From the NCBI RefSeq assembly GCF_001544615.1, contig NZ_FCNV02000001.1, forward strand, positions 1,054,001 through 1,118,000: a DNA stretch of 64,000 bases, written 5' to 3'. Position 1 is the first letter of the stretch; the number at the start of each line of letters is the position of its first letter. The DNA comes from Caballeronia concitans (GTDB taxonomy: Bacteria; Pseudomonadota; Gammaproteobacteria; Burkholderiales; Burkholderiaceae). A program made the position numbers and the translations under genes. Under the pieces are notes generated by a model that saw only the letters and a program-made list of their open reading frames with translations, ran no database searches and had not been told where the DNA came from. This document shows positions 1 to 64,000 of this stretch, piece by piece.

Positions 1-1
1 A

Positions 2-487
2 AGCTGGCTGCCGTCGGTATCGACGAACCTGATGGCTGGTCTCATCGAAACGCTCGCGGCCGAGCCGTACCACGGCCGCGCGGACATGCCGGAAATCGCG
101 CGGTCGCTGCATCTCGAAGTGGACGATCTCTTTCCGGTCGCGGAAGTGCTGCAGCATCTCGGCTTCGCGGACGTGCGCGAGGGCGACATCTACCTGACGC
201 CGCAGGCGCGCGTGTTCGCGGAATTCGGCACGCAGGAACGCAAGATGATGTTCGCGGAGCATCTGCTGCGCCACGTGCCGCTCGCCGCGCGGATCAAGAA
301 GGTGCTCAACGAGCGGCCGGGGCATCGTGCGCCGCGCGTGCGCTTCGAGCAGGAACTCGAAGACTTTCTCTCCGACAAGGCGGCGCAGGAAACGCTCGAT
401 GCGGTCATCGACTGGGGGCGTTACGGCGAGATCTTCTCGTATAACGACCAGACGGAGATGCTGAGTCTGGAGGATGTGGAGGCTTGA
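2..487 (+). CDS. ABC transporter ATP-binding protein, C-terminal fragment (AAA-associated domain)
   Basis: The reading frame is already open at base 2 and reads SWLPSVSTNLMAGLIE before continuing, so the gene starts left of the window. What remains matches the C-terminal extension found on some nitrate/sulfonate-type ABC ATPases (the AAA-associated C-terminal domain): a helical winged-helix-like stretch (MPEIARSLHLEVDDLFPVAE) followed by a conserved acidic tail. No Walker motifs lie inside the window; they would be upstream. The family couples ATP hydrolysis to an inner-membrane permease, with this C-terminal domain probably regulatory. The ATG at 32 is internal to the family domain and is not the likely start. 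Substrate cannot be told from this fragment. Confidence 0.75.
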   Translation, partial: SWLPSVSTNLMAGLIETLAAEPYHGRADMPEIARSLHLEVDDLFPVAEVLQHLGFADVREGDIYLTPQARVFAEFGTQERKMMFAEHLLRHVPLAARIKKVLNERPGHRAPRVRFEQELEDFLSDKAAQETLDAVIDWGRYGEIFSYNDQTEMLSLEDVEA

Positions 488-625
488 GGCTTCGGCTCGA
501 TGTCGGATGGCGCAAACCAAGCGCGGTGGCCAGAGATGGCGCCGCGCTTTTGCTTTTGGCGTAGGCCGTTTGGATGACTGCCGGTAGCGAACACGCCGCC
601 GTAAATTTCCCGTCTTCAATCACGC

Positions 626-653
626 GCTTCGTGTGTAAAATTACACACGAAGC
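626..653. promoter_or_regulatory. Palindromic operator/promoter of hicAB
   Basis: A perfect inverted repeat with 13-bp arms (GCTTCGTGTGTAA and its complement) separated by AA lies 13 bp upstream of the hicA ATG. The centre TAAAAT can serve as a -10 box, so a bound dimer would block RNA polymerase. HicB antitoxins bind such palindromes and autorepress; that this one is the HicB site is inferred from position and symmetry. Confidence 0.7.
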
Positions 654-666
654 ATTCGGAGACGGG

Positions 667-867
667 ATGGATTCATCGCGCTTGATACGAATGCTTCTGG
701 ATGATGGCTGGCAACTGGTGCGCATCCGAGGCAGCCATCACCATTTCAAACACGCAACGACCAACGCACGCGTGACAGTGGTTCACCCGAAGAAGGACCT
801 GGCTATCGGAACAGTCAGAGCCGTTCTGAAGGCCGCCGGACTGCTGAACCGGCTTTACTCGTCGTAG
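667..867 (+). CDS. hicA: HicA family mRNA interferase toxin
   Basis: This 66-aa protein has the compact HicA fold signature: an N-terminal helix (SSRLIRMLLDDGW), then a conserved strand with GSHHHFKH holding the catalytic histidine, then VVHPKKDLAIGTVRAVLKAAGL. HicA toxins are double-stranded-RNA-binding-domain ribonucleases that cleave mRNA. The start at 667 is preferred over an in-frame upstream start at 574 because the protein is then the usual HicA length and a palindromic promoter sits directly before it. hicB follows 13 bp downstream in the same direction, the usual toxin-first order. Function is assigned by family and context. Confidence 0.9.
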   Translation: MDSSRLIRMLLDDGWQLVRIRGSHHHFKHATTNARVTVVHPKKDLAIGTVRAVLKAAGLLNRLYSS

Positions 868-880
868 AGGACTATCGGAC

Positions 881-1282
881 ATGGAATTCGCCATCGCCAT
901 TCATAAAGATCCTGAGAGCTGTTACGGGGTGACCGTGCCCAACGTGCCCGGAGTTTTTTCCGCCGGGGACACGATCGAGGAAGCGCTGCGCAATGCGAAG
1001 GAGGCGATCGTCTGCCACGTGCAGGCGATCATTGAGGAGGGCGACAAGGTCATCATCGACTCGACGAGCATCGAAGAACTCGTTGCGAATCCCGACTACG
1101 CCGACGCCATCTGGGCCTTCGTCGAAGTGGACCTCTCCAAGCTGGACTCCAAACCCGAGCGCATCAACATCAGCCTGCCGCGTTTCGTCCTTCACAAGAT
1201 CGACAGCTACGTCGAAGCGCGCCACGAAACGCGCAGCGGCTTTCTCGCGCGCGCCGCGCTGGAGGCCATCGCGCACGGCTGA
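881..1282 (+). CDS. hicB: HicB family antitoxin
   Basis: This 133-aa partner of hicA has the N-terminal partially degraded RNase-H-like HicB domain (about residues 1-70, with YGVTVPNVPGVFSAGDTIEEAL) and a C-terminal ribbon-helix-helix DNA-binding domain (about 93-130, RINISLPRFVLHKIDSYVEA). The first domain neutralises HicA and the second binds the operator. An RHH-type C terminus predicts binding to a short symmetric operator, consistent with the 13-bp-arm palindrome ahead of hicA. It is separated from hicA by 13 bp, so the two are co-transcribed. Confidence 0.92.
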   Translation: MEFAIAIHKDPESCYGVTVPNVPGVFSAGDTIEEALRNAKEAIVCHVQAIIEEGDKVIIDSTSIEELVANPDYADAIWAFVEVDLSKLDSKPERINISLPRFVLHKIDSYVEARHETRSGFLARAALEAIAHG

Positions 1283-1286
1283 CGCA

Positions 1287-1324
1287 ACAAAAAAGCGCGG
1301 TTCCCGTCGCCGGAAACCGCGCTT
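1287..1324 (-). terminator. Intrinsic terminator for the lipoprotein pair
   Basis: A 10-bp stem (AAGCGCGGTT/AACCGCGCTT, 1293-1302 with 1315-1324) is followed on the minus strand by a T-run (complement of ACAAAAAA at 1287-1294). It lies just past the stop of the minus-strand lipoprotein gene. On the plus strand no T-run follows, so it is not an efficient hicB terminator. Confidence 0.75.
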
Positions 1325-1347
1325 GTGGCATCGCACGTACGTCGCGC

Positions 1348-1872
1348 CTACTGCAAATTCCCCCAGCGCTCGACCGCCGGCTCCGCCGACGCCCATTTCC
1401 AGCCTTCGGTTTGCTTGCACGCCGTCGCGATGAACCACTCCGCATGCGAATTCGGCTCGTCGCCATCCGCGACGGAGAACGCGAATTCCTTGCAGCTCGC
1501 AAGCGCGTTGTCGAATTCCCGCAGCACGCGAACGTCGCCGTGGCCGTTCTCGATCGGCAACGTGTGCTTCACCTTCCAGGGCCGGGTCTCGCCGACCGTC
1601 GATACACCCGCCGCCGACGCGATCGCCACTTGCTGATCCGTGTGCAGCGACTTCGATACGCGTTTTACCGCTTCGTCGGTGGCCGCCTGAACCGCGATAC
1701 CCACGCCGATGCCGATCGCCGGATTCGTCGTGACCGCGCCTGTCGCGACGCCCGCGACCGCGCCCGTCGCCGCGCCGATGGACGCGCATCCGCTCACGGC
1801 CGCGCACGCCGCCGCGACGGCGGCCAGAAGCGCAAGGCGCAGCGCTCCTGCATTCGTCAGGCGCACCGTCAT
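1348..1872 (-). CDS. Small glycine-rich lipoprotein, paralogue of the upstream gene
   Basis: This 174-aa protein begins with a signal peptide ending in a lipobox (AAVSGCAS, cysteine near residue 29), followed by a glycine/alanine-rich hydrophobic stretch (AATGAVAGVATGAVTTNPAIGIGVGIAV) and a soluble C-terminal part ending EWFIATACKQ...WKWASAEPAVERWGNLQ. It is predicted to be an outer- or inner-membrane-anchored lipoprotein. The C-terminal motif WKWASAEPA-RWG-LQ is shared with the gene directly upstream, so the two arose by tandem duplication. Its ATG overlaps the stop of that gene by 4 bp (ATGA), indicating translational coupling. No function is known to me. Confidence 0.8.
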   Translation of the reverse strand: MTVRLTNAGALRLALLAAVAAACAAVSGCASIGAATGAVAGVATGAVTTNPAIGIGVGIAVQAATDEAVKRVSKSLHTDQQVAIASAAGVSTVGETRPWKVKHTLPIENGHGDVRVLREFDNALASCKEFAFSVADGDEPNSHAEWFIATACKQTEGWKWASAEPAVERWGNLQ

Positions 1873-2423
1873 TGCAGCGAGCCCCAGCGCGGCGTGGCCG
1901 GTTCCGCCGACGCCCATTTCCACTTCGGGCCATCGCGGCAGACGGATGCGACGTAGAACGCGCTGTCCGCGGCGCGATCCTTGGTGGCGTCGCGATCCAC
2001 CGAGAAGACGATTTCCTTGCAATCGAGCGCGCCGCTGCTGATTGCCCGGCTCACGGTCACGCGGCCTTTCTCGTCCTCTTCGAGCGGAACGGAATGCACG
2101 GACACCCACGGCGCGACCGCACCGACCGCGAGCGGTCCGGCGGCGGCGGCGATCTTGTCCTGCGTATCGGTATGGATGACGCGCTGCGTGTACTGCACGC
2201 CCGCGCGCGCCGCCGCGACCGCGCCCAGGCCGATGCCGGTCGCCACTGCCGCGTTCTCCGTCACCTTCCCGGCGACGGCCGCACCCGCGATACCCGCGCC
2301 CGCTGTCGCGCCTTCGCTGTAGAGCGAGTTGCATCCGCTCAAACCCAGGCACGCGACGGCGCCTGACAGAAACGCGGTGAATGCGGCGACGCGTCGGCCG
2401 CGCCGGGGGACACAGATCTGCAT
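1869..2423 (-). CDS. Small glycine-rich lipoprotein, first of a tandem pair
   Basis: This 184-aa protein has a basic N terminus, a hydrophobic signal segment and a lipobox at GLSGCNS (cysteine near residue 30). A glycine-rich segment (GAGIAGAAVAGKVTENAAVATGIGLG) follows, then a soluble domain ending WKWASAEPATPRWGSLQ. The start at 2423 is chosen because a good ribosome site (GAAGGAAAAG) sits just upstream and the signal peptide begins there. A longer in-frame start exists at 2519 but would bury the signal sequence. It forms a two-gene operon with the downstream paralogue; role unknown. Confidence 0.8.
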   Translation of the reverse strand: MQICVPRRGRRVAAFTAFLSGAVACLGLSGCNSLYSEGATAGAGIAGAAVAGKVTENAAVATGIGLGAVAAARAGVQYTQRVIHTDTQDKIAAAAGPLAVGAVAPWVSVHSVPLEEDEKGRVTVSRAISSGALDCKEIVFSVDRDATKDRAADSAFYVASVCRDGPKWKWASAEPATPRWGSLQ

Positions 2424-2682
2424 GTTGCTTTTCCTTCGTCTGCCGTTTTTATTGGCGCTGCGATCGAACGAACGCGGCTGATTTTTCCCTGCCACCGATC
2501 GCGGAGACTTGTCGCACAAGGCTCAAAAGCGCGACTGGCCGCGAGCTTCGCGCATTTTGAAGCATGCTTCTAATTACGGGTGCGGGAAAATTGCAAGAAA
2601 TTGCAAGCGGACGGAACGCGTTTCGCAGTTCGTAATACTGAATGGGCGGCTGGGGACGACGGTCCGCGAGCCGCCCAGAAGG

Positions 2683-3750
2683 TCAGCCTTCGCTGGCTGA
2701 GGAAGAGGAATCGTTGCCTTCGGTGTCTTCGTTCTCGTAGGCGCCGAGCCGGTTATACAGCGTCTTGAGACTCACGCCGAGCGCCTTCGCCGCGCGCCGC
2801 TTGTCGCCGCCGCAATGCTTGAGCGTGCCGAGAATGATCTGCTTCTGCGCATCGGCGAGCGGCGTGCCGACCCAGACGTTCATCGCATCGCCCTGAGTAA
2901 TCGGCTTCTTCACGCGCGACGCGAGATGCGGATGCGCGATTTCCACCGTTTTTTCCGCGAGAATGAACGCGCGATACACGGTGTTCTTCAGCTCGCGCAC
3001 GTTGCCCGGCCACGAATAGGTGCGCAACACGTCGAGCGCGCGCTTGCTGAACGCCTTGTTCGTGCCTTCCTGCGCGTTCATTTCGGCGAGGAAATGCTGC
3101 GCGAGGAATTCGCGGTCCGAATCGCGCTCGCGCAACGGCGGCGCGCGCAGCGGAAACACGGCGAGGCGATACATCAAGTCTTCGCGCAGCCCGTTTTCCT
3201 TCACGGCGACGACGGGATCGCGATTGGTGGCGGCAATCACGCGCACGTCCGAACTGATGAGGTCGTTGCCGCCGACACGAAAGAACGTGCCGGTTTCGAG
3301 CGCCCGCAGCAGCTTCACTTGCCGGACCGGCGACATTTCCGTCACTTCGTCCAGAAAGAGCGTGCCGCCGTTGGCGTGCTCGAAATAACCGACGCGACCC
3401 TGCACCGCGCCCGTGAAACTGCCTTTCTCGTGGCCGAAAAGCTCGGCTTCGATCAGGTTGTCCGGAATCGCGCCACAGTTCACGGCGATGAACGGCGCGT
3501 CCTTGCGTGCGCTCTGGTCGTGGATGGTCCGCGCGATGAGTTCCTTGCCGGTGCCGGATTCGCCGATGATGAGCGCCGTCGCGTCGGTGCCGGCGACACG
3601 CTCGATCTGCGAATACAACTCCAGCATCACGGGCGATGAGCCGTACAGCAGTCCATAAGACTTCAAACCCGGCACGTCGCCCGCTGTGCGCTTTTTCTGC
3701 GCGGGTGTTTCGCCTGCGACAAGCGGCGGGTCAAGATCGGTTGACGCCAT
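2683..3750 (-). CDS. Sigma-54-dependent transcriptional activator without a sensor domain
   Basis: This 355-aa enhancer-binding protein has a short N terminus (about 30 residues, no receiver or PAS domain) and then the AAA+ sigma-54 interaction module: Walker A GESGTGKE at 63-70, the GAFTGA loop as the variant GSFTGA at 110-115, and Walker B GGTLFLDE at 128-135. A Fis-type helix-turn-helix lies near the C terminus (HCGGDKRRAAKALGVSLKTL). Such proteins hydrolyse ATP to remodel sigma-54 polymerase. The lack of a sensor suggests control by expression or a partner protein. The recognition helix SLKTLYNRL is identical to that of the activator at 5.7 kb, so both may read the same enhancer. The start at 3750 is preferred over 3906, whose extension looks non-coding. 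Confidence 0.9.
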   Translation of the reverse strand: MASTDLDPPLVAGETPAQKKRTAGDVPGLKSYGLLYGSSPVMLELYSQIERVAGTDATALIIGESGTGKELIARTIHDQSARKDAPFIAVNCGAIPDNLIEAELFGHEKGSFTGAVQGRVGYFEHANGGTLFLDEVTEMSPVRQVKLLRALETGTFFRVGGNDLISSDVRVIAATNRDPVVAVKENGLREDLMYRLAVFPLRAPPLRERDSDREFLAQHFLAEMNAQEGTNKAFSKRALDVLRTYSWPGNVRELKNTVYRAFILAEKTVEIAHPHLASRVKKPITQGDAMNVWVGTPLADAQKQIILGTLKHCGGDKRRAAKALGVSLKTLYNRLGAYENEDTEGNDSSSSASEG

Positions 3751-4138
3751 AAGTCCTGATGGTTCCTGAGTTCTGCGAATGTGGTTGGGTCGGGCGGCGC
3801 TTCGCAGCAGTCGAAAGAGAAGCGCCGCCGAAGCGGGCTGGGCTCGATCGCGGTTGCACGCCGGGCCGGGCCTCGATCGTGCTGTGGACTTCATCGCGCG
3901 TGGCATGACGCACGCACGTATCGACCGTCCGCATCAGCGATCACGCGCTGGCGCTGCTGTCGTGCTCTCGATTGCGATGAGCCGTCCCTCTCCATGCGTC
4001 GGTCCGGAGTCTCGCGCGGCGCGGCGTTGCACGCCGGTTGCGGCGCGTTGATCGCGCATCGCCGCGGACGACTCTATCTCATAAACGCTATTTAACCATT
4101 CGCGGCGATATTGCGGCAATGCGCTCTTGAGCGGGCAG

Positions 4139-4159
4139 AGGCAATTTGTCTGATTGCCT
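4139..4159. promoter_or_regulatory. Candidate enhancer (upstream activating) site
   Basis: Perfect inverted repeat AGGCAAT-N7-ATTGCCT, centred about 135 bp upstream of the sigma-54-type promoter at 4280. Dimeric sigma-54 activators bind palindromes of this size at 80-150 bp upstream. The assignment is inferred from spacing; the same sequence was not found ahead of the other candidate sigma-54 promoters. Confidence 0.4.
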
Positions 4160-4279
4160 GAGGCCGCGTCCGGCGCTTCCGGAAAGGTTCGCCGCATGCG
4201 CCGCGAATTTACAAGCCGACGGCGTAAGACTTACCCGCCGTCTTCGTCGCTGAATGGTTCGTGGCGCGTGAAAGCGATA

Positions 4280-4295
4280 TGGCACGAATGCTGCT
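4280..4295 (+). promoter_or_regulatory. Sigma-54 -24/-12 promoter
   Basis: TGGCACGAATGCTGCT matches the consensus TGGCACG-N4-TTGCW at 11 of 12 positions, with the invariant GG and GC 10 bp apart. It lies 77 bp before the ATG of the membrane-protein gene at 4372 and between two sigma-54 activator genes. Confidence 0.75.
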
Positions 4296-4371
4296 CCACG
4301 GTGTTCATCCTTATTCGAATGCCCGAGAAAACGCCGAAGATCGCAGGGCAGTGCGAGGGGCCGAACACATC

Positions 4372-4746
4372 ATGGAAGACATCTTTGATATCGATTTATC
4401 CGCGCGCGATTACCGTGCGTCCGCCAGCGCGAGCCGGCCTGCCTCGGCGTCCAAGGCGGGCGGCCGCGAACGGCCGGCGGGCGATCGGCAGGAACTCGCG
4501 ACAGGCGAGGCGATCGACATTTATCACTGGGCGGCCGTCGCACTCGTGACGGCGCTGATGTGCGCGGTGCTCGCCTACGCGGCAGGCACGCCGGCGCTGG
4601 CGGGCGCGGCCAACGTGACGAGCCTCGTGTTCGGCGTGGCGGGCGGCGCACTGACGGCGAGCGGCATCGTGCGCCGGCTGCGCGCGCGCCTCACCGTCAA
4701 CGGATCGCGCGATCCGTTGACGGTGACGGTCGCGAAACCGCAATGA
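4372..4746 (+). CDS. Small two-helix inner-membrane protein of unknown function
   Basis: This 124-aa protein has a polar, low-complexity N-terminal half (residues 1-55, alanine/serine/arginine rich). Two predicted membrane helices follow, AAVALVTALMCAVLAYAAG and VTSLVFGVAGGALTASGIV, and then a basic tail. The start at 4372 is used because AGGGG lies 11 bp upstream and the 77-bp leader then follows a sigma-54 promoter. The family is not recognised. The next gene (DUF883) also encodes a membrane-anchored stress-type protein, so a role in envelope protection is possible but unproven. Its last 14 codons contain a 36-bp perfect palindrome. Confidence 0.75.
   Translation: MEDIFDIDLSARDYRASASASRPASASKAGGRERPAGDRQELATGEAIDIYHWAAVALVTALMCAVLAYAAGTPALAGAANVTSLVFGVAGGALTASGIVRRLRARLTVNGSRDPLTVTVAKPQ
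4691..4726. repeat. 36-bp perfect palindrome inside the 3' end of a coding region
   Basis: Bases 4691-4708 (TCACCGTCAACGGATCGC) are the exact reverse complement of 4709-4726, with no spacer. Both strands therefore encode the same peptide core NGSRDPLTV in one frame. No T-run follows, so it is not a canonical intrinsic terminator. It could form a strong hairpin in the mRNA just before the stop codon, or bind a dimeric protein. Confidence 0.9.
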
Positions 4747-4807
4747 CGGCGAATCAAGGGCGATCAGCTAACTTAAATGGCAAAACCCAATGTGGAGGAC
4801 TGATTCC

Positions 4808-5125
4808 ATGAGTCAAACGACTGTCCAGCTTGCGTTGGGCAAGCAGAAGATCATCGAAGACATCAAGGTGCTGCTGGACGACTCGGAAGAGTTGCTGCGG
4901 CTCTCGGCGACGCTGCCGGGCGAAGGCGTCGACGCGCTGCGCTCGCGCCTGCGGACGCACACCGATACGGCGCGCGCCGCGCTCGAAGACGCGCAGGCAA
5001 ATGCGCAGAGCCGCTATCGCGCGGGCGTCGACTGCACGGAGAAATACGTGCGCGAGAACCCGTGGCAATCGCTGGGCATCGCGGCTGCTGCCGGCTTCGT
5101 GCTGGCGCTCCTGATTCAGCGCTAA
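4808..5125 (+). CDS. DUF883 (ElaB/YqjD-like) membrane-anchored protein
   Basis: This 105-aa protein shows the DUF883 layout: a long amphipathic, coiled-coil-prone helix (KQKIIEDIKVLLDDSEELLRLSATL...) and a C-terminal membrane anchor preceded by the family motif VRENPWQSLGIAAAAGFVLALLI. Members such as ElaB and YqjD sit in the inner membrane and bind inactive ribosomes in stationary phase in E. coli; that role is known for relatives and inferred here. A clear ribosome site (GGAGGA) precedes the ATG. It is 61 bp downstream of the preceding membrane-protein gene, so co-transcription from the sigma-54 promoter at 4280 is plausible. Confidence 0.9.
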   Translation: MSQTTVQLALGKQKIIEDIKVLLDDSEELLRLSATLPGEGVDALRSRLRTHTDTARAALEDAQANAQSRYRAGVDCTEKYVRENPWQSLGIAAAAGFVLALLIQR

Positions 5126-5189
5126 AGGCGCACGGCATGCGCCGCCGCCTGGCGGCATCGATCATCAACAACGACAGGAGAAAAACACC

Positions 5190-5396
5190 ATGGCACGTTC
5201 TTCGATTGGAGTGTTCGGGGCGCTGTTCGCTGTCGGCAGCGTGCTCGCGTGGAAATGGATGCAGTCGCAGGACGCGGCCGGACGCCGCTTCGGACGCGAT
5301 CCGAATCGCACGGTATCGGCGTCGCGGCGGCGCTCGGCGGCGGACGGTTACGTCGTCGGCGGCACGCCCGACGCGTGGCACTTCCCGCGAAGCTGA
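5190..5396 (+). CDS. Small single-pass membrane protein
   Basis: This 68-aa protein has an N-terminal hydrophobic segment (IGVFGALFAVGSVLAWKWM) followed by an arginine-rich soluble tail ending GTPDAWHFPRS. A good ribosome site (GACAGGAGAAA) precedes the ATG. It follows the DUF883 gene by 64 bp and is closed by an intrinsic terminator, so it is the last gene of a three-gene stress-type operon. Family not recognised. Confidence 0.75.
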   Translation: MARSSIGVFGALFAVGSVLAWKWMQSQDAAGRRFGRDPNRTVSASRRRSAADGYVVGGTPDAWHFPRS

Positions 5397-5452
5397 CGAC
5401 GGCCGGAGCCGAAGCCCGGCTCCAAACCAGCGATCGCGATTGACCGAAGCAG

Positions 5453-5480
5453 ACGCACGCCTTTACCGGCGTGCGTTTTT
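5453..5480 (+). terminator. Intrinsic terminator
   Basis: Stem ACGCACGCC (5453-5461) pairs with GGCGTGCGT (5468-5476) and runs into TTTTT. It ends the 4372-5396 operon. Confidence 0.9.
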
Positions 5481-5726
5481 ATCTTAATAAACCCTTATAA
5501 TTGAGAAACCTCTGCTATAAGTCGCCTAAATGGCAAAACTTACGGCGGTCGCCCCAAGCGTGCGGAAATTTCGGAAATTATTTTATTTTTAGCGCTTCAG
5601 GCCGGGTTCGATCGATGATCCCCGGCCGCAAGACGCACCGGCCCGGACGGCGCCTTGTCGCCCGGAGAAGACCACGCTGCCGCGCAGCGTGTGACCCTGA
5701 AACGCTTTGGAAGAATTCGAGACGCA
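5481..5726 (+). other. AT-rich leader of the response-regulator gene
   Basis: The first 100 bases are unusually AT-rich for this genome (5481-5540 and 5575-5590) and probably hold the promoter of the sigma-54 response regulator. TATAAG at 5516 is a possible -10, but no convincing -35 is seen. TAAATGGCAAAAC at 5527-5539 also occurs at 4774-4786 before the DUF883 gene. No sigma-54 site is visible. Confidence 0.4.
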
Positions 5727-7130
5727 ATGCCACACGTATTGATTGTCGATGACGATCCCAGTACCCGCGAGGCGCTAGCCGCGATCATCGGCGAAGATGG
5801 ACTGACGACGGCCACCGCCAGCGATTTGCGCGAGGCGCGCATTCAGCTCGTGAGGCAGACGCCGGACGTCGTGTTCACGGACCTCAAGTTGCCCGACGGA
5901 ACGGGCGTCGACCTGTTCGAGGATCTCGATCCGCGCTCCGGCGTGGAAGTGATCGTGATCACCGGTCACGCGACCGTGGAATCGGCCGTGAGCGCGCTGA
6001 AGATGGGCGCGACCGACTATCTGGTCAAGCCGATCAACATGCAGCGCGTGAAGGCCATCCTCTCGCGCCTGCCGCGCGCCGGCGACCTGAAGGCGGAAAT
6101 CGGCACGCTGCGCGGCGAACTCCGCCGCATGGGCCGCTTCGGCCTGATGCTCGGCAATTCGCCCGCGATGCAGACCGTCTACGACCAGGTCGGCCGCGTC
6201 GCGCCGACGGCGGCCTCGGTGCTGCTGATCGGCGAATCGGGCACGGGCAAGGAGGTGGCCGCGCAGACGCTGCACGAGCTGAGCCTTCGCCGCAAGCATT
6301 CGTTCATCGCGGTGAACTGCGGGGCGATTTCGCCGAATCTGATCGAGTCCGAAATGTTCGGCCACGAACGCGGATCGTTCACGGGCGCGGATCGTCAGCA
6401 CAAGGGCTATTTCGAACGCGCGAACGGCGGCACGCTGTTCCTCGACGAAATCACCGAAATGCCGATCGAGCTGCAGGTCAAGCTGCTGCGCGTGCTGGAA
6501 ACCGGCATGTTCATGCGCGTCGGCACGACGAAGGAACTCGAAACCGACGTGCGCCTGATCGCGGCGACGAACCGCGATCCGGAGCAAGCGGTGCTCGAAG
6601 GCAAGCTGCGCCTCGACCTGTATCACCGGCTGAACGTGTTCCCGATCAACCTGCCGCCGTTGCGCGAGCGGGGGAAGGACGTCGAACTGCTGGCGCAGGC
6701 GTTCCTCGACGAGCTGAATTCGCGCTACAACACGCGCAAGGACTTTCCGCCGGCCGTGCGCGACATGCTCGCGTCGTACAACTGGCCCGGTAACGTGCGC
6801 GAGCTGAAGAACTACGTGCAGCGCGCGTACATCATGTCGGCGTCCGATTCGGACAGCACGGCGACCGTGCCGCTGCAGATCTCGCTCTCGAAGGCATCGG
6901 CGGGAACGGCGGTGACGATTCCGTTCGGCACGTCGCTCGCGCAGGCGGATCGGCAGTTGATCCTCGCGACGCTCGAGCAGTGCGGCGGCGTGAAGACGCG
7001 CGCGGCGGAAATACTCGGCATCAGCCTGAAGACGCTCTACAACCGGCTCGTGGAATACGGCGAAGACGCGAACAAGGCAGCCGTCGGCGAGGGTGGCGAT
7101 CCGAGCGACGCAGACGGCGAAAATCTCTGA
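5727..7130 (+). CDS. Sigma-54-dependent response regulator (NtrC family)
   Basis: This 467-aa protein has an N-terminal receiver domain (about 1-115; acidic pocket at residues 8-10, phosphoacceptor D52 in FTDLKLP, switch lysine K101), then the AAA+ module (Walker A GESGTGKE 169-176, loop GSFTGA 216-221, Walker B GGTLFLDE 234-241) and a C-terminal Fis-type helix-turn-helix (GISLKTLYNRL). Phosphorylation by a histidine kinase would license it to activate sigma-54 polymerase. No kinase gene is adjacent, so it is an orphan here. The loop and recognition helix match the sensor-less activator at 2.7 kb, so the two are related. Start at 5727 fits receiver domains (MPHVLIVDDD). Confidence 0.93.
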   Translation: MPHVLIVDDDPSTREALAAIIGEDGLTTATASDLREARIQLVRQTPDVVFTDLKLPDGTGVDLFEDLDPRSGVEVIVITGHATVESAVSALKMGATDYLVKPINMQRVKAILSRLPRAGDLKAEIGTLRGELRRMGRFGLMLGNSPAMQTVYDQVGRVAPTAASVLLIGESGTGKEVAAQTLHELSLRRKHSFIAVNCGAISPNLIESEMFGHERGSFTGADRQHKGYFERANGGTLFLDEITEMPIELQVKLLRVLETGMFMRVGTTKELETDVRLIAATNRDPEQAVLEGKLRLDLYHRLNVFPINLPPLRERGKDVELLAQAFLDELNSRYNTRKDFPPAVRDMLASYNWPGNVRELKNYVQRAYIMSASDSDSTATVPLQISLSKASAGTAVTIPFGTSLAQADRQLILATLEQCGGVKTRAAEILGISLKTLYNRLVEYGEDANKAAVGEGGDPSDADGENL

Positions 7131-7155
7131 ACGTCGGCTATCTTCACACGAAAAC

Positions 7156-7190
7156 AACGCCCGCTGCTTGCAAAAAGCGCGGGCGTTTTT
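7156..7190 (+). terminator. Intrinsic terminator after the response regulator
   Basis: Stem AACGCCCGC (7156-7164) with GCGGGCGTT (7179-7187), then TTTT. Confidence 0.9.
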
Positions 7191-7254
7191 GTTGGCAGGC
7201 GCGCTTTCAGCCACCATAATGGGGTTCATGGACGCGACTGGAATCGCGAAATTG

Positions 7255-7270
7255 GGGAACAGACCTTGCG
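7255..7270 (+). promoter_or_regulatory. Candidate sigma-54 promoter
   Basis: GGGAACAGACCTTGCG keeps the GG-N10-GC core and TTGC and matches the consensus at 8 of 12 positions. It lies 71 bp before the proline-rich gene at 7341. It resembles the site at 9743 (both GGAAC...CTTGCG), which supports it more than the score alone. Confidence 0.4.
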
Positions 7271-7340
7271 GAAGAATGAGCGCATCCTTCCGACTCAGCA
7301 GCGGATGTAATCACGATCACAAGACCGCAAGGAGCCCGAC

Positions 7341-7541
7341 ATGACCGATTCCGCACGCGCGCCCATCAGTGCGCAGACGCCGCAGCCGCCGGACCCGCCG
7401 GTGACGCCGCCCGATCAGCCGCCGCCGAACCCGATTCCGCCCGACACGAACCCGGACCCGACACGCGATCCGCCCGAGCAGCCGATGCAGCCCATCGGCG
7501 ATCCGCCGCCCGGGCCGGGCGACGCGCCCCCGGTGGCTTAA
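7341..7541 (+). CDS. Proline-rich small disordered protein
   Basis: This 66-aa protein consists almost entirely of proline, aspartate and small residues (PPDPPVTPPDQPPPNPIPPD...). No signal peptide or membrane segment is seen, so it is probably an intrinsically disordered cytosolic protein. AAGGAG lies 8 bp before the ATG, which supports translation. The composition follows the high GC, so a chance frame cannot be excluded, but the promoter, ribosome site and downstream terminator argue for a real gene. Confidence 0.6.
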   Translation: MTDSARAPISAQTPQPPDPPVTPPDQPPPNPIPPDTNPDPTRDPPEQPMQPIGDPPPGPGDAPPVA

Positions 7542-7653
7542 GCGGCGTGTCGGACGCATCGGCGGCGTCTTCCGGACCGATTCACCGAATTCGTGCAAGG
7601 CTTGAATAAGTTTCCATCCCGACGGTAGGGATTACAACGAATGCCGCAAGAAT

Positions 7654-7688
7654 GACCGGTTTCGCACGTGGTCACCGGTCCTTTTTTC
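7654..7688 (+). terminator. Intrinsic terminator
   Basis: Stem GACCGGT (7654-7660) with ACCGGTC (7674-7680) followed by CTTTTTTC. It closes the proline-rich gene. Confidence 0.8.
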
Positions 7689-7788
7689 TCAAGAACGCGT
7701 GGATTCGACGCCCGGAAACGGCGACGAACCGCGCATCGGTCTGACGCCGCCGAGGTCTATTCACGACGGCCTTCTTTCTGGAGGCACC

Positions 7789-8025
7789 ATGAGGCATCCC
7801 GCACTTCGACGCTCCGCGCGTCACTCATCCAAACGCGAAGCACGCGCCGAAGCCGCGAAGAACGGCACGGCCCAGAACGCCTCTCCGCCCCCCGCCGATC
7901 ACGACCCCGCCGGCCAGAACCGCCCCGCGCCTGGCGCTCCGCCCGATGGCGAACATAACCAGGGCGGTGTGCGCCGCGAGGGCATCGACTATCAGCGCGA
8001 CCTCGGTTCCGAGCAGGACGCGTGA
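7789..8025 (+). CDS. Small hydrophilic disordered protein
   Basis: This 78-aa protein has a basic N-terminal third (MRHPALRRSARHSSKREARAEAAK), a proline-rich middle and an acidic C terminus (GIDYQRDLGSEQDA). GGAGG lies 5 bp before the ATG at 7789, which favours this start over 7699. No domain is recognised. It sits among similar small charged proteins in the sigma-54 island. Confidence 0.6.
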   Translation: MRHPALRRSARHSSKREARAEAAKNGTAQNASPPPADHDPAGQNRPAPGAPPDGEHNQGGVRREGIDYQRDLGSEQDA

Positions 8026-8068
8026 CTTGCCGCGATCACGCGGCGCACCGACACCGACGAAAAGTTCG

Positions 8069-8098
8069 ACGCGCCGACGTTTTGGCGCGTGCTTTCGT
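8069..8098 (+). terminator. Probable terminator upstream of otsA
   Basis: Inverted repeat ACGCGCC (8069-8075) with GGCGCGT (8084-8090) followed by a short T-containing tract (GCTTTCGT). It is weaker than the other terminators because the T-run is broken. Confidence 0.5.
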
Positions 8099-8147
8099 TC
8101 GTCCGTAACATCTGGATACGAATTTTTCACCGGGAATGTGCGCAAAA

Positions 8148-8163
8148 CGGCATAAGACTTGCG
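8148..8163 (+). promoter_or_regulatory. Candidate sigma-54 promoter of otsA
   Basis: CGGCATAAGACTTGCG has GGCA, the exact GG-N10-GC spacing and TTGC (8 of 12 consensus positions). It lies 56 bp before the otsA start. No clear sigma-70 promoter is seen in the gap. Confidence 0.45.
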
Positions 8164-8218
8164 TAACTTGATGTCGTCCATTCGGGCATGCAACGACAAC
8201 TGAAGAGGTGAGCCTGTA

Positions 8219-9667
8219 ATGAGCAGATTGATCGTGGTATCGAATCGCGTCGCGCCGGTGCAGGAGGGCAAGCCCAGCGCGGGCGGTCTCGCTATCGGCG
8301 TGTTGGATGCGCTCAAGGAAACGGGCGGCGTGTGGTTCGGCTGGAGCGGCGAGATCGTCGGCGAATCGGCCGCGCCGGTCGTCGAAAAGAATGGCAATGT
8401 CACCTATGCGACCGTCGGCCTGACCCGCCGCGACTACGACCAGTACTATCGCGGCTTCTCGAACGCGACGCTATGGCCGACCTTCCACTATCGCAACGAC
8501 CTCTCGCGTTTCGATCGCGAGGAATACGCGGGCTACATGCGCGTCAACGCGACGCTGGCCGCGAAGCTGAAGACGCTGCTTCAGCCGGACGACATCATCT
8601 GGGTACACGACTACCACATGCTGCCGTTCGCGCAGGAGCTGCGCAAGATCGGCGTGACGAACCCGATCGGCTTCTTCCTGCATATTCCGTTTCCGGTGCC
8701 GGAAGTCATGCGCACCGTGCCGCCGCACGAGGAACTGATGGCGGCGATGTGCCAGTACGACGTCGTCGGCTTTCAGACGGACAGCGACAAGCAGTCGTTC
8801 GTCGATTACATCGAGCGCAGCGGACGCGGCCATTGCAGCGACGACGGCATGCTGCAGGCTTTCGGCCGGATGCTGAAGGTCGGCGCGTATCCGATCGGCA
8901 TTTATCCCGATGCGATCGCGAAGGCCGCCGAGCAGTTTTCGACGCGCAAGCAGGTCAAGAGCCTGCGCGACAGCATGCGCGGCCGCAAGCTCATCATGAG
9001 CGTGGATCGCCTCGATTATTCGAAGGGTCTCGTCGAGCGCTTCCAGGCCTTCGAGCGCCTGCTGCTGAACGCGCCGGGCTGGCACGGCCGCGTGTCGCTC
9101 GTGCAGATTGCGCCGCCGACGCGCGCGGACGTGCAGACGTACCAGCGCATCCGTCAGAATCTGGAGGGCGAAGCGGGGCGCATCAACGGGCGTTTCGCGC
9201 AGCTCGACTGGACGCCGATTCAGTACCTGAACCGCAAATACGAGCGCAATCTGCTGATGGCGCTGTTCCGTCTCTCGCAGGTCGGCTACGTGACGCCGTT
9301 GCGCGACGGCATGAATCTCGTCGCGAAGGAGTACGTCGCGTCGCAGGATCCGGAAGATCCGGGTGCGCTCGTGCTGTCGCAGTTCGCGGGCGCGGCGGAT
9401 CAGTTGCCGGGCGCGCTCGTCGTCAATCCGTTCGATTTGTCGCAGATGTCCGAGGCGCTGGAGCGCGCATTGTCGATGCCGCTCGCCGAGCGCCAGGCGC
9501 GTCACGCCGACATGATGGCGCCGCTGCGCGAGAACAATCTCTCCGTGTGGCGCGATTCGTTCCTGTCCGATCTGCGCAGCGTCGCGACGGCCACGTCGGT
9601 GACGGCGAAGACCGTCAACACGGTGAAGCAGGGCGCAGCCGAAGCGAAGCGGGCGGCGAAGGCCTGA
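8219..9667 (+). CDS. otsA: Trehalose-6-phosphate synthase
   Basis: This 482-aa GT20 glycosyltransferase makes trehalose 6-phosphate from UDP-glucose and glucose 6-phosphate in the cytosol. Hallmarks are the N-terminal LIVVSNRVAP, the GGLAIGVLDAL loop, the substrate motif WVHDYHMLPFA, and the nucleotide-binding segment MSVDRLDYSKGL with PLRDGMNLVAKEYVA downstream. Length matches OtsA. A ribosome site (GAAGAGG) precedes the ATG. No trehalose-6-phosphate phosphatase gene (otsB) is adjacent, so dephosphorylation must be encoded elsewhere. Trehalose protects against osmotic and desiccation stress, in line with the other genes of this island. Confidence 0.95.
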   Translation: MSRLIVVSNRVAPVQEGKPSAGGLAIGVLDALKETGGVWFGWSGEIVGESAAPVVEKNGNVTYATVGLTRRDYDQYYRGFSNATLWPTFHYRNDLSRFDREEYAGYMRVNATLAAKLKTLLQPDDIIWVHDYHMLPFAQELRKIGVTNPIGFFLHIPFPVPEVMRTVPPHEELMAAMCQYDVVGFQTDSDKQSFVDYIERSGRGHCSDDGMLQAFGRMLKVGAYPIGIYPDAIAKAAEQFSTRKQVKSLRDSMRGRKLIMSVDRLDYSKGLVERFQAFERLLLNAPGWHGRVSLVQIAPPTRADVQTYQRIRQNLEGEAGRINGRFAQLDWTPIQYLNRKYERNLLMALFRLSQVGYVTPLRDGMNLVAKEYVASQDPEDPGALVLSQFAGAADQLPGALVVNPFDLSQMSEALERALSMPLAERQARHADMMAPLRENNLSVWRDSFLSDLRSVATATSVTAKTVNTVKQGAAEAKRAAKA

Positions 9668-9695
9668 TCGCACGGCGTCGCATCGCGTAAGAAAG

Positions 9696-9726
9696 CCCCG
9701 CGTCTCGCACGAGCGCGGGGTTTTTT
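9696..9726 (+). terminator. Intrinsic terminator after otsA
   Basis: Stem CCCCGCG (9696-9702) with CGCGGGG (9714-9720) followed by TTTTTT. Confidence 0.9.
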
Positions 9727-9742
9727 CATGACGAATCGCATG

Positions 9743-9758
9743 CGGAACGGGACTTGCG
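9743..9758 (+). promoter_or_regulatory. Candidate sigma-54 promoter
   Basis: CGGAACGGGACTTGCG has GG-N10-GC and TTGC (9 of 12 consensus positions) and lies 34 bp before the acidic-protein gene at 9792, directly after the otsA terminator. The position leaves a short leader with a strong ribosome site. Confidence 0.5.
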
Positions 9759-9791
9759 ATCCTCTCATCGACACAATCGAAGGAGGTCATC

Positions 9792-10145
9792 ATGACGGGA
9801 AGCACACTGAATCCGCCGGATGAAGGCGGCACGGAATGGGGCAAGGGTCACGGCACGGGCGCGCTCGGTCCGAGCGATTCGTCGGATAGCGGCTCGGACG
9901 TGCAGGGCGAAATGCGCCGTCCCGCCGATATCGAGGACGAACTCGACGCCCACGCGCTTGGCTTGTCGGACGCACAGCTCGACAGCGATACCGACCGCTT
10001 CGGCACGGGCGAAGACGCATCCGCGGACGGCGACAACAATCTCGCGGTTGACGGCGACATCCTGCCGGACGAAGTGGAAGACGACGACGTTGAGTCGCTG
10101 AGCGACGAGGGCGCCGACCCCGCCGACGACGACGAACGCATCTGA
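9792..10145 (+). CDS. Highly acidic small protein of unknown function
   Basis: This 117-aa protein is very rich in Asp, Glu, Ser and Gly (for example DEVEDDDVESLSDEGADPADDD near the C terminus) and has no predicted membrane segment. It is probably disordered and soluble. A strong ribosome site (AAGGAGGTC) lies just before the ATG. It stands alone between two terminators. The family is not recognised; an osmotic or desiccation-protective role is only suggested by composition and neighbours. Confidence 0.75.
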   Translation: MTGSTLNPPDEGGTEWGKGHGTGALGPSDSSDSGSDVQGEMRRPADIEDELDAHALGLSDAQLDSDTDRFGTGEDASADGDNNLAVDGDILPDEVEDDDVESLSDEGADPADDDERI

Positions 10146-10166
10146 ACGCCGCTTGCCGCAGCACCC

Positions 10167-10201
10167 AAGGCGCGCGCGGACTTTCCGCCCGCGCCTTTTT
10201 T
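10167..10201 (+). terminator. Intrinsic terminator
   Basis: Stem AAGGCGC (10167-10173) with GCGCCTT (10191-10197), further inner pairing, then TTTTT. Confidence 0.85.
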
Positions 10202-10266
10202 ACACGCGTCGCGCGCGGGGAGGCTAACATCGGCGCTTGACGTTCCAAACGGTCCCGCACTCGCCG

Positions 10267-11184
10267 ATGAACCGCGAAGTCCCCCAAGTCCCCAATCCGT
10301 CCGCTCCCCTGGCGGAAGGCCGCACGTCGCGGTTCGGCTGGCTGTCGTGGCTCGCCGATCCCGTCACGCAATGGATTCAGGACCACTGCCTCATGTTCTC
10401 GGCGGCGATCTCGTTCTTCGCCGCGTTTTCGCTCGCGCCGACGCTCGTCATCGTCATTTCGGTGGCGAGCATTTTCTTTGGCGCCGATGCCGTGCAGGGC
10501 CGGCTCTTCGCCGAAATCAGCGGCGTCGTGGGCGTGGACGCGGCGCACACGCTCGAAGCGATCGTCGCGAACGCGTGGCACGCCGACATGGCGCGGCGCA
10601 CGGCCGTGCTGTCGATCGCGGGCGTGCTGATCGGCGCGTCGGCGACCTTTTCGTCGCTGCATAGCGCGCTGAACGTGATCTGGCCGACGCCCGCCGTCGG
10701 CGCGCGCGCGAGCATCTTCGCGCTCGTGCGCGTTCGGTTGGTGTCGTTCGCGCTGGTAGTGGGCGCGGGGCTGCTGGTGGTCGCGCTGCTCGTGCTCGAT
10801 GCGCTCGTCGAAGTGCTCGGCCACTGGGCGCTCGGCGACGGCAATCCGTTCGTCGTGCTGTCGACGGTGACGCGCCGCGCAATCTCGCTCGCCATGCTGA
10901 TGCTCGCGTTCACCGTCCTCCTCAAGTTTCTCCCGACGACCCGCATGCGCTGGTGCGACGCCGCGCTCGGCGCGACCGCCGCCGCGATGCTGTTCGAATG
11001 CGGCAAGCGGCTCTTCGCGTTTTATTTGCAGCACGCGGGCACGGCGAACATGTTCGGCGCGGCGGGATCGCTCGCGATCATCCTCATGTGGCTCTATTAC
11101 TCGGCGGCGGTGTTTCTGCTTGGCGCGGAACTGTCGGCGACGGCGGCGCGCAAGCGCACGCATCGCGAGTCCGGCTGGCGCTAG
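10267..11184 (+). CDS. YihY/BrkB family integral membrane protein
   Basis: This protein of about 305 aa has six predicted membrane helices and the YihY/BrkB signatures: an early amphipathic segment (QDHCLMFSAAISFFAAFSLAPTLVIV), the middle AVLSIAGVLIGASATFSSLHSALN and the C-terminal AGSLAIILMWLYYSAAVFLLGAEL. The family was once proposed as ribonuclease BN, but that activity belongs to another protein; its function remains poorly defined. The ATG at 10267 is used; a TTG at 10237 nearer the GGGGAGG ribosome-site-like sequence would add ten residues. The gene converges on rpoN. Confidence 0.88.
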   Translation: MNREVPQVPNPSAPLAEGRTSRFGWLSWLADPVTQWIQDHCLMFSAAISFFAAFSLAPTLVIVISVASIFFGADAVQGRLFAEISGVVGVDAAHTLEAIVANAWHADMARRTAVLSIAGVLIGASATFSSLHSALNVIWPTPAVGARASIFALVRVRLVSFALVVGAGLLVVALLVLDALVEVLGHWALGDGNPFVVLSTVTRRAISLAMLMLAFTVLLKFLPTTRMRWCDAALGATAAAMLFECGKRLFAFYLQHAGTANMFGAAGSLAIILMWLYYSAAVFLLGAELSATAARKRTHRESGWR

Positions 11185-11206
11185 GAAGGCGCACAAAAAC
11201 GCGGGC

Positions 11207-11236
11207 GAAAAAAAGGCCGCCCACGAAAGGCGGCCT
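11207..11236 (-). terminator. Intrinsic terminator of rpoN
   Basis: Stem AGGCCGCC (11214-11221) with GGCGGCCT (11229-11236); on the minus strand it is followed by a run of seven T. It lies about 90 bp past the rpoN stop. Confidence 0.85.
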
Positions 11237-11326
11237 GACAGCCACGCTCCTTTGATTCCACTCATGCGACTCGCTTTGACCGGGTCGTCGCTCGAGCGCG
11301 GGGAGCGCAAAACCGTTAGCGGTGCT

Positions 11327-12814
11327 TCATGCCTGGCGGCGCAGTTCCGCCGGCGGCACCTTCATCAAATGCCGATACTTCGCCACCGTGCGGCGCGCGA
11401 CGATCACGCCCTGATCGGCGAGCATCTTCGCGAGGCTCACGTCGGAGAGCGGATCGCGCGTGTTTTCCTTCGAAATCATTTCCTTCAGGAGCGCGCGCAC
11501 GGCGGCGGCCGAACACGTGCCGCCGCTTTCGGTCGACAGTTCGCGCGGGAAGAAGTGCTTGAACTCGAAGATGCCGCGCGGCGTGGCCATGTACTTGTTG
11601 CCCGTGGCGCGCGAGATGGTCGATTCGTGCAGGCCGAGTTCGTCGGCGACATCGCGCAGAACGAGCGGCTTCAGCGCGATTTCGCCGTAATCGAAGAACG
11701 CTTTCTGATGCGAGACGATGCATTCGGCCACGCGCTGAATCGTCGTGAAGCGCTGCTGTGCGTTGCGGATGAGCCAGCGTGCTTCCTGCAACTGCTGCGC
11801 GAGCGGCGAACGGCTCGCGCCGGCCGATTGCGCGAACAGCTCCGCATACATGCGATGAATCCGCGCGCGCGGCAGCACCGCCGGGTTGATCGTCACGACC
11901 CATTGCTTCTTCACCTGACGCACGATGACGTCCGGCACCACGTAGTTGTCCTCGCTTTGGCCGTAGTTCTCGCCCGGCTTCGGATCGAGACGGCGCACGA
12001 GCGCGCACGCAATGCGCAGTTCGTCCGCGCTGCAGCCGATCTTCTTCTGCAGTTCGGCCTGCTCGCGGCGGGCAAGCCGTTCGAGATGATGCACGACGAT
12101 CTCGCGCGCCACTTCGCGGCCCGGCGTGTCGTGCGGCATCGCGTCGAGCTGAAGCGTCAGGCATTCGGACAGATTGCGCGCGCCGACGCCCGGCTTGTCG
12201 AGCGACTGCACGAGCTTCAGCGCGATGCTGAGTTCGTCCTCGCTGATGGCCGGCTCGATATCGACGACGTCCGCCAGTTCGCTCAGTTCCTGGCGCAGAT
12301 AGCCGTCGTCGTCGAGCGCTTCGATGATCAGTTGCGCGACCGCGCGATCCCGCTCGTTGAGCTGATACATGCGCAGCGAGTCGTGGAGCGTTTCATGCAG
12401 CGACGGTTCGATGCGCACCCAGTCGGCGGGATCGGAGCCTTCGCCGTCGCCGTTGTTGCGCGACGCGCTGCGGCCGAACGGATCGGACGAGAACTCGCTC
12501 ATGGAGTCGTCGCGCGAACTGGAATCAGCGCCGGAGTCGCCGTCCATGCTGGATTCGGTGGAGAGCGGCGCTTCGGCCGTGCTCTCGGTGGAAGTCGAGA
12601 GCGATGCTTCGCTCATCGAATTGCCGTTGTCCGCGCCGAGGGCGTTGTCCTCGGTCTGCGATTCGTCGTATTCGAGGAAAGGATTCGTGTCGAGCGCGTT
12701 GCGCAACTCCTGCTGGAATTCCAGCGACGAAAGTTGCAAGAGGCGGACGGACTGCTGCAGACGTGGCGTCAGGGCCAGGCTTTGCTTGGTACGGAGTTCG
12801 AGTGAAGGCGGCAT
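11327..12814 (-). CDS. rpoN: RNA polymerase sigma-54 factor (second-type RpoN, stand-alone)
   Basis: This 495-aa protein has all sigma-54 regions: an N-terminal glutamine/leucine-rich activator-contact region (SLALTPRLQQSVRLLQLSSLEFQQEL), an acidic, serine-rich region II (about 50-120), the core-binding domain, and the C-terminal DNA-binding part with the RpoN box ARRTVAKYR at 473-481. It directs core polymerase to -24/-12 promoters and needs an ATP-driven activator. It is not flanked by lptB, hpf, ptsN or hprK genes, the usual neighbours of the housekeeping rpoN, so it is probably the second copy that many Burkholderia carry. Two activators lie within 9 kb, and a perfect sigma-54 promoter precedes the gene itself. 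Confidence 0.96.
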   Translation of the reverse strand: MPPSLELRTKQSLALTPRLQQSVRLLQLSSLEFQQELRNALDTNPFLEYDESQTEDNALGADNGNSMSEASLSTSTESTAEAPLSTESSMDGDSGADSSSRDDSMSEFSSDPFGRSASRNNGDGEGSDPADWVRIEPSLHETLHDSLRMYQLNERDRAVAQLIIEALDDDGYLRQELSELADVVDIEPAISEDELSIALKLVQSLDKPGVGARNLSECLTLQLDAMPHDTPGREVAREIVVHHLERLARREQAELQKKIGCSADELRIACALVRRLDPKPGENYGQSEDNYVVPDVIVRQVKKQWVVTINPAVLPRARIHRMYAELFAQSAGASRSPLAQQLQEARWLIRNAQQRFTTIQRVAECIVSHQKAFFDYGEIALKPLVLRDVADELGLHESTISRATGNKYMATPRGIFEFKHFFPRELSTESGGTCSAAAVRALLKEMISKENTRDPLSDVSLAKMLADQGVIVARRTVAKYRHLMKVPPAELRRQA

Positions 12815-12869
12815 TGCTGGCTAATCCTCGAGTATTCGTTCGTGATCGATATGTTCGTCGACCAGCAAA

Positions 12870-12885
12870 AGCAACCACCGTGCCA
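12870..12885 (-). promoter_or_regulatory. Perfect sigma-54 promoter ahead of rpoN
   Basis: On the minus strand TGGCACGGTGGTTGCT matches TGGCACG-N4-TTGCW at all 12 defined positions. It lies 56 bp before the rpoN ATG. This predicts positive autoregulation of rpoN. Confidence 0.88.
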
Positions 12886-13320
12886 TGCGTCGCTAAGGTC
12901 ATGCTTCGCATACGTTTTTGGTTCTGACGCGCGTTCGTTCGAAGTGTGCGGACCCCCGCTTTCACGCAGTTTTTACACGGCCTCAGACAAAAGGACGGCC
13001 CGCCGCGCGGCTTGTTCGACGGGCTTTTCATGGCGCTCGCCCGCCTGTTCATGATTTGTCGCTTCGGCTCGCGGCGTCGGCGGTTCAAGGCGTCGCGCCG
13101 ATGTTCGGGCGCACACACGAGTTTTCCGAACGGAGCCGGCACGCGAGTTGCGGTACTGACCATGCGATCGGCGCGGCGACGCGCGGACGCTATCGAGGCA
13201 ACAACAATTATCACGAAGAAGCGGGGCGCCTCGTGCGCGTGCTCGACAAGACACGAGCATGCGGGCACGTCAGCGTGACAGGGGCGCGCAAGACTAAAAC
13301 CGAGAACAAGGAGTATCACT
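12886..13320. other. Intergenic region between rpoN and the BON gene
   Basis: About 435 bp with no convincing gene. It holds the sigma-54-type site at 13137-13152 and, at 13011-13042, an imperfect GC hairpin followed by CTTTTC that could be a weak terminator of a short plus-strand RNA. Nothing else is assignable. Confidence 0.5.
13137..13152 (+). promoter_or_regulatory. Candidate sigma-54 promoter of the BON gene
   Basis: CGGCACGCGAGTTGCG matches the -24/-12 consensus at 10 of 12 positions. The leader to the BON start would be about 160 nt, longer than for the other sites, so the link is less certain. Confidence 0.5.
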
Positions 13321-13662
13321 ATGAAGACGACTCAATTCCTCAAGGCAGCCGGTGGTATCGCATGTGTCGTGTTCGCGCTGAACGTGAACGCGCAGACCAA
13401 CTCGACGTCGTCCTCGGGTGCTTCGGACACGTCCGTCAGCCAGAAGGTCGATGACAGCGCGGTGACGACGAAGGTCAAGGCCGAACTGCTGAGCGCGAAG
13501 AACGTCAAGTCGACGCACATCCACGTGAAGACGCGTCGCGGCGTCGTTTCGCTGACCGGCACGGTGCCGTCGGCTGAAGACAAGACCGCCGCGGAAGAAG
13601 TGGTGAAGGAAGTATCGGGTGTTGCATCCGTGAAGAACCATCTTAAAATTGCTGCCAAGTAA
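13321..13662 (+). CDS. BON-domain periplasmic protein (OsmY-like)
   Basis: This 113-aa protein has a cleavable signal peptide (cut after NVNAQ, near residue 25), a serine/threonine linker and one BON domain (about 45-110, with DSAVTTKVKAELLSAKNVKSTHIHV and GVVSLTGTVPSAEDK). BON domains bind phospholipid surfaces; OsmY, the two-domain relative, is an osmotically induced periplasmic protein. The single BON repeat makes this shorter than OsmY. AAGGAG lies upstream of the ATG. Its place in the sigma-54 island fits a stress role. Confidence 0.9.
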   Translation: MKTTQFLKAAGGIACVVFALNVNAQTNSTSSSGASDTSVSQKVDDSAVTTKVKAELLSAKNVKSTHIHVKTRRGVVSLTGTVPSAEDKTAAEEVVKEVSGVASVKNHLKIAAK

Positions 13663-13991
13663 GACGGAAGTGATGGCATAGTTCGTATGCGCGGCGCGCT
13701 TCAGGCGGGCCGCGCTCGAAACCGCAGTACCGGAACCCGCGCGGGGTTCGATGATTCGTCGTCGCAACGAGACATCGGGCCTTTCAGCGCGGGTTCGCAC
13801 ATCGGGCGGCGCTTCTTGTCGCCTGTTTGTTCGCTTCGCCTGCTTCGCTTGTTTCACACGGCACGTGCATCACCTCGCAGCATGTTTGAAACCCTAAAAA
13901 CGAAGGACGGCCGATTCAGGTCGTTACTCACAGGCGGCTCACGAAGCGTCGTGCATGCGGCGCTCGAAGGCCCCGGCAAAAGGAGCTCTTC
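13663..13991. other. 329-bp intergenic stretch
   Basis: No gene is seen. A GC-rich hairpin (GCGCGGC pairing with GCCGCGC, about 13689-13713) after the BON stop lacks a T-run. No convincing sigma-54 or sigma-70 promoter was found for the gene at 13992. Confidence 0.4.
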
Positions 13992-14225
13992 ATGAAGACG
14001 AAAAAGACGGCATTGATCGGCGCGCTGGCTCTCGCATTCTCGGCGACGGCGTTCGCACAGGCGGCATCGGATACGGCGGGCATGGCAGCCCCGGCGTCCG
14101 GCGCCCACGCAAAAAGCAAGGGCACGACGCTGCATCAGCAGAACAAGGCGCACAAGCTGAAGGGCGCATCGGCGGCTGCGGCGGCTTCCTCGCTCGGCAC
14201 CAACGACAAGGGTCAGCCGCAGTAA
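13992..14225 (+). CDS. Small secreted alanine/lysine-rich protein
   Basis: This 77-aa protein starts with a signal peptide (KKTALIGALALAFSATAFAQA, cleavage after residue 22-24). The mature part of about 53 residues is rich in Ala, Lys, Gly and His (HAKSKGTTLHQQNKAHKLKG). It is predicted to be a small basic periplasmic protein. AAAAGGAG precedes the ATG and an intrinsic terminator follows. The family is not recognised. Confidence 0.8.
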   Translation: MKTKKTALIGALALAFSATAFAQAASDTAGMAAPASGAHAKSKGTTLHQQNKAHKLKGASAAAAASSLGTNDKGQPQ

Positions 14226-14248
14226 CATCGGCTGCTTGCGCGCTCGAA

Positions 14249-14279
14249 GAAACGGCCACGCAAGTGGCCGTTTCGTTTT
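14249..14279 (+). terminator. Intrinsic terminator
   Basis: Stem GAAACGGCCAC (14249-14259) with GTGGCCGTTTC (14264-14274), then GTTTT. Confidence 0.9.
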
Positions 14280-14309
14280 GTCACGTTGCTCCGGCCGCAT
14301 CGTCGTGCG

Positions 14310-14334
14310 AAAAAAACGCCGCCTGAAGGCGGCG
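14310..14334 (-). terminator. Intrinsic terminator of the DUF2383 gene
   Basis: Stem CGCCGCC (14317-14323) with GGCGGCG (14328-14334); on the minus strand it is followed by TTTTTT. Confidence 0.85.
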
Positions 14335-14360
14335 ATGATGCGGCTATGCTGCGAAACGCA

Positions 14361-14813
14361 TTACGACTTCGTGGCCGCGTATTGATCTCGCAGGTCGCGG
14401 ATGCGATCGTGGTTCTCGATCACGCCCTGATACTGACGCTCGACGACCGCGCGCACATCGGCCGGCAGGTCCTTTTCGAGCGCCTCGCGATAGTTCTTCT
14501 TCGCGGCGTCCTCACCGCGCTCGCATTCGGCGAGAATCGCGTGGTCGCTGTGGCCGCTCACTGCCGACTTCACGTCGACCCAGCCGCGATGCAGCGCGCC
14601 CGCGACGGAGCCGCCCGTTTCCGGCTTGCCGCCCAGGCGCTGAACCAGGTTCTGCAATTCGATTGCGCCTTGTGCGCATGCTTCGGCGCGATTCTGGAAC
14701 AGGAGCTTGAGGCTCGGGTCACGCGTGTCTTCGGCGGCCTTGAGGAAACCCTTCTCTCCGTCCTTCGAGGTTTCGATGAGATCATTGAGTACCGATACGA
14801 CGTTCGTGCTCAT
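14361..14813 (-). CDS. PA2169-type four-helix-bundle protein (DUF2383)
   Basis: This 150-aa protein is almost all helical and matches the PA2169 / DUF2383 ferritin-like family: VVSVLNDLIETSKDGEKGFLKAAED at the N terminus, then LKLLFQNRAEACAQGAIELQNLV and ILAECERGEDAAKKNYREAL. The family is common next to stress genes; no enzymatic activity is established. AAAGGAGG precedes the ATG. A sigma-54-type promoter lies 72 bp upstream, divergent from another facing the gene at 15007. Confidence 0.88.
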   Translation of the reverse strand: MSTNVVSVLNDLIETSKDGEKGFLKAAEDTRDPSLKLLFQNRAEACAQGAIELQNLVQRLGGKPETGGSVAGALHRGWVDVKSAVSGHSDHAILAECERGEDAAKKNYREALEKDLPADVRAVVERQYQGVIENHDRIRDLRDQYAATKS

Positions 14814-14884
14814 AGGGATACCTCCTTTGTTGGCGAATTGGCTTGAGCGCTGCGTCCCTTGCGGGATGCGCTGGTTTTAGCGCA

Positions 14885-14900
14885 TGCACGCAGCGTGCCC
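14885..14900 (-). promoter_or_regulatory. Sigma-54 promoter of the DUF2383 gene
   Basis: On the minus strand GGGCACGCTGCGTGCA matches the consensus at 10 of 12 positions with GG-N10-GC, 72 bp before the ATG. It overlaps a short GCACGC-A-GCGTGC palindrome. Confidence 0.65.
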
Positions 14901-14919
14901 GGAAGCAGTCGATCGAACG

Positions 14920-14935
14920 CGGCATGCCGTTTGCT
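14920..14935 (+). promoter_or_regulatory. Sigma-54 promoter of the gene at 15007
   Basis: CGGCATGCCGTTTGCT matches the consensus at 10 of 12 positions, 72 bp before the ATG at 15007. It is back-to-back with the site at 14885-14900, so one activator could serve both. Confidence 0.65.
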
Positions 14936-15006
14936 TTTTGGTCGCGTGCATTCAGACGTTCGTCCCACGCAGGACGACGCAACGACAAGGCAACAGGAGA
15001 AACCGG

Positions 15007-15246
15007 ATGAAAAGATTCAGCGCGCTCGCGAATCGCGAGTTTTTGGTATTGGTGGCGATCGTCGCATCGGCGGTCACGCTGCATGTGCGCGAACGAGCGA
15101 CCGAAACGCCCGTGGCATCGCAAGTCAGCTATCCGCACATGTGCGAGCCGACCGGCGCGGCGGGCAACAAGGCAAAGATCCTGCCCGCCGGCTGCGACGT
15201 TCGCACCGACGCGAAAAAGGATGGCAACGCGCGTCCGTGGGTCTGA
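15007..15246 (+). CDS. Small signal-anchored periplasmic protein
   Basis: This 79-aa protein has an N-terminal signal or anchor helix (REFLVLVAIVASAVTLHV) and a short periplasmic tail with two cysteines (HMCEP and AGCDV) that could form a disulfide. CAGGAGA precedes the ATG at 15007; an in-frame start at 14884 would place the sigma-54 promoter inside the gene and is rejected. Family not recognised. Confidence 0.7.
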   Translation: MKRFSALANREFLVLVAIVASAVTLHVRERATETPVASQVSYPHMCEPTGAAGNKAKILPAGCDVRTDAKKDGNARPWV

Positions 15247-15273
15247 CGCCGATTCAATCAACGACGCAATGCA

Positions 15274-15303
15274 AAACGCCCCGGACGTCGAACGTCCGGG
15301 GCG
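15274..15303. terminator. Bidirectional hairpin terminator
   Basis: Perfect stem CGCCCCGGACGT (15277-15288) with ACGTCCGGGGCG (15292-15303). On the minus strand it is followed by TTTT, so it mainly serves the gene at 15322. Confidence 0.8.
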
Positions 15304-15321
15304 CATACAAGAGCACTTGCC

Positions 15322-15900
15322 TCACGCGCGCGGCTGCGCGAATTCCTTCACCGTCTGCGGCGGCTTCAGCGGATCGAAGTCGCTCCAGCGGCCTTGCTTC
15401 CAGCGGCCCGACGCGCGCTCGATTTCCATCCCGCCCGCTTCCTGCAAGATCGACGCTGCCCTGTCATGCGTCTCCGGTGACACGTGCACGGCCACCAGCA
15501 CGCCGGAATTGCGCATCGGTTCCTCGGCCTGCATGGGCGCGGCGTTGGGCTTCTTCTTCGTGTGCGACATGGCGCCCGCCAGCGAGCCGATATACGCGCC
15601 GACGCCCGCCGCGACCACGGATACGAAGAGCGGCGCCTTGAACACGGCGAAGATCGCCGCGCCGATGATCGCTCCGACGACCGCGCCGATCGTCACGCCC
15701 TTGCCGGCGCCCTTGGGCGCGGCGCCCGCGCCTTTATCGGTGGACACGTCGCCGCCAATCGGAAAGCGCGCGTGCTGACCGCTCGGGTTGACGAAGAAGA
15801 GCGTCACGTCTTCTTCCACGAAGCCGTTCGCGAAAAGCCGCTGCGCGGCGGCTTCGGCGGCGGGAAAGGTCTCGAATCGGCCGGCGATGATCAGGGACAT
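15322..15900 (-). CDS. Glycine-zipper membrane protein
   Basis: This 192-aa protein has an N-terminal soluble alpha/beta segment (SLIIAGRFETFPAAEAAAQRLFANGFVEEDVTLFFV), then two glycine-zipper membrane helices (GVTIGAVVGAIIGAAIFAVF and VVAAGVGAYIGSLAGAM). A C-terminal soluble domain that resembles the N-terminal one follows (GVLVAVHVSPETHDRAASILQEAGG). Proteins of this layout are predicted inner-membrane stress proteins of unknown function. AGAAGGAGGGAAC precedes the ATG at 15900, which rules out the longer start at 16005. Confidence 0.8.
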   Translation of the reverse strand: MSLIIAGRFETFPAAEAAAQRLFANGFVEEDVTLFFVNPSGQHARFPIGGDVSTDKGAGAAPKGAGKGVTIGAVVGAIIGAAIFAVFKAPLFVSVVAAGVGAYIGSLAGAMSHTKKKPNAAPMQAEEPMRNSGVLVAVHVSPETHDRAASILQEAGGMEIERASGRWKQGRWSDFDPLKPPQTVKEFAQPRA

Positions 15901-15982
15901 GTTCCCTCCTTCTGAGTGATGGGTTGCGTGGAATCGGCCAGAACGCGCCTCGGTGCGGGCGCGGTTCGATGCGCGGCCGCGA

Positions 15983-16357
15983 TCATTCGGGTTCCAGGCC
16001 CGCAACGCGGAAGAGGCCGCTGCGCAGCACGACGGGCTGGCCGCCGTTGTCGTCGAGCGCTTCGGCGCATACCGCGCGGATGCGCGCCGCGCCGCCTTCG
16101 AACGCGGGCATCAAGTCTTCCTCGCGCGGAGAGGCCGCGCCGAAATGGTCTTCGAGCGCCTCGGCGCTGATCGAGCAGACGACCGGCTCGCCGTCGACGA
16201 GAGCGGTGAAATGGATCGCGAGGTCGTCGCCGTCGAACACGGGGCGTTCGTCCGAAAACGTGATGTGCATGGTCGAGTCCTCATAAGCCGGCCTGGGACC
16301 GGCGGGCGCGCGAACGGGCAGGCCGTCGGCACGTTCGATGAAATGCGGGGCGTTCAT
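15983..16357 (-). CDS. DUF1488 family protein
   Basis: This 124-aa protein carries the DUF1488 pattern in its second half: MHITFSDERPVFDGDDLAIHFTALVDGEPVVCSISAEALEDHFG, then IRAVCAEALDDNG and a C-terminal VLRSGLFRV. The family is small, cytosolic and of unknown function. Its ATG overlaps the stop of the DUF4142 gene by 4 bp, so it is translationally coupled to it. The DUF1488 core begins at residue 30 (Met30), so translation from the internal ATG is an alternative. Confidence 0.85.
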   Translation of the reverse strand: MNAPHFIERADGLPVRAPAGPRPAYEDSTMHITFSDERPVFDGDDLAIHFTALVDGEPVVCSISAEALEDHFGAASPREEDLMPAFEGGAARIRAVCAEALDDNGGQPVVLRSGLFRVAGLEPE

Positions 16358-16905
16358 GGCGCGGCCTTCGGCGAAGCGTTGCCGAGTTGCTGCGCCATCT
16401 CGTAGTGATGACGGATGACCGGCAGCGCCTTCGCGGCAGCGGCCTTCAGCGCGGCATCGTTGCCGTTTTCGCTTTCCTTCGTGAAAAGCTCAACGGCCTT
16501 CTGATGACCCGCCAGCGCGACCTTTTCAATATAGGCTTTGTCGAAGTCGGCTCCCTGAAGATTTTGCAGACTGCCGACGACCGACGAATCGGATGCCGGC
16601 GGCGTCGTGATGCCGTGGCGTTTGGCGATCACATCGAGATTGCGCGCGAGCGCCGTGTGATCCGCGATCATTCGCTGTGCGAACTCCTTCACCTGTTTGT
16701 CGCCCGAACGCGTGAGCGCGAGCTTGCTGGCGGCGATTTCCGTCGCGCCCGCGGCGCCTGCGTCCTGGATGAACTGCTGATCGACGGTGGAGAGCTTCTG
16801 CGTCTGCATCTTGCTCGCGCTTTCCCGGGTCTGGGCGTGCGCGGGCGCGAGCGCGGCGGAAGCCGTCAGCGCAAGGGCGATGAAGCACGATGAAACGCGT
16901 GGCAT
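16354..16905 (-). CDS. DUF4142 periplasmic ferritin-like protein
   Basis: This 183-aa protein has a signal peptide (cut after AHAQ, about residue 25) and a four-helix DUF4142 domain: DQQFIQDAGAAGATEIAASKLAL, KQVKEFAQRMIADHTALARNLDVIAK and YIEKVALAGHQKAVELFTKES. The helices keep the Glu/His pattern of the ferritin-like fold, though metal binding has not been shown for the family. It is a probable stress protein. It lies 54 bp after the DJ-1-like gene and is coupled to the DUF1488 gene. Confidence 0.9.
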   Translation of the reverse strand: MPRVSSCFIALALTASAALAPAHAQTRESASKMQTQKLSTVDQQFIQDAGAAGATEIAASKLALTRSGDKQVKEFAQRMIADHTALARNLDVIAKRHGITTPPASDSSVVGSLQNLQGADFDKAYIEKVALAGHQKAVELFTKESENGNDAALKAAAAKALPVIRHHYEMAQQLGNASPKAAP

Positions 16906-16959
16906 CGGCTCGGCTCCGGTTGTATCGAATGGGTCGGATCGGGGCGATCAGGCCGCGCG

Positions 16960-17499
16960 CTACTTGCCGAGCGCGTCGATGAGCGCCTTGTTGAACGCGG
17001 GCAGGTCGTCGGGCTTGCGGCTCGTGATCAGATTGCCGTCGATCTGCACTTCCTGGTCGACCCACGTGCCGCCCGCGTTGCGCACGTCGTCCTGAAGGCT
17101 CGGCCAGCTCGTGATCGTGCGGCCCGCGATAATGCCCGCCGAGATCGGCAGCCAGCCGCCGTGGCAGATCACCGCAATGGGCTTCTTCGCCTGATTCGCT
17201 TCCTTCACGAAGGCTTGTGCTTTGGCGTCGAGACGAATGGCGTCGCCGTTCACCACGCCGCCCGGCAGCACGACCGCGTCGTATTCGCGAGAGGTTGCTT
17301 CGTCGAGCGTGCGATCGACGGCGACGGCATCGCCCTTGTCGACGTGTTTGAAGCCCTGAATCTGCCCCGGCTTCTGCGAGATGACATCGACCTGCGCGCC
17401 GGCTTCCTTCAGCGCGCGCTGCGGCTCGACGAGCTCGGCCTGTTCGAAACCATCGACGGCGAGAATCGCGACCTTGCGGCCATTGAGGGAACTTGCCAT
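16960..17499 (-). CDS. DJ-1/PfpI family protein (type 1 glutamine amidotransferase-like)
   Basis: This 179-aa protein has the DJ-1/PfpI fold with the nucleophile elbow AVICHGGW (Cys near residue 113), the acidic partner in the N-terminal DGFEQAELVEP motif, and the PfpI core ALKEAGAQVDVISQKPGQIQG. Relatives are described as intracellular proteases, chaperones or glyoxalase-like deglycases; which applies here is open. The start at 17499 is fixed by AAGGAGG 8 bp upstream. It is the first gene of a three-gene operon (PfpI, DUF4142, DUF1488) preceded by a sigma-54-type promoter. Confidence 0.92.
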   Translation of the reverse strand: MASSLNGRKVAILAVDGFEQAELVEPQRALKEAGAQVDVISQKPGQIQGFKHVDKGDAVAVDRTLDEATSREYDAVVLPGGVVNGDAIRLDAKAQAFVKEANQAKKPIAVICHGGWLPISAGIIAGRTITSWPSLQDDVRNAGGTWVDQEVQIDGNLITSRKPDDLPAFNKALIDALGK

Positions 17500-17576
17500 G
17501 GGATACACCTCCTTCTTATTGCTTGTTCGGACGTTCGCGGCGAGCGGGTCGCGCGCGGATGGACGTTCGAAACGGC

Positions 17577-17592
17577 AGCAAGGTGTGTGCCC
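17577..17592 (-). promoter_or_regulatory. Sigma-54 promoter of the PfpI operon
   Basis: On the minus strand GGGCACACACCTTGCT matches the -24/-12 consensus at 10 of 12 positions, with intact GGCAC and TTGCT, 78 bp before the ATG at 17499. Confidence 0.68.
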
Positions 17593-17640
17593 AAATCGAG
17601 GCGCGATGGCCGCCGTAGGCCATCGCGGTGAGGAGCCGGA

Positions 17641-19011
17641 TCAGGAGACCGTTTCGACTCGACGCTTGCCCGTGAGTCTCAGCATGCTGACGACAGCCGC
17701 CGCCGCCGCGAACACCGCCGCGACCGCCAGCGCGATGATCGGCCCGCGTTGCGGCTCGACGCCGAAGATCAGCGCGACGAGCGCGGCGCCGAGCGTCTGC
17801 CCGGTGAGGCGCGCGGTGCCGAGCATGCCGCTCGCGCCGCCGCTGCGATGACGCGGCGCGGAGGACAGCATCTGCCGGTTGTTCGGCGACTGAAACAGCC
17901 CGAAGCCGAAGCCGCATATCGCCATGCGCCACGCCACGTCGGTCGGCGTCGGATGCGCGCCCACGGTTGCGAGCAGCACGAGGCCGACGCACAGCACCGC
18001 GAGCCCGATGCCGCCGAGCAAGCCCGCCGAATAACGGTCCGCGAGTATGCCCGCGACCGGCGCGACGAACACGATGACGAGCGGCCACGGCGTCATCAGA
18101 AAACCGGTTTCAACCTGGCTCATGCCGAAGCCGTTTTGCAGCAGAAAGGGCAGCGAGACGAACGCCAGCATTTGCGCGCAGAACGAACACACCGATGTGC
18201 CGATCGACAGCGCGAACACCGGAATGCGCAGCAGATCGACAGGCAGAAGCGGCGCGCTTTGCGTGAGTTGCCGCCGCACGAAGAAGTAGCCGATGACCGC
18301 CGTCGCGACGAACTCGCCGATCACATACGGGCGATGCTCGCCGTGCCCGAGCCCATCGACGGCGACGATCGCGATGCCGAAGAAGAGCGCGTTCATCACC
18401 GCGCTCACGTAGTCGTACGGTTGCCGATGCCCCGGCGTGCGCGGCAGCGCCTTCGCCCCGATGGCGAGCGCGGCGATGCCGATGGGCACGTTGATCGCGA
18501 AGAGCCACGGCCACGGCGCGACGGCCAGCACGCCGGAGGCGACCGTCGGCCCGATCACCGAGGAAATGGCGACCACCGTCGCGTTGATGCTGACGCCGCG
18601 TCCGAGCTGCTTGTGCGGATAGATCATGCGGACGATCGCCGTGTTCACGCTCATGATGCCCGCCGCGCCGAAGCCCTGCACGACGCGCGCGATGGTGAGC
18701 GTGGCGAGCGTGCCCGACAGCGCGCACGCCAGCGACGACACCGTGAAGAGCGCAAGCCCGCCCATGTATACGCGCCGGTAGCCGATGCGATCGCCGAGCG
18801 AGGCGAGCGGCAGCAGCGAAATGGTGATCGCGAGCTGATACGCGTTGACGACCCAGATGGAATCGGCGGGGGAAGCGTTGAGATTGCGCGCGATGGTCGG
18901 CAGCGCGACGTTGGCGATGGCGCCGTCGAGCACCGCGAGCGTGATGCCGAGCGCGACGACGGCGATCGCCCAATAACGTTGGGGAAGGGGAAGACCTTGG
19001 TCGGAATCCAT
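17641..19011 (-). CDS. MFS drug:proton antiporter (DHA2/EmrB type)
   Basis: This 456-aa protein has 14 predicted membrane helices and the DHA2 signatures: motif D1-like ITLAVLDGAIANVALPTIARNL in helix 1, GDRIGYRR between helices 2 and 3, and a proline/glycine motif C region (VVAISSVIGPTVASG) in helix 5. Such pumps export hydrophobic toxic compounds with proton influx. An upstream in-frame start at 19062 would add a basic extension; 19011 (MDSDQGLPLPQRYW) fits the family. Substrate is unknown. No regulator or membrane-fusion protein gene is adjacent. Confidence 0.88.
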   Translation of the reverse strand: MDSDQGLPLPQRYWAIAVVALGITLAVLDGAIANVALPTIARNLNASPADSIWVVNAYQLAITISLLPLASLGDRIGYRRVYMGGLALFTVSSLACALSGTLATLTIARVVQGFGAAGIMSVNTAIVRMIYPHKQLGRGVSINATVVAISSVIGPTVASGVLAVAPWPWLFAINVPIGIAALAIGAKALPRTPGHRQPYDYVSAVMNALFFGIAIVAVDGLGHGEHRPYVIGEFVATAVIGYFFVRRQLTQSAPLLPVDLLRIPVFALSIGTSVCSFCAQMLAFVSLPFLLQNGFGMSQVETGFLMTPWPLVIVFVAPVAGILADRYSAGLLGGIGLAVLCVGLVLLATVGAHPTPTDVAWRMAICGFGFGLFQSPNNRQMLSSAPRHRSGGASGMLGTARLTGQTLGAALVALIFGVEPQRGPIIALAVAAVFAAAAAVVSMLRLTGKRRVETVS

Positions 19012-19134
19012 CGGAAGGCTGTGGGTGGCGGGGCGGCGCATTGTATGTCGCGCCGTTTTCAAATCGCTTGTGGCTGCTTTTCATCGACGCGGCCGCGAAA
19101 CCATCGCGGCCGCGTGCGCTTCATGCCGCTTCGT

Positions 19135-19638
19135 TCACTTCAGTTCGTAAAGTCCCGTGTAAGACGCCGAATCGATCTCGTTCAGATGTGTCATGAAGCG
19201 CGCGACGGCGTTCGTCGCGTTCGGATCGAGCGGCAGATTCTCGGCTTCGAGGGCATGGATGCGGAAGATATAGCGATGCGGCTTGTCGCCGCGCGGAGGC
19301 GCCGCGCCGCCGAAGCCGACCGTGCCGTAGTCGTTACGAAGCTGCAGCGCGCCGGCGGGCAGCAGGCTGCCGTCGGCCTTGCCCGCGTTGCGCGGCAGCG
19401 ACCGTACATCGGCCGGAATGTTGACGACGATCCAGTGCCAGAAGCCGCTGCCGGTGGGCGCGTCGGGATCGTAGACGGTGAGCGCGAAGCTCTTCGTGTC
19501 GGCGGGCGGGTCTTCCCACTGCAGCGCGGGAGAGATGTTTTCGCCGGATGCGCCGAAGGCTTGCAGATCGAATTCCTGCGCGCGGGTCAGAAAGCCGTTT
19601 GCCGGGAATTCGTCGGACCAGATGCGGAAATCAGCCAT
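19135..19638 (-). CDS. YbhB/YbcL family phosphatidylethanolamine-binding-like protein
   Basis: This 167-aa protein matches the bacterial PEBP family: F-L-T-R-A-Q near the N terminus, GENISPALQWEDPPADTKSFALTVYDPDAP, then WHWIVVNIPADVRSLP and the ligand-pocket segment GGAAPPRGDKPHRYIFRIHAL. No signal peptide is present, so it is cytosolic. Function in bacteria is poorly defined. The start at 19638 is chosen since AAGGAGG lies 10 bp before it; the ATG 9 bp upstream is too close to that site. A sigma-54-type site lies 68 bp upstream. Confidence 0.92.
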   Translation of the reverse strand: MADFRIWSDEFPANGFLTRAQEFDLQAFGASGENISPALQWEDPPADTKSFALTVYDPDAPTGSGFWHWIVVNIPADVRSLPRNAGKADGSLLPAGALQLRNDYGTVGFGGAAPPRGDKPHRYIFRIHALEAENLPLDPNATNAVARFMTHLNEIDSASYTGLYELK

Positions 19639-19704
19639 GAGAGTCATGCCTCCTTGTGAGCTCCAGTGAGGGATGGGGAATGCGGCCCGATGCACGGCAC
19701 GCCG

Positions 19705-19720
19705 CGCAGCAAATGTGCCC
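19705..19720 (-). promoter_or_regulatory. Candidate sigma-54 promoter of the PEBP gene
   Basis: On the minus strand GGGCACATTTGCTGCG keeps GGCAC and TGC with GG-N10-GC spacing (8 of 12 positions), 68 bp before the ATG. Confidence 0.45.
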
Positions 19721-19915
19721 AGCGAGGCGCGACATGCGCGGGAGGCCGGATAGCCGATCGAGTGTAGCATCCGCCCCTCATTCGGACATGCGCCGGGAAG
19801 CGAATCGCTTGACGCAGTAAAGGCAGGAAATTTGGCGGACTACAATTGTGAGATGACACGAGAGCCCGTAAAAATGACCGGGTAGACGTTCAACGAGCCG
19901 GCGCGAGCCGAGAAA

Positions 19916-21406
19916 ATGACGATGCCAAACGACCCGCGCCGCGCCGCCGGCCAATTCACGCCGGCGAGGCTTCCCGAAGACGACGCCGACATGTTCGACC
20001 TCGCGCCCATTTCCCTGTGGCTCGAAGACTTCAGCGCCGTGCGCGAGCGGCTCGAACAATGGCGCGCCGCCGGCGTCACCGATTTGCGCGCGTTCCTGAC
20101 GGAGGACACGGCGCGCATCGCCGAATGCTCGTCGCGGATTCGCGTCGTGAAGGTGAACCGGCGCACGCTGTCGCTGTTCGGCGCGCGGGACATCGACGAT
20201 CTCGTGCAGAACCTCGCCCGTGTTTTTCGCGACGACATGCTGACCACGCACGTCGACGAACTCGAGCAGCTGTGGTCCGGCAAGCTGCGCTTCGTGAGCC
20301 AGACGGTCAACTACACGCTCGACGGCAGGCGGCTGGATGTGCTGCTGAAAGCCGTCGTGCTGCCGGGACACGAGGACACATGGGGCCGCGTGCTCGTCAC
20401 CATCGAAGACATCACCGAACTCGAAACCGTGCGCCGCAAGGCCGCGGAGAGCGAACTCTACGCGCGCGGGCTCTTCGAGCATTCGCCGGTCTCGCTGTGG
20501 GTCGAAGACTTCAGCGCCGTGAAGATGCTGCTGGACGAAGTGCGCGAGCGGGGCATCGTCGATTTCCGGACGTTCGTGAACGTGCATCCGGAATTCGTCG
20601 AGCGATGCATGCAGGAGATTCACGTCCTCGACGTCAACGAGCACACGCTGCGCATGTTCGCCGCCCCCGACAAGCCGACGCTGCTCGCGCGCCTGCCGGA
20701 CATCTTTCGCGACGACATGCAGCAGCACTTTCAGGAGCAGCTCGCCGATCTATGGGAGCACAAGCTCTTTCATCAGCGCGAAGTGCTCAACTATTCGCTC
20801 GATGGAAGCGAAGTGCACGTGCATCTGCAGTTCTCGGTGTTTCCGGGGCACGAGGCGCGCTGGGATCTCGTGCTCGTCGCGCTCACGGACATCACCGCGC
20901 GCAAGAAGGCCGAAGCGTATCTGGAATTTCTCGGCAAGCACGACGTGCTGACCAAGCTGAAGAATCGCTCGTTCTATATCGATGAAATCAATCGGCTGGA
21001 ACGCAAGGGGCCGTTCCCGGTGACGGCGATCGCGGTCGATGTGAACGGCCTGAAGAGCGTCAACGATCAACTGGGCCACGCCGCCGGCGATGCGCTCCTG
21101 CGACGCGCGGGCGAAGTGCTCTCGAAGGCCGTCGAGAAGCCGTTTCAGGCGGCGCGCATCGGCGGGGACGAGTTCATGCTGCTCTTGCCCGGCACCGACG
21201 AACGCGGCGCGGAAACGGTGATGGGCGGCATCCGCCAGTTGCTCGAGGTGAACAATCAGTTCTACTCGGGCATGCCGTTGAGCTTCGCGATGGGCGCGGC
21301 GACATCGCGCGAAGGCGAGCGGCTCGAAGCGATGCTGCAACGCGCCGATGCCGCGATGTACGTCGAGAAGCGCGCGCAGTACACGCAGGGCGCGCAGGGT
21401 GAGTGA
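19916..21406 (+). CDS. Diguanylate cyclase with duplicated PAS-like sensor modules
   Basis: This 496-aa cytosolic protein has two tandem homologous sensor units (about 25-175 and 176-325) sharing S-L-W-EDFSAV, FRDDM and LPGHE/FPGHE landmarks, each ending in an ITEL/ITARKK linker. A GGDEF domain follows (about 330-490) with an intact active-site motif GGDEF at 416-420. It should make cyclic di-GMP from two GTP. The RxxD inhibitory site expected five residues before GGDEF is absent, so product inhibition is not expected. No signal or membrane helices are seen, so it probably senses a cytosolic ligand. It is convergent with the gene at 21413. Confidence 0.93.
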   Translation: MTMPNDPRRAAGQFTPARLPEDDADMFDLAPISLWLEDFSAVRERLEQWRAAGVTDLRAFLTEDTARIAECSSRIRVVKVNRRTLSLFGARDIDDLVQNLARVFRDDMLTTHVDELEQLWSGKLRFVSQTVNYTLDGRRLDVLLKAVVLPGHEDTWGRVLVTIEDITELETVRRKAAESELYARGLFEHSPVSLWVEDFSAVKMLLDEVRERGIVDFRTFVNVHPEFVERCMQEIHVLDVNEHTLRMFAAPDKPTLLARLPDIFRDDMQQHFQEQLADLWEHKLFHQREVLNYSLDGSEVHVHLQFSVFPGHEARWDLVLVALTDITARKKAEAYLEFLGKHDVLTKLKNRSFYIDEINRLERKGPFPVTAIAVDVNGLKSVNDQLGHAAGDALLRRAGEVLSKAVEKPFQAARIGGDEFMLLLPGTDERGAETVMGGIRQLLEVNNQFYSGMPLSFAMGAATSREGERLEAMLQRADAAMYVEKRAQYTQGAQGE

Positions 21407-21412
21407 CGAAAC

Positions 21413-21796
21413 TTACTGCGTGACTTCGTCGATCCCGCGATCCAGCGCGGGGCACGCCTCGTCGATTTCCTTCTTGTACTCGGCGGGATTGCTCGTCTTG
21501 AGCTTGTCGAATCGATCGACCGTCGCCTGCGCCTGCCGGTAGCCGAGCGCCCATTCCGCTTCGAAGTCGGGCGCGTCGCGGAAGTTGGCGCGCGCGGCGT
21601 CCTTGAAGTGCGCGATCTTCGTGGCATCGATATGACAGACATCCGCCGCGCCGCGCGCGATGTTCGCGCTCGTCATCACGCCTTCGGCTGCGAGCAGTTG
21701 CGGCGACGATGGATGTCCGGGCGGCAGTTGCGTCTGCGCGGAAGCGCCGAGCGCAAAAAGTGCGAGTGAAGAGGCGACGACTTTCGATGGCGACAT
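21413..21796 (-). CDS. Periplasmic hypothetical protein
   Basis: This 127-aa protein has a signal peptide (cleavage after LGASAQ, about residue 21) and a mature helical domain with two conserved-looking cysteines (ADVCHID and DEACPAL). The second half is charged (FEAEWALGYRQAQATVDRFDKLK). A TATACT -10-like box lies 46-51 bp before the ATG. The family is not recognised. Confidence 0.7.
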   Translation of the reverse strand: MSPSKVVASSLALFALGASAQTQLPPGHPSSPQLLAAEGVMTSANIARGAADVCHIDATKIAHFKDAARANFRDAPDFEAEWALGYRQAQATVDRFDKLKTSNPAEYKKEIDEACPALDRGIDEVTQ

Positions 21797-21926
21797 GCGG
21801 TAAATGAAAGCGGTGACTGGATCGAAAAAGTATAGATGAAGCCCTGGAAAACCAGTGTCCTCGAGGCGAAAGACGCTATGACCCCCATGCTAGAATCGAT
21901 TCCCACCGCCGTTTTCAGACACAACA

Positions 21927-22616
21927 ATGAAAAAAGGAAGCAAGGCCGCGACGCCCGCCAGTGCTGCGCCCTCGCCGACCGGGTCGGAAGGGCGGCGCAA
22001 GTACGATCCTGAAGAAACCAAGCGCAATATTCTCGATATCGCCACGCAAGAATTTTCGGCGATGGGGCTGACGGGCGCGCGCGTCGATGCCATCGCGGAG
22101 CGCACGAACACCACGAAGCGCATGCTGTACTACTACTTCGGCAGCAAGGAAGGGCTGTACGAAGCGGTGCTCGAACAGGTCTACGGCGACATCCGCGCGC
22201 TCGAACAGGAACTGCATCTCGCGGACATGGAACCCGAGGAAGCGTTGCGCGAGTTCATCGGTTTCACGTTCGACTATCACGACAAGCATCGCGATTTCGT
22301 GCGCCTCGTGACCATCGAGAATGTGCATTCGGCGAAGTACATCGAGCAGTCGAAGACCTTCAAGGCGCGCAATTCGACGGTGGTGAAGACCATCGAGGAT
22401 CTCATCGCGCGCGGCGTGGCGGCGGGGCGCTTTCGCGACGACGTCGATCCCATCGATCTGCATCTGATGATCAGCTCGTTCTGTTTTCATCGCGTGGCGA
22501 ATCGCCATACGTGGAGCGCGGCGTTCGGGCGCGATCCGTCCGGTCCGCGTTCGCGGGCGCGGCATCGCGAGATGGTCATCGATGCCGTGCTCTGCTTCAT
22601 GCGTCGCGAAGACTGA
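21927..22616 (+). CDS. TetR/AcrR family transcriptional regulator
   Basis: This 229-aa protein has an N-terminal TetR helix-turn-helix (about residues 33-80: ILDIATQEFSAMGLTGARVDAIAERTNTTKRMLYYYFGSKEGLYEAV) after a disordered basic leader, and a C-terminal ligand-binding domain with the TetR_C-type FTFDYHDKHRDFVRLVTIEN. It probably represses a target until a small ligand binds. Its neighbours are the quinate/shikimate genes (22.7-25.7 kb), which are plausible targets by position, but it is convergent with, not divergent from, the dehydrogenase gene, so this is uncertain. Confidence 0.9.
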   Translation: MKKGSKAATPASAAPSPTGSEGRRKYDPEETKRNILDIATQEFSAMGLTGARVDAIAERTNTTKRMLYYYFGSKEGLYEAVLEQVYGDIRALEQELHLADMEPEEALREFIGFTFDYHDKHRDFVRLVTIENVHSAKYIEQSKTFKARNSTVVKTIEDLIARGVAAGRFRDDVDPIDLHLMISSFCFHRVANRHTWSAAFGRDPSGPRSRARHREMVIDAVLCFMRRED

Positions 22617-22626
22617 GCGCACAAAA

Positions 22627-22663
22627 ACAAAACGGCGGCTCTCTTGCGAGGCCGCCGTTTTTC
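22627..22663. terminator. Bidirectional terminator
   Basis: Stem AAAACGGCGGC (22629-22639) with GCCGCCGTTTT (22651-22661), T-runs on both strands. It separates the convergent tetR and dehydrogenase genes. Confidence 0.88.
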
Positions 22664-22685
22664 GTGATGCTTCGCGTCAGTCGAA

Positions 22686-23543
22686 TCAGGCTTCCAGCAA
22701 GCGCTGGAAATGCGCGAACATGCGCTCCGCGTCGGGTTCGCGGCCCGTGAAGATGCGCAGCGCATCCACGGCCTGACACACGGCCATGCCGCCGCCGCTG
22801 ACAGTCTTGCAGCCGAGCGCCTTCGCGGCCTTCAGCAGTTCCGTTTCGAGCGGAAAATAGACGATCTCCGCGACCCACAGATCCTTGTGCAGATACTCCG
22901 CCGGCAGCGGCAGGCCCGGCAGCTTCGCCATGCCGGTCGGCGTCGCGTGGATGAGGCCGTTCGCCGCGCGCAGTGTCTCGCGCAAGTCGCCGCCGCTCGT
23001 CACTTCGCGATCCGGAAAGCGCGCCGCGAGTTCCTGCGCTAGCGCCGACGCCCGCGCCTCATCCGAATCGAAGAGCGTGAGCGCGCGCGCGCCCATCGTG
23101 AGCGCCGCATGCGCGACGGCCGCGCCCGCGCCGCCCGCGCCGAGCTGCACGACGCGATCGAGCGGCGCATCGGGCAGGGCGCGCTGAAACGCGCGCGCGA
23201 AGCCCGACCAGTCCGTGTTGTAGCCGATGCGCTTGCCGTCCTTCAGCACGACCGTATTGACCGCGCCGAGCGCGCGCGCGTCGGGGTCGAGATCGTCGAG
23301 CAACGGGATCACGCTTTGCTTGCACGGATACGTGATGTTCAGGCCGTCGTAGCCCATGCGTTCGGCGGCCTCGAGCAGTTCGGGCAGCGCCGATGGTTCG
23401 AGCTTCAGCGCTTGCAGGTCGATGCGCCGATACACGTAGTTGAGCCCGAGGACGCGGCCTTCTTCTTCGTGCATGGCCGGCGTGAGCGAACCGCCAATGC
23501 CCGAGCCGATGAGTCCGATGAGGTATGAAGTTTTGCTGGTCAT
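22686..23543 (-). CDS. Quinate/shikimate dehydrogenase (catabolic AroE-like)
   Basis: This 285-aa NAD(P)-dependent dehydrogenase has the AroE layout: a substrate domain with GSLTPAMHEEEG replacing the biosynthetic SxSPxxHN motif, catalytic Lys and Asn/Asp in NITYPCKQSVIP and NTDWSGF, and the nucleotide-binding GAGGAGAAVA. The GSLTP-MHE-EG and YRRIDL features resemble the catabolic Corynebacterium-type quinate/shikimate dehydrogenase more than housekeeping AroE. It lies divergent from the 3-dehydroshikimate dehydratase gene, so it probably oxidises quinate or shikimate to the 3-dehydro compound. The start at 23543 gives the family length. Confidence 0.88.
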   Translation of the reverse strand: MTSKTSYLIGLIGSGIGGSLTPAMHEEEGRVLGLNYVYRRIDLQALKLEPSALPELLEAAERMGYDGLNITYPCKQSVIPLLDDLDPDARALGAVNTVVLKDGKRIGYNTDWSGFARAFQRALPDAPLDRVVQLGAGGAGAAVAHAALTMGARALTLFDSDEARASALAQELAARFPDREVTSGGDLRETLRAANGLIHATPTGMAKLPGLPLPAEYLHKDLWVAEIVYFPLETELLKAAKALGCKTVSGGGMAVCQAVDALRIFTGREPDAERMFAHFQRLLEA

Positions 23544-23691
23544 GCGAGATGCTCCCGCGAAAGAAGCCAGGCTAAAACGCCTAGCGTACTGCAGAAAATG
23601 AGGGCGCGATGTTGCATCGCGACAGCGATAGAACTTAGGACCGAAGTGTGACCGCCGCAGCGGCCGGTGTCCGTCCGTATTTTCACGGATT

Positions 23692-23719
23692 TTGTACGAT
23701 CTGGTTAGTTTGTTATGCT
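23692..23719 (+). promoter_or_regulatory. Sigma-70-type promoter of the dehydratase gene
   Basis: TTGTAC (23692-23697) and TATGCT (23714-23719) are 16 bp apart. An inverted repeat TCCGT-N6-ACGGA (23674-23689) just upstream is a candidate regulator site. Confidence 0.45.
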
Positions 23720-23803
23720 GCCGCACAATGACGTGGCATGCGTGCGCAGCGCCTACACTGAATCGATCACCCCGCATCACACCGAATGCAACGAGGAGGC
23801 AGC

Positions 23804-25705
23804 ATGCTGCGTTCAATCCCGACATCCATCGCGACGGTATCCATTAGCGGAACGCTCGTGGAGAAGCTCACGGCCATCCGCGCGGCGGGCTTCGACGGCG
23901 TCGAAATCTTCGAGAACGATCTCCTGTATTTCGACGGCACGCCTGCCGATGTCCGGCGCATCTGCGAAGACTTAGGCCTCGCCATCTATCTGTTCCAGCC
24001 GTTTCGCGATTTCGAGGGCGTGAACCCGGAGCGCTTCACGAAGAACATCGAGCGCGTGAAGCGCAAGTTCGACTTGATGCACGAACTCGGCGCGGACCGC
24101 ATGCTCGCGTGCAGCAACGTGTCGCCAGAGACGATCGGCGATGACGCGCTCATCGTCGATCAGCTCGGCACGCTTGCGCGGCTCGCGAAGGAAGCGGGCG
24201 TCGTCGTCGGCTACGAGGCGCTCGCGTGGGGCCGGCACGTCAACTCGTACAAGCATGCATGGCGTCTCGTCGATGCCGTGAATCACCCGAATCTCGGCCT
24301 CGTGCTCGACAGTTTCCATACGTTGTCCATCGGCGATTCCGTCGATGAAATCGCCGCGATTCCCGGCGATCGCATCGCGTTCGTGCAGATCGCCGATGCG
24401 CCCGTGCTCGCGATGGACGTGCTCGAATGGAGCCGTCACTATCGCTGCTTTCCGGGGCAGGGCGCGTTCGATGTCGCGGGCTTCACCGCGCGCGTGTTCG
24501 AAGCGGGCTACGCGGGGCCGCTGTCGCTGGAGATTTTCAACGACGGCTTTCGCGCCGCGCCGACCGCGATCACGGCGGCGGACGGGCATCGGTCGCTGCG
24601 CTTTCTCGAAGAGCAGACGCGCGCCGTGATGGGCGACAAAGCGCCCGCCGCGCTCTTCGATCCGCCCGCGCCGCCGGAGCACATCGGCTTCCAGTTCCTC
24701 GAATTCGCCGTCGACGATACGACGCGCGAGCACGTCGCCGAATGGCTGGGCAAGCTCGGCTTCCGGCTCGCGGGACGGCATCGTTCGAAGGACGTGACGC
24801 TCTTTCGGCATGGCGCGGGATCGATCGTGCTCAACGCCGAGGCCGATTCTTTCGCGAGCGCGTTTTATCAGCAGCATGGCTTGTCGCTGTGCGCGTCGGC
24901 GTTTCATGTCGATGACGCGAAGCTCGCGTTCGAGCGCGCCGCCGCTTACGGATCGAAGCCGTTCTCGGGACAGGTCGGGCCGAACGAGCGCGTGGTGCCG
25001 GGCGTGCAGTCGCCGGATGGCAGCCTCGATTATTTCGTCGATGAAGCGCCCGGCGCGCCCACGCTGTGGGAATCGGATTTCGTGCTGACCGATATCGATG
25101 GTCCGTATGAAGTCGGGCCGCTGTCGCGTATCGATCATGTGTGTCTTTCGCTGCCGGCCGAAGCGCTCGATACGTGGGTGCTCTTCTTCCGCAGCGCGTT
25201 CGGTTTCGAGACCGAGCCGAGCGTGATCGTGCCGGACCCGTATGGCCTCGTGCGCAGCCGCGCGGTGCGAAGCCGCGACGGATCGGTGCGCATTGCGCTG
25301 AACGCGTCGGTGGATCGGTACACGGCGGTGGCTGAATCGCTTTCGACGTATCGCGGTTCCGGGCTGAATCATGTCGCGTTCAGCACGCCCGATATCTTCG
25401 ATGCGATCCCGCGCCTCGCCGCCGACGGCGTCAAGTTCCTGCGCATCCCGCGCAATTACTACGACGATCTCGTCGCGCGCTACGGCCTGCCCGACGAACA
25501 GATCGACGCGATGCACGAGCACAATATCCTCTATGACCGCGACGAGCGCGGTGGCGAGTTCTTCCATGCGTACACGGAGCAGCTCGATCAGCGCTTCTTT
25601 CTGGAAGTGATCGAGCGGCGCGGCGGCTACGACGGCTATGGCGCGGCGAACGCGGCAGTGCGGCTCGCGGCGCATGCGCAGCAGCAGCGCGCGCGGCAGG
25701 CGTGA
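23804..25705 (+). CDS. quiC: 3-dehydroshikimate dehydratase fused to a VOC/HPPD-like domain
   Basis: This 633-aa protein has an N-terminal sugar-phosphate-isomerase-like TIM barrel (about 1-285; metal ligands expected in GYEALAWGRHVNS, LVLDSFHTLS and LSLEIFND). A C-terminal pair of VOC modules like 4-hydroxyphenylpyruvate dioxygenase follows (about 290-620; IDHVCLSL, GLNHVAFST, FFLEVIERRGGYDG). The barrel converts 3-dehydroshikimate to protocatechuate; this fusion is the known bacterial QuiC1/AsbF-related type and the second domain has no settled role. GAGGAGG precedes the ATG at 23804. With the divergent dehydrogenase it links quinate/shikimate to protocatechuate ring cleavage, whose genes are not in the window. 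Confidence 0.92.
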   Translation: MLRSIPTSIATVSISGTLVEKLTAIRAAGFDGVEIFENDLLYFDGTPADVRRICEDLGLAIYLFQPFRDFEGVNPERFTKNIERVKRKFDLMHELGADRMLACSNVSPETIGDDALIVDQLGTLARLAKEAGVVVGYEALAWGRHVNSYKHAWRLVDAVNHPNLGLVLDSFHTLSIGDSVDEIAAIPGDRIAFVQIADAPVLAMDVLEWSRHYRCFPGQGAFDVAGFTARVFEAGYAGPLSLEIFNDGFRAAPTAITAADGHRSLRFLEEQTRAVMGDKAPAALFDPPAPPEHIGFQFLEFAVDDTTREHVAEWLGKLGFRLAGRHRSKDVTLFRHGAGSIVLNAEADSFASAFYQQHGLSLCASAFHVDDAKLAFERAAAYGSKPFSGQVGPNERVVPGVQSPDGSLDYFVDEAPGAPTLWESDFVLTDIDGPYEVGPLSRIDHVCLSLPAEALDTWVLFFRSAFGFETEPSVIVPDPYGLVRSRAVRSRDGSVRIALNASVDRYTAVAESLSTYRGSGLNHVAFSTPDIFDAIPRLAADGVKFLRIPRNYYDDLVARYGLPDEQIDAMHEHNILYDRDERGGEFFHAYTEQLDQRFFLEVIERRGGYDGYGAANAAVRLAAHAQQQRARQA

Positions 25706-25747
25706 CTATCATGAAGACAGGGCGGCAATCGATAGCGGGAGGGCGCC

Positions 25748-25912
25748 ATGATGGACTTATCCGGCATACTGATCGGCGTCGCGATCATGGCGGCGCTCGG
25801 CATCGTGTTGTTCGCGCATGACTGGCGGACCGGGCATCGCAGGGACGAGCCGATGCACACCGGCGCGCGGCGTCAATCGCTGCGCGACTGGTGGATGCGG
25901 CATCGTCATTGA
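25748..25912 (+). CDS. 54-aa single-pass membrane protein
   Basis: This short frame encodes MMDLSGILIGVAIMAALGIV..., one hydrophobic helix, followed by a basic tail rich in Arg, His and Trp (RDWWMRHRH at the end). A ribosome site (GGGAGGG) lies 5 bp before the ATG. It is 42 bp after the dehydratase gene on the same strand and could be part of that operon. Function unknown. Confidence 0.6.
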   Translation: MMDLSGILIGVAIMAALGIVLFAHDWRTGHRRDEPMHTGARRQSLRDWWMRHRH

Positions 25913-25918
25913 ACGATG

Positions 25919-26215
25919 CTAGCCGCTTTGACCGCCCGCCGCCGCGATCGGCTGGTCATCGCGCACGGCAGATGCGGTCTCGAAGGCATCGATATACAGA
26001 TGGAGCCGATGCACGATCTGCACTTGCGTGGGCGAAAGATGTGACTGGCGCGTGACGGCGGCGAGCCGTTCGCGCCAGTACGAAGGCGGCAGCAATGGAC
26101 CGCCAAGATCGCACGACAACGAACGACGCATCACCCTTTGCAGGTGAGCCAGGTCCTGGTCTGCCATCAGCGCCGCAAACGCGCCGTGGGGTTTCATATG
26201 AGGAGTGGGGTCCAT
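25919..26215 (-). CDS. Small helical hypothetical protein
   Basis: This 98-aa protein is mostly helical (DQDLAHLQRVMRRSLSCDLGG, then SYWRERLAAVTRQSHLSPTQVQIVHRLHLYIDAF). No signal or membrane segment is visible. No good ribosome site is seen, and starts at Met1, Met7 or Met17 are all possible. Convergent with the 54-aa gene. Family not recognised; moderate confidence that it is a gene. Confidence 0.5.
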   Translation of the reverse strand: MDPTPHMKPHGAFAALMADQDLAHLQRVMRRSLSCDLGGPLLPPSYWRERLAAVTRQSHLSPTQVQIVHRLHLYIDAFETASAVRDDQPIAAAGGQSG

Positions 26216-26375
26216 TACTCCGATGGCGGCATCGTGCGCGGAAACTTGATAGGTGCAAACCCGAGGTTTCGTGTGCCATCGTCTCAGGCCGACTTTTCGG
26301 TCCCCACGTTCGATGACGCCGCGATGCGTTTGCTATACTCTGCGCTCTCGCCGCTCAGGCGGGATGCACGGTCCG

Positions 26376-26450
26376 CTCCCCGTAGTTCAATGGATAGAAC
26401 GAGTGCCTCCTAAGCGCTAGATGCAGGTTCGATTCCTGCCGGGGGGACCA
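26376..26450 (+). tRNA. tRNA-Arg (anticodon CCT)
   Basis: Full cloverleaf: acceptor CTCCCCG/CGGGGGG with one wobble pair, D-stem GTTC/GAAC, anticodon stem AGTGC/GCGCT with loop CTCCTAA (anticodon CCT, reads AGG), T-arm GCAGG-TTCGATT-CCTGC, and an encoded CCA end (26448-26450). A TATACT -10 box sits at 26334-26339. No integrase or attachment-site repeat is seen beside it. Confidence 0.95.
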
Positions 26451-26501
26451 GAGAAAAGTATTTATTCGACGTTGGCGTGAAGTTCGCGTAACGCACTCGA
26501 A

Positions 26502-26538
26502 AACAAAAAACCCCGCGCAAAGCGGGGTTTCGTTTTAT
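26502..26538. terminator. Bidirectional terminator between tRNA-Arg and benD
   Basis: Stem AAACCCCGC (26508-26516) with GCGGGGTTT (26522-26530), A/T-runs on both sides. Confidence 0.88.
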
Positions 26539-26557
26539 GCGCCCTTGTCGTGGCGTT

Positions 26558-27334
26558 CTAGCCGTTGTCGCCGCCTGCAACCGGCAATACGGCGCCCGTG
26601 ATGTAGCCCGCTTCGTCGGATGCGAGGAAGAGAATCGGCGCGACCTGTTCGTCGAGCGTGGCGTAGCGTTTGAAGAAGGTGGATTCGGTGACTTGCTTCA
26701 CCGCTTCGCTCATCCACATCTTCTCTTGCTCGCTGTCGCCGGCGGCGTTGCGAGGCACGCGTCGCGGAGGCGCTTCTGTCCCGCCGGGCGCGGCAGCCAC
26801 CACGCGGATGTTGTGCTCGCCGTACTCCATCGCAAGCGACTGCGTCATCGCATTGACGCCGCCCTTGGCCGCCGAGTACGGCACGCGTCGAATGCCGCGC
26901 GTCGCATTCGATGACACGTTGACGATCGTTCCGCGCCCTTGCGCGAGCATCGCCGGCAGCACCGCGTGGCACGCGTACAGCGTGGGCATGAGCGAGCGGC
27001 GAATTTCCGCATCGATCTGCGCCGGTTCGAACTCCGCGTACGGTCTCATGCGAATGGCGCCGCCCACACCGTTGACGAGAATATCGATCCGCCCGAACTT
27101 CGCAATGGCGAAGGCCATCGCCGATGCCGCGCCTTCGTACGTTTCGAGGTCCGCGACGAAGCCCGCTGTATCGGCGCCGGTTGCTTCGGCTGCGACTTCG
27201 GAAACGAAATCGGCGCGATCGACGAACAGCACCTTCGCACCTTCGGCGGCTGCACGCAGCGCGACACCACGACCGATACCCTGCGCCGCACCGGTGACGA
27301 CCATCACCTTGCCTTCGAATCGCTGCGTATTCAT
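26558..27334 (-). CDS. benD: 1,6-dihydroxycyclohexa-2,4-diene-1-carboxylate dehydrogenase
   Basis: This 258-aa short-chain dehydrogenase has the NAD-binding TGAAQGIGRG near the N terminus, the NG-GG variant of the NNAG motif (VNGVGGAIRM, typical of BenD), and the catalytic S...Y-x3-K as SSNATRGIRRVPYSAAKGG. It oxidises benzoate cis-diol to catechol with release of CO2. Its start overlaps the benC stop by 4 bp (27331-27334). It is the last gene of the catA-benABCD operon and is followed by a terminator. A longer start at 27481 lies within benC and is rejected. Confidence 0.96.
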   Translation of the reverse strand: MNTQRFEGKVMVVTGAAQGIGRGVALRAAAEGAKVLFVDRADFVSEVAAEATGADTAGFVADLETYEGAASAMAFAIAKFGRIDILVNGVGGAIRMRPYAEFEPAQIDAEIRRSLMPTLYACHAVLPAMLAQGRGTIVNVSSNATRGIRRVPYSAAKGGVNAMTQSLAMEYGEHNIRVVAAAPGGTEAPPRRVPRNAAGDSEQEKMWMSEAVKQVTESTFFKRYATLDEQVAPILFLASDEAGYITGAVLPVAGGDNG

Positions 27335-28353
27335 GCGGTCACCGGCGCTGCGTTGGGCGTGAACTTCTCGTAGTGGAAGCTGTTGGGTTTGACGCCGTTG
27401 TCGTCGAAGTGCTTGCGCACTGCATCGACCATCGGAGGCGGGCCGCACAAGTACACGTCGACGTCGCCATCGTTCAGACATTCAGCCGGTATATGCTGCG
27501 TGACCCAGCCCTTGCGCGGATGACTGGACGCTGCTTCGGCGACCACGGTGCTGAACGTGAAGTTCGGCAGCTTCGATGCATACGCCTCGATGGCATCGAC
27601 CTGTACGAGATCGAGGTCGCGCGTCACGCCGTAGATGAGATGCACCTTCTGCTGCGAGTTCGCGCGAACGAGGACTTCGAGCATCGAAAGAAACGGAGCG
27701 AGACCCGTGCCGCCTGCGAGGAACAGAAGCGGTCGCTCGACGGCACGCAGATAGAAGCTGCCGAGCGGCCCGGTCAGCGAGACCGCGCTGCCCGCCTGCG
27801 CGGATTCGAGCCACGTACTCATCACGCCGCCGGGGATCTTCTTGATCAGAAAGCTGATCTTCGATTCGCCGGGTGAGGATGAGAAGGAATACGAACGATG
27901 TTGGCCGCTGCCCGGAACATCGATGTTCACGTACTGCCCGGCGAGAAAGACAGGCGGAACGCCTTGCACGTCCAGTTCGAGGACCACGGCTGCATCGTTA
28001 TGCTGCTCGACTTTCGTGACCGTCGCCGCGAACTTGATTTGCTCCGTCTTGCACGCCGTCGACGAAGCCGGCACGGCGATCACGCAATCGCTTTGCGGCA
28101 CCATCTGGCAGGTGAGCACGATGCCGTTATCTTTCTCGTCTTCGCTGAGCGCGTCTTCGATGTAATCGTCGCCGAGGTCGTAACGGCCGCTTTCCGCGCG
28201 GCACTTGCAGGTGCCGCATACGCCGTCGGAGCAGTCCATCGGCAGATTGATCTTTGCGCGAAAAGCTGCATCGAGGACCTTTTCGCCGGCCTTGCATTCG
28301 ACGAAGCGCGTCACGCCGTCTTCGAAGTTCAGTGCGATGTTGTAGCTGGACAT
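27331..28353 (-). CDS. benC: Benzoate 1,2-dioxygenase electron-transfer component
   Basis: This 340-aa reductase has an N-terminal plant-type [2Fe-2S] ferredoxin (CSDGVCGTCKC with the fourth ligand in LTCQM), an FAD domain with RSYSFSS, and an NAD domain with GGTGLAPFLSM and CGPPPMV. It passes electrons from NADH to the BenAB oxygenase. Length and order match BenC. It starts 37 bp after benB and is coupled to benD. Confidence 0.97.
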   Translation of the reverse strand: MSSYNIALNFEDGVTRFVECKAGEKVLDAAFRAKINLPMDCSDGVCGTCKCRAESGRYDLGDDYIEDALSEDEKDNGIVLTCQMVPQSDCVIAVPASSTACKTEQIKFAATVTKVEQHNDAAVVLELDVQGVPPVFLAGQYVNIDVPGSGQHRSYSFSSSPGESKISFLIKKIPGGVMSTWLESAQAGSAVSLTGPLGSFYLRAVERPLLFLAGGTGLAPFLSMLEVLVRANSQQKVHLIYGVTRDLDLVQVDAIEAYASKLPNFTFSTVVAEAASSHPRKGWVTQHIPAECLNDGDVDVYLCGPPPMVDAVRKHFDDNGVKPNSFHYEKFTPNAAPVTA

Positions 28354-28390
28354 GTTGCCTCCTACTTCCTGTTTCGTTCCGGGCCGTGCT

Positions 28391-28879
28391 TCAGACGTGA
28401 TAGACGTCGAGCACCTGGCGGATGTAGTCGTTCTTCAACGCGATCTTCTTCTTCGCGATCAGCAGGCGACCATCGACCTTGCGGAACGTGACGTTGATGG
28501 TGCCGAAGAACTGGTCCGTGATCTTGTAGCGATGGCTCAGCGTGTTGAAGTTGTATCGAACATCCACTTCGTTATCACGCTCGGCCAGCACTTCCACATT
28601 GGTGACGTTGTGGCTCGTGCGCGGTTCCGGCATCGATGCGCCGCTGCGCTCGGTCTTGATGCGAAACACGCGGTCTTCGAGGCCGCCCCGGTCCGGGTAG
28701 TACATCAACGAGATCTGGCTTTGCGGGTCATCGGTGAGCTTGTCGTCGTCGTCCCACGCGGGCATCCAGTACGTGACGTCTTCCGTGTAGCAGGCAAGCC
28801 ATTCGTCCCATTGACGGTCATCGAGGAAGCGCGCTTCCTGATACAGCGCATTGCAGACCTTTTGATAATCGAAGCTCAT
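28391..28879 (-). CDS. benB: Benzoate 1,2-dioxygenase small (beta) subunit
   Basis: This 162-aa ring-hydroxylating dioxygenase beta subunit has the cone-shaped NTF2-like fold, with [31 protein letters not shown] and the C-terminal [22 protein letters not shown]. It has no metal and supports the alpha3beta3 assembly. It overlaps benA by 4 bp (28876-28879), ensuring balanced subunit synthesis. Confidence 0.97.
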
Positions 28880-30234
28880 GATGTCGCCTCCGCTTGTTCC
28901 TTGCGCAGGGCGTCTCGCATCACCTGCACCCAGTATTCATGCTGAACCACGAAGAGACCTTCGTCCTCGCTGCGCTCGCCCGAGATCAGCGGATTCAAAC
29001 CCATGCTCCGCGCGTTTTCATCCGGTCCGTGTATCCACAGCGGCGCGCCGCGCGAGAGGTCGTTCCACATGGTCGTCGATCCGGCGTAACCGGACTGGCA
29101 CGCGCGGAATTCTTCGAGGTCGTCGCTCGTTCCCATGCCCGAGACGTTGAAGAAGTCTTCGTACTGGCGGATGCGAATGGCGCGGTCTTCGGCGCTCTCG
29201 CCTTTGGGCGCGAAGCAGAAGATGCTGACTTCGGTCTTGTCGACGCTGATCGGGCGAACCACGCGAATCTGCGTGCTGAACTGGTCCATGAGGAACACGT
29301 TCGGATACAGGCACAGATTGCGCGTCTGATTGACGACGAACTTCGCCTGATCTTCGCCCATGCGCGCAACGATTTCATCGCGATGCTGGTAGACCGGCCG
29401 CACTTCCGGATTCATCGTGTTGGTCCACAGCAGGATGTGGCCATGCTCGAACCCATATACGCCGGCCACGGACTTGCTCCAGCTATTCGCATCCACGGCC
29501 TTGGTGCCTTCGACCTTGCGGCGGCCCATCGTGGCGGCGTAGTTCCAGTGAACGGTGCTGACGTGATAGCCGTCGCAGCCGTTCTCCATCTGCATCTTCC
29601 AGTTGCCGTCGTAGATATAGGAGGAGTTGCCGCGCAACACTTCGATGCCATCCGGCGCCTGAGCCACGATCTGATCGATGATGACCTTCGTCTCACCGAG
29701 ATAATCTTCGAGCGGCATGACATCCGCATTCAAGCTGCCGAAGAGAAAGCCGCGGTAGTTCTGAAAGCGCGCGACATTCTTCAGATCGTGCGACCCTTGT
29801 TTGTTGAATTGCACCGGATATTCGGTGGTTTTTTCGTCCTTCACCTTCAGGAGCTTTCCCGCGTTCGAGAAAGTCCAGCCGTGGAACGGACATGTGAAGC
29901 TGCCCTTGTTGCCGTGCTTGCGGCGGCAGAGCATCGCGCCTTTGTGCGCACACGCATTGATTACCGCATGCAAGTCACCGGTCTTGTCGCGCGTGATGAC
30001 GATCGGTTGCCGGCCAATCCACGTCGTGTAGTAATCGTTGTTGTTCGGGATCTGGCTGTCGTGTGCGAGATAGACCCAGTTACTCTCGAAGATATGCTTC
30101 ATCTCGAGTTCGTACAGATCGGCGTTCGTGAAGATGTCGCGGCGGCAGCGGAAGACACCGGCTTCCTTGTCATCCTGAACGGCCGAGCTCAGCAATTCTT
30201 CGAGTTGCCGGGCTTTGTCGATAGTTGCGGACAT
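28876..30234 (-). CDS. benA: Benzoate 1,2-dioxygenase large (alpha) subunit
   Basis: This 452-aa Rieske oxygenase has the [2Fe-2S] ligands in CAHKGAM and CPFHGW, and the mononuclear iron site in [12 protein letters not shown] with the third ligand Asp near the C terminus. With BenB and BenC it turns benzoate into the cis-1,2-dihydrodiol. The start at 30234 is supported by AGGGAGAG upstream; 30282 would add residues not typical of the family. It lies 99 bp downstream of catA and probably shares its transcript. Confidence 0.97.
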
Positions 30235-30333
30235 GAGTGCTCTCCCTATGCCGGCCTGCAGCGAGGCCGGGCATCGGTTCAAAATAAAGTCGAAGGAGTC
30301 GGTGGCGGGCGCGTCGGTTGCCGCCTCGGGCTA

Positions 30334-31269
30334 TTACGCCGTGACAGATACGCGCGGGCGATTGACGAGCTGGTTGTCCTTGCCTTCGACGAGCGGCGTC
30401 AGCGCGATGTCGAATTGAATCTCTTTATACGCATCGTCCTTGAGACCCAGCGCCGTGCCGCCGGTCTTCTCGATCACATGAGGCACGAGTTCCTCGCGGG
30501 TCGCATAGGCGAAGTCGTCCCAGATGAGCGGGTCGCCTTCGATGTTGATCTGCGTGGTCAGCTTGCGCGTGTTGTCGCTCGTGACGAAGAAGTGCACGTG
30601 CGCCGGGCGGTTGCCATGACGCGCCATCGCGTCGAGCAGCTGCTGCGTCGCGCCTTGCGGCGGGCAGCCATAACCCACGGGCATGAGCGTGCGGAACTCA
30701 TACTTGCCGTCCGCGTCCGTTTTCACTGCGCCGCGAAGATTGAACTCGCTTTGCGTGCCGGTCGGGTCGAAGTGCGAATAAAAGCCCTTCGAATTGGCAT
30801 GCCAGCATTCGACGACCGCGCCCGCCACGGGCTTGCGGTCCGGCCCGGTCACCGTGCCGCGGATGACGAGCGGTCCCGCGTTTTCGTCAGCGTCGATATC
30901 GATCTTCGTTACACCGTCGCGCAACGGCGCGCCAGCGACATACAACGGCCCTTCGATGGTGCGCGGCGTGCCGCCATGAATATCGGCTTCGCGGTCTTCG
31001 GCGTCCATCCGGATGTCGAGATACTTCTCCAGACCGAGGCCCGCAGCGAGCAGGGCCGCTTCGCCATCGCGTCCGAGCTTGTTGAAGTAGTTCACACCGG
31101 TCCAGATTTCATCGGGCGTCATGTCCAGGTCATCGATGGCCTTGAACAGGTCGCTCAACAAACGATGCGTGATCTGCTTGGCGCGAGCGTTGCCGTCGTC
31201 GCTGCCAAGGTTCGCGGCTGCCTTAAGAAGGTCCTGCACTTCCTTCGTATCGAACACTTTGACGTTCAT
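30334..31269 (-). CDS. catA: Catechol 1,2-dioxygenase
   Basis: This 311-aa intradiol dioxygenase cleaves catechol to cis,cis-muconate. It has an N-terminal helical dimerisation zone and a beta-sandwich with iron ligands expected in EGPLYVAGAP (Tyr), PVGYGCPP (Tyr) and HVHFFV (two His). Length matches CatA. It is the promoter-proximal gene of the minus-strand operon catA-benABCD and is divergent from the LysR gene; catBC lie beyond that regulator. Confidence 0.97.
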   Translation of the reverse strand: MNVKVFDTKEVQDLLKAAANLGSDDGNARAKQITHRLLSDLFKAIDDLDMTPDEIWTGVNYFNKLGRDGEAALLAAGLGLEKYLDIRMDAEDREADIHGGTPRTIEGPLYVAGAPLRDGVTKIDIDADENAGPLVIRGTVTGPDRKPVAGAVVECWHANSKGFYSHFDPTGTQSEFNLRGAVKTDADGKYEFRTLMPVGYGCPPQGATQQLLDAMARHGNRPAHVHFFVTSDNTRKLTTQINIEGDPLIWDDFAYATREELVPHVIEKTGGTALGLKDDAYKEIQFDIALTPLVEGKDNQLVNRPRVSVTA

Positions 31270-31405
31270 CGTCTGCTCCTGACTCTCTATTCTTTGGTGG
31301 GGGTTAACCCTCGTTTCGGCCCGGTTCGAGTATGCTCAGAAGGTATAATCGGGCAGTGAAACTCGGTGTGAATGCAGAATAATTGACGGCAAATACCCCA
31401 GTCCA

Positions 31406-31441
31406 ACACTGATTTAGTATTGGGCTATATCCAGGAGGTAT
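31406..31441. promoter_or_regulatory. Paired LysR operators between catA and its regulator
   Basis: ACAC-N7-GTAT at 31406-31420 and ATAT-N7-GTAT at 31427-31441 each differ by one base from ATAC-N7-GTAT, the BenM/CatM site. Their centres are 21 bp (two helical turns) apart, the recognition/activation-site arrangement of LysR tetramers. The second site covers the ribosome site of the regulator, predicting autorepression. For catA, a -35/-10 pair of TTCACA and TTATAC on the minus strand (about 31345-31374) is plausible. Confidence 0.65.
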
Positions 31442-31444
31442 CGA

Positions 31445-32368
31445 ATGGAACTGCGACACCTTCGCTACTTCGTGGCGGTGGCCGAAGAGCGCAATTTCAC
31501 GCGGGCGGCGCAGCGGCTTCACATCGCACAGCCGCCACTCAGCCGGCAGATACAGCAGCTCGAAGAAATTCTCGGCGTGCAACTCTTCGAAAGAAACTCA
31601 CGTCCGCTGAAACTCACTGAAACGGGTAAGTTCTTTTACGCTCACGCGGTGCAATTACTCGCGCAGACATCCGAACTCGAATCGATGACACGGCGAGTCG
31701 GCAATATCGAGCGCAGCATGTCGGTAGGTTTCGTCGCATCGACGCTTTATGGGCTATTGCCGAAGATCATCCGCCGCTTTCGCGACGAGAATCCGACTGT
31801 CGAACTGAGCCTTCACGAGATGTCGACGACAGACCAGATAAGGGCGCTCAAGGACGGACGGATCGACGTGGGTTTCGGCCGTATCCGGCTCGAGGATTCA
31901 AACATCCGGCGCGTGGTCCTGAGAGAAGAAAAGATGATCGTTGCATTTCCTGCCGGTCATCCGCTCTCGATTGCCAAGCCCGTTTCGGCCTTGCGCGATC
32001 TCGTCAACGAAACGCTCATCATCTATCCGAAGACGCCGCGTCCGAGTTATGCGGACCAAGTCCTCGCCGCCTTTCAGGACCGGGGCCTGAAGCCGCGCAA
32101 GATTTATGAAGTGCGCGAGATTCAGATTGCGCTCGGGCTCGTCGCGGCGGGCGAGGGCATCTCTATCGTTCCAAGCAGCGTCTATGGCCTGAAGCGCGAC
32201 GACGTGAGCTACAAGGAACTGGACGACCCGACGCTCGTGTCGCCGATCATCATGAGCATGCGTGCGATGGACGAATCGCGCGATATCAACGAAATGCTCG
32301 ACCTGATTTACCGGCTATACGAGGAAGCGCAGATTCCTTTCGTCGCCCGCACCGGCAAGGGGCAATGA
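31445..32368 (+). CDS. catR: LysR-type regulator of benzoate/catechol genes (CatR/BenM-like)
   Basis: This 307-aa LysR protein begins MELRHLRYFVAVAEERNFTR and shares CatR/BenM features: helix-turn-helix at about 18-45, RLHIAQPPLSRQIQQLE, and an effector domain with GFVASTLYGLLPKIIRRFR. Relatives use cis,cis-muconate (and in BenM also benzoate) as inducer. It lies between catA and catB, with ATAC-N7-GTAT-type operators on both sides, so it probably controls both operons. The symbol is by similarity and position; benM would be equally fitting. Confidence 0.88.
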   Translation: MELRHLRYFVAVAEERNFTRAAQRLHIAQPPLSRQIQQLEEILGVQLFERNSRPLKLTETGKFFYAHAVQLLAQTSELESMTRRVGNIERSMSVGFVASTLYGLLPKIIRRFRDENPTVELSLHEMSTTDQIRALKDGRIDVGFGRIRLEDSNIRRVVLREEKMIVAFPAGHPLSIAKPVSALRDLVNETLIIYPKTPRPSYADQVLAAFQDRGLKPRKIYEVREIQIALGLVAAGEGISIVPSSVYGLKRDDVSYKELDDPTLVSPIIMSMRAMDESRDINEMLDLIYRLYEEAQIPFVARTGKGQ

Positions 32369-32374
32369 GCGACG

Positions 32375-32389
32375 ATACCCCGGGGGTAT
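32375..32389. promoter_or_regulatory. Perfect ATAC-N7-GTAT operator before catB
   Basis: ATAC-CCCGGGG-GTAT is both an exact match to the BenM/CatM consensus and a perfect palindrome. It starts 7 bp after the regulator stop and 83 bp before catB, predicting muconate-dependent activation of catBC. Confidence 0.72.
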
Positions 32390-32471
32390 GGCACTAGACG
32401 TCGATGGTCTTGGACAGGCGAATATTGCGCACGCAATACTTCATCAACCCATCCACTTCGTCATTTCAGGT

Positions 32472-33599
32472 ATGAACCCTCAAATCATCTCCGTCGAAGC
32501 GATTCTGGTCGATCTTCCGACCATTCGCGCGCATCAGCTATCCATGGCGACGATGCAGCAGCAAACCATGGTCATCATCCGCTTGCGTTCGAGCGATGGC
32601 ATCGAGGGCATCGGCGAAGCCACGACCATCGGCGGTCTTTCATATGGCGAAGAGAGTCCTGAAGGCATCAAGCTGACGATCGATACTTATCTCGCGCCGG
32701 CGCTCGTCGGAGAGGATGCGACGAACATCAACGCCTCGATGCTCAGGCTGAACAAGGTGGCGCGCGGTAACCGCTTCGCCAAGTCGGGCATCGAAACGGC
32801 GCTGCTGGATGCGCAGGGCAAACGTCTCGGCGTGCCGGTATCGACGCTGCTCGGCGGCGCGGTTCGCAAGACGCTTCCGGTTCTGTGGACGCTCGCGAGC
32901 GGCGATACGAACCGGGATATTGAGGAAGCCGAAATGTTATTGGCGGAGCGTCGTCACAATACGTTCAAGCTGAAGATCGGGCGACGCAGCGTTCGCGATG
33001 ACGTCGCGCATGTGTCGAAGATCAAGGCTGCGCTGGGCGATCGCGCCAAGGTGACGGTGGACGTGAATCAGGCGTGGAACGAAGTCGATGCCGCGCTGGG
33101 TATCGAAGCGCTGGAAGCGGCGGGCATCGACCTCGTCGAGCAGCCGACGCCGCGCGAGCATCGCGGGGCGCTGGCGCGGCTGGCGGCGCGTTTCATCGTG
33201 CCGATCATGGCCGATGAGGGCGTCACCGGTCCCGAAGACGCGCTCGAACTCGTGCGTGGCGCGTGCGCCGATGTGTTCGCGCTGAAGATCGCCAAGTCCG
33301 GCGGCATCTACGGAATGATGCGCACGGCCGCTGTCGCCGATGCCGCCGGCGTGCTGCTCTACGGCGGCACGATGCTCGAAGGCAGCATCGGTTCCATCGC
33401 TTCGGCACACGGCTTCTGTGCGCTTCCGCAATTGGCCTGGGGAACGGAGTTGTTCGGTCCGCTATTGCTCAAGGACGACATCGTGACCGCGCGTCCTCAA
33501 TATCGCGACTTCGATCTCCATATTCCGGAAGGCCCGGGACTCGGGCTCGAAATCGACGAAGAAAAGCTCGCTCTCTATCGGCGCGACAAGCGCGCCTGA
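32472..33599 (+). CDS. catB: Muconate cycloisomerase
   Basis: This 375-aa enolase-superfamily enzyme converts cis,cis-muconate to muconolactone. It has the KLKIG catalytic lysine motif (about residue 165), the metal ligands in VDVNQAW, LVEQPTP and MADEGV, and the second lysine in ALKIAKSGG. The start at 32472 gives the family length; 32388 would overlap the operator. It is followed 64 bp later by catC. Confidence 0.96.
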   Translation: MNPQIISVEAILVDLPTIRAHQLSMATMQQQTMVIIRLRSSDGIEGIGEATTIGGLSYGEESPEGIKLTIDTYLAPALVGEDATNINASMLRLNKVARGNRFAKSGIETALLDAQGKRLGVPVSTLLGGAVRKTLPVLWTLASGDTNRDIEEAEMLLAERRHNTFKLKIGRRSVRDDVAHVSKIKAALGDRAKVTVDVNQAWNEVDAALGIEALEAAGIDLVEQPTPREHRGALARLAARFIVPIMADEGVTGPEDALELVRGACADVFALKIAKSGGIYGMMRTAAVADAAGVLLYGGTMLEGSIGSIASAHGFCALPQLAWGTELFGPLLLKDDIVTARPQYRDFDLHIPEGPGLGLEIDEEKLALYRRDKRA

Positions 33600-33663
33600 G
33601 CGCGGCACCGAAATCATCCAGCATCTACGTGGCGCTTATTCGAGCGCCCTTTGAGGAGACGTC

Positions 33664-33942
33664 ATGCTTTATCTCGTACGAATGGACGTGCGTTTGCCGC
33701 ACGATATGCCGCCCGCGCAGGCCGAAGACATTAAAGCGCGCGAGAAGGCTTACTCTCAGCAATTGCAGCGGGAAGGGAAGTGGCAGCAGTTGCATCGCGT
33801 GGTCGGTGAATACGCCAACTACAGCGTCTTCGATGTCGACTCGCACGACGAACTGCACGACATTCTCTCGCGCCTGCCGTTGTTTCCTTACATGACGATG
33901 CAGGTCACGGCGCTTGCGCGTCATCCTTCGTCTATTCGCTAG
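33664..33942 (+). CDS. catC: Muconolactone delta-isomerase
   Basis: This 92-aa protein has the full CatC sequence pattern (MLYLVRMDVRLPHDMP, REGKWQQLHRVVGEYANYSVFDVDSHDELH and LPLFPYM). It isomerises muconolactone to 3-oxoadipate enol-lactone as a decamer. GAGGAG precedes the ATG. The enol-lactone hydrolase and later 3-oxoadipate genes are not in the window. Confidence 0.97.
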   Translation: MLYLVRMDVRLPHDMPPAQAEDIKAREKAYSQQLQREGKWQQLHRVVGEYANYSVFDVDSHDELHDILSRLPLFPYMTMQVTALARHPSSIR

Positions 33943-33963
33943 GAGAGGCGCGGTCGCGTGCGC

Positions 33964-34854
33964 CTAGCTGAGCGCTTCGATCGTCGCGATCGCTTTTTCC
34001 GCAGCGGGCGACAGCGTTCGTTGCGCGAGATAGGCGATGGAATATTGCACGTTGAGATCGCGCATATCTTCGATGTGCAAGCGGACCAGCGCGCCCGTTT
34101 CCAGTTCGTACTTCAGCGCGCGGTCTGGCGCGATGAGCACGACGTCCTCGTGGATGGCAAGCTGAGTCAGCGCGCGAAAGTCGTTGCTTTCGACGCGCGA
34201 GGTCACGTCTTCGCCGGGGCGGCATCGAAGAAGCGTGCGCCACTGTTCGTGTGCCGCGACCGGTAGCGGCACCGAAGCGAGTCTTGCTTCGCGAACCTGC
34301 GCGAGGTCCACCGTATTCCCGCACAGCGGATGAAGCGGCCGCACGAAGAAGCCGACCGGTTCAGGCTTCAGCGGGCGCAGTGCCAGTTCAACGGTCAACG
34401 GCATCAAACGATTAGCAGTCAGAACGAAATCCAGCTGCTCCGATTGCAATGCCGCAAACAGCACTTCGCTGCAATTCACATCGGCGGCGACGCGCAGGTT
34501 CGGCCAGTCGCGCTGCATGACGCGAAGCACGTCCGACAGCAGAATGGCCGCTGGAAACGGGCCCATTCCGAACCGCACGCTGCCCATTTCATGTTGACGA
34601 AGAAGCTGCAGGTCGCGCTCCAGACAACTTGCCTCGAACAGGATGCGTCTTGCCCGCTCCAGCACCATCTGGCCGGTCGATGTCAGCGTCACTCCGCGCG
34701 CGCCGCGATCGAAGAGCGCCATGCCCACTTCCTCTTCGAGCGCCTGAATACTGCGGGTTAATGCGGGTTGCGTGAGATTGACGTTTCGTGCGGCGGCGGC
34801 AAGCGTTCCTTGCTCAACGACCGCCACTAAATGTTCCAGCCGCTTAAGGTTCAC
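33964..34854 (-). CDS. LysR-type transcriptional regulator divergent from alkyl sulfatase
   Basis: This protein of about 296 aa has an N-terminal LysR helix-turn-helix (NLKRLEHLVAVVEQGTLAAAARNVNLTQPALTRSIQALEEEVG) and a substrate-binding domain. The GTG at 34854 is chosen because AAAAGG lies 6 bp before it and LysR proteins usually begin right at this motif; an ATG at 34872 adds six residues. It faces away from the alkyl sulfatase gene across about 210 bp, so it probably controls that gene; the effector is unknown. Confidence 0.88.
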   Translation of the reverse strand: MNLKRLEHLVAVVEQGTLAAAARNVNLTQPALTRSIQALEEEVGMALFDRGARGVTLTSTGQMVLERARRILFEASCLERDLQLLRQHEMGSVRFGMGPFPAAILLSDVLRVMQRDWPNLRVAADVNCSEVLFAALQSEQLDFVLTANRLMPLTVELALRPLKPEPVGFFVRPLHPLCGNTVDLAQVREARLASVPLPVAAHEQWRTLLRCRPGEDVTSRVESNDFRALTQLAIHEDVVLIAPDRALKYELETGALVRLHIEDMRDLNVQYSIAYLAQRTLSPAAEKAIATIEALS

Positions 34855-35065
34855 GATTAACCTTTTCTGCATATTTCGGATGAAAAACCTGCAATTGCAT
34901 TATATGAGCCTTGGTTGTGAAATGTGGGTGGCCCACCCGCTTGGGTCTCGCAACATGCTGGTCGTTTGCTGCCTTGTTTTGACGTAGCCATGCGATGTAT
35001 CCGGCATGCAGTCGCGTCGTCATCGCTCGCAACGAGTCATTCAATCAAGAGCCGGAACCTCAACG

Positions 35066-36979
35066 ATGTCGCATCCACAAGATCTGTCAGCCGAGAAAGC
35101 CACCCTTGCGACCGTGGCGGCGCACAAGCAGGCCCTTCAGGATTTACCCTTAGAAGATCATCTCGACGAGGAGGAGGCAAGGCGAGGGTTTATCGGCACC
35201 GTGCCCGATGCAGAAGTTCGCGATGCATACGGTGCGCTAGTCTGGAGCGTGGCTGACTATCAGTTCCTCAGCGATCCCGTCGCGCCCGCGACCGCGCATC
35301 CCGCGCTTTGGCGTCAGGCGCGGCTCAATCTCATTCACGGCTTGTTCAAGGTCACCGATCGCATCTATCAGGTTCGCGGCTTCGACTTGTCGAACATGAC
35401 GATCATCGAAGGCGACTCGGGCCTCATCATCATCGATCCGCTGACGTGTCGCGAGACGGCGAAGGCGGCGCTCGATCTGTATCTGAGTCATCGTCCGGGA
35501 AAACCCGTGGTCGCCGTCATCTATAGCCACAGTCACGCCGATCACTTCGGCGGTGTGAAGGGCGTGACGGACGAAGCCAGCGTGCGCAGCGGCAAGGTCG
35601 CCGTGATCGCGCCCGAAGGGTTCATGGAAGCGGCCATCTCGGAGAACGTGATGGCCGGCACGGTCATGTGGCGGCGCGCGCAGTTTCAGGGCGGATCGAC
35701 CTTGCCGCGCAACGCCTGCTGTCAGATCGATGCGGGCCTCGGCAAGACCGGTCCGAGAGGCACCGTGACGCTGATCGAGCCTACGTGGCTTATCCGCGAG
35801 GAGACCGAAACGCATGTGATCGACGGCATCGAGATCGTGTTTCAGTTGACGCCGGAAAGCGAAGCGCCCGCCGAGATGCACTTCTTTTTCCCGCAACTGC
35901 GCGCATTGAACCTGGCCGAAAACGGCACGCGCACGTTGCACAATCTCTGCCCGCTGCGCGGCGCGCAAGTGCGTGACGCTCGACTGTGGTCGCGCTATCT
36001 GAACGATTCGCTGGAACGTTACGCGCCGCATGCCGATGTCGTGTTTGCCCAGCATCATTGGCCTACCTGGGGCAGGGCGCGCATCACGGCTTTCATCGAG
36101 CAGCAACGCGATCTCTACAAGTTCCTGCACGACCAGACCGTGCGGATGATGAATCACGGCCTCACGGGCGTCGAGATTGCGGAGCGCATGCGGCTGCCCG
36201 ATAGTCTCCACGCCCAATGGCACGCGAGGGGCTATTACGGCACGGTCTCGCACAATGTCAAGGCCATTTACCAGTATTACCTCAGCTGGTACGACGGCAA
36301 TCCGAGCAACCTGCATGCGTTGCCGCCGGAGATGTCGGGGCCGCGTTATGTCGAATACATGGGTGGTGCGCAGGCGATGATCGAGCGGGCGCGCGAGGAC
36401 TACGAGCGCGGTGAGTATCGCTGGGTCGCGCAGGTGATGAATCACCTGATCTTCGCCGAGCCGCAGAACAAGGATGCGCGCGAACTGGGCGCGGCGGCGC
36501 TCGAACAGATGGGTTTCCAGGCCGAGTCGGCCACGTGGCGTAATGCTTTTCTGCTCGGCGCCCGCGAACTGCGGGAAGGCCGCGGACGTGCCGCCACGGT
36601 CAATTCCCGCAGCGCCGACATGGTCCGCGCAATCAGCGATTCCCTTTTCTTCGACTATCTCGCGATCCGCATCGATGGTTTGAAGGCGCAGCACATGCAT
36701 AGCCGCATCGCGTGGAATTTCACCGATACGGGCAAGCGTTACGCGCTGACGCTTCAGCACGGCGCGTTGACCTGCTCCGAAGCGCCGCATGTCACGCCCT
36801 CGCATGTCACGGTGTCGATGTCCCGCGAACATCTCAACGAGATTCTGCTGGCGAAGACCACGTTTGCAGATGCCATCGCTCAAGGGCAAATCATGCTCGA
36901 AGGCGACAGCGAGCGCTTCACCTCTTTGCTGGGCATGCTCGACCGCTTCAACGGAGATTTCAACGTCGTCGAGCCGTGA
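35066..36979 (+). CDS. Class III alkyl sulfatase (SdsA1/BDS1-like metallo-beta-lactamase fold)
   Basis: This 637-aa protein has the zinc motif HSHADH (about residue 156) in a metallo-beta-lactamase domain, the second metal region LNLAENGTRTLHNLCPLRGAQVRD, a central dimerisation domain and a C-terminal SCP2-like domain (HSRIAWNFTDTGKRYALTLQHG). The family hydrolyses primary alkyl sulfates such as dodecyl sulfate to the alcohol and sulfate. No signal peptide is seen, so unlike Pseudomonas SdsA1 it is predicted to be cytosolic. Downstream genes can oxidise the alcohol to an acyl-CoA. Confidence 0.93.
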   Translation: MSHPQDLSAEKATLATVAAHKQALQDLPLEDHLDEEEARRGFIGTVPDAEVRDAYGALVWSVADYQFLSDPVAPATAHPALWRQARLNLIHGLFKVTDRIYQVRGFDLSNMTIIEGDSGLIIIDPLTCRETAKAALDLYLSHRPGKPVVAVIYSHSHADHFGGVKGVTDEASVRSGKVAVIAPEGFMEAAISENVMAGTVMWRRAQFQGGSTLPRNACCQIDAGLGKTGPRGTVTLIEPTWLIREETETHVIDGIEIVFQLTPESEAPAEMHFFFPQLRALNLAENGTRTLHNLCPLRGAQVRDARLWSRYLNDSLERYAPHADVVFAQHHWPTWGRARITAFIEQQRDLYKFLHDQTVRMMNHGLTGVEIAERMRLPDSLHAQWHARGYYGTVSHNVKAIYQYYLSWYDGNPSNLHALPPEMSGPRYVEYMGGAQAMIERAREDYERGEYRWVAQVMNHLIFAEPQNKDARELGAAALEQMGFQAESATWRNAFLLGARELREGRGRAATVNSRSADMVRAISDSLFFDYLAIRIDGLKAQHMHSRIAWNFTDTGKRYALTLQHGALTCSEAPHVTPSHVTVSMSREHLNEILLAKTTFADAIAQGQIMLEGDSERFTSLLGMLDRFNGDFNVVEP

Positions 36980-37049
36980 TCGTTGAGTGCGCCGGCACGC
37001 CGCGTGAAGTGGCGTGTCTTCGGCCGCAGCGGTATATCGATCCGGTCGG

Positions 37050-37078
37050 TTGGCATGATGCTTCGTAGTCCGTATATA
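37050..37078 (+). promoter_or_regulatory. Sigma-70 promoter of the fusion regulator
   Basis: TTGGCA (37050-37055) and TATATA (37073-37078) are separated by exactly 17 bp. Transcription would begin near 37085, almost at the ATGs at 37083 and 37089, which implies a leaderless or near-leaderless message. Confidence 0.6.
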
Positions 37079-37082
37079 TGGA

Positions 37083-40000
37083 ATGGTTATGCGCGTTGCT
37101 CCTCCCGTCGTTCTTACGTCCGTCGAGCGCGACGAACTCGTTGCGTTGATTGCTCCAGTCGACGGCAATTCCAAACTGGCCCAGCGTGCGCGCATCGTGC
37201 TGATGGCGGCGGACGGCGTGCAAAACAAGCGGATCGCGAGCGAACTGGGGATCGGTCGCGTGCAGGTGGCGCGATGGCGCGAGCGGTATGTGCGTTCGCG
37301 GCTCTCGGGCATCAAGGAAGAATTGCCGCGCGGTGCGCCGCCCGTCAGAGTGGACGTCGCGCGGCTCGTCGCACTGACCACCGACGCGCCCGGCACGGGC
37401 GGCAAGACATGGAGCACGCGTAAGCTCGCGGCGGAACTCGGCGTCAGTGCCGCGAGCGTGTCGCGGCACTGGCGCGCGACGGGCATTGCATCGCATGGGG
37501 GAAGCGCGCAGCGCAGCGATGGATTGCTCGACTTGTACGGGCAACGCGCGGCAATCGTCGGGCTCTATGTCGCGCCGCCCGAGCACGCACTCGTATTCGC
37601 GCTGGAATCCGTGGACGAATCGCCCATGCGAGCGCGCGAGGCAGTGCGACCCATCCACGCGTGGCAGCGCCATCTGGCGACATCGCTCATCACGTCGCTC
37701 AAAGGATTGATGAGCAACGCTTCCGGCATCAACATCGAAGTGCAGCGGCACGTGTCGTGGCTCGGCTTCTTAGGCGAACTCGAACGGAGCGTGCCGCCGG
37801 GAAAGGTCCTGCTCGTCGTCGCGGACAACCATCTTTCCCATCATCATCCGGCGGTTCAGCAGTGGCTTCGCGGCCACGAGCGCATCCAGGTCCGGCTCGC
37901 GCCCAACGCGGGCGCGTGGCTGCGCCTGCTGCAAGGCTATTTGCGCGATGCGCAGTCCGGGCTATGCGCAGGCGGCTTGCCCGAGCACGTTGCCGATGTG
38001 CTGTCGTTCATCGAGCGGCAACGCGGGTCGCAGGGTCATCACGTGTTTCATTGGTGCATGGGCGCGGATGCAGCGGGGGAGTCGCGCGCGATCGAGTGTG
38101 AAGATGACGCCCCGGCCGACGCCGAAGCGCCGCCGCTCGACACGGCGCACGAAGCCGCGCCCGCCGCCGATGGGCCATCCAGTGACGACATGCCGCTCGA
38201 TCGCACCGTCCGCCCCGTTGCCAGCACCAAGCTGCTGCCGCCGCGCAGCACGCGTCGCCTGATGTCGCGGGACAGCTTCATGACGCGCCTGCTCGACGCG
38301 CGACGTCATCGTTGCATCGTCATTCAGGGGCAGGCAGGCAGCGGCAAGACCAGCACGATGATCGTATGGCGCAAGGCGCTGATCTCGCTGGGCTTCGACG
38401 TGAGCTGGCTGTCGCTTTCCAGCGAGGACAACGAGCCGGCCAGATTCTTCGACTGCCTGCTCGCGAGCATCGCCGAAGTCGATCCCGTCGTCGTGCGCGA
38501 TGCGGCGCTTCTCGTGGCGCAAGCGGGCGGCGATACGGCGATCGAGCATTGGGTCATCACGCTCGTGCAGGCGCTCGCCAAGCGCCAGCGTCACATCATG
38601 CTGATGATCGACGATCTGCATCACGTCTCCGATCCGCGCATCTTCGAAGCCCTGCAATGGCTGCTCGACTATGCGCCGGCACAGTTGCATCTCGCGCTGT
38701 GTTCGCGCAGCGCGCTGCCGCTTTCCATGGAGCGGCTGCGTTCGCAACACGTGCTGAGCGAGTTCGACATGCGGGACCTGCGCTTCACCGAAGCGGAATC
38801 CGAACGCTATCTGCGCGAGCAACTCGGCAGCATCGACTCGCGCGACGCGGCGGCGCTCCATGCACTCACGGAAGGCTGGGTGGCCGGCCTGCAGCTCTTC
38901 GCGGTCGATCTGCGCACGCGCCAGGGAAGCGACTATCCGGTGGTGAAGGTGCACGATCCGCGCACGTTCGCGAGCTATTTCGAATGCGAAGTGCTCACGC
39001 GGCTCGCAACGGACGATCTCGACATGCTGACGCGCGTGGCCGTGTGTCATCGCTTCAATGCGCCGCTTTGCGCGAGCGTGATCGGGCAGGGCGCGGATAT
39101 GTCGCGCATCAGGGCGCGGCTCGTGCAGCTCGAAGCCGACAATCTTTTCATTACCGAAGTGGGCAGTCACGATCGCGAGACGTGGTATCGCATTCATCCG
39201 TTGCTGCGCGAAACGCTTCTCACGCGGCTGGCGGAACACGATGCCGAAGCGTTGCGCGACTCGCACGCGGTGGCGTGGCGCTGGTTCGAATCGCATGGTC
39301 AGATCGACAGTGCGGTGTTCCATGCCGTGAAGGCCGGCGATCCCGCTGCCGCCGCCGCCATGGTCGAGCGATGCGCGCAGGCGCTCTTGGCGCAGGGCGA
39401 ACTGAACCAGTTGTCCGGCCTGCTGCGGATGCTGCCGCTCGAGTTCGTGCAGAAAGGCTTCGCGCTGCATATCGCGATGGCTTACCTCCATCTCTACTCG
39501 CGCAACTTCAAGGCGCTTGGGCGAAGCCTCGAACAGCTGGAAGCATCCGCCGATGCGCTCGACCAGCGGCAGCGCTACACGCTGTGCCTGCTGCGAGCCG
39601 GTCTCGCGCTCCAGCAGGACGACACCGATGCCCTCGTCGCCATGCTGCCGGAACTGCGCGCCATCCCCGAAGACGCTGACGATTTCGCCTGGAACGGCCG
39701 CAGCAACGTGCTTTCATGGCTGCACATGTCGCGCGGCGAATACGACGAAGCGCGCGCCGTGCTCGACGACATGGGCCGGCACGCGGGCGCGCCGCGCAGC
39801 AGTCTGCTCGGGCGTTGCATGGGCGCACTCAGTTTGTCGATGGAAGGGCGCATCAAGGAGGCGGAAAAGATCATTCGCGGCGTGCTGCACGAGTCGGAGC
39901 GGCAGGGGCCGCCGTATGTGGGCGTGTCGTGCATGGCGGCAAGCCTTCTCGCCGATACGCTCTACGAGCTCAACGACTTCGAGGCGGCGTGCCAGCTGCT

Positions 40001-40925
40001 GGAATCGCGCATCGGCATGCTCGAACGGGTGTCGTTGCCGGAGATCGTATTGCGTGCGTTCACGGTGCTGTCGAACGCGCACTGGGCGGCGGGGCGGCGC
40101 GCGCAAGCCTGTTCGTGGCTGGATCGGCTCGAAGCCTATGCCGGCCGCTACGGACTCGATCGCGTGCTCGCGGAAACCCTCGTTCTGCGCTTGCGCCGGC
40201 ATCTGGAACAAGTGGAAACCGAACGGGCCAATACCGTGCTCGAACGCCTCGCCGTGCTCGAAATGCGTTACGCCGACTCGGGACCGGACATGGCGGCGCG
40301 CATCCGCTTCGCCGCTGCTCGCGCGTGCGTCGAAATGTGCCTGCACACCGGCGACTATGCGGGTCTCGCGAGCCGTCTCGAAGCGCTGATCGCGACGGCG
40401 GAGGCGAGCGGGCGACGGCTTCTTTCCACGACGCTGAGACTGCAGCTTGCCGTCGCGCAACACGGAACCGGCAACGAACAGGCTGCGGCCAAGGCGTTCG
40501 GCCAGGCCATCCGGCAGGGGCATGCGCTCGGCCTCATGCGCACGCTGCTCGACGCGGCGGCGGGCGCACCGGGCAGCTTTGCCGCGCTGGCCAGCCAGTC
40601 CATCGCCGATCCCGTCCTCGCGTTCTACGCGGAACGCCTGCTGTCGGCGGCGGAAGCGCGCGCGGCGATCGCGTCGGTTGCCCGCCCGTCCACAGCCGCG
40701 TTGCCCGTCGATGCCCTGAGCGAACGCGAACGCGAAATTCTCGCGTTGCTCGCGCAGGCCATGTCGAACAAGAAGATCGCGACGGTGCTCAACGTGTCGG
40801 CGGAAACGGTGAAATGGCATCTGAAGAACATTTATCTGAAGCTCGGCGTGGGCGGACGAGGCGGCGCGGCCGCGCGCTTCCGCGATCTCAGCGCGCGCGA
40901 CGCCGGTACGCACGAGTCCGCGTGA
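37083..40925 (+). CDS. Fusion of an inactivated IS630-type transposase with a MalT-like LuxR regulator
   Basis: This 1280-aa protein has two unlike halves. Residues about 30-325 align with an IS630-family transposase: an N-terminal helix-turn-helix (RARIVLMAADGVQNKRIASELG), a second one (TWSTRKLAAELGVSAASVSRHW), then a DDE-fold region with IVGLYVAPPEHALVF, VVADNHLSHHHPAV and LAPNAGAWLRLLQ. Of the three catalytic acids only D248 remains; the first is E175 and the third Q284, so it should not transpose. Residues 380-1280 are a large LuxR (LAL) regulator: TKLLPPR, Walker A GQAGSGKTS (416-424), Walker B IMLMIDDLHH, TPR-like repeats, and a C-terminal LuxR helix-turn-helix (1212-1270, LSEREREILALLAQ). 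It precedes the acyl-CoA synthetase operon, a likely target. Start Met1 or Met3. Confidence 0.9.
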   Translation: MVMRVAPPVVLTSVERDELVALIAPVDGNSKLAQRARIVLMAADGVQNKRIASELGIGRVQVARWRERYVRSRLSGIKEELPRGAPPVRVDVARLVALTTDAPGTGGKTWSTRKLAAELGVSAASVSRHWRATGIASHGGSAQRSDGLLDLYGQRAAIVGLYVAPPEHALVFALESVDESPMRAREAVRPIHAWQRHLATSLITSLKGLMSNASGINIEVQRHVSWLGFLGELERSVPPGKVLLVVADNHLSHHHPAVQQWLRGHERIQVRLAPNAGAWLRLLQGYLRDAQSGLCAGGLPEHVADVLSFIERQRGSQGHHVFHWCMGADAAGESRAIECEDDAPADAEAPPLDTAHEAAPAADGPSSDDMPLDRTVRPVASTKLLPPRSTRRLMSRDSFMTRLLDARRHRCIVIQGQAGSGKTSTMIVWRKALISLGFDVSWLSLSSEDNEPARFFDCLLASIAEVDPVVVRDAALLVAQAGGDTAIEHWVITLVQALAKRQRHIMLMIDDLHHVSDPRIFEALQWLLDYAPAQLHLALCSRSALPLSMERLRSQHVLSEFDMRDLRFTEAESERYLREQLGSIDSRDAAALHALTEGWVAGLQLFAVDLRTRQGSDYPVVKVHDPRTFASYFECEVLTRLATDDLDMLTRVAVCHRFNAPLCASVIGQGADMSRIRARLVQLEADNLFITEVGSHDRETWYRIHPLLRETLLTRLAEHDAEALRDSHAVAWRWFESHGQIDSAVFHAVKAGDPAAAAAMVERCAQALLAQGELNQLSGLLRMLPLEFVQKGFALHIAMAYLHLYSRNFKALGRSLEQLEASADALDQRQRYTLCLLRAGLALQQDDTDALVAMLPELRAIPEDADDFAWNGRSNVLSWLHMSRGEYDEARAVLDDMGRHAGAPRSSLLGRCMGALSLSMEGRIKEAEKIIRGVLHESERQGPPYVGVSCMAASLLADTLYELNDFEAACQLLESRIGMLERVSLPEIVLRAFTVLSNAHWAAGRRAQACSWLDRLEAYAGRYGLDRVLAETLVLRLRRHLEQVETERANTVLERLAVLEMRYADSGPDMAARIRFAAARACVEMCLHTGDYAGLASRLEALIATAEASGRRLLSTTLRLQLAVAQHGTGNEQAAAKAFGQAIRQGHALGLMRTLLDAAAGAPGSFAALASQSIADPVLAFYAERLLSAAEARAAIASVARPSTAALPVDALSEREREILALLAQAMSNKKIATVLNVSAETVKWHLKNIYLKLGVGGRGGAAARFRDLSARDAGTHESA

Positions 40926-41064
40926 GACACGCCGCATGACGGGGCGAAACATATGGATAAGTCCCGTCGCTGCGCCCCCCGCGCCGGGGAGTGGAGTGTC
41001 AAAGGCGCGCAGTGATGATTCGATGAACGGGACGCCGTCCCGCCCAACCTTGCGACCCACCTCC

Positions 41065-42774
41065 ATGGCGCGACTGACCCGACACTATGCTCATTGGCCT
41101 CCGGGGGTGCCTCACACCCTGGAAGCGCCCGAATGCAATCTCTTCGACTTTCTGGCAGCCAGCGCCGCGCGGTGCCCAGAGAAGACCGCCATCGACTATT
41201 ACGGCGCGCAGATGAGCTACCGCACGCTACTCGACGCCGTGCTCAAACTCGCGGGCTACATGCAGCAGCGCCTGTCCGTGCGTCGCGGCGAGCGTGTGGT
41301 GCTGCTCATGCAGAACTGTCCGCAATTCGCCATCGCGTACTACGCGGTGTTGCGTTGCGGCGCGGTCGTGGTTCCCGCGAATCCCATGTGCACGCCCGCC
41401 GAGGTCGCCTATTACGTGGCGGACTCCGGCGCTCGCGTGGCGGTCACCACGCAGGACATGCTGCCGCGTCTCACGCCGCTGCTCGATAACGGCGCGCTCG
41501 CCGGATGTCTCGTCGGCGCGTGCTCGGAGTTCGCCGGCCAACCGCGCGACGTGCCGTTCATGGAGATTCCCGCGTTCGTGCGCGAGCCGCGTCAACGCTT
41601 CACGCATCCGGGCGTGCACGAATTCGCCGGCGCGCTGGCCGCGGGCATCGCGCCGACGCCGCTCGTCGATACGGCGGGGCTGGCGGTCATCGGCTATACG
41701 TCCGGCACGACCGGCGAACCGAAGGGCGCGATGCTCAGCCATCGCGCGTTCTCGTATGTGGTCAGCCAGCGCGTGCTGTGGTTCTCCGACAATCCCGATA
41801 GCAGCGACCTGATCACCCTGCCCGTGAATCACGTGGCGGGCATGTGCGCGCTCAATCAGGCGCTGGTTCAGGCGCGGACCATGGTGATGCTCGCGCGCTG
41901 GGACGCGGCGGCCGTGCCGCGTTTGATCGAGCACCATCGCATCGGTTGCTGGGCGGCGGTCACGCCGATGCTCGTCGAACTGCTCGGACGCCCGGAACTG
42001 GCCCAGCACGACGTGTCGTCGCTCAGGCGGCTCTACGGCGGCGCCACCGCGATGCCCGAAGCCGTGGCGCGTCAGGTCGAGCAACGCCTGGGCGTGCCGT
42101 ACATCGAGTGCTACGGCATGACCGAAACCTGCGGCAGCACGCACATGAATCCGCCGCAAGCGCCGCGTCTGCAGTGCGCGGGCATCCCGCAAGTCAACGT
42201 CGATGCCCGTGTGATCGATCCCGACAGCGGCGTCGAGCTCGGCGTCGATCAACCCGGCGAACTGGTAATGCACTGTCCCACGCAATTCGACGGCTACTGG
42301 GGACGGCCCGAGGCGAGCGCGGGCGCGTTCATCGAGATCGAGGGAAAGCGCTTCGTGCGCAGCGGCGACATCGGTCATTACGACGAAGACGGCTACTTCT
42401 ACATCACCGACCGGCTCAAGCGGATGATCAACGCGTCCGGGCTGAAGGTATGGCCGGCGGAAATCGAATCGCGGTTGCACGGGCATCCGGCAGTACAGGA
42501 GGCGTGCGTGATCGCGGCCCACGACGCGCGCCGGGGCGAGACGGTCAAGGCGCTCGTGGTGCTGCGCGAGGATGCGCGCGGCACGCTCACGCCCGACGCG
42601 CTGATCGAATGGGCGCGCGGCTGCATGGCTGCGTACAAGGTGCCGCGCGAGATCGAGTTCGTGCAGAGCCTGCCGCGCTCGGCCGCCGGCAAGCTGCTGT
42701 GGCGCATGGTGCAGGACCAGCAGAATCAGATCGATAGCAAAACGAATCAGGTAGCACAGACAGAGGACCGGTGA
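41065..42774 (+). CDS. Fatty-acid/carboxylate CoA ligase (AMP-binding)
   Basis: This 569-aa acyl-adenylate enzyme has the P-loop YTSGTTGEPKG, the YGMTET motif, the hinge SGDIGHYDEDGYFYITDR and the C-terminal lysine in PRSAAGKLLWR. It activates a carboxylic acid with ATP and CoA. The substrate is not defined by sequence, but the operon (aldehyde dehydrogenase, alcohol oxidoreductase) suggests fatty acids from alkyl chains. Starts at 40936 and 41023 are possible; 41065 (MARLTRHYAHWPPG) fits the family. Confidence 0.9.
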   Translation: MARLTRHYAHWPPGVPHTLEAPECNLFDFLAASAARCPEKTAIDYYGAQMSYRTLLDAVLKLAGYMQQRLSVRRGERVVLLMQNCPQFAIAYYAVLRCGAVVVPANPMCTPAEVAYYVADSGARVAVTTQDMLPRLTPLLDNGALAGCLVGACSEFAGQPRDVPFMEIPAFVREPRQRFTHPGVHEFAGALAAGIAPTPLVDTAGLAVIGYTSGTTGEPKGAMLSHRAFSYVVSQRVLWFSDNPDSSDLITLPVNHVAGMCALNQALVQARTMVMLARWDAAAVPRLIEHHRIGCWAAVTPMLVELLGRPELAQHDVSSLRRLYGGATAMPEAVARQVEQRLGVPYIECYGMTETCGSTHMNPPQAPRLQCAGIPQVNVDARVIDPDSGVELGVDQPGELVMHCPTQFDGYWGRPEASAGAFIEIEGKRFVRSGDIGHYDEDGYFYITDRLKRMINASGLKVWPAEIESRLHGHPAVQEACVIAAHDARRGETVKALVVLREDARGTLTPDALIEWARGCMAAYKVPREIEFVQSLPRSAAGKLLWRMVQDQQNQIDSKTNQVAQTEDR

Positions 42775-42816
42775 AACGCCGATCGGCGCGCCAGGTTCCA
42801 TCGACAGGAGACGGAA

Positions 42817-44247
42817 GTGAAGCAATTGAACACGTTCTACATCGACGGCTCGTGGGTCGAGCCCTCGGTGCCCGCGACATTCGTCGATATCGTCGATCCC
42901 TCCACGGAGACCGTCATCGGCAAGCTCGCGATGGGCGGTCCGCACGACGTCGATCGTGCGGTGGCCGCCGCGCGCAAGGCGTTTCCCGAATGGTCGCGCA
43001 CGAGCCGGCAGACGCGGCTCGCATTGCTCGAGCGCGTCGTGCAATGCTACAAGGCGCGCATGGCGGACCTTGCCGCCGCCGTGACCGACGAAATGGGCGC
43101 GCCGTCGTGGCTGAGCCGCGACCTGCATGTGCCGGCCGGACTCGGACAGATCGCGACGACCATCGACGCGTTGAGGGACTTTCCCTTCGAGACGCAACGG
43201 GGCGCGACGCGTATCGTGCGCGAGCCTGTCGGCGTTGCCGCGCTGATCACGCCGTGGAACTGGCCGCTCAATCAGATCGCGGCGAAAGTAGCGCCCGCGC
43301 TGGCGGCGGGTTGCACGGTGGTGTTGAAGCCATCCGAAGCCGCGCCGCTCGACGCGCATCTGTTCGCCGAGATTCTTCACGAGGCGGGCGTGCCGCGCGG
43401 CGTCTTCAACATGATTTATGGCGATGGCGAACGCGTCGGCGCAGCACTGTCCGCACATCCAGGCGTCGATATGGTGTCGATCACCGGCTCCACGCGCGCG
43501 GGCGTCGCGGTCGCGATGAGCGCGGCGCCGACCGTCAAGCGCGTCGCGCAGGAGCTGGGCGGCAAGTCTCCGTATCTCATCCTCGACGACGCGGACCTCG
43601 CGTCGGCCGTCGCGACCGGCGTGACCAGCTGCATGATGAACTCGGGGCAAACCTGCATCGCGCCGACGCGCATGCTCGTGCCGCGGCAACACTATGCGGC
43701 GGCGGTGGAGATCGCGGCTGCCACGGCGTCCGCGCTGACCGTCGGCCATCCGCGCGATGCCGCGAGCAAGCTCGGGCCGCTCGCCAATCGCGCGCAGTTC
43801 GACCGCGTGCAGCAGATGATCGCGACGGGCGTACGCGAAGGGGCGCGGATCGTCGCGGGCGGTCCGGGCCGTCCCGATGGCCTCACGCATGGCTACTACG
43901 CCCGGCCGACCGTCTTCGCGGACGTCGGCTACGACATGACCATCGCGCGCGAAGAAATCTTCGGTCCGGTTCTCGTGATGCTTCCCTACGACGACGAATT
44001 GCACGGTATCTCCGTTGCCAACGATACCGACTACGGCCTCGCAGCCTACGTCTGGTCCGCCGACGCCGCGCGCGCGCAACGCGTGGCGGGCGAACTGCGG
44101 GCCGGCGCGGTGATGATCAACGGCGCGCGCATGGACCTGAGTGCGCCGTTCGGCGGGTACAAGCGCTCGGGCAACGGGCGCGAGTTCGGCGAATACGGCA
44201 TCGCGGAATTTCTCGAGTTCAAGTCGGTGGTCGCTGGCGCGCGCTGA
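42817..44247 (+). CDS. Aldehyde dehydrogenase (NAD(P)+)
   Basis: This 476-aa ALDH-superfamily enzyme has the cofactor motif ITGSTRAG, the general-base glutamate in QELGGKSP and the nucleophile cysteine in NSGQTCIAPTR. It would oxidise an aldehyde to the acid used by the CoA ligase upstream. The start is a GTG at 42817 with AGGAGA 6 bp before it. It sits 42 bp after the ligase and 49 bp before the alcohol oxidoreductase. Confidence 0.94.
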   Translation: MKQLNTFYIDGSWVEPSVPATFVDIVDPSTETVIGKLAMGGPHDVDRAVAAARKAFPEWSRTSRQTRLALLERVVQCYKARMADLAAAVTDEMGAPSWLSRDLHVPAGLGQIATTIDALRDFPFETQRGATRIVREPVGVAALITPWNWPLNQIAAKVAPALAAGCTVVLKPSEAAPLDAHLFAEILHEAGVPRGVFNMIYGDGERVGAALSAHPGVDMVSITGSTRAGVAVAMSAAPTVKRVAQELGGKSPYLILDDADLASAVATGVTSCMMNSGQTCIAPTRMLVPRQHYAAAVEIAAATASALTVGHPRDAASKLGPLANRAQFDRVQQMIATGVREGARIVAGGPGRPDGLTHGYYARPTVFADVGYDMTIAREEIFGPVLVMLPYDDELHGISVANDTDYGLAAYVWSADAARAQRVAGELRAGAVMINGARMDLSAPFGGYKRSGNGREFGEYGIAEFLEFKSVVAGAR

Positions 44248-44296
44248 AAGGCGCCGCGAATGAATACAGTTCGCGCTACAGAATAAGGATTGCGAA

Positions 44297-45979
44297 ATGA
44301 GTCATGACGGGAAGAACAATCACAACGCGTCGAACGTGACGGAGTTCGACTATATCGTCGTCGGAGCGGGGTCGGCGGGGTGCGCCGTGGCAAGCCGGCT
44401 CGCCGAAGATGACGGCGTGACGGTGGCATTGCTCGAGGCGGGACCGAACGATCACCATTACACGGTATGGACGCCCATCGGCATCGCGAAGACGGCGGGG
44501 CGCCAGGGGCTGCGCAACTACGGCTACTACTCGGAGCCGCAGAGCGGCATGGACGGCCGATGCTCGTGGCAGCCGCGCGGACGGGGCCTCGGCGGGTCGT
44601 CGTCGATCAACGCGATGGTGTATATCCGCGGTCATCGTCACGATTACGACCACTGGGCCAAGCTCGGCTGCGACGGCTGGAGTTACGCGGATGTGTTGCC
44701 GTACTTCCGGCGCAGCGAGTGCAACGAGCGTTATGAAGGCCGCGACGACAATCCGTGGCACGGCGGTTCCGGGCCGCTCTACGTGAGCGATCTGCGCAGC
44801 CCGAATCCCTATTCGCGACGTTTCCTGCAAGCCGCGCAGCAGGCGGGCGTCCGGCCGAACAACGACTTCAACGGCGAGCGGCAGGAAGGCGTCGGGCTCT
44901 TTCAGGTCACGCAGCACAACGGCGAACGCTGGAATGCCGCGCGCGCCTATCTGCATCGGGGCAACGCGCACGACTTGAACCTGAACGGAGGCCGCAAGGG
45001 ATTGTCGGTGCTGACCGATACGCAAGTGCTGCGCATCGACTTCGAAGGTCGTCGCGCGGTCGGCGTGACCGTCGTGCGCGCGGGCGTGGAGCATACGCTG
45101 CGCGCCCGGCGCGAAGTGATCGTCAGCGGCGGAACCTACAATTCTCCGCAATTGCTCATGGCCTCGGGCGTCGGACCGGCCGAGCACTTGCGCAGCCTCG
45201 GCATCGACATCGTGCACGATCTGCCGGGCGTGGGCGAGAACCTGCACGATCATCCGGACATCGTCATCAATAAACAGGTCGATTCGATCGACCTGTTCGG
45301 CTATTCGGCGCGCGGTTTCGTGCGCATGTTCAGCGAGGTGATGCGTTACCGGCGTCATCGGACGGGCATGGTGGCGTCGAACATCGCGGAGGCGGGCGCG
45401 TTCGTGCGCAGCCGCCCCGAGCTTGCCGCGCCGGATCTGCAACTGCACTTCGCGGCGGCGATGGTCGGCGACCGCGGCAAGGGCAGCAAGCCGAAGCACG
45501 GTTATTCGTGTCACGCGTGCGTCTTGCGGCCGCATAGCCGGGGCCATGTCAGACTGAAGTCGGCCGACATGCGCGAAGCGCCGCTGATCGACCCGCGTCT
45601 GCTCTCCGACGAGCGCGATCTCGAAGGTCTCGTCACCGGCGTCAAGCTGATTCGCCGCATCTTCGCGCAACCCGCGCTCGCGAGCGAAGGCGGGCGCGAG
45701 CTTGCGACGGAAGCCTTCGGCGACGACAACGCCAACGACGAGGCCATTCGCGAGTTCGTCCGGGCGAAGGCGGACACGGTGTTTCACCCGGTCGGCACCT
45801 GCCGCATGGGCACCGACGACATGGCGGTGGTCGATCCGCAACTTCGCGTGCGCGGCGTCGAGGGGCTGCGTGTCGTGGATGCGTCGATCATGCCCACGGT
45901 GCCGGCCGGCAACACGAACGCTCCAGCCATCATGGTGGGCGAAAAAGCTGCTTCCATGATCCGAAGCGCCAACAGATGA
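44297..45979 (+). CDS. GMC-family alcohol oxidoreductase (FAD)
   Basis: This 560-aa flavoprotein has the FAD Rossmann motif VVGAGSAGCAVASRLAE near residue 20, the GMC signature GRGLGGSSSINAMVYIRG, and the catalytic pair in HPVGTCRMG and NTNAPAIMVGEKA. GMC dehydrogenases (choline dehydrogenase, AlkJ) oxidise primary alcohols and pass electrons to the quinone pool. Here it could convert the long-chain alcohol released by the sulfatase into the aldehyde. Confidence 0.93.
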   Translation: MSHDGKNNHNASNVTEFDYIVVGAGSAGCAVASRLAEDDGVTVALLEAGPNDHHYTVWTPIGIAKTAGRQGLRNYGYYSEPQSGMDGRCSWQPRGRGLGGSSSINAMVYIRGHRHDYDHWAKLGCDGWSYADVLPYFRRSECNERYEGRDDNPWHGGSGPLYVSDLRSPNPYSRRFLQAAQQAGVRPNNDFNGERQEGVGLFQVTQHNGERWNAARAYLHRGNAHDLNLNGGRKGLSVLTDTQVLRIDFEGRRAVGVTVVRAGVEHTLRARREVIVSGGTYNSPQLLMASGVGPAEHLRSLGIDIVHDLPGVGENLHDHPDIVINKQVDSIDLFGYSARGFVRMFSEVMRYRRHRTGMVASNIAEAGAFVRSRPELAAPDLQLHFAAAMVGDRGKGSKPKHGYSCHACVLRPHSRGHVRLKSADMREAPLIDPRLLSDERDLEGLVTGVKLIRRIFAQPALASEGGRELATEAFGDDNANDEAIREFVRAKADTVFHPVGTCRMGTDDMAVVDPQLRVRGVEGLRVVDASIMPTVPAGNTNAPAIMVGEKAASMIRSANR

Positions 45980-46034
45980 AAGCTCGCCCGCACGCGCGCC
46001 GCGCGCGTGCGCAACGCGACTCAACGGAGACAAT

Positions 46035-47348
46035 ATGAGCACCACATACGAGCCCTTCAAAGCATGGCGCGTCGCATTGCTGATGCTGGCGTTTCTGATG
46101 GTCAACTTCTTCGACAAGGTGGTCATCGGCTTATTGGCCGTGCCCATCATGGACGAACTCCACATGACGCCGATGCAGTTCGGCATCGTCAGCAGCAGCT
46201 TCTTCTGGCTGTTCGCGGCGGGCGGCATCGGCGGCGGCTTTCTTGCGAACCGCTTCTCCGCGCGCACGCTCGCCTTGCTGATGGCGCTTGCCTGGTCGCT
46301 GTGCCAGTTGCCGCTGGTCGTTTCGACGTCGATGGCGGTGTTCATCGTGGCGCGCGTCGCGCTCGGATTGACGGAGGGGCCCGCTTATCCCGTCGCCGTG
46401 CATGCCGTCTACAAATGGTTTCCGCCCAGCAAGCGGATTCTGCCCGTGTCGCTCTTCGTGGCGGGCGGCAGCCTCGGCCTGCTGGGCGCAGGCGTGCTGG
46501 TGCCGCTCGTGACCCGGCATTGGGGCTGGCGGACGAACTTCATCATGATGTGCATCATCGGCGTGATCTGGTCGATTATCTGGATGGCGTTCGGCAAGGA
46601 AGGCCGCCTCGATGAAGCCGCCACTTCGACCGGCTCGCAGGCGACCGTGCCGTATCGCCGCCTGCTTTCGGATCGAACCGTGCTCGGCAGCATGCTGCTG
46701 CAGTTCGCGTCGTACTGGGGCGTCGCGCTCGGCTTCACGTGGTTGCCCGTGTACTTCCAAAAGGGCTTGTCTTACGACGCCGTCGCCTCGGGACGCTACT
46801 ACGCTCTCGTGATGGCGGCGGCCGTGCCGGTATCGCTCGGCCTGTCATTCTTCGCGCAGCGCATGATCGCGCGCGGCGTGCGGTCGCGCATCTCGCGTGG
46901 CTGGTTCACCGCCGCGTGTCTCTTCACGTCGGGTGTCGGTTTCATGAGCGTGCTCGACGGTCACATGCCGCTGGGCCTGCGTCTCGGCATTCTGATCGTG
47001 ACCTTCGGCTGCACGCCGATTGCCTATGGACTGTGCCCGGCGATGCTCGCCGAAGTAACGCCCGCGCCGCAACGAGCCGCGATTCTGGCGATCGGCAATT
47101 CGGTGGCGTCGCTGGCCGGCGTCATCGCGCCCGTGGTGATGGGCCGGCTCGTGCAGAACATAGCCGGCGCGTCCGGCTATGAAGCGGGATTCGCGGTATG
47201 CGGCGCGCTGGGCGTGGCGGGGAGCGTCATCGGCGCCATGCTCATTCATCCGGAGCGCACCATGAAGCGTCTGCGGGTGGGGCCGTTCCACGCCGAGCTT
47301 TCGACGGGCGAGTCTCCCGCGACTGCGACGGCTGCAAGGGCAAGCTGA
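46035..47348 (+). CDS. MFS transporter (ACS-type organic anion symporter)
   Basis: This 437-aa protein has 12 predicted membrane helices and features of the anion:cation symporter family: FDKVVIGLLAVPIMDELHMTP, then GGFLANRFSARTLA and RVALGLTEGPAYPVAVHAVYKWFP. Such carriers import carboxylates and other organic anions with protons. It is the last gene of the plus-strand operon (41065-47348), so it may import an alkyl sulfate or a degradation product. Substrate is inferred from context only. Confidence 0.9.
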   Translation: MSTTYEPFKAWRVALLMLAFLMVNFFDKVVIGLLAVPIMDELHMTPMQFGIVSSSFFWLFAAGGIGGGFLANRFSARTLALLMALAWSLCQLPLVVSTSMAVFIVARVALGLTEGPAYPVAVHAVYKWFPPSKRILPVSLFVAGGSLGLLGAGVLVPLVTRHWGWRTNFIMMCIIGVIWSIIWMAFGKEGRLDEAATSTGSQATVPYRRLLSDRTVLGSMLLQFASYWGVALGFTWLPVYFQKGLSYDAVASGRYYALVMAAAVPVSLGLSFFAQRMIARGVRSRISRGWFTAACLFTSGVGFMSVLDGHMPLGLRLGILIVTFGCTPIAYGLCPAMLAEVTPAPQRAAILAIGNSVASLAGVIAPVVMGRLVQNIAGASGYEAGFAVCGALGVAGSVIGAMLIHPERTMKRLRVGPFHAELSTGESPATATAARAS

Positions 47349-47426
47349 GTCTCTGCGCAGTTCATCGGCGCGGCAAAGGTGCAATCTCAAGCGCCTTTGC
47401 CGCGCATCTCTTTGGCCGGTAAAAGA

Positions 47427-47461
47427 AACGGGCGTCGCCTCTTGTGAAGGCGACGCCCGTT
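47427..47461. terminator. Bidirectional terminator between the MFS gene and the porin
   Basis: 14-bp perfect stem AACGGGCGTCGCCT (47427-47440) with AGGCGACGCCCGTT (47448-47461). The minus side has TTCTTTT, so it is strongest for the porin. Confidence 0.88.
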
Positions 47462-47480
47462 GTGTCTTGTGGCTCGACGG

Positions 47481-48611
47481 TTAGAACGAATGCCGGACGC
47501 CCAGCAGCACCGCGATGGTCGCCTTGTCCGGCGCGACGAGCTGACCGTACGTCACCGGCACGCGCATCGTGCCCATGTTGTTCACGCCGCCCAAATCCGC
47601 ATAGAAGACGGTCCGCTTCGACACGCTATAGTCGGCGGCCACCACCCACGTGATCGACTTGTTCGACGAGTTGTTCTTGTCCCTCAGGTAATAGACGCCG
47701 CTCGTCACGTCGAAGGCCGGCGTGAAGCGATATCCCGCACCGAGCGACCAGAGGTCGTAGTTCACGAGATTCGAACGCGCGGGGCTTCGGCCATTGCTGT
47801 ACGAGCCCGATACCGAGAAGCCGCTGAACGTGTATTTCGCACCGAAGTACAGTTGCCGGTTGTTGTCGACACCGGTGGGCGCGGCAGGCGCAACGGGCGA
47901 CGGGTTCGTGTCATGCGCGTCGTAGAAGGCTGCTGCGAGATCGAGGCCGTAGTTCTGATACGTGAGCACGGCCGATTCGCGCTGATTGGCCGGGAAGCTG
48001 CCCGCGACACCGCCGGGCGCATATTCGAGCGCGAGCTGCGCGCCCGCGATGCGGGGCGTCCGGTAGATGAGCGCGTTGCTGTCGAAGAGCGCGCCGATCG
48101 GCACATTCGTGCTGGCGCCCGACCATCCCGCCTGGAAGTTCATGCCCGCCCACGCAGTCAGCACGCTGCCAAAGTATTGCGCGTGACGAACGTCGGTATC
48201 GACCATCGCGATGGCAATGGGTGCGATCTGACGGCCGACGTCGAACGAACCGAACGGCCCCGACACGCCGACGCGCGCGATCTGGTTGAAGAGCGCGACG
48301 GTGCCCGCCGTATCGGGCAGGCCCATCGCGCCGGTGCCGGTATTGAACGCGCTTTGCAGCTTGAAGTTGAGGCGATAGCCGCCGCCCAGGTCTTCGGTTC
48401 CCAGCAAACCCCAGAAGCTGGAATAGATGCCTCCGTCCTTGTAGCGGAACACGGACCCCGTATTGGCCGCCCTCGGCGCAAGCGTCGCGGCAGAGGTGTT
48501 TTGATAAAGCAAGCCCGCATCGAGTGCGCCGAACAGCGTGACCGAGCTTTGCGCGTGTGCTCCTGTTGCCATGACTGCGAGTGCAGCGGCAGCGACCAAC
48601 CTCAACTTCAT
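47481..48611 (-). CDS. Outer-membrane general porin (OmpC-like, Burkholderia type)
   Basis: This 376-aa protein has a signal peptide (cut after TGAHAQ, residue 21), begins SSVTLFGALDAGLLYQ, and shows the beta-strand pattern of a 16-stranded trimeric porin with the terminal phenylalanine (GVRHSF) used by the outer-membrane assembly machine. It allows passage of small solutes. AGGAGACG precedes the ATG. A GTCCGGAC palindrome lies about 80 bp upstream on a TCTATG -10-like box, matching operators in the CoA-ester region, so its expression may follow that regulator. Confidence 0.93.
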   Translation of the reverse strand: MKLRLVAAAALAVMATGAHAQSSVTLFGALDAGLLYQNTSAATLAPRAANTGSVFRYKDGGIYSSFWGLLGTEDLGGGYRLNFKLQSAFNTGTGAMGLPDTAGTVALFNQIARVGVSGPFGSFDVGRQIAPIAIAMVDTDVRHAQYFGSVLTAWAGMNFQAGWSGASTNVPIGALFDSNALIYRTPRIAGAQLALEYAPGGVAGSFPANQRESAVLTYQNYGLDLAAAFYDAHDTNPSPVAPAAPTGVDNNRQLYFGAKYTFSGFSVSGSYSNGRSPARSNLVNYDLWSLGAGYRFTPAFDVTSGVYYLRDKNNSSNKSITWVVAADYSVSKRTVFYADLGGVNNMGTMRVPVTYGQLVAPDKATIAVLLGVRHSF

Positions 48612-48687
48612 AGCGTCTCCTGTCTGTGTATCCGGTCGCCTGCGAGGCGGCCGTTTATGTAGCGTCCGCCGAACGGGCAACGCTCCG

Positions 48688-48704
48688 CTTGGTCCGGACA
48701 TAGA
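48688..48704. promoter_or_regulatory. GTCCGGAC operator on the porin promoter
   Basis: GTCCGGAC (48692-48699) adjoins TCTATG on the minus strand, the likely porin -10, with TTGCGC about 16 bp upstream. The CTATGT-CCGGAC layout equals that of the operators at 54105 and 54253. Confidence 0.5.
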
Positions 48705-48732
48705 TAAGGTGCAGCGCAAAGCGCAATTTGAT

Positions 48733-48752
48733 GCCCCCCAACGTTGGGGGGC
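48733..48752. repeat. 20-bp perfect palindrome (dispersed element, copy 1)
   Basis: GCCCCCCAACGTTGGGGGGC. A second, imperfect copy lies at 48861-48883 in the same gap. Its place upstream of both the porin and the acyl-CoA dehydrogenase suggests a repeated extragenic element. Confidence 0.8.
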
Positions 48753-48860
48753 GCGCACGCATCGGCCATAAGCACTGTTGTGCATGCACGGACACCTTTG
48801 ACCGGCACCATCGCGGGTCGGTACGCCACGGCGATGTTCACTACCTGGCGACGCTTATGA

Positions 48861-48883
48861 ACCCCCAGCGGTGGGGGGCTTTT
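48861..48883 (+). repeat. Dispersed palindromic element, copy 2 (terminator-like)
   Basis: CCCCCA-GCGG-TGGGGG followed by GCTTTTC. It resembles copy 1 at 48733 and, on the plus strand, has the form of a weak intrinsic terminator 82 bp before the acyl-CoA dehydrogenase start. Confidence 0.65.
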
Positions 48884-48964
48884 CGATCGAAGCGCTCCCG
48901 TACGATCCATCAAACTGGACAGGCGCTTATGCATCGCGTTTGCCGTTATTCTGGAGAGCTACGC

Positions 48965-50167
48965 ATGGATTTTCGATCGGATCCGGGCCTCAGTGCATTC
49001 CGCGAAGAGGTACGCGATTTTCTGCACAAGCATTTGCCGTCCGACTTGCCGCGCCGGCGGGACGGCGTGCGTTCGCCGCGCGAAGAGCTGAGACAGTGGC
49101 AACGCATTCTGCACGAATACGGATGGGGCGCGCCGTATTGGGCGAAAGAACATGGCGGCACGGGCTGGAGCGTGCCTCAGTGTCTCGTGTTCGATGAAGA
49201 GTGCTCCGCAGCGGGTACGCCTTCGCAGGACACGTTCGCGCAAAGGCTGGTCGGTCCGGTGCTCAATCATTTCGCGACGCCCGAGCAGAAGGCCGAACAT
49301 GTGACGCCCATTCTTCGTGGCGAGCGCATCTGGTGCCAGGGCTTTTCCGAACCCGGCTCCGGGTCCGATCTCGCGTCGCTGCGGACGCAGGCCGTGCGTG
49401 ACGGCGACCACTACGTGGTGAACGGACAGAAGATCTGGACGAGCTACGGTCACGAAGCGGACTGGATCTTCCTGCTCGTGCGCACGGATACGTCCGTCAA
49501 GAAGCAGGCCGGCATCAGCTTCCTGCTCGTCGATATGAAATCGCCGGGCATCACGGTGCGGCCGATCATCAGCATCGACGGTCGTCATCATCTAAACGAA
49601 ACGTTCTTCGACAACGTCCGTGTGCCGGTGGGCAACCGCATCGGCGCGGAGGGCGACGGCTGGAGGCTCACGAAGTTCCTGCTCAACAACGAACATGCAT
49701 CGACGGCCGATCTGCCGTCGCTGAAGCGCTTCCAGCGCAAGCTGCGCACGCTCGCGCGCGAAACCCGTTTCGGCGATGCGCCGCTCATCGAACGCAGCGA
49801 TGTAGCGTTGCGGCTCGCCGGCCTCGACGCCGAGTTGCAGGCCATCACCGTGCTCGTGCAGCGCGTCGCCGCGCTGGAAAAAGACCATAGCCCCGCCACG
49901 CATGCGCTCGGCTCCATCCTCAAGGTTCGCGGCACGGAATTGCAGCAGAAGATGAGCGCGTTCCTCGTCGAGTGTCTGGGCGATCACGGCGCGGTCGCAT
50001 GGACCGGTGCGCGGGGCGAGGGCGTCGGCGCGCTGCCGGCGGGATTGCTGCAGGAAGAAGCGCAGGGCATCGCCGCCGAAATGTTCTTCCGTCGCGCGAC
50101 CACCATCTACGGCGGAACGAGCGAAGTACAGCGCGGCATTGTCGCGAAGATGATGTTTCAGTTCTGA
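48965..50167 (+). CDS. Acyl-CoA dehydrogenase, first subunit of a probable heteromeric pair
   Basis: This 400-aa FAD enzyme has the substrate/FAD loop WCQGFSEPGSGSDLASL, the W-T-S-Y motif QKIWTSYGHEADW and the C-terminal TIYGGTSEVQRGIVAKM. The usual catalytic Glu of YEGT is Gly here, but NNEHAS near residue 243 could supply the alternative Glu seen in isovaleryl-type enzymes. Immediately downstream is a second acyl-CoA dehydrogenase gene. It is a close paralogue of the enzyme at 61703-62911. CTGGAGAG precedes the ATG at 48965. Confidence 0.92.
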   Translation: MDFRSDPGLSAFREEVRDFLHKHLPSDLPRRRDGVRSPREELRQWQRILHEYGWGAPYWAKEHGGTGWSVPQCLVFDEECSAAGTPSQDTFAQRLVGPVLNHFATPEQKAEHVTPILRGERIWCQGFSEPGSGSDLASLRTQAVRDGDHYVVNGQKIWTSYGHEADWIFLLVRTDTSVKKQAGISFLLVDMKSPGITVRPIISIDGRHHLNETFFDNVRVPVGNRIGAEGDGWRLTKFLLNNEHASTADLPSLKRFQRKLRTLARETRFGDAPLIERSDVALRLAGLDAELQAITVLVQRVAALEKDHSPATHALGSILKVRGTELQQKMSAFLVECLGDHGAVAWTGARGEGVGALPAGLLQEEAQGIAAEMFFRRATTIYGGTSEVQRGIVAKMMFQF

Positions 50168-50181
50168 GGATATTGGCCGAC

Positions 50182-51348
50182 ATGAATTTCAATCTGAATG
50201 ACGAGCAGCAGTTGCTCCAGGACAGCGTGCGCCGTTTCATCGACAAGGCCTACGCATTCGAAACGCGCAACGCGATTGTGAAGACGGCGCGGGGCGGCAA
50301 CGCCGAAAACTGGCGCACGTTCGCGGACAACGGCTGGCTTGCCGCCGCGCTGCCGGAAGCATACGGCGGACTGGGCGGCACGCTGCTCGATACGGCGCTG
50401 ATCACGCAGCAGTTCGGGCGCGCGCTCGTCGTCGAGCCGTATCTGGGCTGCGCGGTGCTCGCCGCTCAGACGCTCGTGGCCGCGGCAGGACCGGCGGTGA
50501 TGGACACGTTGCTGCCCGCGCTTGCCGACGGTTCGCAACGCGTGGCGCTCGCGTACAGCGAAGCGTCGTCGCGTGGCGATCCCGCGATCGTGCAGACGAC
50601 GGCGACACGCGGCAAGGACGGCTATCGCATCGAAGGCACGAAGACGCTCGTGCTCGGCGCGGCCGATGCCGACTGGTTCATCGTGTCGGCGCGCGTGGCG
50701 GATAGCGCTGACGTCGACGACGGCATTTCGCTCTTTCTGCTGCGCGCCGGATCGCCGGGGCTGACGCAACAGCCGCTTCCATTGCACGACGGCACGCATG
50801 CGGCCGAACTGACGTTCGCGCAAGTGGCCGTGCCTGCGAGCGCGCTGTTGGGCGAGCGCGGCGCGGGTCTTCGGGCGTTGCGGCATGGCTTGTCGCACGG
50901 CATCACCGCACTGTGCGCCGAACTGGTCGGCGCGATGGAGCGGGCTATCGAAATCACGGCGGAATATCTGAAGGTGCGCAAGCAGTTCGGCGTGGCGATC
51001 GGCAGCTTTCAGTCGCTGCAACATCGCATGGCGGATATGGCGGCGGAACTCGAACTATCGCGTTCGATGCTGTACGCGATGCTCGCTGCGTTCGAGGGCG
51101 AATGCGAAAAGACGCAGCGGCTCACGGTATCGCAAGGCAAGGCGTTCATCGGACGCGCGGCGAAGTGGGTCTGCGGGCAGGCCATTCAGTTGCACGGCGG
51201 CATCGGCATGACCGAGGAATACGCTGTCGGCCATTATTTCAAGCGGGCGATCGTCGCCGATATTCTGTTCGGCACCAGCGATCAGCACGAAGCAGCGAAC
51301 GCGGCCGCGCTTCAGGAAGCGTTGCGCGCGGAAAGTGAAGCGGTTTGA
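50182..51348 (+). CDS. Acyl-CoA dehydrogenase-like second subunit, lacking the catalytic glutamate
   Basis: This 388-aa protein has the acyl-CoA dehydrogenase fold (MNFNLNDEQQLLQDSVRRFI, VRKQFGVAIGSFQSLQHRMADM, AIQLHGGIGMTEEYAVGHYFKRA). The C-terminal glutamate position reads LFGTSDQ rather than YEGT, and the helix-G position is also not Glu. It begins 14 bp after the partner gene. Adjacent pairs of this kind form alpha2beta2 enzymes in steroid side-chain degradation, so this may be the non-catalytic subunit. Substrate unknown. Confidence 0.9.
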   Translation: MNFNLNDEQQLLQDSVRRFIDKAYAFETRNAIVKTARGGNAENWRTFADNGWLAAALPEAYGGLGGTLLDTALITQQFGRALVVEPYLGCAVLAAQTLVAAAGPAVMDTLLPALADGSQRVALAYSEASSRGDPAIVQTTATRGKDGYRIEGTKTLVLGAADADWFIVSARVADSADVDDGISLFLLRAGSPGLTQQPLPLHDGTHAAELTFAQVAVPASALLGERGAGLRALRHGLSHGITALCAELVGAMERAIEITAEYLKVRKQFGVAIGSFQSLQHRMADMAAELELSRSMLYAMLAAFEGECEKTQRLTVSQGKAFIGRAAKWVCGQAIQLHGGIGMTEEYAVGHYFKRAIVADILFGTSDQHEAANAAALQEALRAESEAV

Positions 51349-51525
51349 TGCGGTATGTCCGTGCTCGTGGCGCTGCCGTCGGGCACGGAAATGAAGCGAG
51401 CGGTGCGGAGCTTCTACTAAAGCCTTTCGGCGCGATGGAGACCAACATGATCGTGGCGGCTTCTGCCTTCGGATTGCCGACCACGACCAATTGCCGATTC
51501 AGCCTCAATGACCCGCAGAAGCAAC

Positions 51526-51566
51526 AACGCGCATGGAACCAGTCAGTCCATGCGCGTTTTTCTTTT
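51526..51566 (+). terminator. Intrinsic terminator
   Basis: Stem AACGCGCATGGA (51526-51537) with TCCATGCGCGTT (51547-51558), then TTTCTTTTT. It is the end of the acyl-CoA dehydrogenase pair; the 51349-51525 stretch before it shows no gene. Confidence 0.88.
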
Positions 51567-51612
51567 TATGGAGTCAAGGCGTGGCTCATTGCCGGAAGCA
51601 ATGAGCTGCATG

Positions 51613-52854
51613 TCACCGAACCGCGCCCGTTTCCCGAAGATGCCCGATCGAAGATACATCGTAGCCGGCTGCGAGAAGAACCTCGTCGGTATGCTCGCCG
51701 AGCATCGGCGCGCGACGATAAACGCCGCCCGGCGTGCTGCCCATCTTGATCGGTACGCCGGCGATCTTGACGCGCTTCGCCGATCCAGGCTGCTCCACAT
51801 CCACGAGCATGTCGCGCACGCGATAGTGCGAGTCGTCGAAAATCTCCGCCGACGTGTAGACGGGACCGAACGGCACGCGTCCGCCGAAGCATTCGGCAAG
51901 CTCGGCCTTCGTCCGCACCGATGTGAACGCTTCGACGATCTCCACCACGAGCGGCGTGTGCTTCACGCGCGCGGCGTTCGTGGCGAAGCGGGGATCGTCG
52001 ATCAGTTCGGGCCGGCCGATCGCATTCGCGAACTTCTCCCAGAAGCCGTCGTGCGCGACGGCAATCGACGCCCAGCCATCGCGCGCCCGAAAGAGCCCGA
52101 ACGGGCAGAGCAGCGGATGGCGATTCCCTTCCGGCGCCGGCACGACACCCGTGTACGACGTCTGATAGACGATGCGCTCGCACATGGCCAGCACGCAATC
52201 CGTCATGGCGACATCGACGAACTGACCTTCACCGGTCTCGCGCGCCCGCAGCACGGCGGCCAGCAAGCCGATGCAGAGCATCAGCGCGGGCACGGTATCA
52301 CCCACGCCGGGGCCGATCTTCATCGGCGTTTCGCTGTCCGGGCCGGTGATGCCCATCATGCCGCCCATCGCCTGCGAGACGACATCGTAGGCGGGCCAGT
52401 CCGCGTAGGGGCTTTCGCCGCTGCGTGGATCGCCGAATCCGCGAACCGCGCCGTAGACGAGCCGGGGATTGACTTCGCGCAGCGCTTCCCACGCGAGGCC
52501 GAGCCGTTCCATGACGCCCGAGCGAAAGTTCTCGACGACGATGTCCGCGCCTTCGATCAGCTTGCGCACAACAGCAAGCCCTTGCGGCGTCTTCAGGTCC
52601 ACGGCGACCGATCGCTTGTTGCGATTCACGCTCTGAAAATAGCCGCCATATTGACGCAGCGTGTCGTCGTCGCAATAAGGGCCGTTGGCGCGCGTGCCGT
52701 CGCCGCTCAGTCCTTCTATCTTGATGACGTCGGCGCCGTGATCGGCAAGAATCTGCGTGCAGAAAGGACCGGCCAGCATTTGCGTGAGATCGATCACGCG
52801 TATGCCCTTGAGGGCGCCGCCGCAACGCGCCGCGTCGGTCGAAATGCGCTCCAT
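51613..52854 (-). CDS. Class III (CaiB/BaiF) CoA transferase
   Basis: This 413-aa protein has the family III layout: GIRVIDLTQMLAGPFCTQILADHGADVIKIE at the N terminus, VENFRSGVMERLGL, and the catalytic aspartate D157 in AYDVVSQAMGG. These enzymes move CoA from one acid to another through an aspartyl anhydride. Its neighbours (acyl-CoA dehydrogenase, MaoC hydratase, CitE-like lyase) suggest activation of a C5 dicarboxylate such as methylsuccinate or mesaconate, using succinyl-CoA. The ATG at 52854 follows GGAGAAG; a TTG upstream is rejected. Confidence 0.92.
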   Translation of the reverse strand: MERISTDAARCGGALKGIRVIDLTQMLAGPFCTQILADHGADVIKIEGLSGDGTRANGPYCDDDTLRQYGGYFQSVNRNKRSVAVDLKTPQGLAVVRKLIEGADIVVENFRSGVMERLGLAWEALREVNPRLVYGAVRGFGDPRSGESPYADWPAYDVVSQAMGGMMGITGPDSETPMKIGPGVGDTVPALMLCIGLLAAVLRARETGEGQFVDVAMTDCVLAMCERIVYQTSYTGVVPAPEGNRHPLLCPFGLFRARDGWASIAVAHDGFWEKFANAIGRPELIDDPRFATNAARVKHTPLVVEIVEAFTSVRTKAELAECFGGRVPFGPVYTSAEIFDDSHYRVRDMLVDVEQPGSAKRVKIAGVPIKMGSTPGGVYRRAPMLGEHTDEVLLAAGYDVSSIGHLRETGAVR

Positions 52855-52883
52855 GTGCTTCTCCAATGGCTTGCGAAGGATGA

Positions 52884-54050
52884 TTACGCGGCGAGCTTGC
52901 CGAGCAGGGCGTCGGAGATGATGCGCATCTGGATCTCGGATGTGCCTTCGAAGATCTTCGTGAGCCGCGCGTCGCGCCAGTAGCGTTCGGCGGCGAAGTG
53001 CGTCGTGTAGCCGGCGCCGCCGTGAATCTGCAAGCCTTCGCTCGTCACGCGCTCGGACATTTCGCTCGCGAAGAGCTTCACCATGGCGGCTTCGGTGTCG
53101 CAGCGCCTGCCGTCATCGATCTGTTCGCACACGGAATACAACAGCGCGCGCGATGCCTCGATCTGCGTCGCCATGTCCGCGAGCTTGAAGCGGATGGCCT
53201 GGAAATGGCCGATGGGCGAGCCGAACTGCGCACGATCGCGTGCGTAGGCGAGCGAGTCTTCGAGACTGCCCTGCGCGAGGCCGATCGAACGTGCAGCGGT
53301 GTGGGCGCGCGCGGTTTCGAGGCCCGCCGTCGCGATATAGAACGCCTTGCCTTCTTCGCCGACCATGCTGGACGCGGGCACGCGGCAGCCGTCGAACGCG
53401 AGTTCCCACGTCGTCCAGCCGTGATAGCCGATCTTCGGAATCGGGCTGCCCTTGACGTTCGCGGGCAATTCGCCGCGCGGCTTTTCGACCATGAACGCGG
53501 AAAGCCCGCGATGACGCGCTTTCGGATCGACCTCGGGATTGGTGCGCGCGATCACGAGGATGAAATCGGCTTCGTCGGCGAACGTGCACCAGTACTTGTT
53601 GCCCGTGATGACCCATTCGTCGCCATCGCGCACGGCGCGACAGGAAATGTTGGCGACGTCCGAGCCGGCGTTCGGCTCCGAAAGCGAGAACGCGCCGAGA
53701 TATTCGCCGCGCGCCATGCGGGGCAGATATTCCGCTTTCTTTTCCGGCGAAAGGCTTTTGAGCGCGCCGATCAAACCGTTGCCCCGCGCGATCAGGCTCG
53801 CCACGCTCATCCAGCCGCGCGCAAGCTGTTCGGCGACGAGGCAGTATTCGTAAGCGCCGAGACCCAGCCCGCCGTATTCCTCCGGAATGAGGATGCCGAA
53901 GTAACCCAGCTCGGCCATTTCATCGATCAGTTCACGAGGAATCGTGCCTTTCTCGGGATCGAGCTTGTTGGCGAGCGGCAGCACGCGTTCCATCGTGAAC
54001 TGGCGCGCGGCTTCCTGAATCATGCGTCGTTCATCGGTGAGTCTTTGCAT
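52884..54050 (-). CDS. Acyl-CoA dehydrogenase (candidate methylsuccinyl-CoA dehydrogenase)
   Basis: This 388-aa enzyme keeps the catalytic glutamate in IFEGTSEIQMRI and has GAFSLSEPNAGSDVANI and ITGNKYWCTFADEADF. Its start is fixed by AAGGAGA 6 bp upstream. It is 29 bp before the CoA transferase on the same strand and faces the hydratase-lyase operon across a shared promoter region. That context suggests oxidation of methylsuccinyl-CoA to mesaconyl-CoA; similarity alone would allow other short-chain acyl-CoAs. Confidence 0.93.
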   Translation of the reverse strand: MQRLTDERRMIQEAARQFTMERVLPLANKLDPEKGTIPRELIDEMAELGYFGILIPEEYGGLGLGAYEYCLVAEQLARGWMSVASLIARGNGLIGALKSLSPEKKAEYLPRMARGEYLGAFSLSEPNAGSDVANISCRAVRDGDEWVITGNKYWCTFADEADFILVIARTNPEVDPKARHRGLSAFMVEKPRGELPANVKGSPIPKIGYHGWTTWELAFDGCRVPASSMVGEEGKAFYIATAGLETARAHTAARSIGLAQGSLEDSLAYARDRAQFGSPIGHFQAIRFKLADMATQIEASRALLYSVCEQIDDGRRCDTEAAMVKLFASEMSERVTSEGLQIHGGAGYTTHFAAERYWRDARLTKIFEGTSEIQMRIISDALLGKLAA

Positions 54051-54090
54051 CGGGGTCTCCTTGAAGATCGGGTCGTGTGGCAGAGCGCAT

Positions 54091-54116
54091 GTGCGCACGC
54101 ATATGTGCGGACATAG
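54091..54116. promoter_or_regulatory. GTNCGNAC operators on the minus-strand promoter
   Basis: Two GT-N-CG-N-AC palindromes, GTGCGCAC (54091-54098) and ATGTGCGGACAT (54103-54114), overlap or follow a TACTAT -10 on the minus strand (with TTGAAA about 19 bp upstream). GT-N4-AC symmetry fits GntR/HutC operators. Confidence 0.55.
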
Positions 54117-54223
54117 TAGCAGCGTGAATCGCGGGCGTTTCAACAAATTCGGGGGGGTGTTAAGTGCATAAAAGTGCTTAAAAATAGCCACCTTTCTGGA
54201 AATGACGCAAGCCCCTAAAACGA

Positions 54224-54262
54224 TTGACGAAGCAAATCGTTTTGGACACTATGTACGGACAT
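54224..54262 (+). promoter_or_regulatory. Plus-strand promoter with overlapping GTACGGAC operator
   Basis: TTGACG (54224-54229) and ACTATG (54248-54253) 18 bp apart, with ATGTACGGACAT (54251-54262) covering the -10. It drives the hydratase-lyase operon. The TTAAG-N12-CTTAA repeat at 54160-54181 lies between the two divergent promoters. Confidence 0.6.
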
Positions 54263-54301
54263 ATGGCCGATCAACGGAAGGCTGTTCGAACAGGAGGACG
54301 A

Positions 54302-55378
54302 GTGACGAAAGACAGGAATGGCAACTTTTTCGAGGACTTCCGCGTCGGCATGAAGCTACGCCATGCCACGCCGCGCACGCTCACTGAAGGCGACCGAAGT
54401 CTCTACATCGGCCTGACGGGAAGCCGGGCGGTGCTCGCCACGGCCGAGACCAACGCGCGTCGGCTCGGTCTGCATGCCCGTCCGCTGGAAGATCTGCTGG
54501 TGTTCAACACGGCGTTTGGCAAGACCGTGCCGGATGTATCGCTCAATGCGGTAGCGAACCTGGGCTATGCCGACGTGCGTTTTCTCGCGCCGGTCTTTCC
54601 GGGCGACACGCTCGCCGTCGAAAGCGATGTGATCGGTCTGAAGGAGAACACGAGCCGCAAGAGCGGGATCGTCTATGTGCGATCCACGGCCAGGAATCAG
54701 CACGGCGCGGACGTGCTGACGTGGATACGCTGGGTCATGGTCCACAAGCGCGATGCGCAAGCGCCTTGCGCCGAAGCCGTCGTGCCGCCACTGGAGGCGG
54801 TGGTTTCGCCCGACCGGCTGCCGCGTCACGACTTCGGCGCGGCGGTGAGCAACGTCACCGCGCTGACCGGCGTCATGGATCTTTGGGACGACTACGAAGT
54901 GGGCGAGCGCATCGACCATCCCGGCGCGATGGCCGTGAACGACAGCGATCACAGCATCGCGACGCGGCTCTATCAAAACACCGCGAAGGCGCACTTCGAC
55001 GCGCGCGCGGCATCGGCGGGCGGCGGTCGGCGTCTCGTCTACGGCGGCCACGTGATGTCGCTCTGCAAGGCGCTCGCTTACGACGGCCTCGAAAACGCGC
55101 TGACGATGCTCGCGATCAACGCGGGCAGCCACGTCAATCCCACGTTCGCGGGCGACACGCTCGTCTGCGCGACGACGGTCATCGACAAGTTCGATCTCGG
55201 CGACAACGCGGTCGGCGGCCTGCGCCTGCGCATGATCGGCGCGAAGAACGTAGATGCCGCATCGATCGTCTTTCCCGATGCACGAGCCGGCCGTCCGGTT
55301 CACGCCCCCGACGTGGTGCTGGACCTCGATTACACGATCGCTATACCGAAGAAATCCGCCACATGGAGCAACCGATGA
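54302..55378 (+). CDS. MaoC-family hydratase, mesaconyl-CoA hydratase-like
   Basis: This 358-aa protein has two hot-dog MaoC domains; the first holds FEDFRVGMKLRHATPRTLTEGDRSLYIGLTGSR and the second WDDYEVGERIDHPGAMAVNDSDHSIATRLYQNTAKAHFD with the hydratase Asp/His pair. It resembles mesaconyl-CoA (beta-methylmalyl-CoA) hydratases. The GTG at 54302 is used because AGGAGG lies 4-10 bp upstream. The stop overlaps the lyase start by 4 bp. It would hydrate mesaconyl-CoA to citramalyl-CoA or methylmalyl-CoA. Confidence 0.9.
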   Translation: MTKDRNGNFFEDFRVGMKLRHATPRTLTEGDRSLYIGLTGSRAVLATAETNARRLGLHARPLEDLLVFNTAFGKTVPDVSLNAVANLGYADVRFLAPVFPGDTLAVESDVIGLKENTSRKSGIVYVRSTARNQHGADVLTWIRWVMVHKRDAQAPCAEAVVPPLEAVVSPDRLPRHDFGAAVSNVTALTGVMDLWDDYEVGERIDHPGAMAVNDSDHSIATRLYQNTAKAHFDARAASAGGGRRLVYGGHVMSLCKALAYDGLENALTMLAINAGSHVNPTFAGDTLVCATTVIDKFDLGDNAVGGLRLRMIGAKNVDAASIVFPDARAGRPVHAPDVVLDLDYTIAIPKKSATWSNR

Positions 55379-56370
55379 GCCTCAACACGCATCCCGAAAG
55401 CGCGCTGTTTTCCGGCGAAAAGCCGTTTCCCGTCCTGCCCGCGTGCGAGCACTTCGCCGGCAGCGAGAAACTGATTGGCAAGGCGCTCGATCTTCAGCGC
55501 GAATACGGCCCGGTCTTCGACATCACCTGTGACTGCGAGGATGGCGCGGCGGCAGGGCAAGAACGCGAGCATGCGCAGATGGTCGCGCGCATGCTTCGCT
55601 CGGAGCGCAACCGGTTCGGCCGCGCGGGCGCGCGCATCCACGATCCGTCGCACCCTGCGTGGCGGCAGGACGTGGACATCATCGTGGGCGAGGCAGGGGA
55701 TCGTGTCGCCTACATCACGATTCCGAAAGCGACGCAGGCTTCGCAGGTCGCCGACGTCATCGATCATGTTCAGCAGGTCGCGCGGCGAAGCGGCGTCGAT
55801 CGCGCGGTGCCGGTTCACGTGTTGATCGAAACGCACGGCGCGCTGCGCGATGTCTTCGAGATCGCCGCGTTGCCGCATATCGAAGTACTGGACTTCGGCC
55901 TGATGGATTTCGTGAGCGGGCACCACGGCGCGATTCCCGCCTCCGCGATGCGCAGCCCCGGCCAGTTCGAGCATGCGCTTCTGGCGCGCGCGAAAGCGGA
56001 CGTGGTGGCTGCGGCGCTCGCGAACGGCATCGTGCCGGCGCATAACGTCTGTCTGAATCTGAAGGATGCGGACGTGATCGCCGCCGACGCGAGCCGCGCC
56101 CGCAACCAGTTCGGCTTCTTGCGCATGTGGAGCATTTATCCGGCGCAGATTCAGCCGATCGTCAATGCGATGCGGCCGGACTTCGAGGAAGTGGAAGACG
56201 CGGCGGCGATTCTCGTCGCGGCGCAGGATGCCGCGTGGGGGCCGATCCAGTACAAGGGCGAGCTGCACGATCGCGCGACGTATCGCTATTTCTGGAGCGT
56301 GCTGGAGAAGGCGAAGGTGACCGGCATGCCGCTTCCGTCGGAAGCCGAGCGGCGATTCTTCGCGGGCTAG
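55375..56370 (+). CDS. CitE-like malyl/citramalyl-CoA lyase (HpcH/HpaI family)
   Basis: This 331-aa TIM-barrel enzyme has the CoA/Mg motif CDCEDGAAAG, the arginine-bearing AGARIHDPSHP, the metal-binding glutamate in LIETHGALRD and LDFGLMDFVSGHHGA. It cleaves a beta-hydroxyacyl-CoA ester, e.g. citramalyl-CoA to acetyl-CoA and pyruvate, or methylmalyl-CoA to propionyl-CoA and glyoxylate. The start at 55375 (GGAG 5 bp upstream) couples it to the hydratase; the ATG at 55363 is less favoured. Confidence 0.92.
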   Translation: MSLNTHPESALFSGEKPFPVLPACEHFAGSEKLIGKALDLQREYGPVFDITCDCEDGAAAGQEREHAQMVARMLRSERNRFGRAGARIHDPSHPAWRQDVDIIVGEAGDRVAYITIPKATQASQVADVIDHVQQVARRSGVDRAVPVHVLIETHGALRDVFEIAALPHIEVLDFGLMDFVSGHHGAIPASAMRSPGQFEHALLARAKADVVAAALANGIVPAHNVCLNLKDADVIAADASRARNQFGFLRMWSIYPAQIQPIVNAMRPDFEEVEDAAAILVAAQDAAWGPIQYKGELHDRATYRYFWSVLEKAKVTGMPLPSEAERRFFAG

Positions 56371-56385
56371 CGTCGGCGATCAAAG

Positions 56386-56431
56386 GGACGCGATGCCGTT
56401 CTGATCGAATGAACGTGACGGCATCGCGTCC
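56386..56431. repeat. Large hairpin between the lyase and gntR genes
   Basis: 14-bp perfect inverted repeat GGACGCGATGCCGT (56386-56399) and its complement (56418-56431) around an 18-nt loop. There is no T-run, so it may be a Rho-linked or attenuating hairpin rather than a classical terminator. Confidence 0.75.
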
Positions 56432-56442
56432 GTGAGTCTTGC

Positions 56443-56482
56443 GACGACAACTTGTCGTCTGCTGCGAGACGCCGCATACAAT
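56443..56482 (+). promoter_or_regulatory. gntR promoter with overlapping 17-bp palindrome
   Basis: GACGACAA-C-TTGTCGTC (56443-56459) overlaps a TTGTCG -35-like box; TACAAT lies at 56477-56482. It may be an autoregulatory site, but its sequence differs from the GTNCGNAC sites. Confidence 0.45.
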
Positions 56483-56518
56483 CGATGCTTCTGCGAACCC
56501 GCGCCCCGCGCCTACGCA

Positions 56519-57313
56519 ATGACGATTCAGCCAACGATGCGCGCGAAGCCCACCCACCATCCCGTCAGTCCCTCCATGCCGACCACCCGCTACGCCGAAC
56601 TCGCGCAATCGCTCGTGAAGGCCATTTCCGGCGGGCAGTATGCGGTGGGAAGCCTCTTGCCCACGGAGCCGGAACTGGCCGAACTGCACGGCGTGAGCCG
56701 CCACACCGTGCGGGCATCGCTCAAGATGCTTCAGGACTTGGGCTACATCTCGCGCAGGAAATCGGTCGGCACGATTATCGAAAGCGCGAATCCGAGAACG
56801 GTGTTCACGCAATCCTTCGAGACGCTGGAAGACCTTACGCGCGTCGCGGCGACCGAAGTGCGCGCCATCGAGTCGGTGTCATCGGTCAAGCTGGATCGCG
56901 CGCTGGCCCGCAGTCTCGGAGCGCCTCCCGGCAGTCAGTGGATACGCCTTTCAGGTTTGCGCGTGGAAGGCGGGAAGCGGGCGGCGCCCATCGCGTGGGC
57001 GGACATTTATATCGATGCCGCGTTCGAGCATCTCGTCGACGAGATTCGCCGCCGTCCCGAGGAACTGGTCAGCGCGATCATCGAGCGTGACAGCGGGCAG
57101 CCGTTCGAGCAGATCACGCAGATCGTCAAGGGCGAATTGATCGACGCGCCGCTGGCAAAGCGTCTGCGCGTCGAAGCCGACACAGCCGGGCTGCGCATCA
57201 TTCGCCACTATCGACGCCATGACGGCCGCATTCTCGAAATCACCGATACGCGTTATCCCGCCGACCGCGTCGCCGTTTCCTTTCAGTTGAAGCGAAACCG
57301 CGCGCCCGGCTGA
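56519..57313 (+). CDS. GntR family regulator, HutC subfamily
   Basis: This 264-aa protein has an N-terminal winged helix (RYAELAQSLVKAISGGQYAVGSLLPTEPELAELHGVSRHTVRASLKMLQDLG) and a C-terminal UTRA effector domain ending ILEITDTRYPADRVAVSFQL. HutC-type proteins are repressors released by a small acid or sugar ligand and bind GT-N4-AC palindromes. Such sites lie on both promoters of the CoA transferase/hydratase pair and the porin, making this the likely regulator. The ATG at 56519 is chosen; a GTG at 56432 would run through the promoter. Confidence 0.9.
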   Translation: MTIQPTMRAKPTHHPVSPSMPTTRYAELAQSLVKAISGGQYAVGSLLPTEPELAELHGVSRHTVRASLKMLQDLGYISRRKSVGTIIESANPRTVFTQSFETLEDLTRVAATEVRAIESVSSVKLDRALARSLGAPPGSQWIRLSGLRVEGGKRAAPIAWADIYIDAAFEHLVDEIRRRPEELVSAIIERDSGQPFEQITQIVKGELIDAPLAKRLRVEADTAGLRIIRHYRRHDGRILEITDTRYPADRVAVSFQLKRNRAPG

Positions 57314-57328
57314 TTTCGCTTGCCGCTT

Positions 57329-57892
57329 TCAGTTCGCCGGCCGCCTGTGCATCGGCCAGAGGACCTTCATGGCTTCACCGTCCGCGCGATTCGTGTAGCA
57401 GCTATTGATGATCGCGGGCGGATTCATGGTTCCGGATTCATCGGCGGGACGGCGTCCGTTGCGCTCCACGCGGCCCACGGCGAAGCGTGTCTGCATCGCC
57501 GTATTGGCGATCAATCCCAGCAGTTCGGTCAGATGCGTGCAGCCGTTCACGCCGCCGACGACCGCCTTGATCTGCTTGCGAAATCCCGCGCCGATCTGCA
57601 TGCCCTTGAGACCCGCATAAGCCGATTCGATGTCCACGCAATAAACGGTCGGCCCTGCCTCGATATGCGCCGACACGTCCTGAATCACCATCGCGGTATC
57701 GAGCGTCATGACGATGCGCATGTGATGGATCGGCTCGCCCGCCGGCACGAGTTTGAAGAGCAGGTCGGTCTCGATCGGCGTGATGTCGCGCAGTTCGCCC
57801 TCGACGTCGAAGAGGCCGTCGCTGCGAAGATAGCCGTTGCAGCTCATCGTGCGTGTGTGCATGAGCCGTCGTGTGACGGAGGATGTAGTCAC
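57329..57892 (-). CDS. DUF2889 family protein
   Basis: This 187-aa protein matches DUF2889: an N-terminal RRLMHTRTMSCNGYLRSDGLFDVEGELRDI, the middle GEPIHHMRIVMTLDTAMVIQDVSAHIE, and CTHLTELLGLIANTAMQT with a conserved C..H pair. The family is found beside CoA-ester catabolic genes; its role is unknown. The GTG at 57892 is preferred, as GGAAG lies 7 bp upstream; an ATG at 57862 is possible. It is the last gene of the minus-strand operon. Confidence 0.88.
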   Translation of the reverse strand: MTTSSVTRRLMHTRTMSCNGYLRSDGLFDVEGELRDITPIETDLLFKLVPAGEPIHHMRIVMTLDTAMVIQDVSAHIEAGPTVYCVDIESAYAGLKGMQIGAGFRKQIKAVVGGVNGCTHLTELLGLIANTAMQTRFAVGRVERNGRRPADESGTMNPPAIINSCYTNRADGEAMKVLWPMHRRPAN

Positions 57893-57960
57893 GTAAGCGC
57901 TTCCTTTTCCACGAGTGAGAATGCGCTGCCCCGCGCGTTGGCGCGGGGCAGAAGGCGATG

Positions 57961-58731
57961 TCACGGCAGGACGTTGCGCGGATCGTCTCGCAACACGAGC
58001 TGCCAGGCTTCGCGGGCCATCGGCGCGCTCTTCTCTTCCATGATGTGGGCGAGAAGACCCGCCGAGCGGCCGACGAGCGACAGACCGCGCGCGATCAGCG
58101 GATCGAGACCCATCGCGGCGACGATGGCCGCGATCGCGCCGACCGCGTTCAGCGGAAGCGGCTTCTTCTGCTCTTGCGTGAGCACGTATGCAATCGCATC
58201 CATCAGCCGCCAGTGCACGTCGTAATAGCCGTTCTCGCGCGCGAGTTCGCGCAGCGTGGGCACGCGCGGGTCGCCGTCGATGTGAATCGGATGCCCCACG
58301 CCGTAAATCGCGCGACGCTGCTCCTTGTGCTGGCGGATCACATTGCGCGCGGCTTCGCGGATCTGCTCGTCGCCGGCATCGCCCGGCAGGCCTTTCGCGC
58401 CTTCGATCAGCATTTCGGCGGCGTTCTGCATTGTGCCGAGAAACACGCTGCCCGCGCCGAGCAGGCCCGCCGCGACCGCGCCCTGCAGCGCTTCCGGCGC
58501 GCCGATATAAGTCAGCCGGCCCGCGAGGGAACTCGGCGTGATGCCGTGATCCGCCGTGGTGACGAGCAGCGCATTGACCATGGTCTTCTCGCGCGGCTCG
58601 GGCTTGCGGCCGAGCGTCGTGAAAAAGATCATGTCGATGAAATCGAACTTGCCGATGATTTCCGTCGACAGATTGAGGCCGCGCACCATGATGGTATCGG
58701 TGGTCGTGTAGCCGATTTCGGTCTTTACCAT
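57961..58731 (-). CDS. Citrate synthase-fold protein, citryl-CoA lyase-like
   Basis: This 256-aa protein corresponds to the C-terminal citrate-synthase-like domain alone: FFTTLGRKPEPREKTMVNALLVTTADHGITPSSLAGR, then GAGSVFLGTMQNAAEMLIEGAKG and YGVGHPIHIDGDPRVPTL with likely catalytic histidines in ADHG and VGHPIH. It is far shorter than citrate synthase (about 430 aa). Relatives are called citryl-CoA lyases and would cleave or form a citryl-CoA-like thioester. In this beta-oxidation operon it may act on a branched 3-hydroxy-3-carboxymethyl acyl-CoA; that is inference. Confidence 0.85.
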   Translation of the reverse strand: MVKTEIGYTTTDTIMVRGLNLSTEIIGKFDFIDMIFFTTLGRKPEPREKTMVNALLVTTADHGITPSSLAGRLTYIGAPEALQGAVAAGLLGAGSVFLGTMQNAAEMLIEGAKGLPGDAGDEQIREAARNVIRQHKEQRRAIYGVGHPIHIDGDPRVPTLRELARENGYYDVHWRLMDAIAYVLTQEQKKPLPLNAVGAIAAIVAAMGLDPLIARGLSLVGRSAGLLAHIMEEKSAPMAREAWQLVLRDDPRNVLP

Positions 58732-58747
58732 GAGCTTGTCTCCCGCT

Positions 58748-59248
58748 TCACTGTGTGTTCGCCGGCGTGCGTCGCTTGAAGAGGCACGTGGCGGCCATCT
58801 CGGCGACGACTTCGTTGCGCTGATTGATCCCGCGACGCATGAACGCGATGATGCCGCGGTCCGGCCGGCTCGTTTCGCGCTGCTCGACCACTTCGATTTC
58901 CACGCGCAGCGTATCGCCGATGAACGACGGCTTCGGAAACTTCAGCCGGTTTTCGAGCACGCTAAAGAGCGCGCCTTCCATCAACTGATTCGGAATCGAG
59001 CGCGAAGTCAGCCCGGCCATGAACGATGCCACGAGCATGCCGTGCGCGATGCGCTGACCGAAAATGGTGCCTTTCGCGTACTCGGCATCGACGTGCACCT
59101 TGTTGAAGTCGCCCGTGAGCGCGGCGAACGCGGCCACGTCGCCTTCCGTGATCGTGCGCGAAGACGTGGTGTAGGTGGTGCCCGGCGTGAGATCTTCCCA
59201 GTAGATCGACGCTTTCGCGATCTCGTCGAGGACGTTGGTTTCGGTCAT
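58748..59248 (-). CDS. MaoC-family (R)-hydratase
   Basis: This 166-aa single hot-dog protein has the hydratase motif ALTGDFNKVHVDAEYAKGTIFGQRIAHGML with the catalytic Asp and His. It should hydrate an enoyl-CoA made by an acyl-CoA dehydrogenase of the operon. The start at 59248 is preceded by TAAGGAGACACAGC. It lies 11 bp after the neighbouring dehydrogenase and 16 bp before the citrate-synthase-like gene. Confidence 0.92.
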   Translation of the reverse strand: MTETNVLDEIAKASIYWEDLTPGTTYTTSSRTITEGDVAAFAALTGDFNKVHVDAEYAKGTIFGQRIAHGMLVASFMAGLTSRSIPNQLMEGALFSVLENRLKFPKPSFIGDTLRVEIEVVEQRETSRPDRGIIAFMRRGINQRNEVVAEMAATCLFKRRTPANTQ

Positions 59249-59259
59249 GCTGTGTCTCC

Positions 59260-60423
59260 TTAGGTCAGCGCCGAGATGCCGAGAATCTCGCGCCCGATGA
59301 TGAGTGTCTGGATTTCCGTCGTCCCTTCCGGGATCATGCCGCCGCGCGTATCGCGGAAGATGCGTTCGATCGGAAGCTCGGTCGCGTAGCCCATGCCGCC
59401 GTGCACCTGAAGCGCGTGGTTCGCCACTTCGAAGGCGGCTTCGGTCGCGTAGAGCTTGGCAATCGAGCATTCCGTGCGCGCCGTGCCGTTCTGCATGGCG
59501 CGTGCAGCGCGATACCCCAGCGCGCGCGCGGCCAGCGTTTTCGCGGTCATATCGACGATATGCTTCTGCACCAATTGGAACGAACCGATTGCGCGCCCGA
59601 ACTGCTTGCGCTGCTTCGCATACTCGATGGAAAGGTCCAGCGCGCTCTGCGCCGCGCCGACCGCGCCCATCGCCACGTTGAGGCGTCCGAAGTTCAGTCC
59701 GATCAGAATCTGCCGCAAGCCCGCGCCTTCCTCGCCGATCAGATTCGCGGCGGGAATCTCCGCGTTCTCGAACGTGAACGCGGCGGTGCCGGTGCTGCGC
59801 GCGAACATCGTTTCGACCGGGCTCACGTCGAACGTCGTCTCGCTGCGGTCGACGAGAAAGAGCGAAAGCGCGCCGTCGCAAGTCTCGCTAAACGTGCGCG
59901 CCACGACAATGCCGAAGTCCGCGAAGAGACCGTTCGTGATCCACAGCTTGCTGCCGTTCAACACGTAACGATCGCCGCGCTTGTCGGCGCGCGTCTTGAT
60001 TTCGGCGACGTTCGATCCGACATCCGGCTCCGAGATCGACACGAACGTCTTGCGCTCGTTGCGCAGCAGCGGCCGCATGAAACGCTCTTTCTGATCTTCG
60101 GTGCCGTAGGCGTTGATGATGCCCGAGACGATGTTCAAGCCATTGAGCAGGATGCGCAGCGAGAGCCAGCAATAGCCGGCTTCTTCCATCATCACGGCCC
60201 ACGTCAAATAGTCGATGCCGAGGCCGCCGTCCGCTTCGCTCAGGTGGCCGCCGAGATAGCCGAAATCGCCGAGACCGGTCAGCACTTCATGCGGGAAACG
60301 CTTGTCGCGCTCCGCCTGCTGAATGCGCGGCGTCACGTGTTGCTTCAGATAGCGGCGGATGTTGTCGCGCAGCAGTTGCTGGTCGCTGTCGAGGCCGTCG
60401 ACGTCGCAGGCGAGATCAGCCAT
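59260..60423 (-). CDS. Acyl-CoA dehydrogenase
   Basis: This 387-aa FAD enzyme has TFVSISEPDVGSNVAEI and LNGSKLWITNGLFADFG, and keeps the catalytic glutamate in IPEGTTEIQTLI. It is distinct from the other acyl-CoA dehydrogenases in the window. The start overlaps the preceding SDR stop by 8 bp. Part of the unknown-substrate operon. Confidence 0.93.
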   Translation of the reverse strand: MADLACDVDGLDSDQQLLRDNIRRYLKQHVTPRIQQAERDKRFPHEVLTGLGDFGYLGGHLSEADGGLGIDYLTWAVMMEEAGYCWLSLRILLNGLNIVSGIINAYGTEDQKERFMRPLLRNERKTFVSISEPDVGSNVAEIKTRADKRGDRYVLNGSKLWITNGLFADFGIVVARTFSETCDGALSLFLVDRSETTFDVSPVETMFARSTGTAAFTFENAEIPAANLIGEEGAGLRQILIGLNFGRLNVAMGAVGAAQSALDLSIEYAKQRKQFGRAIGSFQLVQKHIVDMTAKTLAARALGYRAARAMQNGTARTECSIAKLYATEAAFEVANHALQVHGGMGYATELPIERIFRDTRGGMIPEGTTEIQTLIIGREILGISALT

Positions 60424-61165
60424 AGCGGCCTCCCGTCACGAAGAGCGTCGTGCCGGTGATATAGCGCGCGTGCTCGGAGGCCATGAAGGCGACCGCGCCC
60501 GCGATGTCGCTGGTTTGTCCGGCGAACGTCACCGCGTTCTTCGCGAGCGCGTTCTCACGGATGGTGTCGTAGTTCGGCAGGCTTTGAATGTATTCCGTTT
60601 CGATGAAGCCCGGCGCGATGGCGTTCACCGTCACGCCCTTGCGCGCCTGTTCGAGCGACAGCGCGCGCGTGAACCCGACGAGGCCCGCTTTCGCGCTCGA
60701 GTAGTTCGCCTGGCCCGGATTGCCGAAGAGCGCACGCGACGTGATATTGACGATGCGGCCCCAGCCCCGTTCATGCATGTGCGGCAGCACGGCGCGGCAG
60801 CAATGGAACGCGCCTTTGAGCGTGACGTTGAGCACGAGATCGAAGTCGGCTTCTTCCATCTTCAACAGCGTGCGATCCTTCACGAGGCCCGCGTTGTTGA
60901 CCAGCACGTCCATGCGCCCGAACGCCTCGACGCCCGCGCCGACCATCTTGCGCACTTGCTCTTCGCTGCGCACGTCGCATTGCACGGCAATCGCCTTGCC
61001 GCCGTTCGATTCGATATGACGCGCAGTTTCCGTCGCGGCATCGAGGTCGAGATCGGTGATCACCACGGCCATGCCTTCACTCGCCAGCATGCGCGCCGTT
61101 TCCGCGCCGATGCCGCGTGCGGAGCCCGTCACGATCGCCACGCGATCTTTCAGTCCCAGATCCAT
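60416..61165 (-). CDS. SDR-family 3-hydroxyacyl-CoA/3-oxoacyl reductase-like (FabG-like)
   Basis: This 249-aa classical short-chain dehydrogenase has TGSARGIGAETAR, NNAG (VNNAGLVKDRTLL), the catalytic Ser-Tyr-Lys triad in NITSRALFGNPGQANYSSAKAG and the FabG-type C terminus TGTTLFVTGG. It probably oxidises the 3-hydroxyacyl-CoA formed by a MaoC hydratase. AGGAGG-like GGAGGAACAAC precedes the ATG. Confidence 0.92.
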   Translation of the reverse strand: MDLGLKDRVAIVTGSARGIGAETARMLASEGMAVVITDLDLDAATETARHIESNGGKAIAVQCDVRSEEQVRKMVGAGVEAFGRMDVLVNNAGLVKDRTLLKMEEADFDLVLNVTLKGAFHCCRAVLPHMHERGWGRIVNITSRALFGNPGQANYSSAKAGLVGFTRALSLEQARKGVTVNAIAPGFIETEYIQSLPNYDTIRENALAKNAVTFAGQTSDIAGAVAFMASEHARYITGTTLFVTGGRYG

Positions 61166-61211
61166 TGTTGTTCCTCCATGACTCGTTGATTGGTTTGCGG
61201 CTGCCCGGATC

Positions 61212-61667
61212 TCAGGGATAGCGCCGCATGATCGATTCGGCGACGCAGACCGGCTTGGTCGCGCCTTCGCGCTCGACCGTCATTTCGATCTTGATCTGCG
61301 CGCCGTCGTTATCGAGCGGCTCCCACGAGAGCAGCCTGAAATGCGCGCGCACCAGGCTGCCCACCGGCACCGGAGCGGGGAAGCGCACTTTGTCGAGGCC
61401 GTAGTTCACGCCCATGCTGCTTTCGACGATATGAAACGCCGTCGACGAGAACACGGGCAGCAGGCTCAGCGTGAGAAAGCCGTGCGCGATCGGACCGCCG
61501 AACGGGCCGTTTTTCGCGCGCTCGGGTTCGACGTGAATCCACTGATAGTCGCCCGTTGCGTCGGCGAACAGGTTGACGCGGGACTGCTCGATTGCGATCC
61601 AGTTGCTCGTGCCGATCACTTCGCCGACGAGCGGCCGCAAATCGGCAATCTTTTGATAACTCTTCAT
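61212..61667 (-). CDS. MaoC-family hydratase (second copy)
   Basis: This 151-aa hot-dog protein has YQKIADLRPLVGEVIGTSNW and the motif FADATGDYQWIHVEPERAKNGPFGGPIAHGFLTLSLL, with Asp and His in the usual hydratase spacing. It is closely related to NodN/MaoC-type enoyl-CoA hydratases. Two MaoC enzymes in one operon suggest two hydration steps or two chain lengths. Confidence 0.92.
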   Translation of the reverse strand: MKSYQKIADLRPLVGEVIGTSNWIAIEQSRVNLFADATGDYQWIHVEPERAKNGPFGGPIAHGFLTLSLLPVFSSTAFHIVESSMGVNYGLDKVRFPAPVPVGSLVRAHFRLLSWEPLDNDGAQIKIEMTVEREGATKPVCVAESIMRRYP

Positions 61668-61702
61668 GCGGATTCCTCGAGTTCGATGTCGTGTGCTGGT
61701 TG

Positions 61703-62911
61703 TCAGAACTGGAACAGTGCGCGTGCGACGATGCCGCGCTGGACTTCGCTCGTGCCGCCGTAGATCGTGGAGGCGCGGCGGAAGAACATTTCGTTCGCGA
61801 GACCGCGGCCGTGCTCCTGCATCGGCAGCGCTGCGGCGCTTTTCTCCTGGGGTCCCGGATACGCGATCGCCCCGTGATCGCCGAGCGATTCCACCAGGAA
61901 CGCGCTCAACTGCTGTTGCAGCTCGGTGGCGCGTATCTTGAGAATCGAGCCCATCGCGTGCGCGGCGGAACTGTGGTCCTGTTCGAGCGCGGCCACGCGC
62001 TGCACCATCATCACGATGGCGTTCGTCTCGGCTTCGAGGCGCGCGAGCCGCAAGGCGAAGCTCGTGCGCTCGAAGAGCGGCCGCTCGCCGTCGCGCGCGC
62101 GCACGGCCAATGACCGCAGCTGCTTCAGATAGCGCCTGAGCACCGGCAGGTCGGCGGTCGATGCGTGCTCGTTGTTGAGCAGGAACTTGGTGATCGCCCA
62201 GCCTTCGCCCTCGGCGCCCACGCGGTTCGATACCGGCACGCGCACGTTGTCGAAGAACGTCTCGTTCAGGTGATGACAGTCGTCGATGCTGCGAATCGGG
62301 CGCACGGTGATGCCGGGCGTCTTCATGTCGACGAGAAGGAAGCTGATGCCGGCCTGCTTCTTCGCGTCCTGATCGGTGCGCACGAGCATGAAGATCCAGT
62401 CGGCCCGATGCGCGTAGCTCGTCCAGATCTTCTGGCCGTTGACGACATAGTGGTCGCCTTCGTCGTCCGTGACCCGATCCGCGCGCGTGCGCAGCGATGC
62501 GAGGTCGGAGCCCGAGCCCGGCTCGGAGAAGCCCTGGCACCATTGACGCTCGCCGCTCAGGAGCAACGGAAGATGCGCGGCTTTCTGCGCCGGCGTGCCG
62601 AACGCGTTGAGCACGGGACCGAGGAGCTTTTGTGCACCGCCGTCCTGAGTCGGCGCGCCGGCCGCGATGCACTCTTCGTCGAAAACGAGACGCTCCTGAA
62701 CGCTCCAGCCGGGACCGCCATGCTCGGCGGGCCACGAAGGCGTGCCCCAACCCTGTTCGTTGAGGATGCGCTGCCAGCGCGTCACGTCCTCGCGCGCCGA
62801 ACGCGTGCCGGTGCGCAGCGGGCGAACGAGGTCCGCGGGCAGGCGTTCGCGCAAGAAGGCGCGCACGGTCTGCCGGAAGGCCTCGAGGTTTCGATCAGGC
62901 TGGAAATCCAT
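61703..62911 (-). CDS. Acyl-CoA dehydrogenase, close paralogue of the enzyme at 48965
   Basis: This 402-aa enzyme shares nearly all landmarks of the 48965-50167 product: WCQGFSEPGSGSDLASL, QKIWTSYAHRADW, HHLNETFFDNVRVP, NNEHASTADLP and TIYGGTSEVQRGIVA. As in that protein the YEGT glutamate is Gly and NNEHAS may supply the base. Here no second dehydrogenase-like subunit lies directly beside it. The duplication suggests related substrates for the two loci. Confidence 0.93.
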   Translation of the reverse strand: MDFQPDRNLEAFRQTVRAFLRERLPADLVRPLRTGTRSAREDVTRWQRILNEQGWGTPSWPAEHGGPGWSVQERLVFDEECIAAGAPTQDGGAQKLLGPVLNAFGTPAQKAAHLPLLLSGERQWCQGFSEPGSGSDLASLRTRADRVTDDEGDHYVVNGQKIWTSYAHRADWIFMLVRTDQDAKKQAGISFLLVDMKTPGITVRPIRSIDDCHHLNETFFDNVRVPVSNRVGAEGEGWAITKFLLNNEHASTADLPVLRRYLKQLRSLAVRARDGERPLFERTSFALRLARLEAETNAIVMMVQRVAALEQDHSSAAHAMGSILKIRATELQQQLSAFLVESLGDHGAIAYPGPQEKSAAALPMQEHGRGLANEMFFRRASTIYGGTSEVQRGIVARALFQF

Positions 62912-62950
62912 GTCTGCTGTTCCTTTGCTTGGGGCTTCGCGCGGCCTTGG

Positions 62951-63862
62951 TCAGACCGGGTCCCAGGCGAAGACGTCGCGCGAGAGTTCGAGCGGGAAGA
63001 ACGATTTCTCGAACATCGGAATGGCGCGCTCCACGCACGATTGCACCGTCCAGCCTTCCGCCGTGTGCGCGGTGCGGATGGGGCGGGGCTGCGAGAACAG
63101 ATAGATTTCGTTGTTGCGCACGCCGAAGATTTGACCGTTGACGTGCTTCGCCTGGTCGGTGAGCAGGGCGAGCGTGAACGGCGCGATCTTGCCCGACTCC
63201 ATCGTCATGTAGACCTTCATGCGCTCTTTCGCTTCGTCCGATTCGGTCGGCACGCTGCCGACCATGCGCGTGAACGCGAACGGGGCGATGCAGTTCGAGC
63301 GCACGTTGAAGCGCTGCATGTCGATGGCGATGGACTTCGACAGCCCCACGATGCCCATCTTCGCGGCGGCGTAGTTGGCCTGGCCGAAGTTGCCGATCAA
63401 TCCCGAGGTCGATGTCATGTGCACGAAGGCGCCGCTTTCCTGCGACTTGAAATGCGGCGCGGCCGAGCGCGACACGTTCCACGTGCCTTTCAGATGCACG
63501 CGCACGACGGCGTCGAATTCGTCTTCGGTCATGCGGTGAAACACCGTGTCGCGCAGATTGCCCGCGTTGTTGACCACGGCGTCGATGCGGCCGAAGGTAT
63601 CGAGCGCTTGCTGGACGATCTTCTGCGCCGACGGCCATTCGGCCACGCTGTCGGTATTGGCGACGGCTTCGCCGCCCGCCGCGCGGATTTCGTCGACGGT
63701 CTGCTGCGCGGGGCCGGCGCTGCCGCCCGAGCCGTCGATGTTCACGCCGATGTCGTTCACGACGACGCGCGCGCCCTGACGCGCGGCCTCGCACGCGATG
63801 CCCTTGCCGACACCGGCGCCCGCGCCGGTCACGATGACAACCTTTCCTTCGAGCAAGCCCAT
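62951..63862 (-). CDS. SDR-family dehydrogenase (MFE-2-like 3-hydroxyacyl-CoA dehydrogenase)
   Basis: This 303-aa short-chain dehydrogenase has TGAGAGVGKGIA, NNAGNLRDTVFHRMTEDEFDAV and the catalytic SGLIGNFGQANYAAAKMG, with a C-terminal extension of about 50 residues beyond the classical size. It resembles the dehydrogenase part of eukaryotic peroxisomal multifunctional enzyme 2 and bacterial steroid/branched-chain beta-oxidation SDRs. AGGAGGAG precedes the ATG. It is separated by 37 bp from the thiolase-like gene upstream. Confidence 0.92.
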   Translation of the reverse strand: MGLLEGKVVIVTGAGAGVGKGIACEAARQGARVVVNDIGVNIDGSGGSAGPAQQTVDEIRAAGGEAVANTDSVAEWPSAQKIVQQALDTFGRIDAVVNNAGNLRDTVFHRMTEDEFDAVVRVHLKGTWNVSRSAAPHFKSQESGAFVHMTSTSGLIGNFGQANYAAAKMGIVGLSKSIAIDMQRFNVRSNCIAPFAFTRMVGSVPTESDEAKERMKVYMTMESGKIAPFTLALLTDQAKHVNGQIFGVRNNEIYLFSQPRPIRTAHTAEGWTVQSCVERAIPMFEKSFFPLELSRDVFAWDPV

Positions 63863-63899
63863 TGTGTACTCCTCCTTGAGTCGGAATCCTGACGATCCG

Positions 63900-64000
63900 T
63901 TATGAGTGGTGCAGCCCCAGCACGCCGATGGCCGCGATGCCCTGATACGGGACGCCGCCCAGGTTGTGCGTGAGTCCGATGGCGGGCGACTTCAACTGGC
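63900..64000 (-). CDS. Thiolase/lipid-transfer-like protein, C-terminal fragment
   Basis: The minus-strand frame is open from the right edge to a TAA at 63900 and ends QLKSPAIGLTHNLGGVPYQG...VLGLHHS. The THN-GG motif is the C-terminal substrate-loop signature of SCP2-type thiolases, so this is the last 33 residues of an acetyl-CoA acetyltransferase or lipid-transfer-like thiolase. It would be the first known gene of the operon within view; the rest lies beyond the window. Confidence 0.7.
   Translation of the reverse strand, partial: QLKSPAIGLTHNLGGVPYQGIAAIGVLGLHHS

Follow-up and report, generated by a model that had tools for sequence, protein, structure and literature searches.

The window, that is, the whole stretch of 64,000 nucleotides of Caballeronia concitans DNA analysed here, encodes a protein in which an IS630-type transposase (residues ~3-330) is joined in frame to a MalT-like STAND/LuxR (LAL) regulator (residues ~378-1268). 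Computational analysis of the fusion reveals a single origin, loss of catalytic residues and a pattern of constraint that is the inverse of that in free transposases. Taken as a whole, these features are in our opinion best explained by the capture of an IS630 element upstream of a LAL regulator gene, after which the helix-turn-helix (HTH) pair of the dead transposase was likely retained as a second DNA-binding module. The gene and the parts of its product are:

37083..40925, forward strand: fusion gene, IS630 transposase-derived N-terminus and LAL (MalT/LuxR) regulator, 1280 aa
37089..37172, forward strand: N-terminal extension from Met3, by alignment with fusions and free IS630
37173..37316, forward strand: first HTH, residues 31-78, 71% identity to a free Cupriavidus IS630 (L015)
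37317..37490, forward strand: linker and second HTH, residues 79-136, 62% identity to the same free IS630 (L015)
37530..38066, forward strand: decayed DDE/RNase H-like core, residues ~150-328, by alignment, with E175, D248 and Q284 at the D, D and E positions
38070..38207, forward strand: unconserved linker, dN/dS 1.1 versus Paraburkholderia sacchari (residues 346-375)
38223..39242, forward strand: STAND NTPase region, Walker A GQAGSGKTS at 38328-38354, matching the solved MalT structure 8bob
39243..40682, forward strand: MalT-like TPR region, TPR_MalT E-value 1.1e-15
40713..40868, forward strand: C-terminal LuxR/GerE HTH, residues 1211-1262, GerE E-value 9.6e-21

The first-pass annotation described an unbroken frame of 1280 residues, and the ORF is indeed a single one, without internal stop. 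Its reading of the first third as an IS630-family protein with two HTHs, and of the remainder as a complete LAL regulator with a Walker motif and a LuxR HTH, agrees with the profile searches: the NCBIfam IS630 transposase model covers residues 34-280 with 86.5 bits (E-value 2.1e-24), whereas its curated cut-off stands at 100, HTH_23, HTH_29, GerE and TPR_MalT pass the Pfam cut-offs, and DDE_3 is marginal (E-value 0.057, N-terminal part searched alone). The NCBIfam MalT model matches residues 381-1269 (E-value 3.9e-74) with 250 bits, short of its cut-off of 537, so we regard the regulator half as MalT-like, not as MalT. The N-terminal part combines the paired HTH with IS630-type core homology (the IS630 model remaining below its cut-off), while the C-terminal part has the hallmarks of LAL regulators, a STAND NTPase with Walker A and a LuxR HTH following a TPR-like region. 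Identity to complete free IS630 transposases, from Cupriavidus and other families of the order, amounts to about 41-44% over ~310 residues, a likeness that at the level of sequence is far beyond chance. The fusions share their starting point with the free IS630 transposase (MRVAPP... or similar in the former, VRVAPE... in the latter). An internal start that would yield the LAL regulator alone, for which the window offers a candidate Met 16 residues before the PPR motif, is disfavoured by the inconsistent positions of Met near this motif among the 17 fusions.

For the DDE-like fold proposed in the first-pass annotation, structure comparison gives a mixed picture. The predicted core is an ordered domain (pLDDT 85, pTM 0.84), for which Foldseek reports integrases and other RNase H-like folds prominently, with weak scores, and the Mos1 transpososome is the top match of the whole N-terminal model; however, the scores are weak here too, and the best of them are equalled by HTH proteins of no relation. 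Fold similarity to DDE transposases is thus not wholly absent, the outcome that the first-pass annotation had named as one that would refute it. Sequence matches in the PDB to SETMAR (E-value 0.005) and Pax (E-value 0.02) are likewise weak.

Uninterrupted fusion genes number 18 in 13 Burkholderiaceae genomes (11 Cupriavidus, P. sacchari and the window's own), and 16 homologues align with the window protein over their length (17 in total). No long open fusion frame was found beyond the window's own genome in samples, partly overlapping, of 300 genomes of the order, 321 of the class and 349 of the phylum (best 5-6 candidates per genome), and the viral contigs searched gave one distant match. Since many genomes carry the fusion as an uninterrupted frame, with 17 sequences aligning over their length and one of the fusions (L076) sitting in a chromosome titled complete, a frameshift artefact joining two separate genes, which the first-pass annotation had named as grounds for withdrawing its claim, is ruled out. 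One further copy (G389/L051/L107) is frameshifted and is excluded from the intact count.

The tree of the IS630 part (41 rows, omitting 11 of 37 free transposases as partial or near-duplicate, as well as the two core-less fusions) unites the 15 fused sequences in one clade (support 100/100). The tree of the LAL part (69 rows) does the same for 17 fused sequences (SH-aLRT 97); its 52 unfused loci were taken from 76, after removal of 15 fusion loci (for which the 17 aligned fusions stand in) and of L109, L111, L140, L142 and L143-L147. The main subgroups of fusions are identical in the two trees. The fused proteins form one group whichever half is analysed, hence the fusion arose once. In the LAL tree the related regulators lack the N-terminal transposase extension, and the closest complete free relatives of the IS630 part are IS630s that occur in multiple copies and retain the whole DDE triad; the parent-like element is multi-copy in Cupriavidus, where its ends could be defined.

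E175, D248 and Q284, designated as the catalytic positions in the first-pass annotation, align with D, D and E in 19/19 free relatives (19 of 37 extracted rows, the others being partial or near-duplicate), hence the intact triad of an active IS630 transposase is absent. The catalytic Glu is kept in none of the 15 core-bearing fusions (Gln in 14, His in 1), and it is missing from all 17 aligned fusions if the two core deletions are counted (L049 and L050, which retain both HTHs); the first Asp is gone in 11 of the 15. Mean identity among the fusions is 72% for HTH1, 65% for HTH2 and 37% for the core, against 46%, 51% and 64%, respectively, among the 19 free transposases: constraint is inverted, the HTHs being kept and the core decayed. 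Between the window gene and its P. sacchari counterpart, dN/dS is 0.127 for the HTHs, 0.254 for the core, 1.1 for the linker and 0.137 for the STAND part. The core exceeds the HTHs in 5/5 informative pairs (in L042/L043, with dS at most 0.023, the sequences are too close to read, and L049/L050 have almost no core), with core values of 0.25-0.64 that indicate weak purifying selection. HTH values range from 0.05 to 0.36 across six pairs with measurable dS and resemble those of the STAND part, so that purifying selection acts on the two with similar strength. The domestication of a transposase in a STAND-type regulator, as claimed initially, is thus sustained by the single origin, the inverted constraint, the selection on the HTHs and the loss of Glu in 17/17 aligned members, and the in-frame fusion maintained by selection has the mark of transposase capture.

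The neighbourhood of the gene in the window comprises:

33964..34872, reverse strand: LysR-type regulator, divergent from the cluster (family search)
35006..36979, forward strand: alkyl sulfatase (metallo-beta-lactamase, dimerisation and C-terminal domains; family search)
40936..42774, forward strand: acyl-CoA synthetase (AMP-binding; family search)
42817..44247, forward strand: aldehyde dehydrogenase (family search)
44297..45979, forward strand: GMC alcohol oxidoreductase (family search)
46035..47348, forward strand: putative transporter-like ORF (MFS by eye; sequence only)

The fusion gene lies, as first annotated, between the alkyl sulfatase upstream and the acyl-CoA synthetase downstream, whose first possible start is 10 bases past the fusion's stop. 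The cluster looks like a module for the degradation of alkyl sulfates and fatty alcohols, and the fusion regulator probably controls the breakdown of detergent-like fatty compounds. The SLF alkyl sulfate module of Psychrobacter pP62BP1 likewise groups an aldehyde oxidoreductase, an alcohol dehydrogenase, an alkyl sulfatase and a fatty-acid-CoA synthetase, and is controlled by SlfR, a repressor of the AraC/XylS type whose action lauryl aldehyde relieves (PMC10779009), whereas in the window the fusion regulator sits inside the gene run. Whether the same fusion recurs elsewhere beside the same genes, as the first-pass annotation asked, receives a divided answer: it does recur, as the family described above, but the neighbours vary, with the alkyl sulfatase near 4/17 fusion loci and acyl-CoA dehydrogenase-like genes near 15/17. 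No sigma-70-like site was found at 34700-37150.

Remnants of the IS ends were sought around the fusions. At the window gene the searches found no flanking terminal inverted repeats that would define a mobile unit, no IS-end match above shuffles in 280 bases around the start, no likeness to an IS end beyond shuffles in the linker and, in a profile scan, no IS-end-like promoter element upstream. A vestigial native left end upstream was rejected for the family, the 280 bases around 17 starts being within shuffles except for the end scores of L046 (local alignment 24, maximum of 200 shuffles 21) and L047 (23, maximum 24). In one subclade (clade A), however, the regulator promoter contains a conserved element that resembles the inner portion of an IS end (shuffles reaching the score: full end 120/400, core 0/400, inner part 1/400; core retested with another background, 4/10,000 column shuffles). 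In 18-kb loci scanned with the core profile, the top score overall, 20.2, belongs to L038, which alone surpasses the maximum of 14.5 among 46 unfused LAL loci; the window and the other 16 loci do not, and with the full 30-base profile no locus does. The L038 site falls within the fusion's linker and is similar to the IS right end; its position, orientation and frame are those that an IS end would have after being read through (local alignment reached by 7/1000 shuffles). The L040 linker has a 12-base match elsewhere (4/1000 shuffles), and the linkers of the other 15 fusions, including the window's, are ordinary in the shuffle test. The promoter motif has 4 matches with at most 1 mismatch in the window's own genome, vs 1 in the reversed control, too few to use.

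We propose that, in an ancestor of the present-day Cupriavidus and Paraburkholderia genes, an IS630 element landed ahead of a MalT-type (LAL) regulator gene that belonged to a cluster for fatty-substrate catabolism, and that the transposase frame would have been joined to the regulator through stop codon loss, with the transposase's own start probably serving for translation. Catalysis would have been lost early, by the Glu to Gln change seen in nearly every core-bearing member; the paired HTH, once recognising IS ends, would have been selected as a second, N-terminal DNA-binding module, and the RNase H-like core would be decaying as dispensable. The STAND NTPase and TPR part would assemble as MalT does and would bind ATP as well as a catabolic signal, for which a fatty alcohol, aldehyde or acyl derivative is probable, while the LuxR HTH would activate the catabolic promoter. 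The captured HTH pair would anchor the protein at separate sites. In one subclade these sites may be derived from, or mimic, the inner IS end within the promoter of the regulator itself, so that the protein could regulate its own gene or be held by a fixed tether. DNA binding by this pair, to which HTH conservation and the clade-A promoter element point indirectly, the inducer, the direction of regulation and the manner of joining are here what we infer. A bolder version, which we put forward only tentatively, is that IS630 brought an end-binding domain and an end-like site together, the site turning into the control element of the regulator (still visible in clade A), and rewired the regulator in one step, and that a second dead enzyme, a catalytically incomplete N-terminal fragment of acyl-CoA synthetase, was retained beside it, as in the Cupriavidus loci, and may be the fatty-substrate sensor of the regulator (L072 was not counted in the test of this fragment).

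Alternatively, the captured part could serve protein-protein contact (dimerisation) or signal sensing instead of DNA binding. Tc1/mariner transposases dimerise, and the core is predicted to be ordered and is still under weak purifying selection; however, conservation within the N-terminal part peaks in the HTHs, segments close to free IS630, and two members dispense with the core and keep both HTHs, which makes this function unlikely. The fusion might also be a host-side silencer of the parent IS630 that occupies the IS ends to repress transposition, the regulator part being accidental. The fusion HTHs are close to the parent's, and the fusion coexists with parent-like IS in some genomes (e.g. 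G380, where 2 fusions accompany 5 full-length copies), but 8/11 Cupriavidus fusion genomes have no free copy of the parent-like subgroup among the matches listed (E-value about 1e-120 or better), the genome richest in the IS (G326) has no fusion among its listed matches, the LAL half is equally constrained and the gene neighbourhood is catabolic; we therefore consider silencing very improbable. Slightly less credible still is a neutral fossil, i.e. a transposase stretch tolerated as a functionless N-terminal extension: related LALs do without it, and the core and linker evolve fast, but the HTHs are constrained similarly to the STAND part, persist where the core is deleted, and the extension has survived in at least 18 genes.

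Under the preferred reading, a capture with the HTH pair retained for DNA binding, the protein can be set beside several known systems. MalT/LAL regulators are known to carry one DNA-binding domain, which is C-terminal; they share with the fusion the MalT model match over its length, Walker A, TPR_MalT and the C-terminal GerE HTH, while the fusion adds a putative N-terminal, transposase-derived DNA-binding module. IS630/Tc1-mariner transposases have in common with it the paired HTH and, by sequence homology, an IS630-type core of putative RNase H-like fold, but the fusion has lost the catalytic Glu, no IS ends were found around the window gene, and it is part of a 1280-aa regulator. RNA-guided bacterial transcription factors derive from TnpB and are likewise mobile-element proteins turned regulators; theirs is a different kind of case, being RNA-guided, with TnpB not a DDE transposase. 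In animals, transposase capture is well established as a route to transcription factors, and Cosby et al. (2021) reportedly described it as fusion of a transposase DNA-binding domain to a host domain; fusions of F-box and Tc1-mariner HTH are also reported (PMC12062965). As in animals, a transposase DNA-binding domain has been joined to a host domain and retained, but here in a bacterium and with a complete ligand-sensing regulator that has its own HTH. AlkS, a LuxR/MalT activator of alkane use, shows the family to be able to respond to hydrophobic substrates (PMC8784404). Papers on alkyl sulfatases and LAL regulators offered precedents for function alone. In word searches of the open-licence literature, no account turned up of a bacterial ligand-sensing regulator joined to a DDE transposase.

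The fusion shows, in bacteria, an evolutionary device that is familiar chiefly from animals. Its family has one ancestor and spans members from a full-length core to none, and free parent-like elements persist in multiple copies within the same genus, so the conversion of the DNA-binding domain of a mobile element, and perhaps of its site too, into a regulatory circuit becomes directly testable.

The gene joins an IS630-derived N-terminal part, comprising two helix-turn-helices (HTH1 and HTH2) and a decayed DDE core, through a linker to a LAL (MalT-like STAND/TPR/LuxR) regulator:

37083-40925, + strand: fusion gene, open over 1280 codons
residues 34-280, within the first quarter: match to an IS630 transposase model (E 2.1e-24; 86.5 bits, short of the curated cut-off of 100)
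residues 381-1269: match to the MalT model along the model's length (E 3.9e-74, below the equivalog cut-off)
residues 383-802: best PDB sequence match, the solved MalT structure 8bob (E 3.8e-27)

Pfam reported HTH_23 and HTH_29 close to the N-terminus, TPR_MalT, a GerE HTH at the C-terminus and, marginally, DDE_3 (E 0.057). The unbroken 1280-residue transposase-regulator frame claimed by the first-pass annotation is borne out by the open frame and by the succession of the IS630 and MalT matches.

Among 398 Burkholderiaceae genomes, the N-terminal part was matched at E <= 1e-40 in 29, and 13 carry between them 17 genes with open frames of at least 1186 residues. A search of 60 Cupriavidus genomes added an eighteenth fusion gene (G380:C8, the record of L078) and found at least one uninterrupted fusion in 11 genomes and a frameshifted one in another (G389); C. 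necator, C. pinatubonensis, C. lacunae, C. numazuensis and C. yeoncheonensis are among the matching records, largely loci already tallied, and counted once. In PLSDB, at least 80% of the protein is covered in 2 of 190 matching records, a replicon of Cupriavidus sp. KK10 and C. necator N-1 (the latter probably the fusion of G336, already counted). Besides the window's genome, no long fusion frame was found in 300 genomes of the order, 321 of the class and 349 of the phylum, in overlapping samples with few candidates scored per genome. The fusion gene belongs mostly to Cupriavidus. Paraburkholderia sacchari has the nearest relative (82% identical) and is the only one of 97 Paraburkholderia genomes in which the fusion was found; that both P. 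sacchari and the window's genome carry the gene, flanked by the same neighbours at 84-88% identity, suggests horizontal transfer.

In a tree with 26 free transposases, the IS630 parts of 15 fusions group together as a single clade (support 100/100), as do, in a tree of their own, the LAL parts of 17 fusions (SH-aLRT 97; 69 rows, quick method with no bootstrap), whose sisters are unfused LALs of Variovorax and Hydrogenophaga. Main subgroups are shared by both trees, e.g. clade A (L037, L038, L040, L046 and L047) versus the rest. The trees show one fusion event, the two halves having moved together ever since.

Free Cupriavidus IS630 transposases (361-386 aa) begin with VRVAP, the corresponding start of the fusions being MRVAP or similar. 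One of them, L015, with the catalytic D, D and E intact, is identical to the window protein at 71% in HTH1, 62% in HTH2 and 32% in the core; in G326 its type numbers 34 copies or more (184 candidates, 34 of them scored). High copy numbers of parent-like IS630 were seen in G326 (copies L148-L151), G261 and G380, some copies lying head to tail (L149, L012). Two IS630-like transposases that are more distant, both with D, D and E in place, are encoded in the window's genome (L002 on G000:C20, 33% identity; L003 on G000:C5, 30%). A 350-codon frame, L052:7464-8513 (G306; gene also in L023), with an N-terminus 58% identical to the fusion HTH part and an end diverging from the transposase, is probably a decayed IS630 copy.

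Because copies were compared, the IS630 ends could be defined, as imperfect inverted repeats starting with CTAGTG; in parent-like elements the transposase stop codon lies inside the right repeat. The fusions extend beyond the transposase's last conserved aromatic residue (W324 in the window) into an unconserved linker and then the LAL part. One clade A linker retains a possible trace of the junction:

L038:9220-9270, - strand: stretch resembling the IS right end, where the free transposase would end

Its place, orientation and reading frame are as expected (LSSIDDATQ vs LSSKQNGTLH-stop), and its core-profile score is 20.2, whereas 46 unfused LAL loci reach 14.5 at most; 7 of 1000 shuffles reached it in local alignment, with 17 genes tried. 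If this relic is real, the frames would have been joined by loss of the transposase stop codon. No such relic was found in the window gene.

The constraint pattern in the fusions is inverted relative to free transposases: mean pairwise identity is 72% (HTH1), 65% (HTH2) and 37% (core) in 15 core-bearing fusions, and 46%, 51% and 64%, respectively, in 19 free transposases. Comparison of the window gene with that of P. sacchari gives dN/dS values of 0.127 (HTHs), 0.254 (core), 1.1 (linker), 0.137 (STAND), 0.131 (TPR) and 0.021 (LuxR HTH); the core value exceeds that of the HTHs 1.4 to 4 fold in all five informative pairs (7 run, 2 uninformative). In the core-bearing fusions the catalytic Glu is replaced by Gln (14) or His (1), the second Asp is kept in 14 of 15, and the first, where alignment is uncertain, reads D (4), E (6), S (2), G (2) or A (1). 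Some selection still acts on the core. L049 and L050 have lost it, and a short linker there joins the HTH pair to STAND.

Upstream of the start codon, clade A genes share a block of ~38 bases, conserved amid unconserved surroundings, that matches IS-end positions 12-31 (around GTTCTTGATGGAAC). In four genes the 20-base site starts between -80 and -78, in L037 at -106; it scores at least 9.7 in four of five promoters (2.2 in L047), and 4 of 10,000 column shuffles reached the observed mean. A site scoring 9.8 lies near -144 in L044 and L045, the other 10 fusions score below 6, and scores of 9 or more occur in 8 of 1020 random 150-base segments. The block is possibly a captured operator; the outer IS tip is lost, as expected if binding, not cutting, mattered. 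It might also be a promoter, with TTGCA-N17-TTCTAC picked out by eye. Also counted against the operator reading are the homology of the clade A sites, a likeness noticed first and tested after, the inverted orientation relative to the native IS left end, and the absence of the site upstream of the window gene (best IS-end profile score -1.8).

In the window, a LysR gene divergent from an alkyl sulfatase gene is followed by the latter, the fusion, and genes for an acyl-CoA synthetase, an aldehyde dehydrogenase and a GMC alcohol oxidoreductase; the enzymes represent the same four activities as the Psychrobacter alkyl sulfate SLF module (PMC10779009). The same fusion recurs in other genomes as a conserved family, but its neighbours vary: alkyl sulfatase lies near 4 of 17 loci. 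Acyl-CoA dehydrogenase-like genes (15), Bug-type receptors (13), thiolase-like genes (13) and acyl-CoA synthetase-like genes or a fragment (12), names mostly assigned by eye, indicate acyl-CoA catabolism as the constant theme. AlkS, a MalT-type activator for alkanes, offers a precedent for a MalT-type regulator sensing such substrates (PMC8784404).

A 202-342-codon frame directly follows the fusion in L073, L074, L075, L076, L079, L080, L081, L083, L107 and L050 (disturbed in L084). Its homology (38-48%) is confined to the N-terminal part of the synthetase following the window fusion; it stops before the AMP-binding P-loop or passes through it in degenerate form, and its dN/dS is 0.18-0.62 (7 pairs). 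It seems to be a synthetase fragment that has been retained though catalytically incomplete, perhaps a sensor partner. Beside the unfused Variovorax LALs L089 and L091, a full-length synthetase 66% identical to the window's lies ~1 kb downstream; the regulator-synthetase neighbourhood may thus be older than the fusion.

The proposed domestication of an IS630 transposase in a LAL regulator is backed by the single clades, the inverted constraint, the selection on the HTH pair and the lost Glu. Comparative evidence argues strongly for transposase capture; in this conserved family the domesticated transposase probably serves the LAL regulator as a second DNA-binding module.
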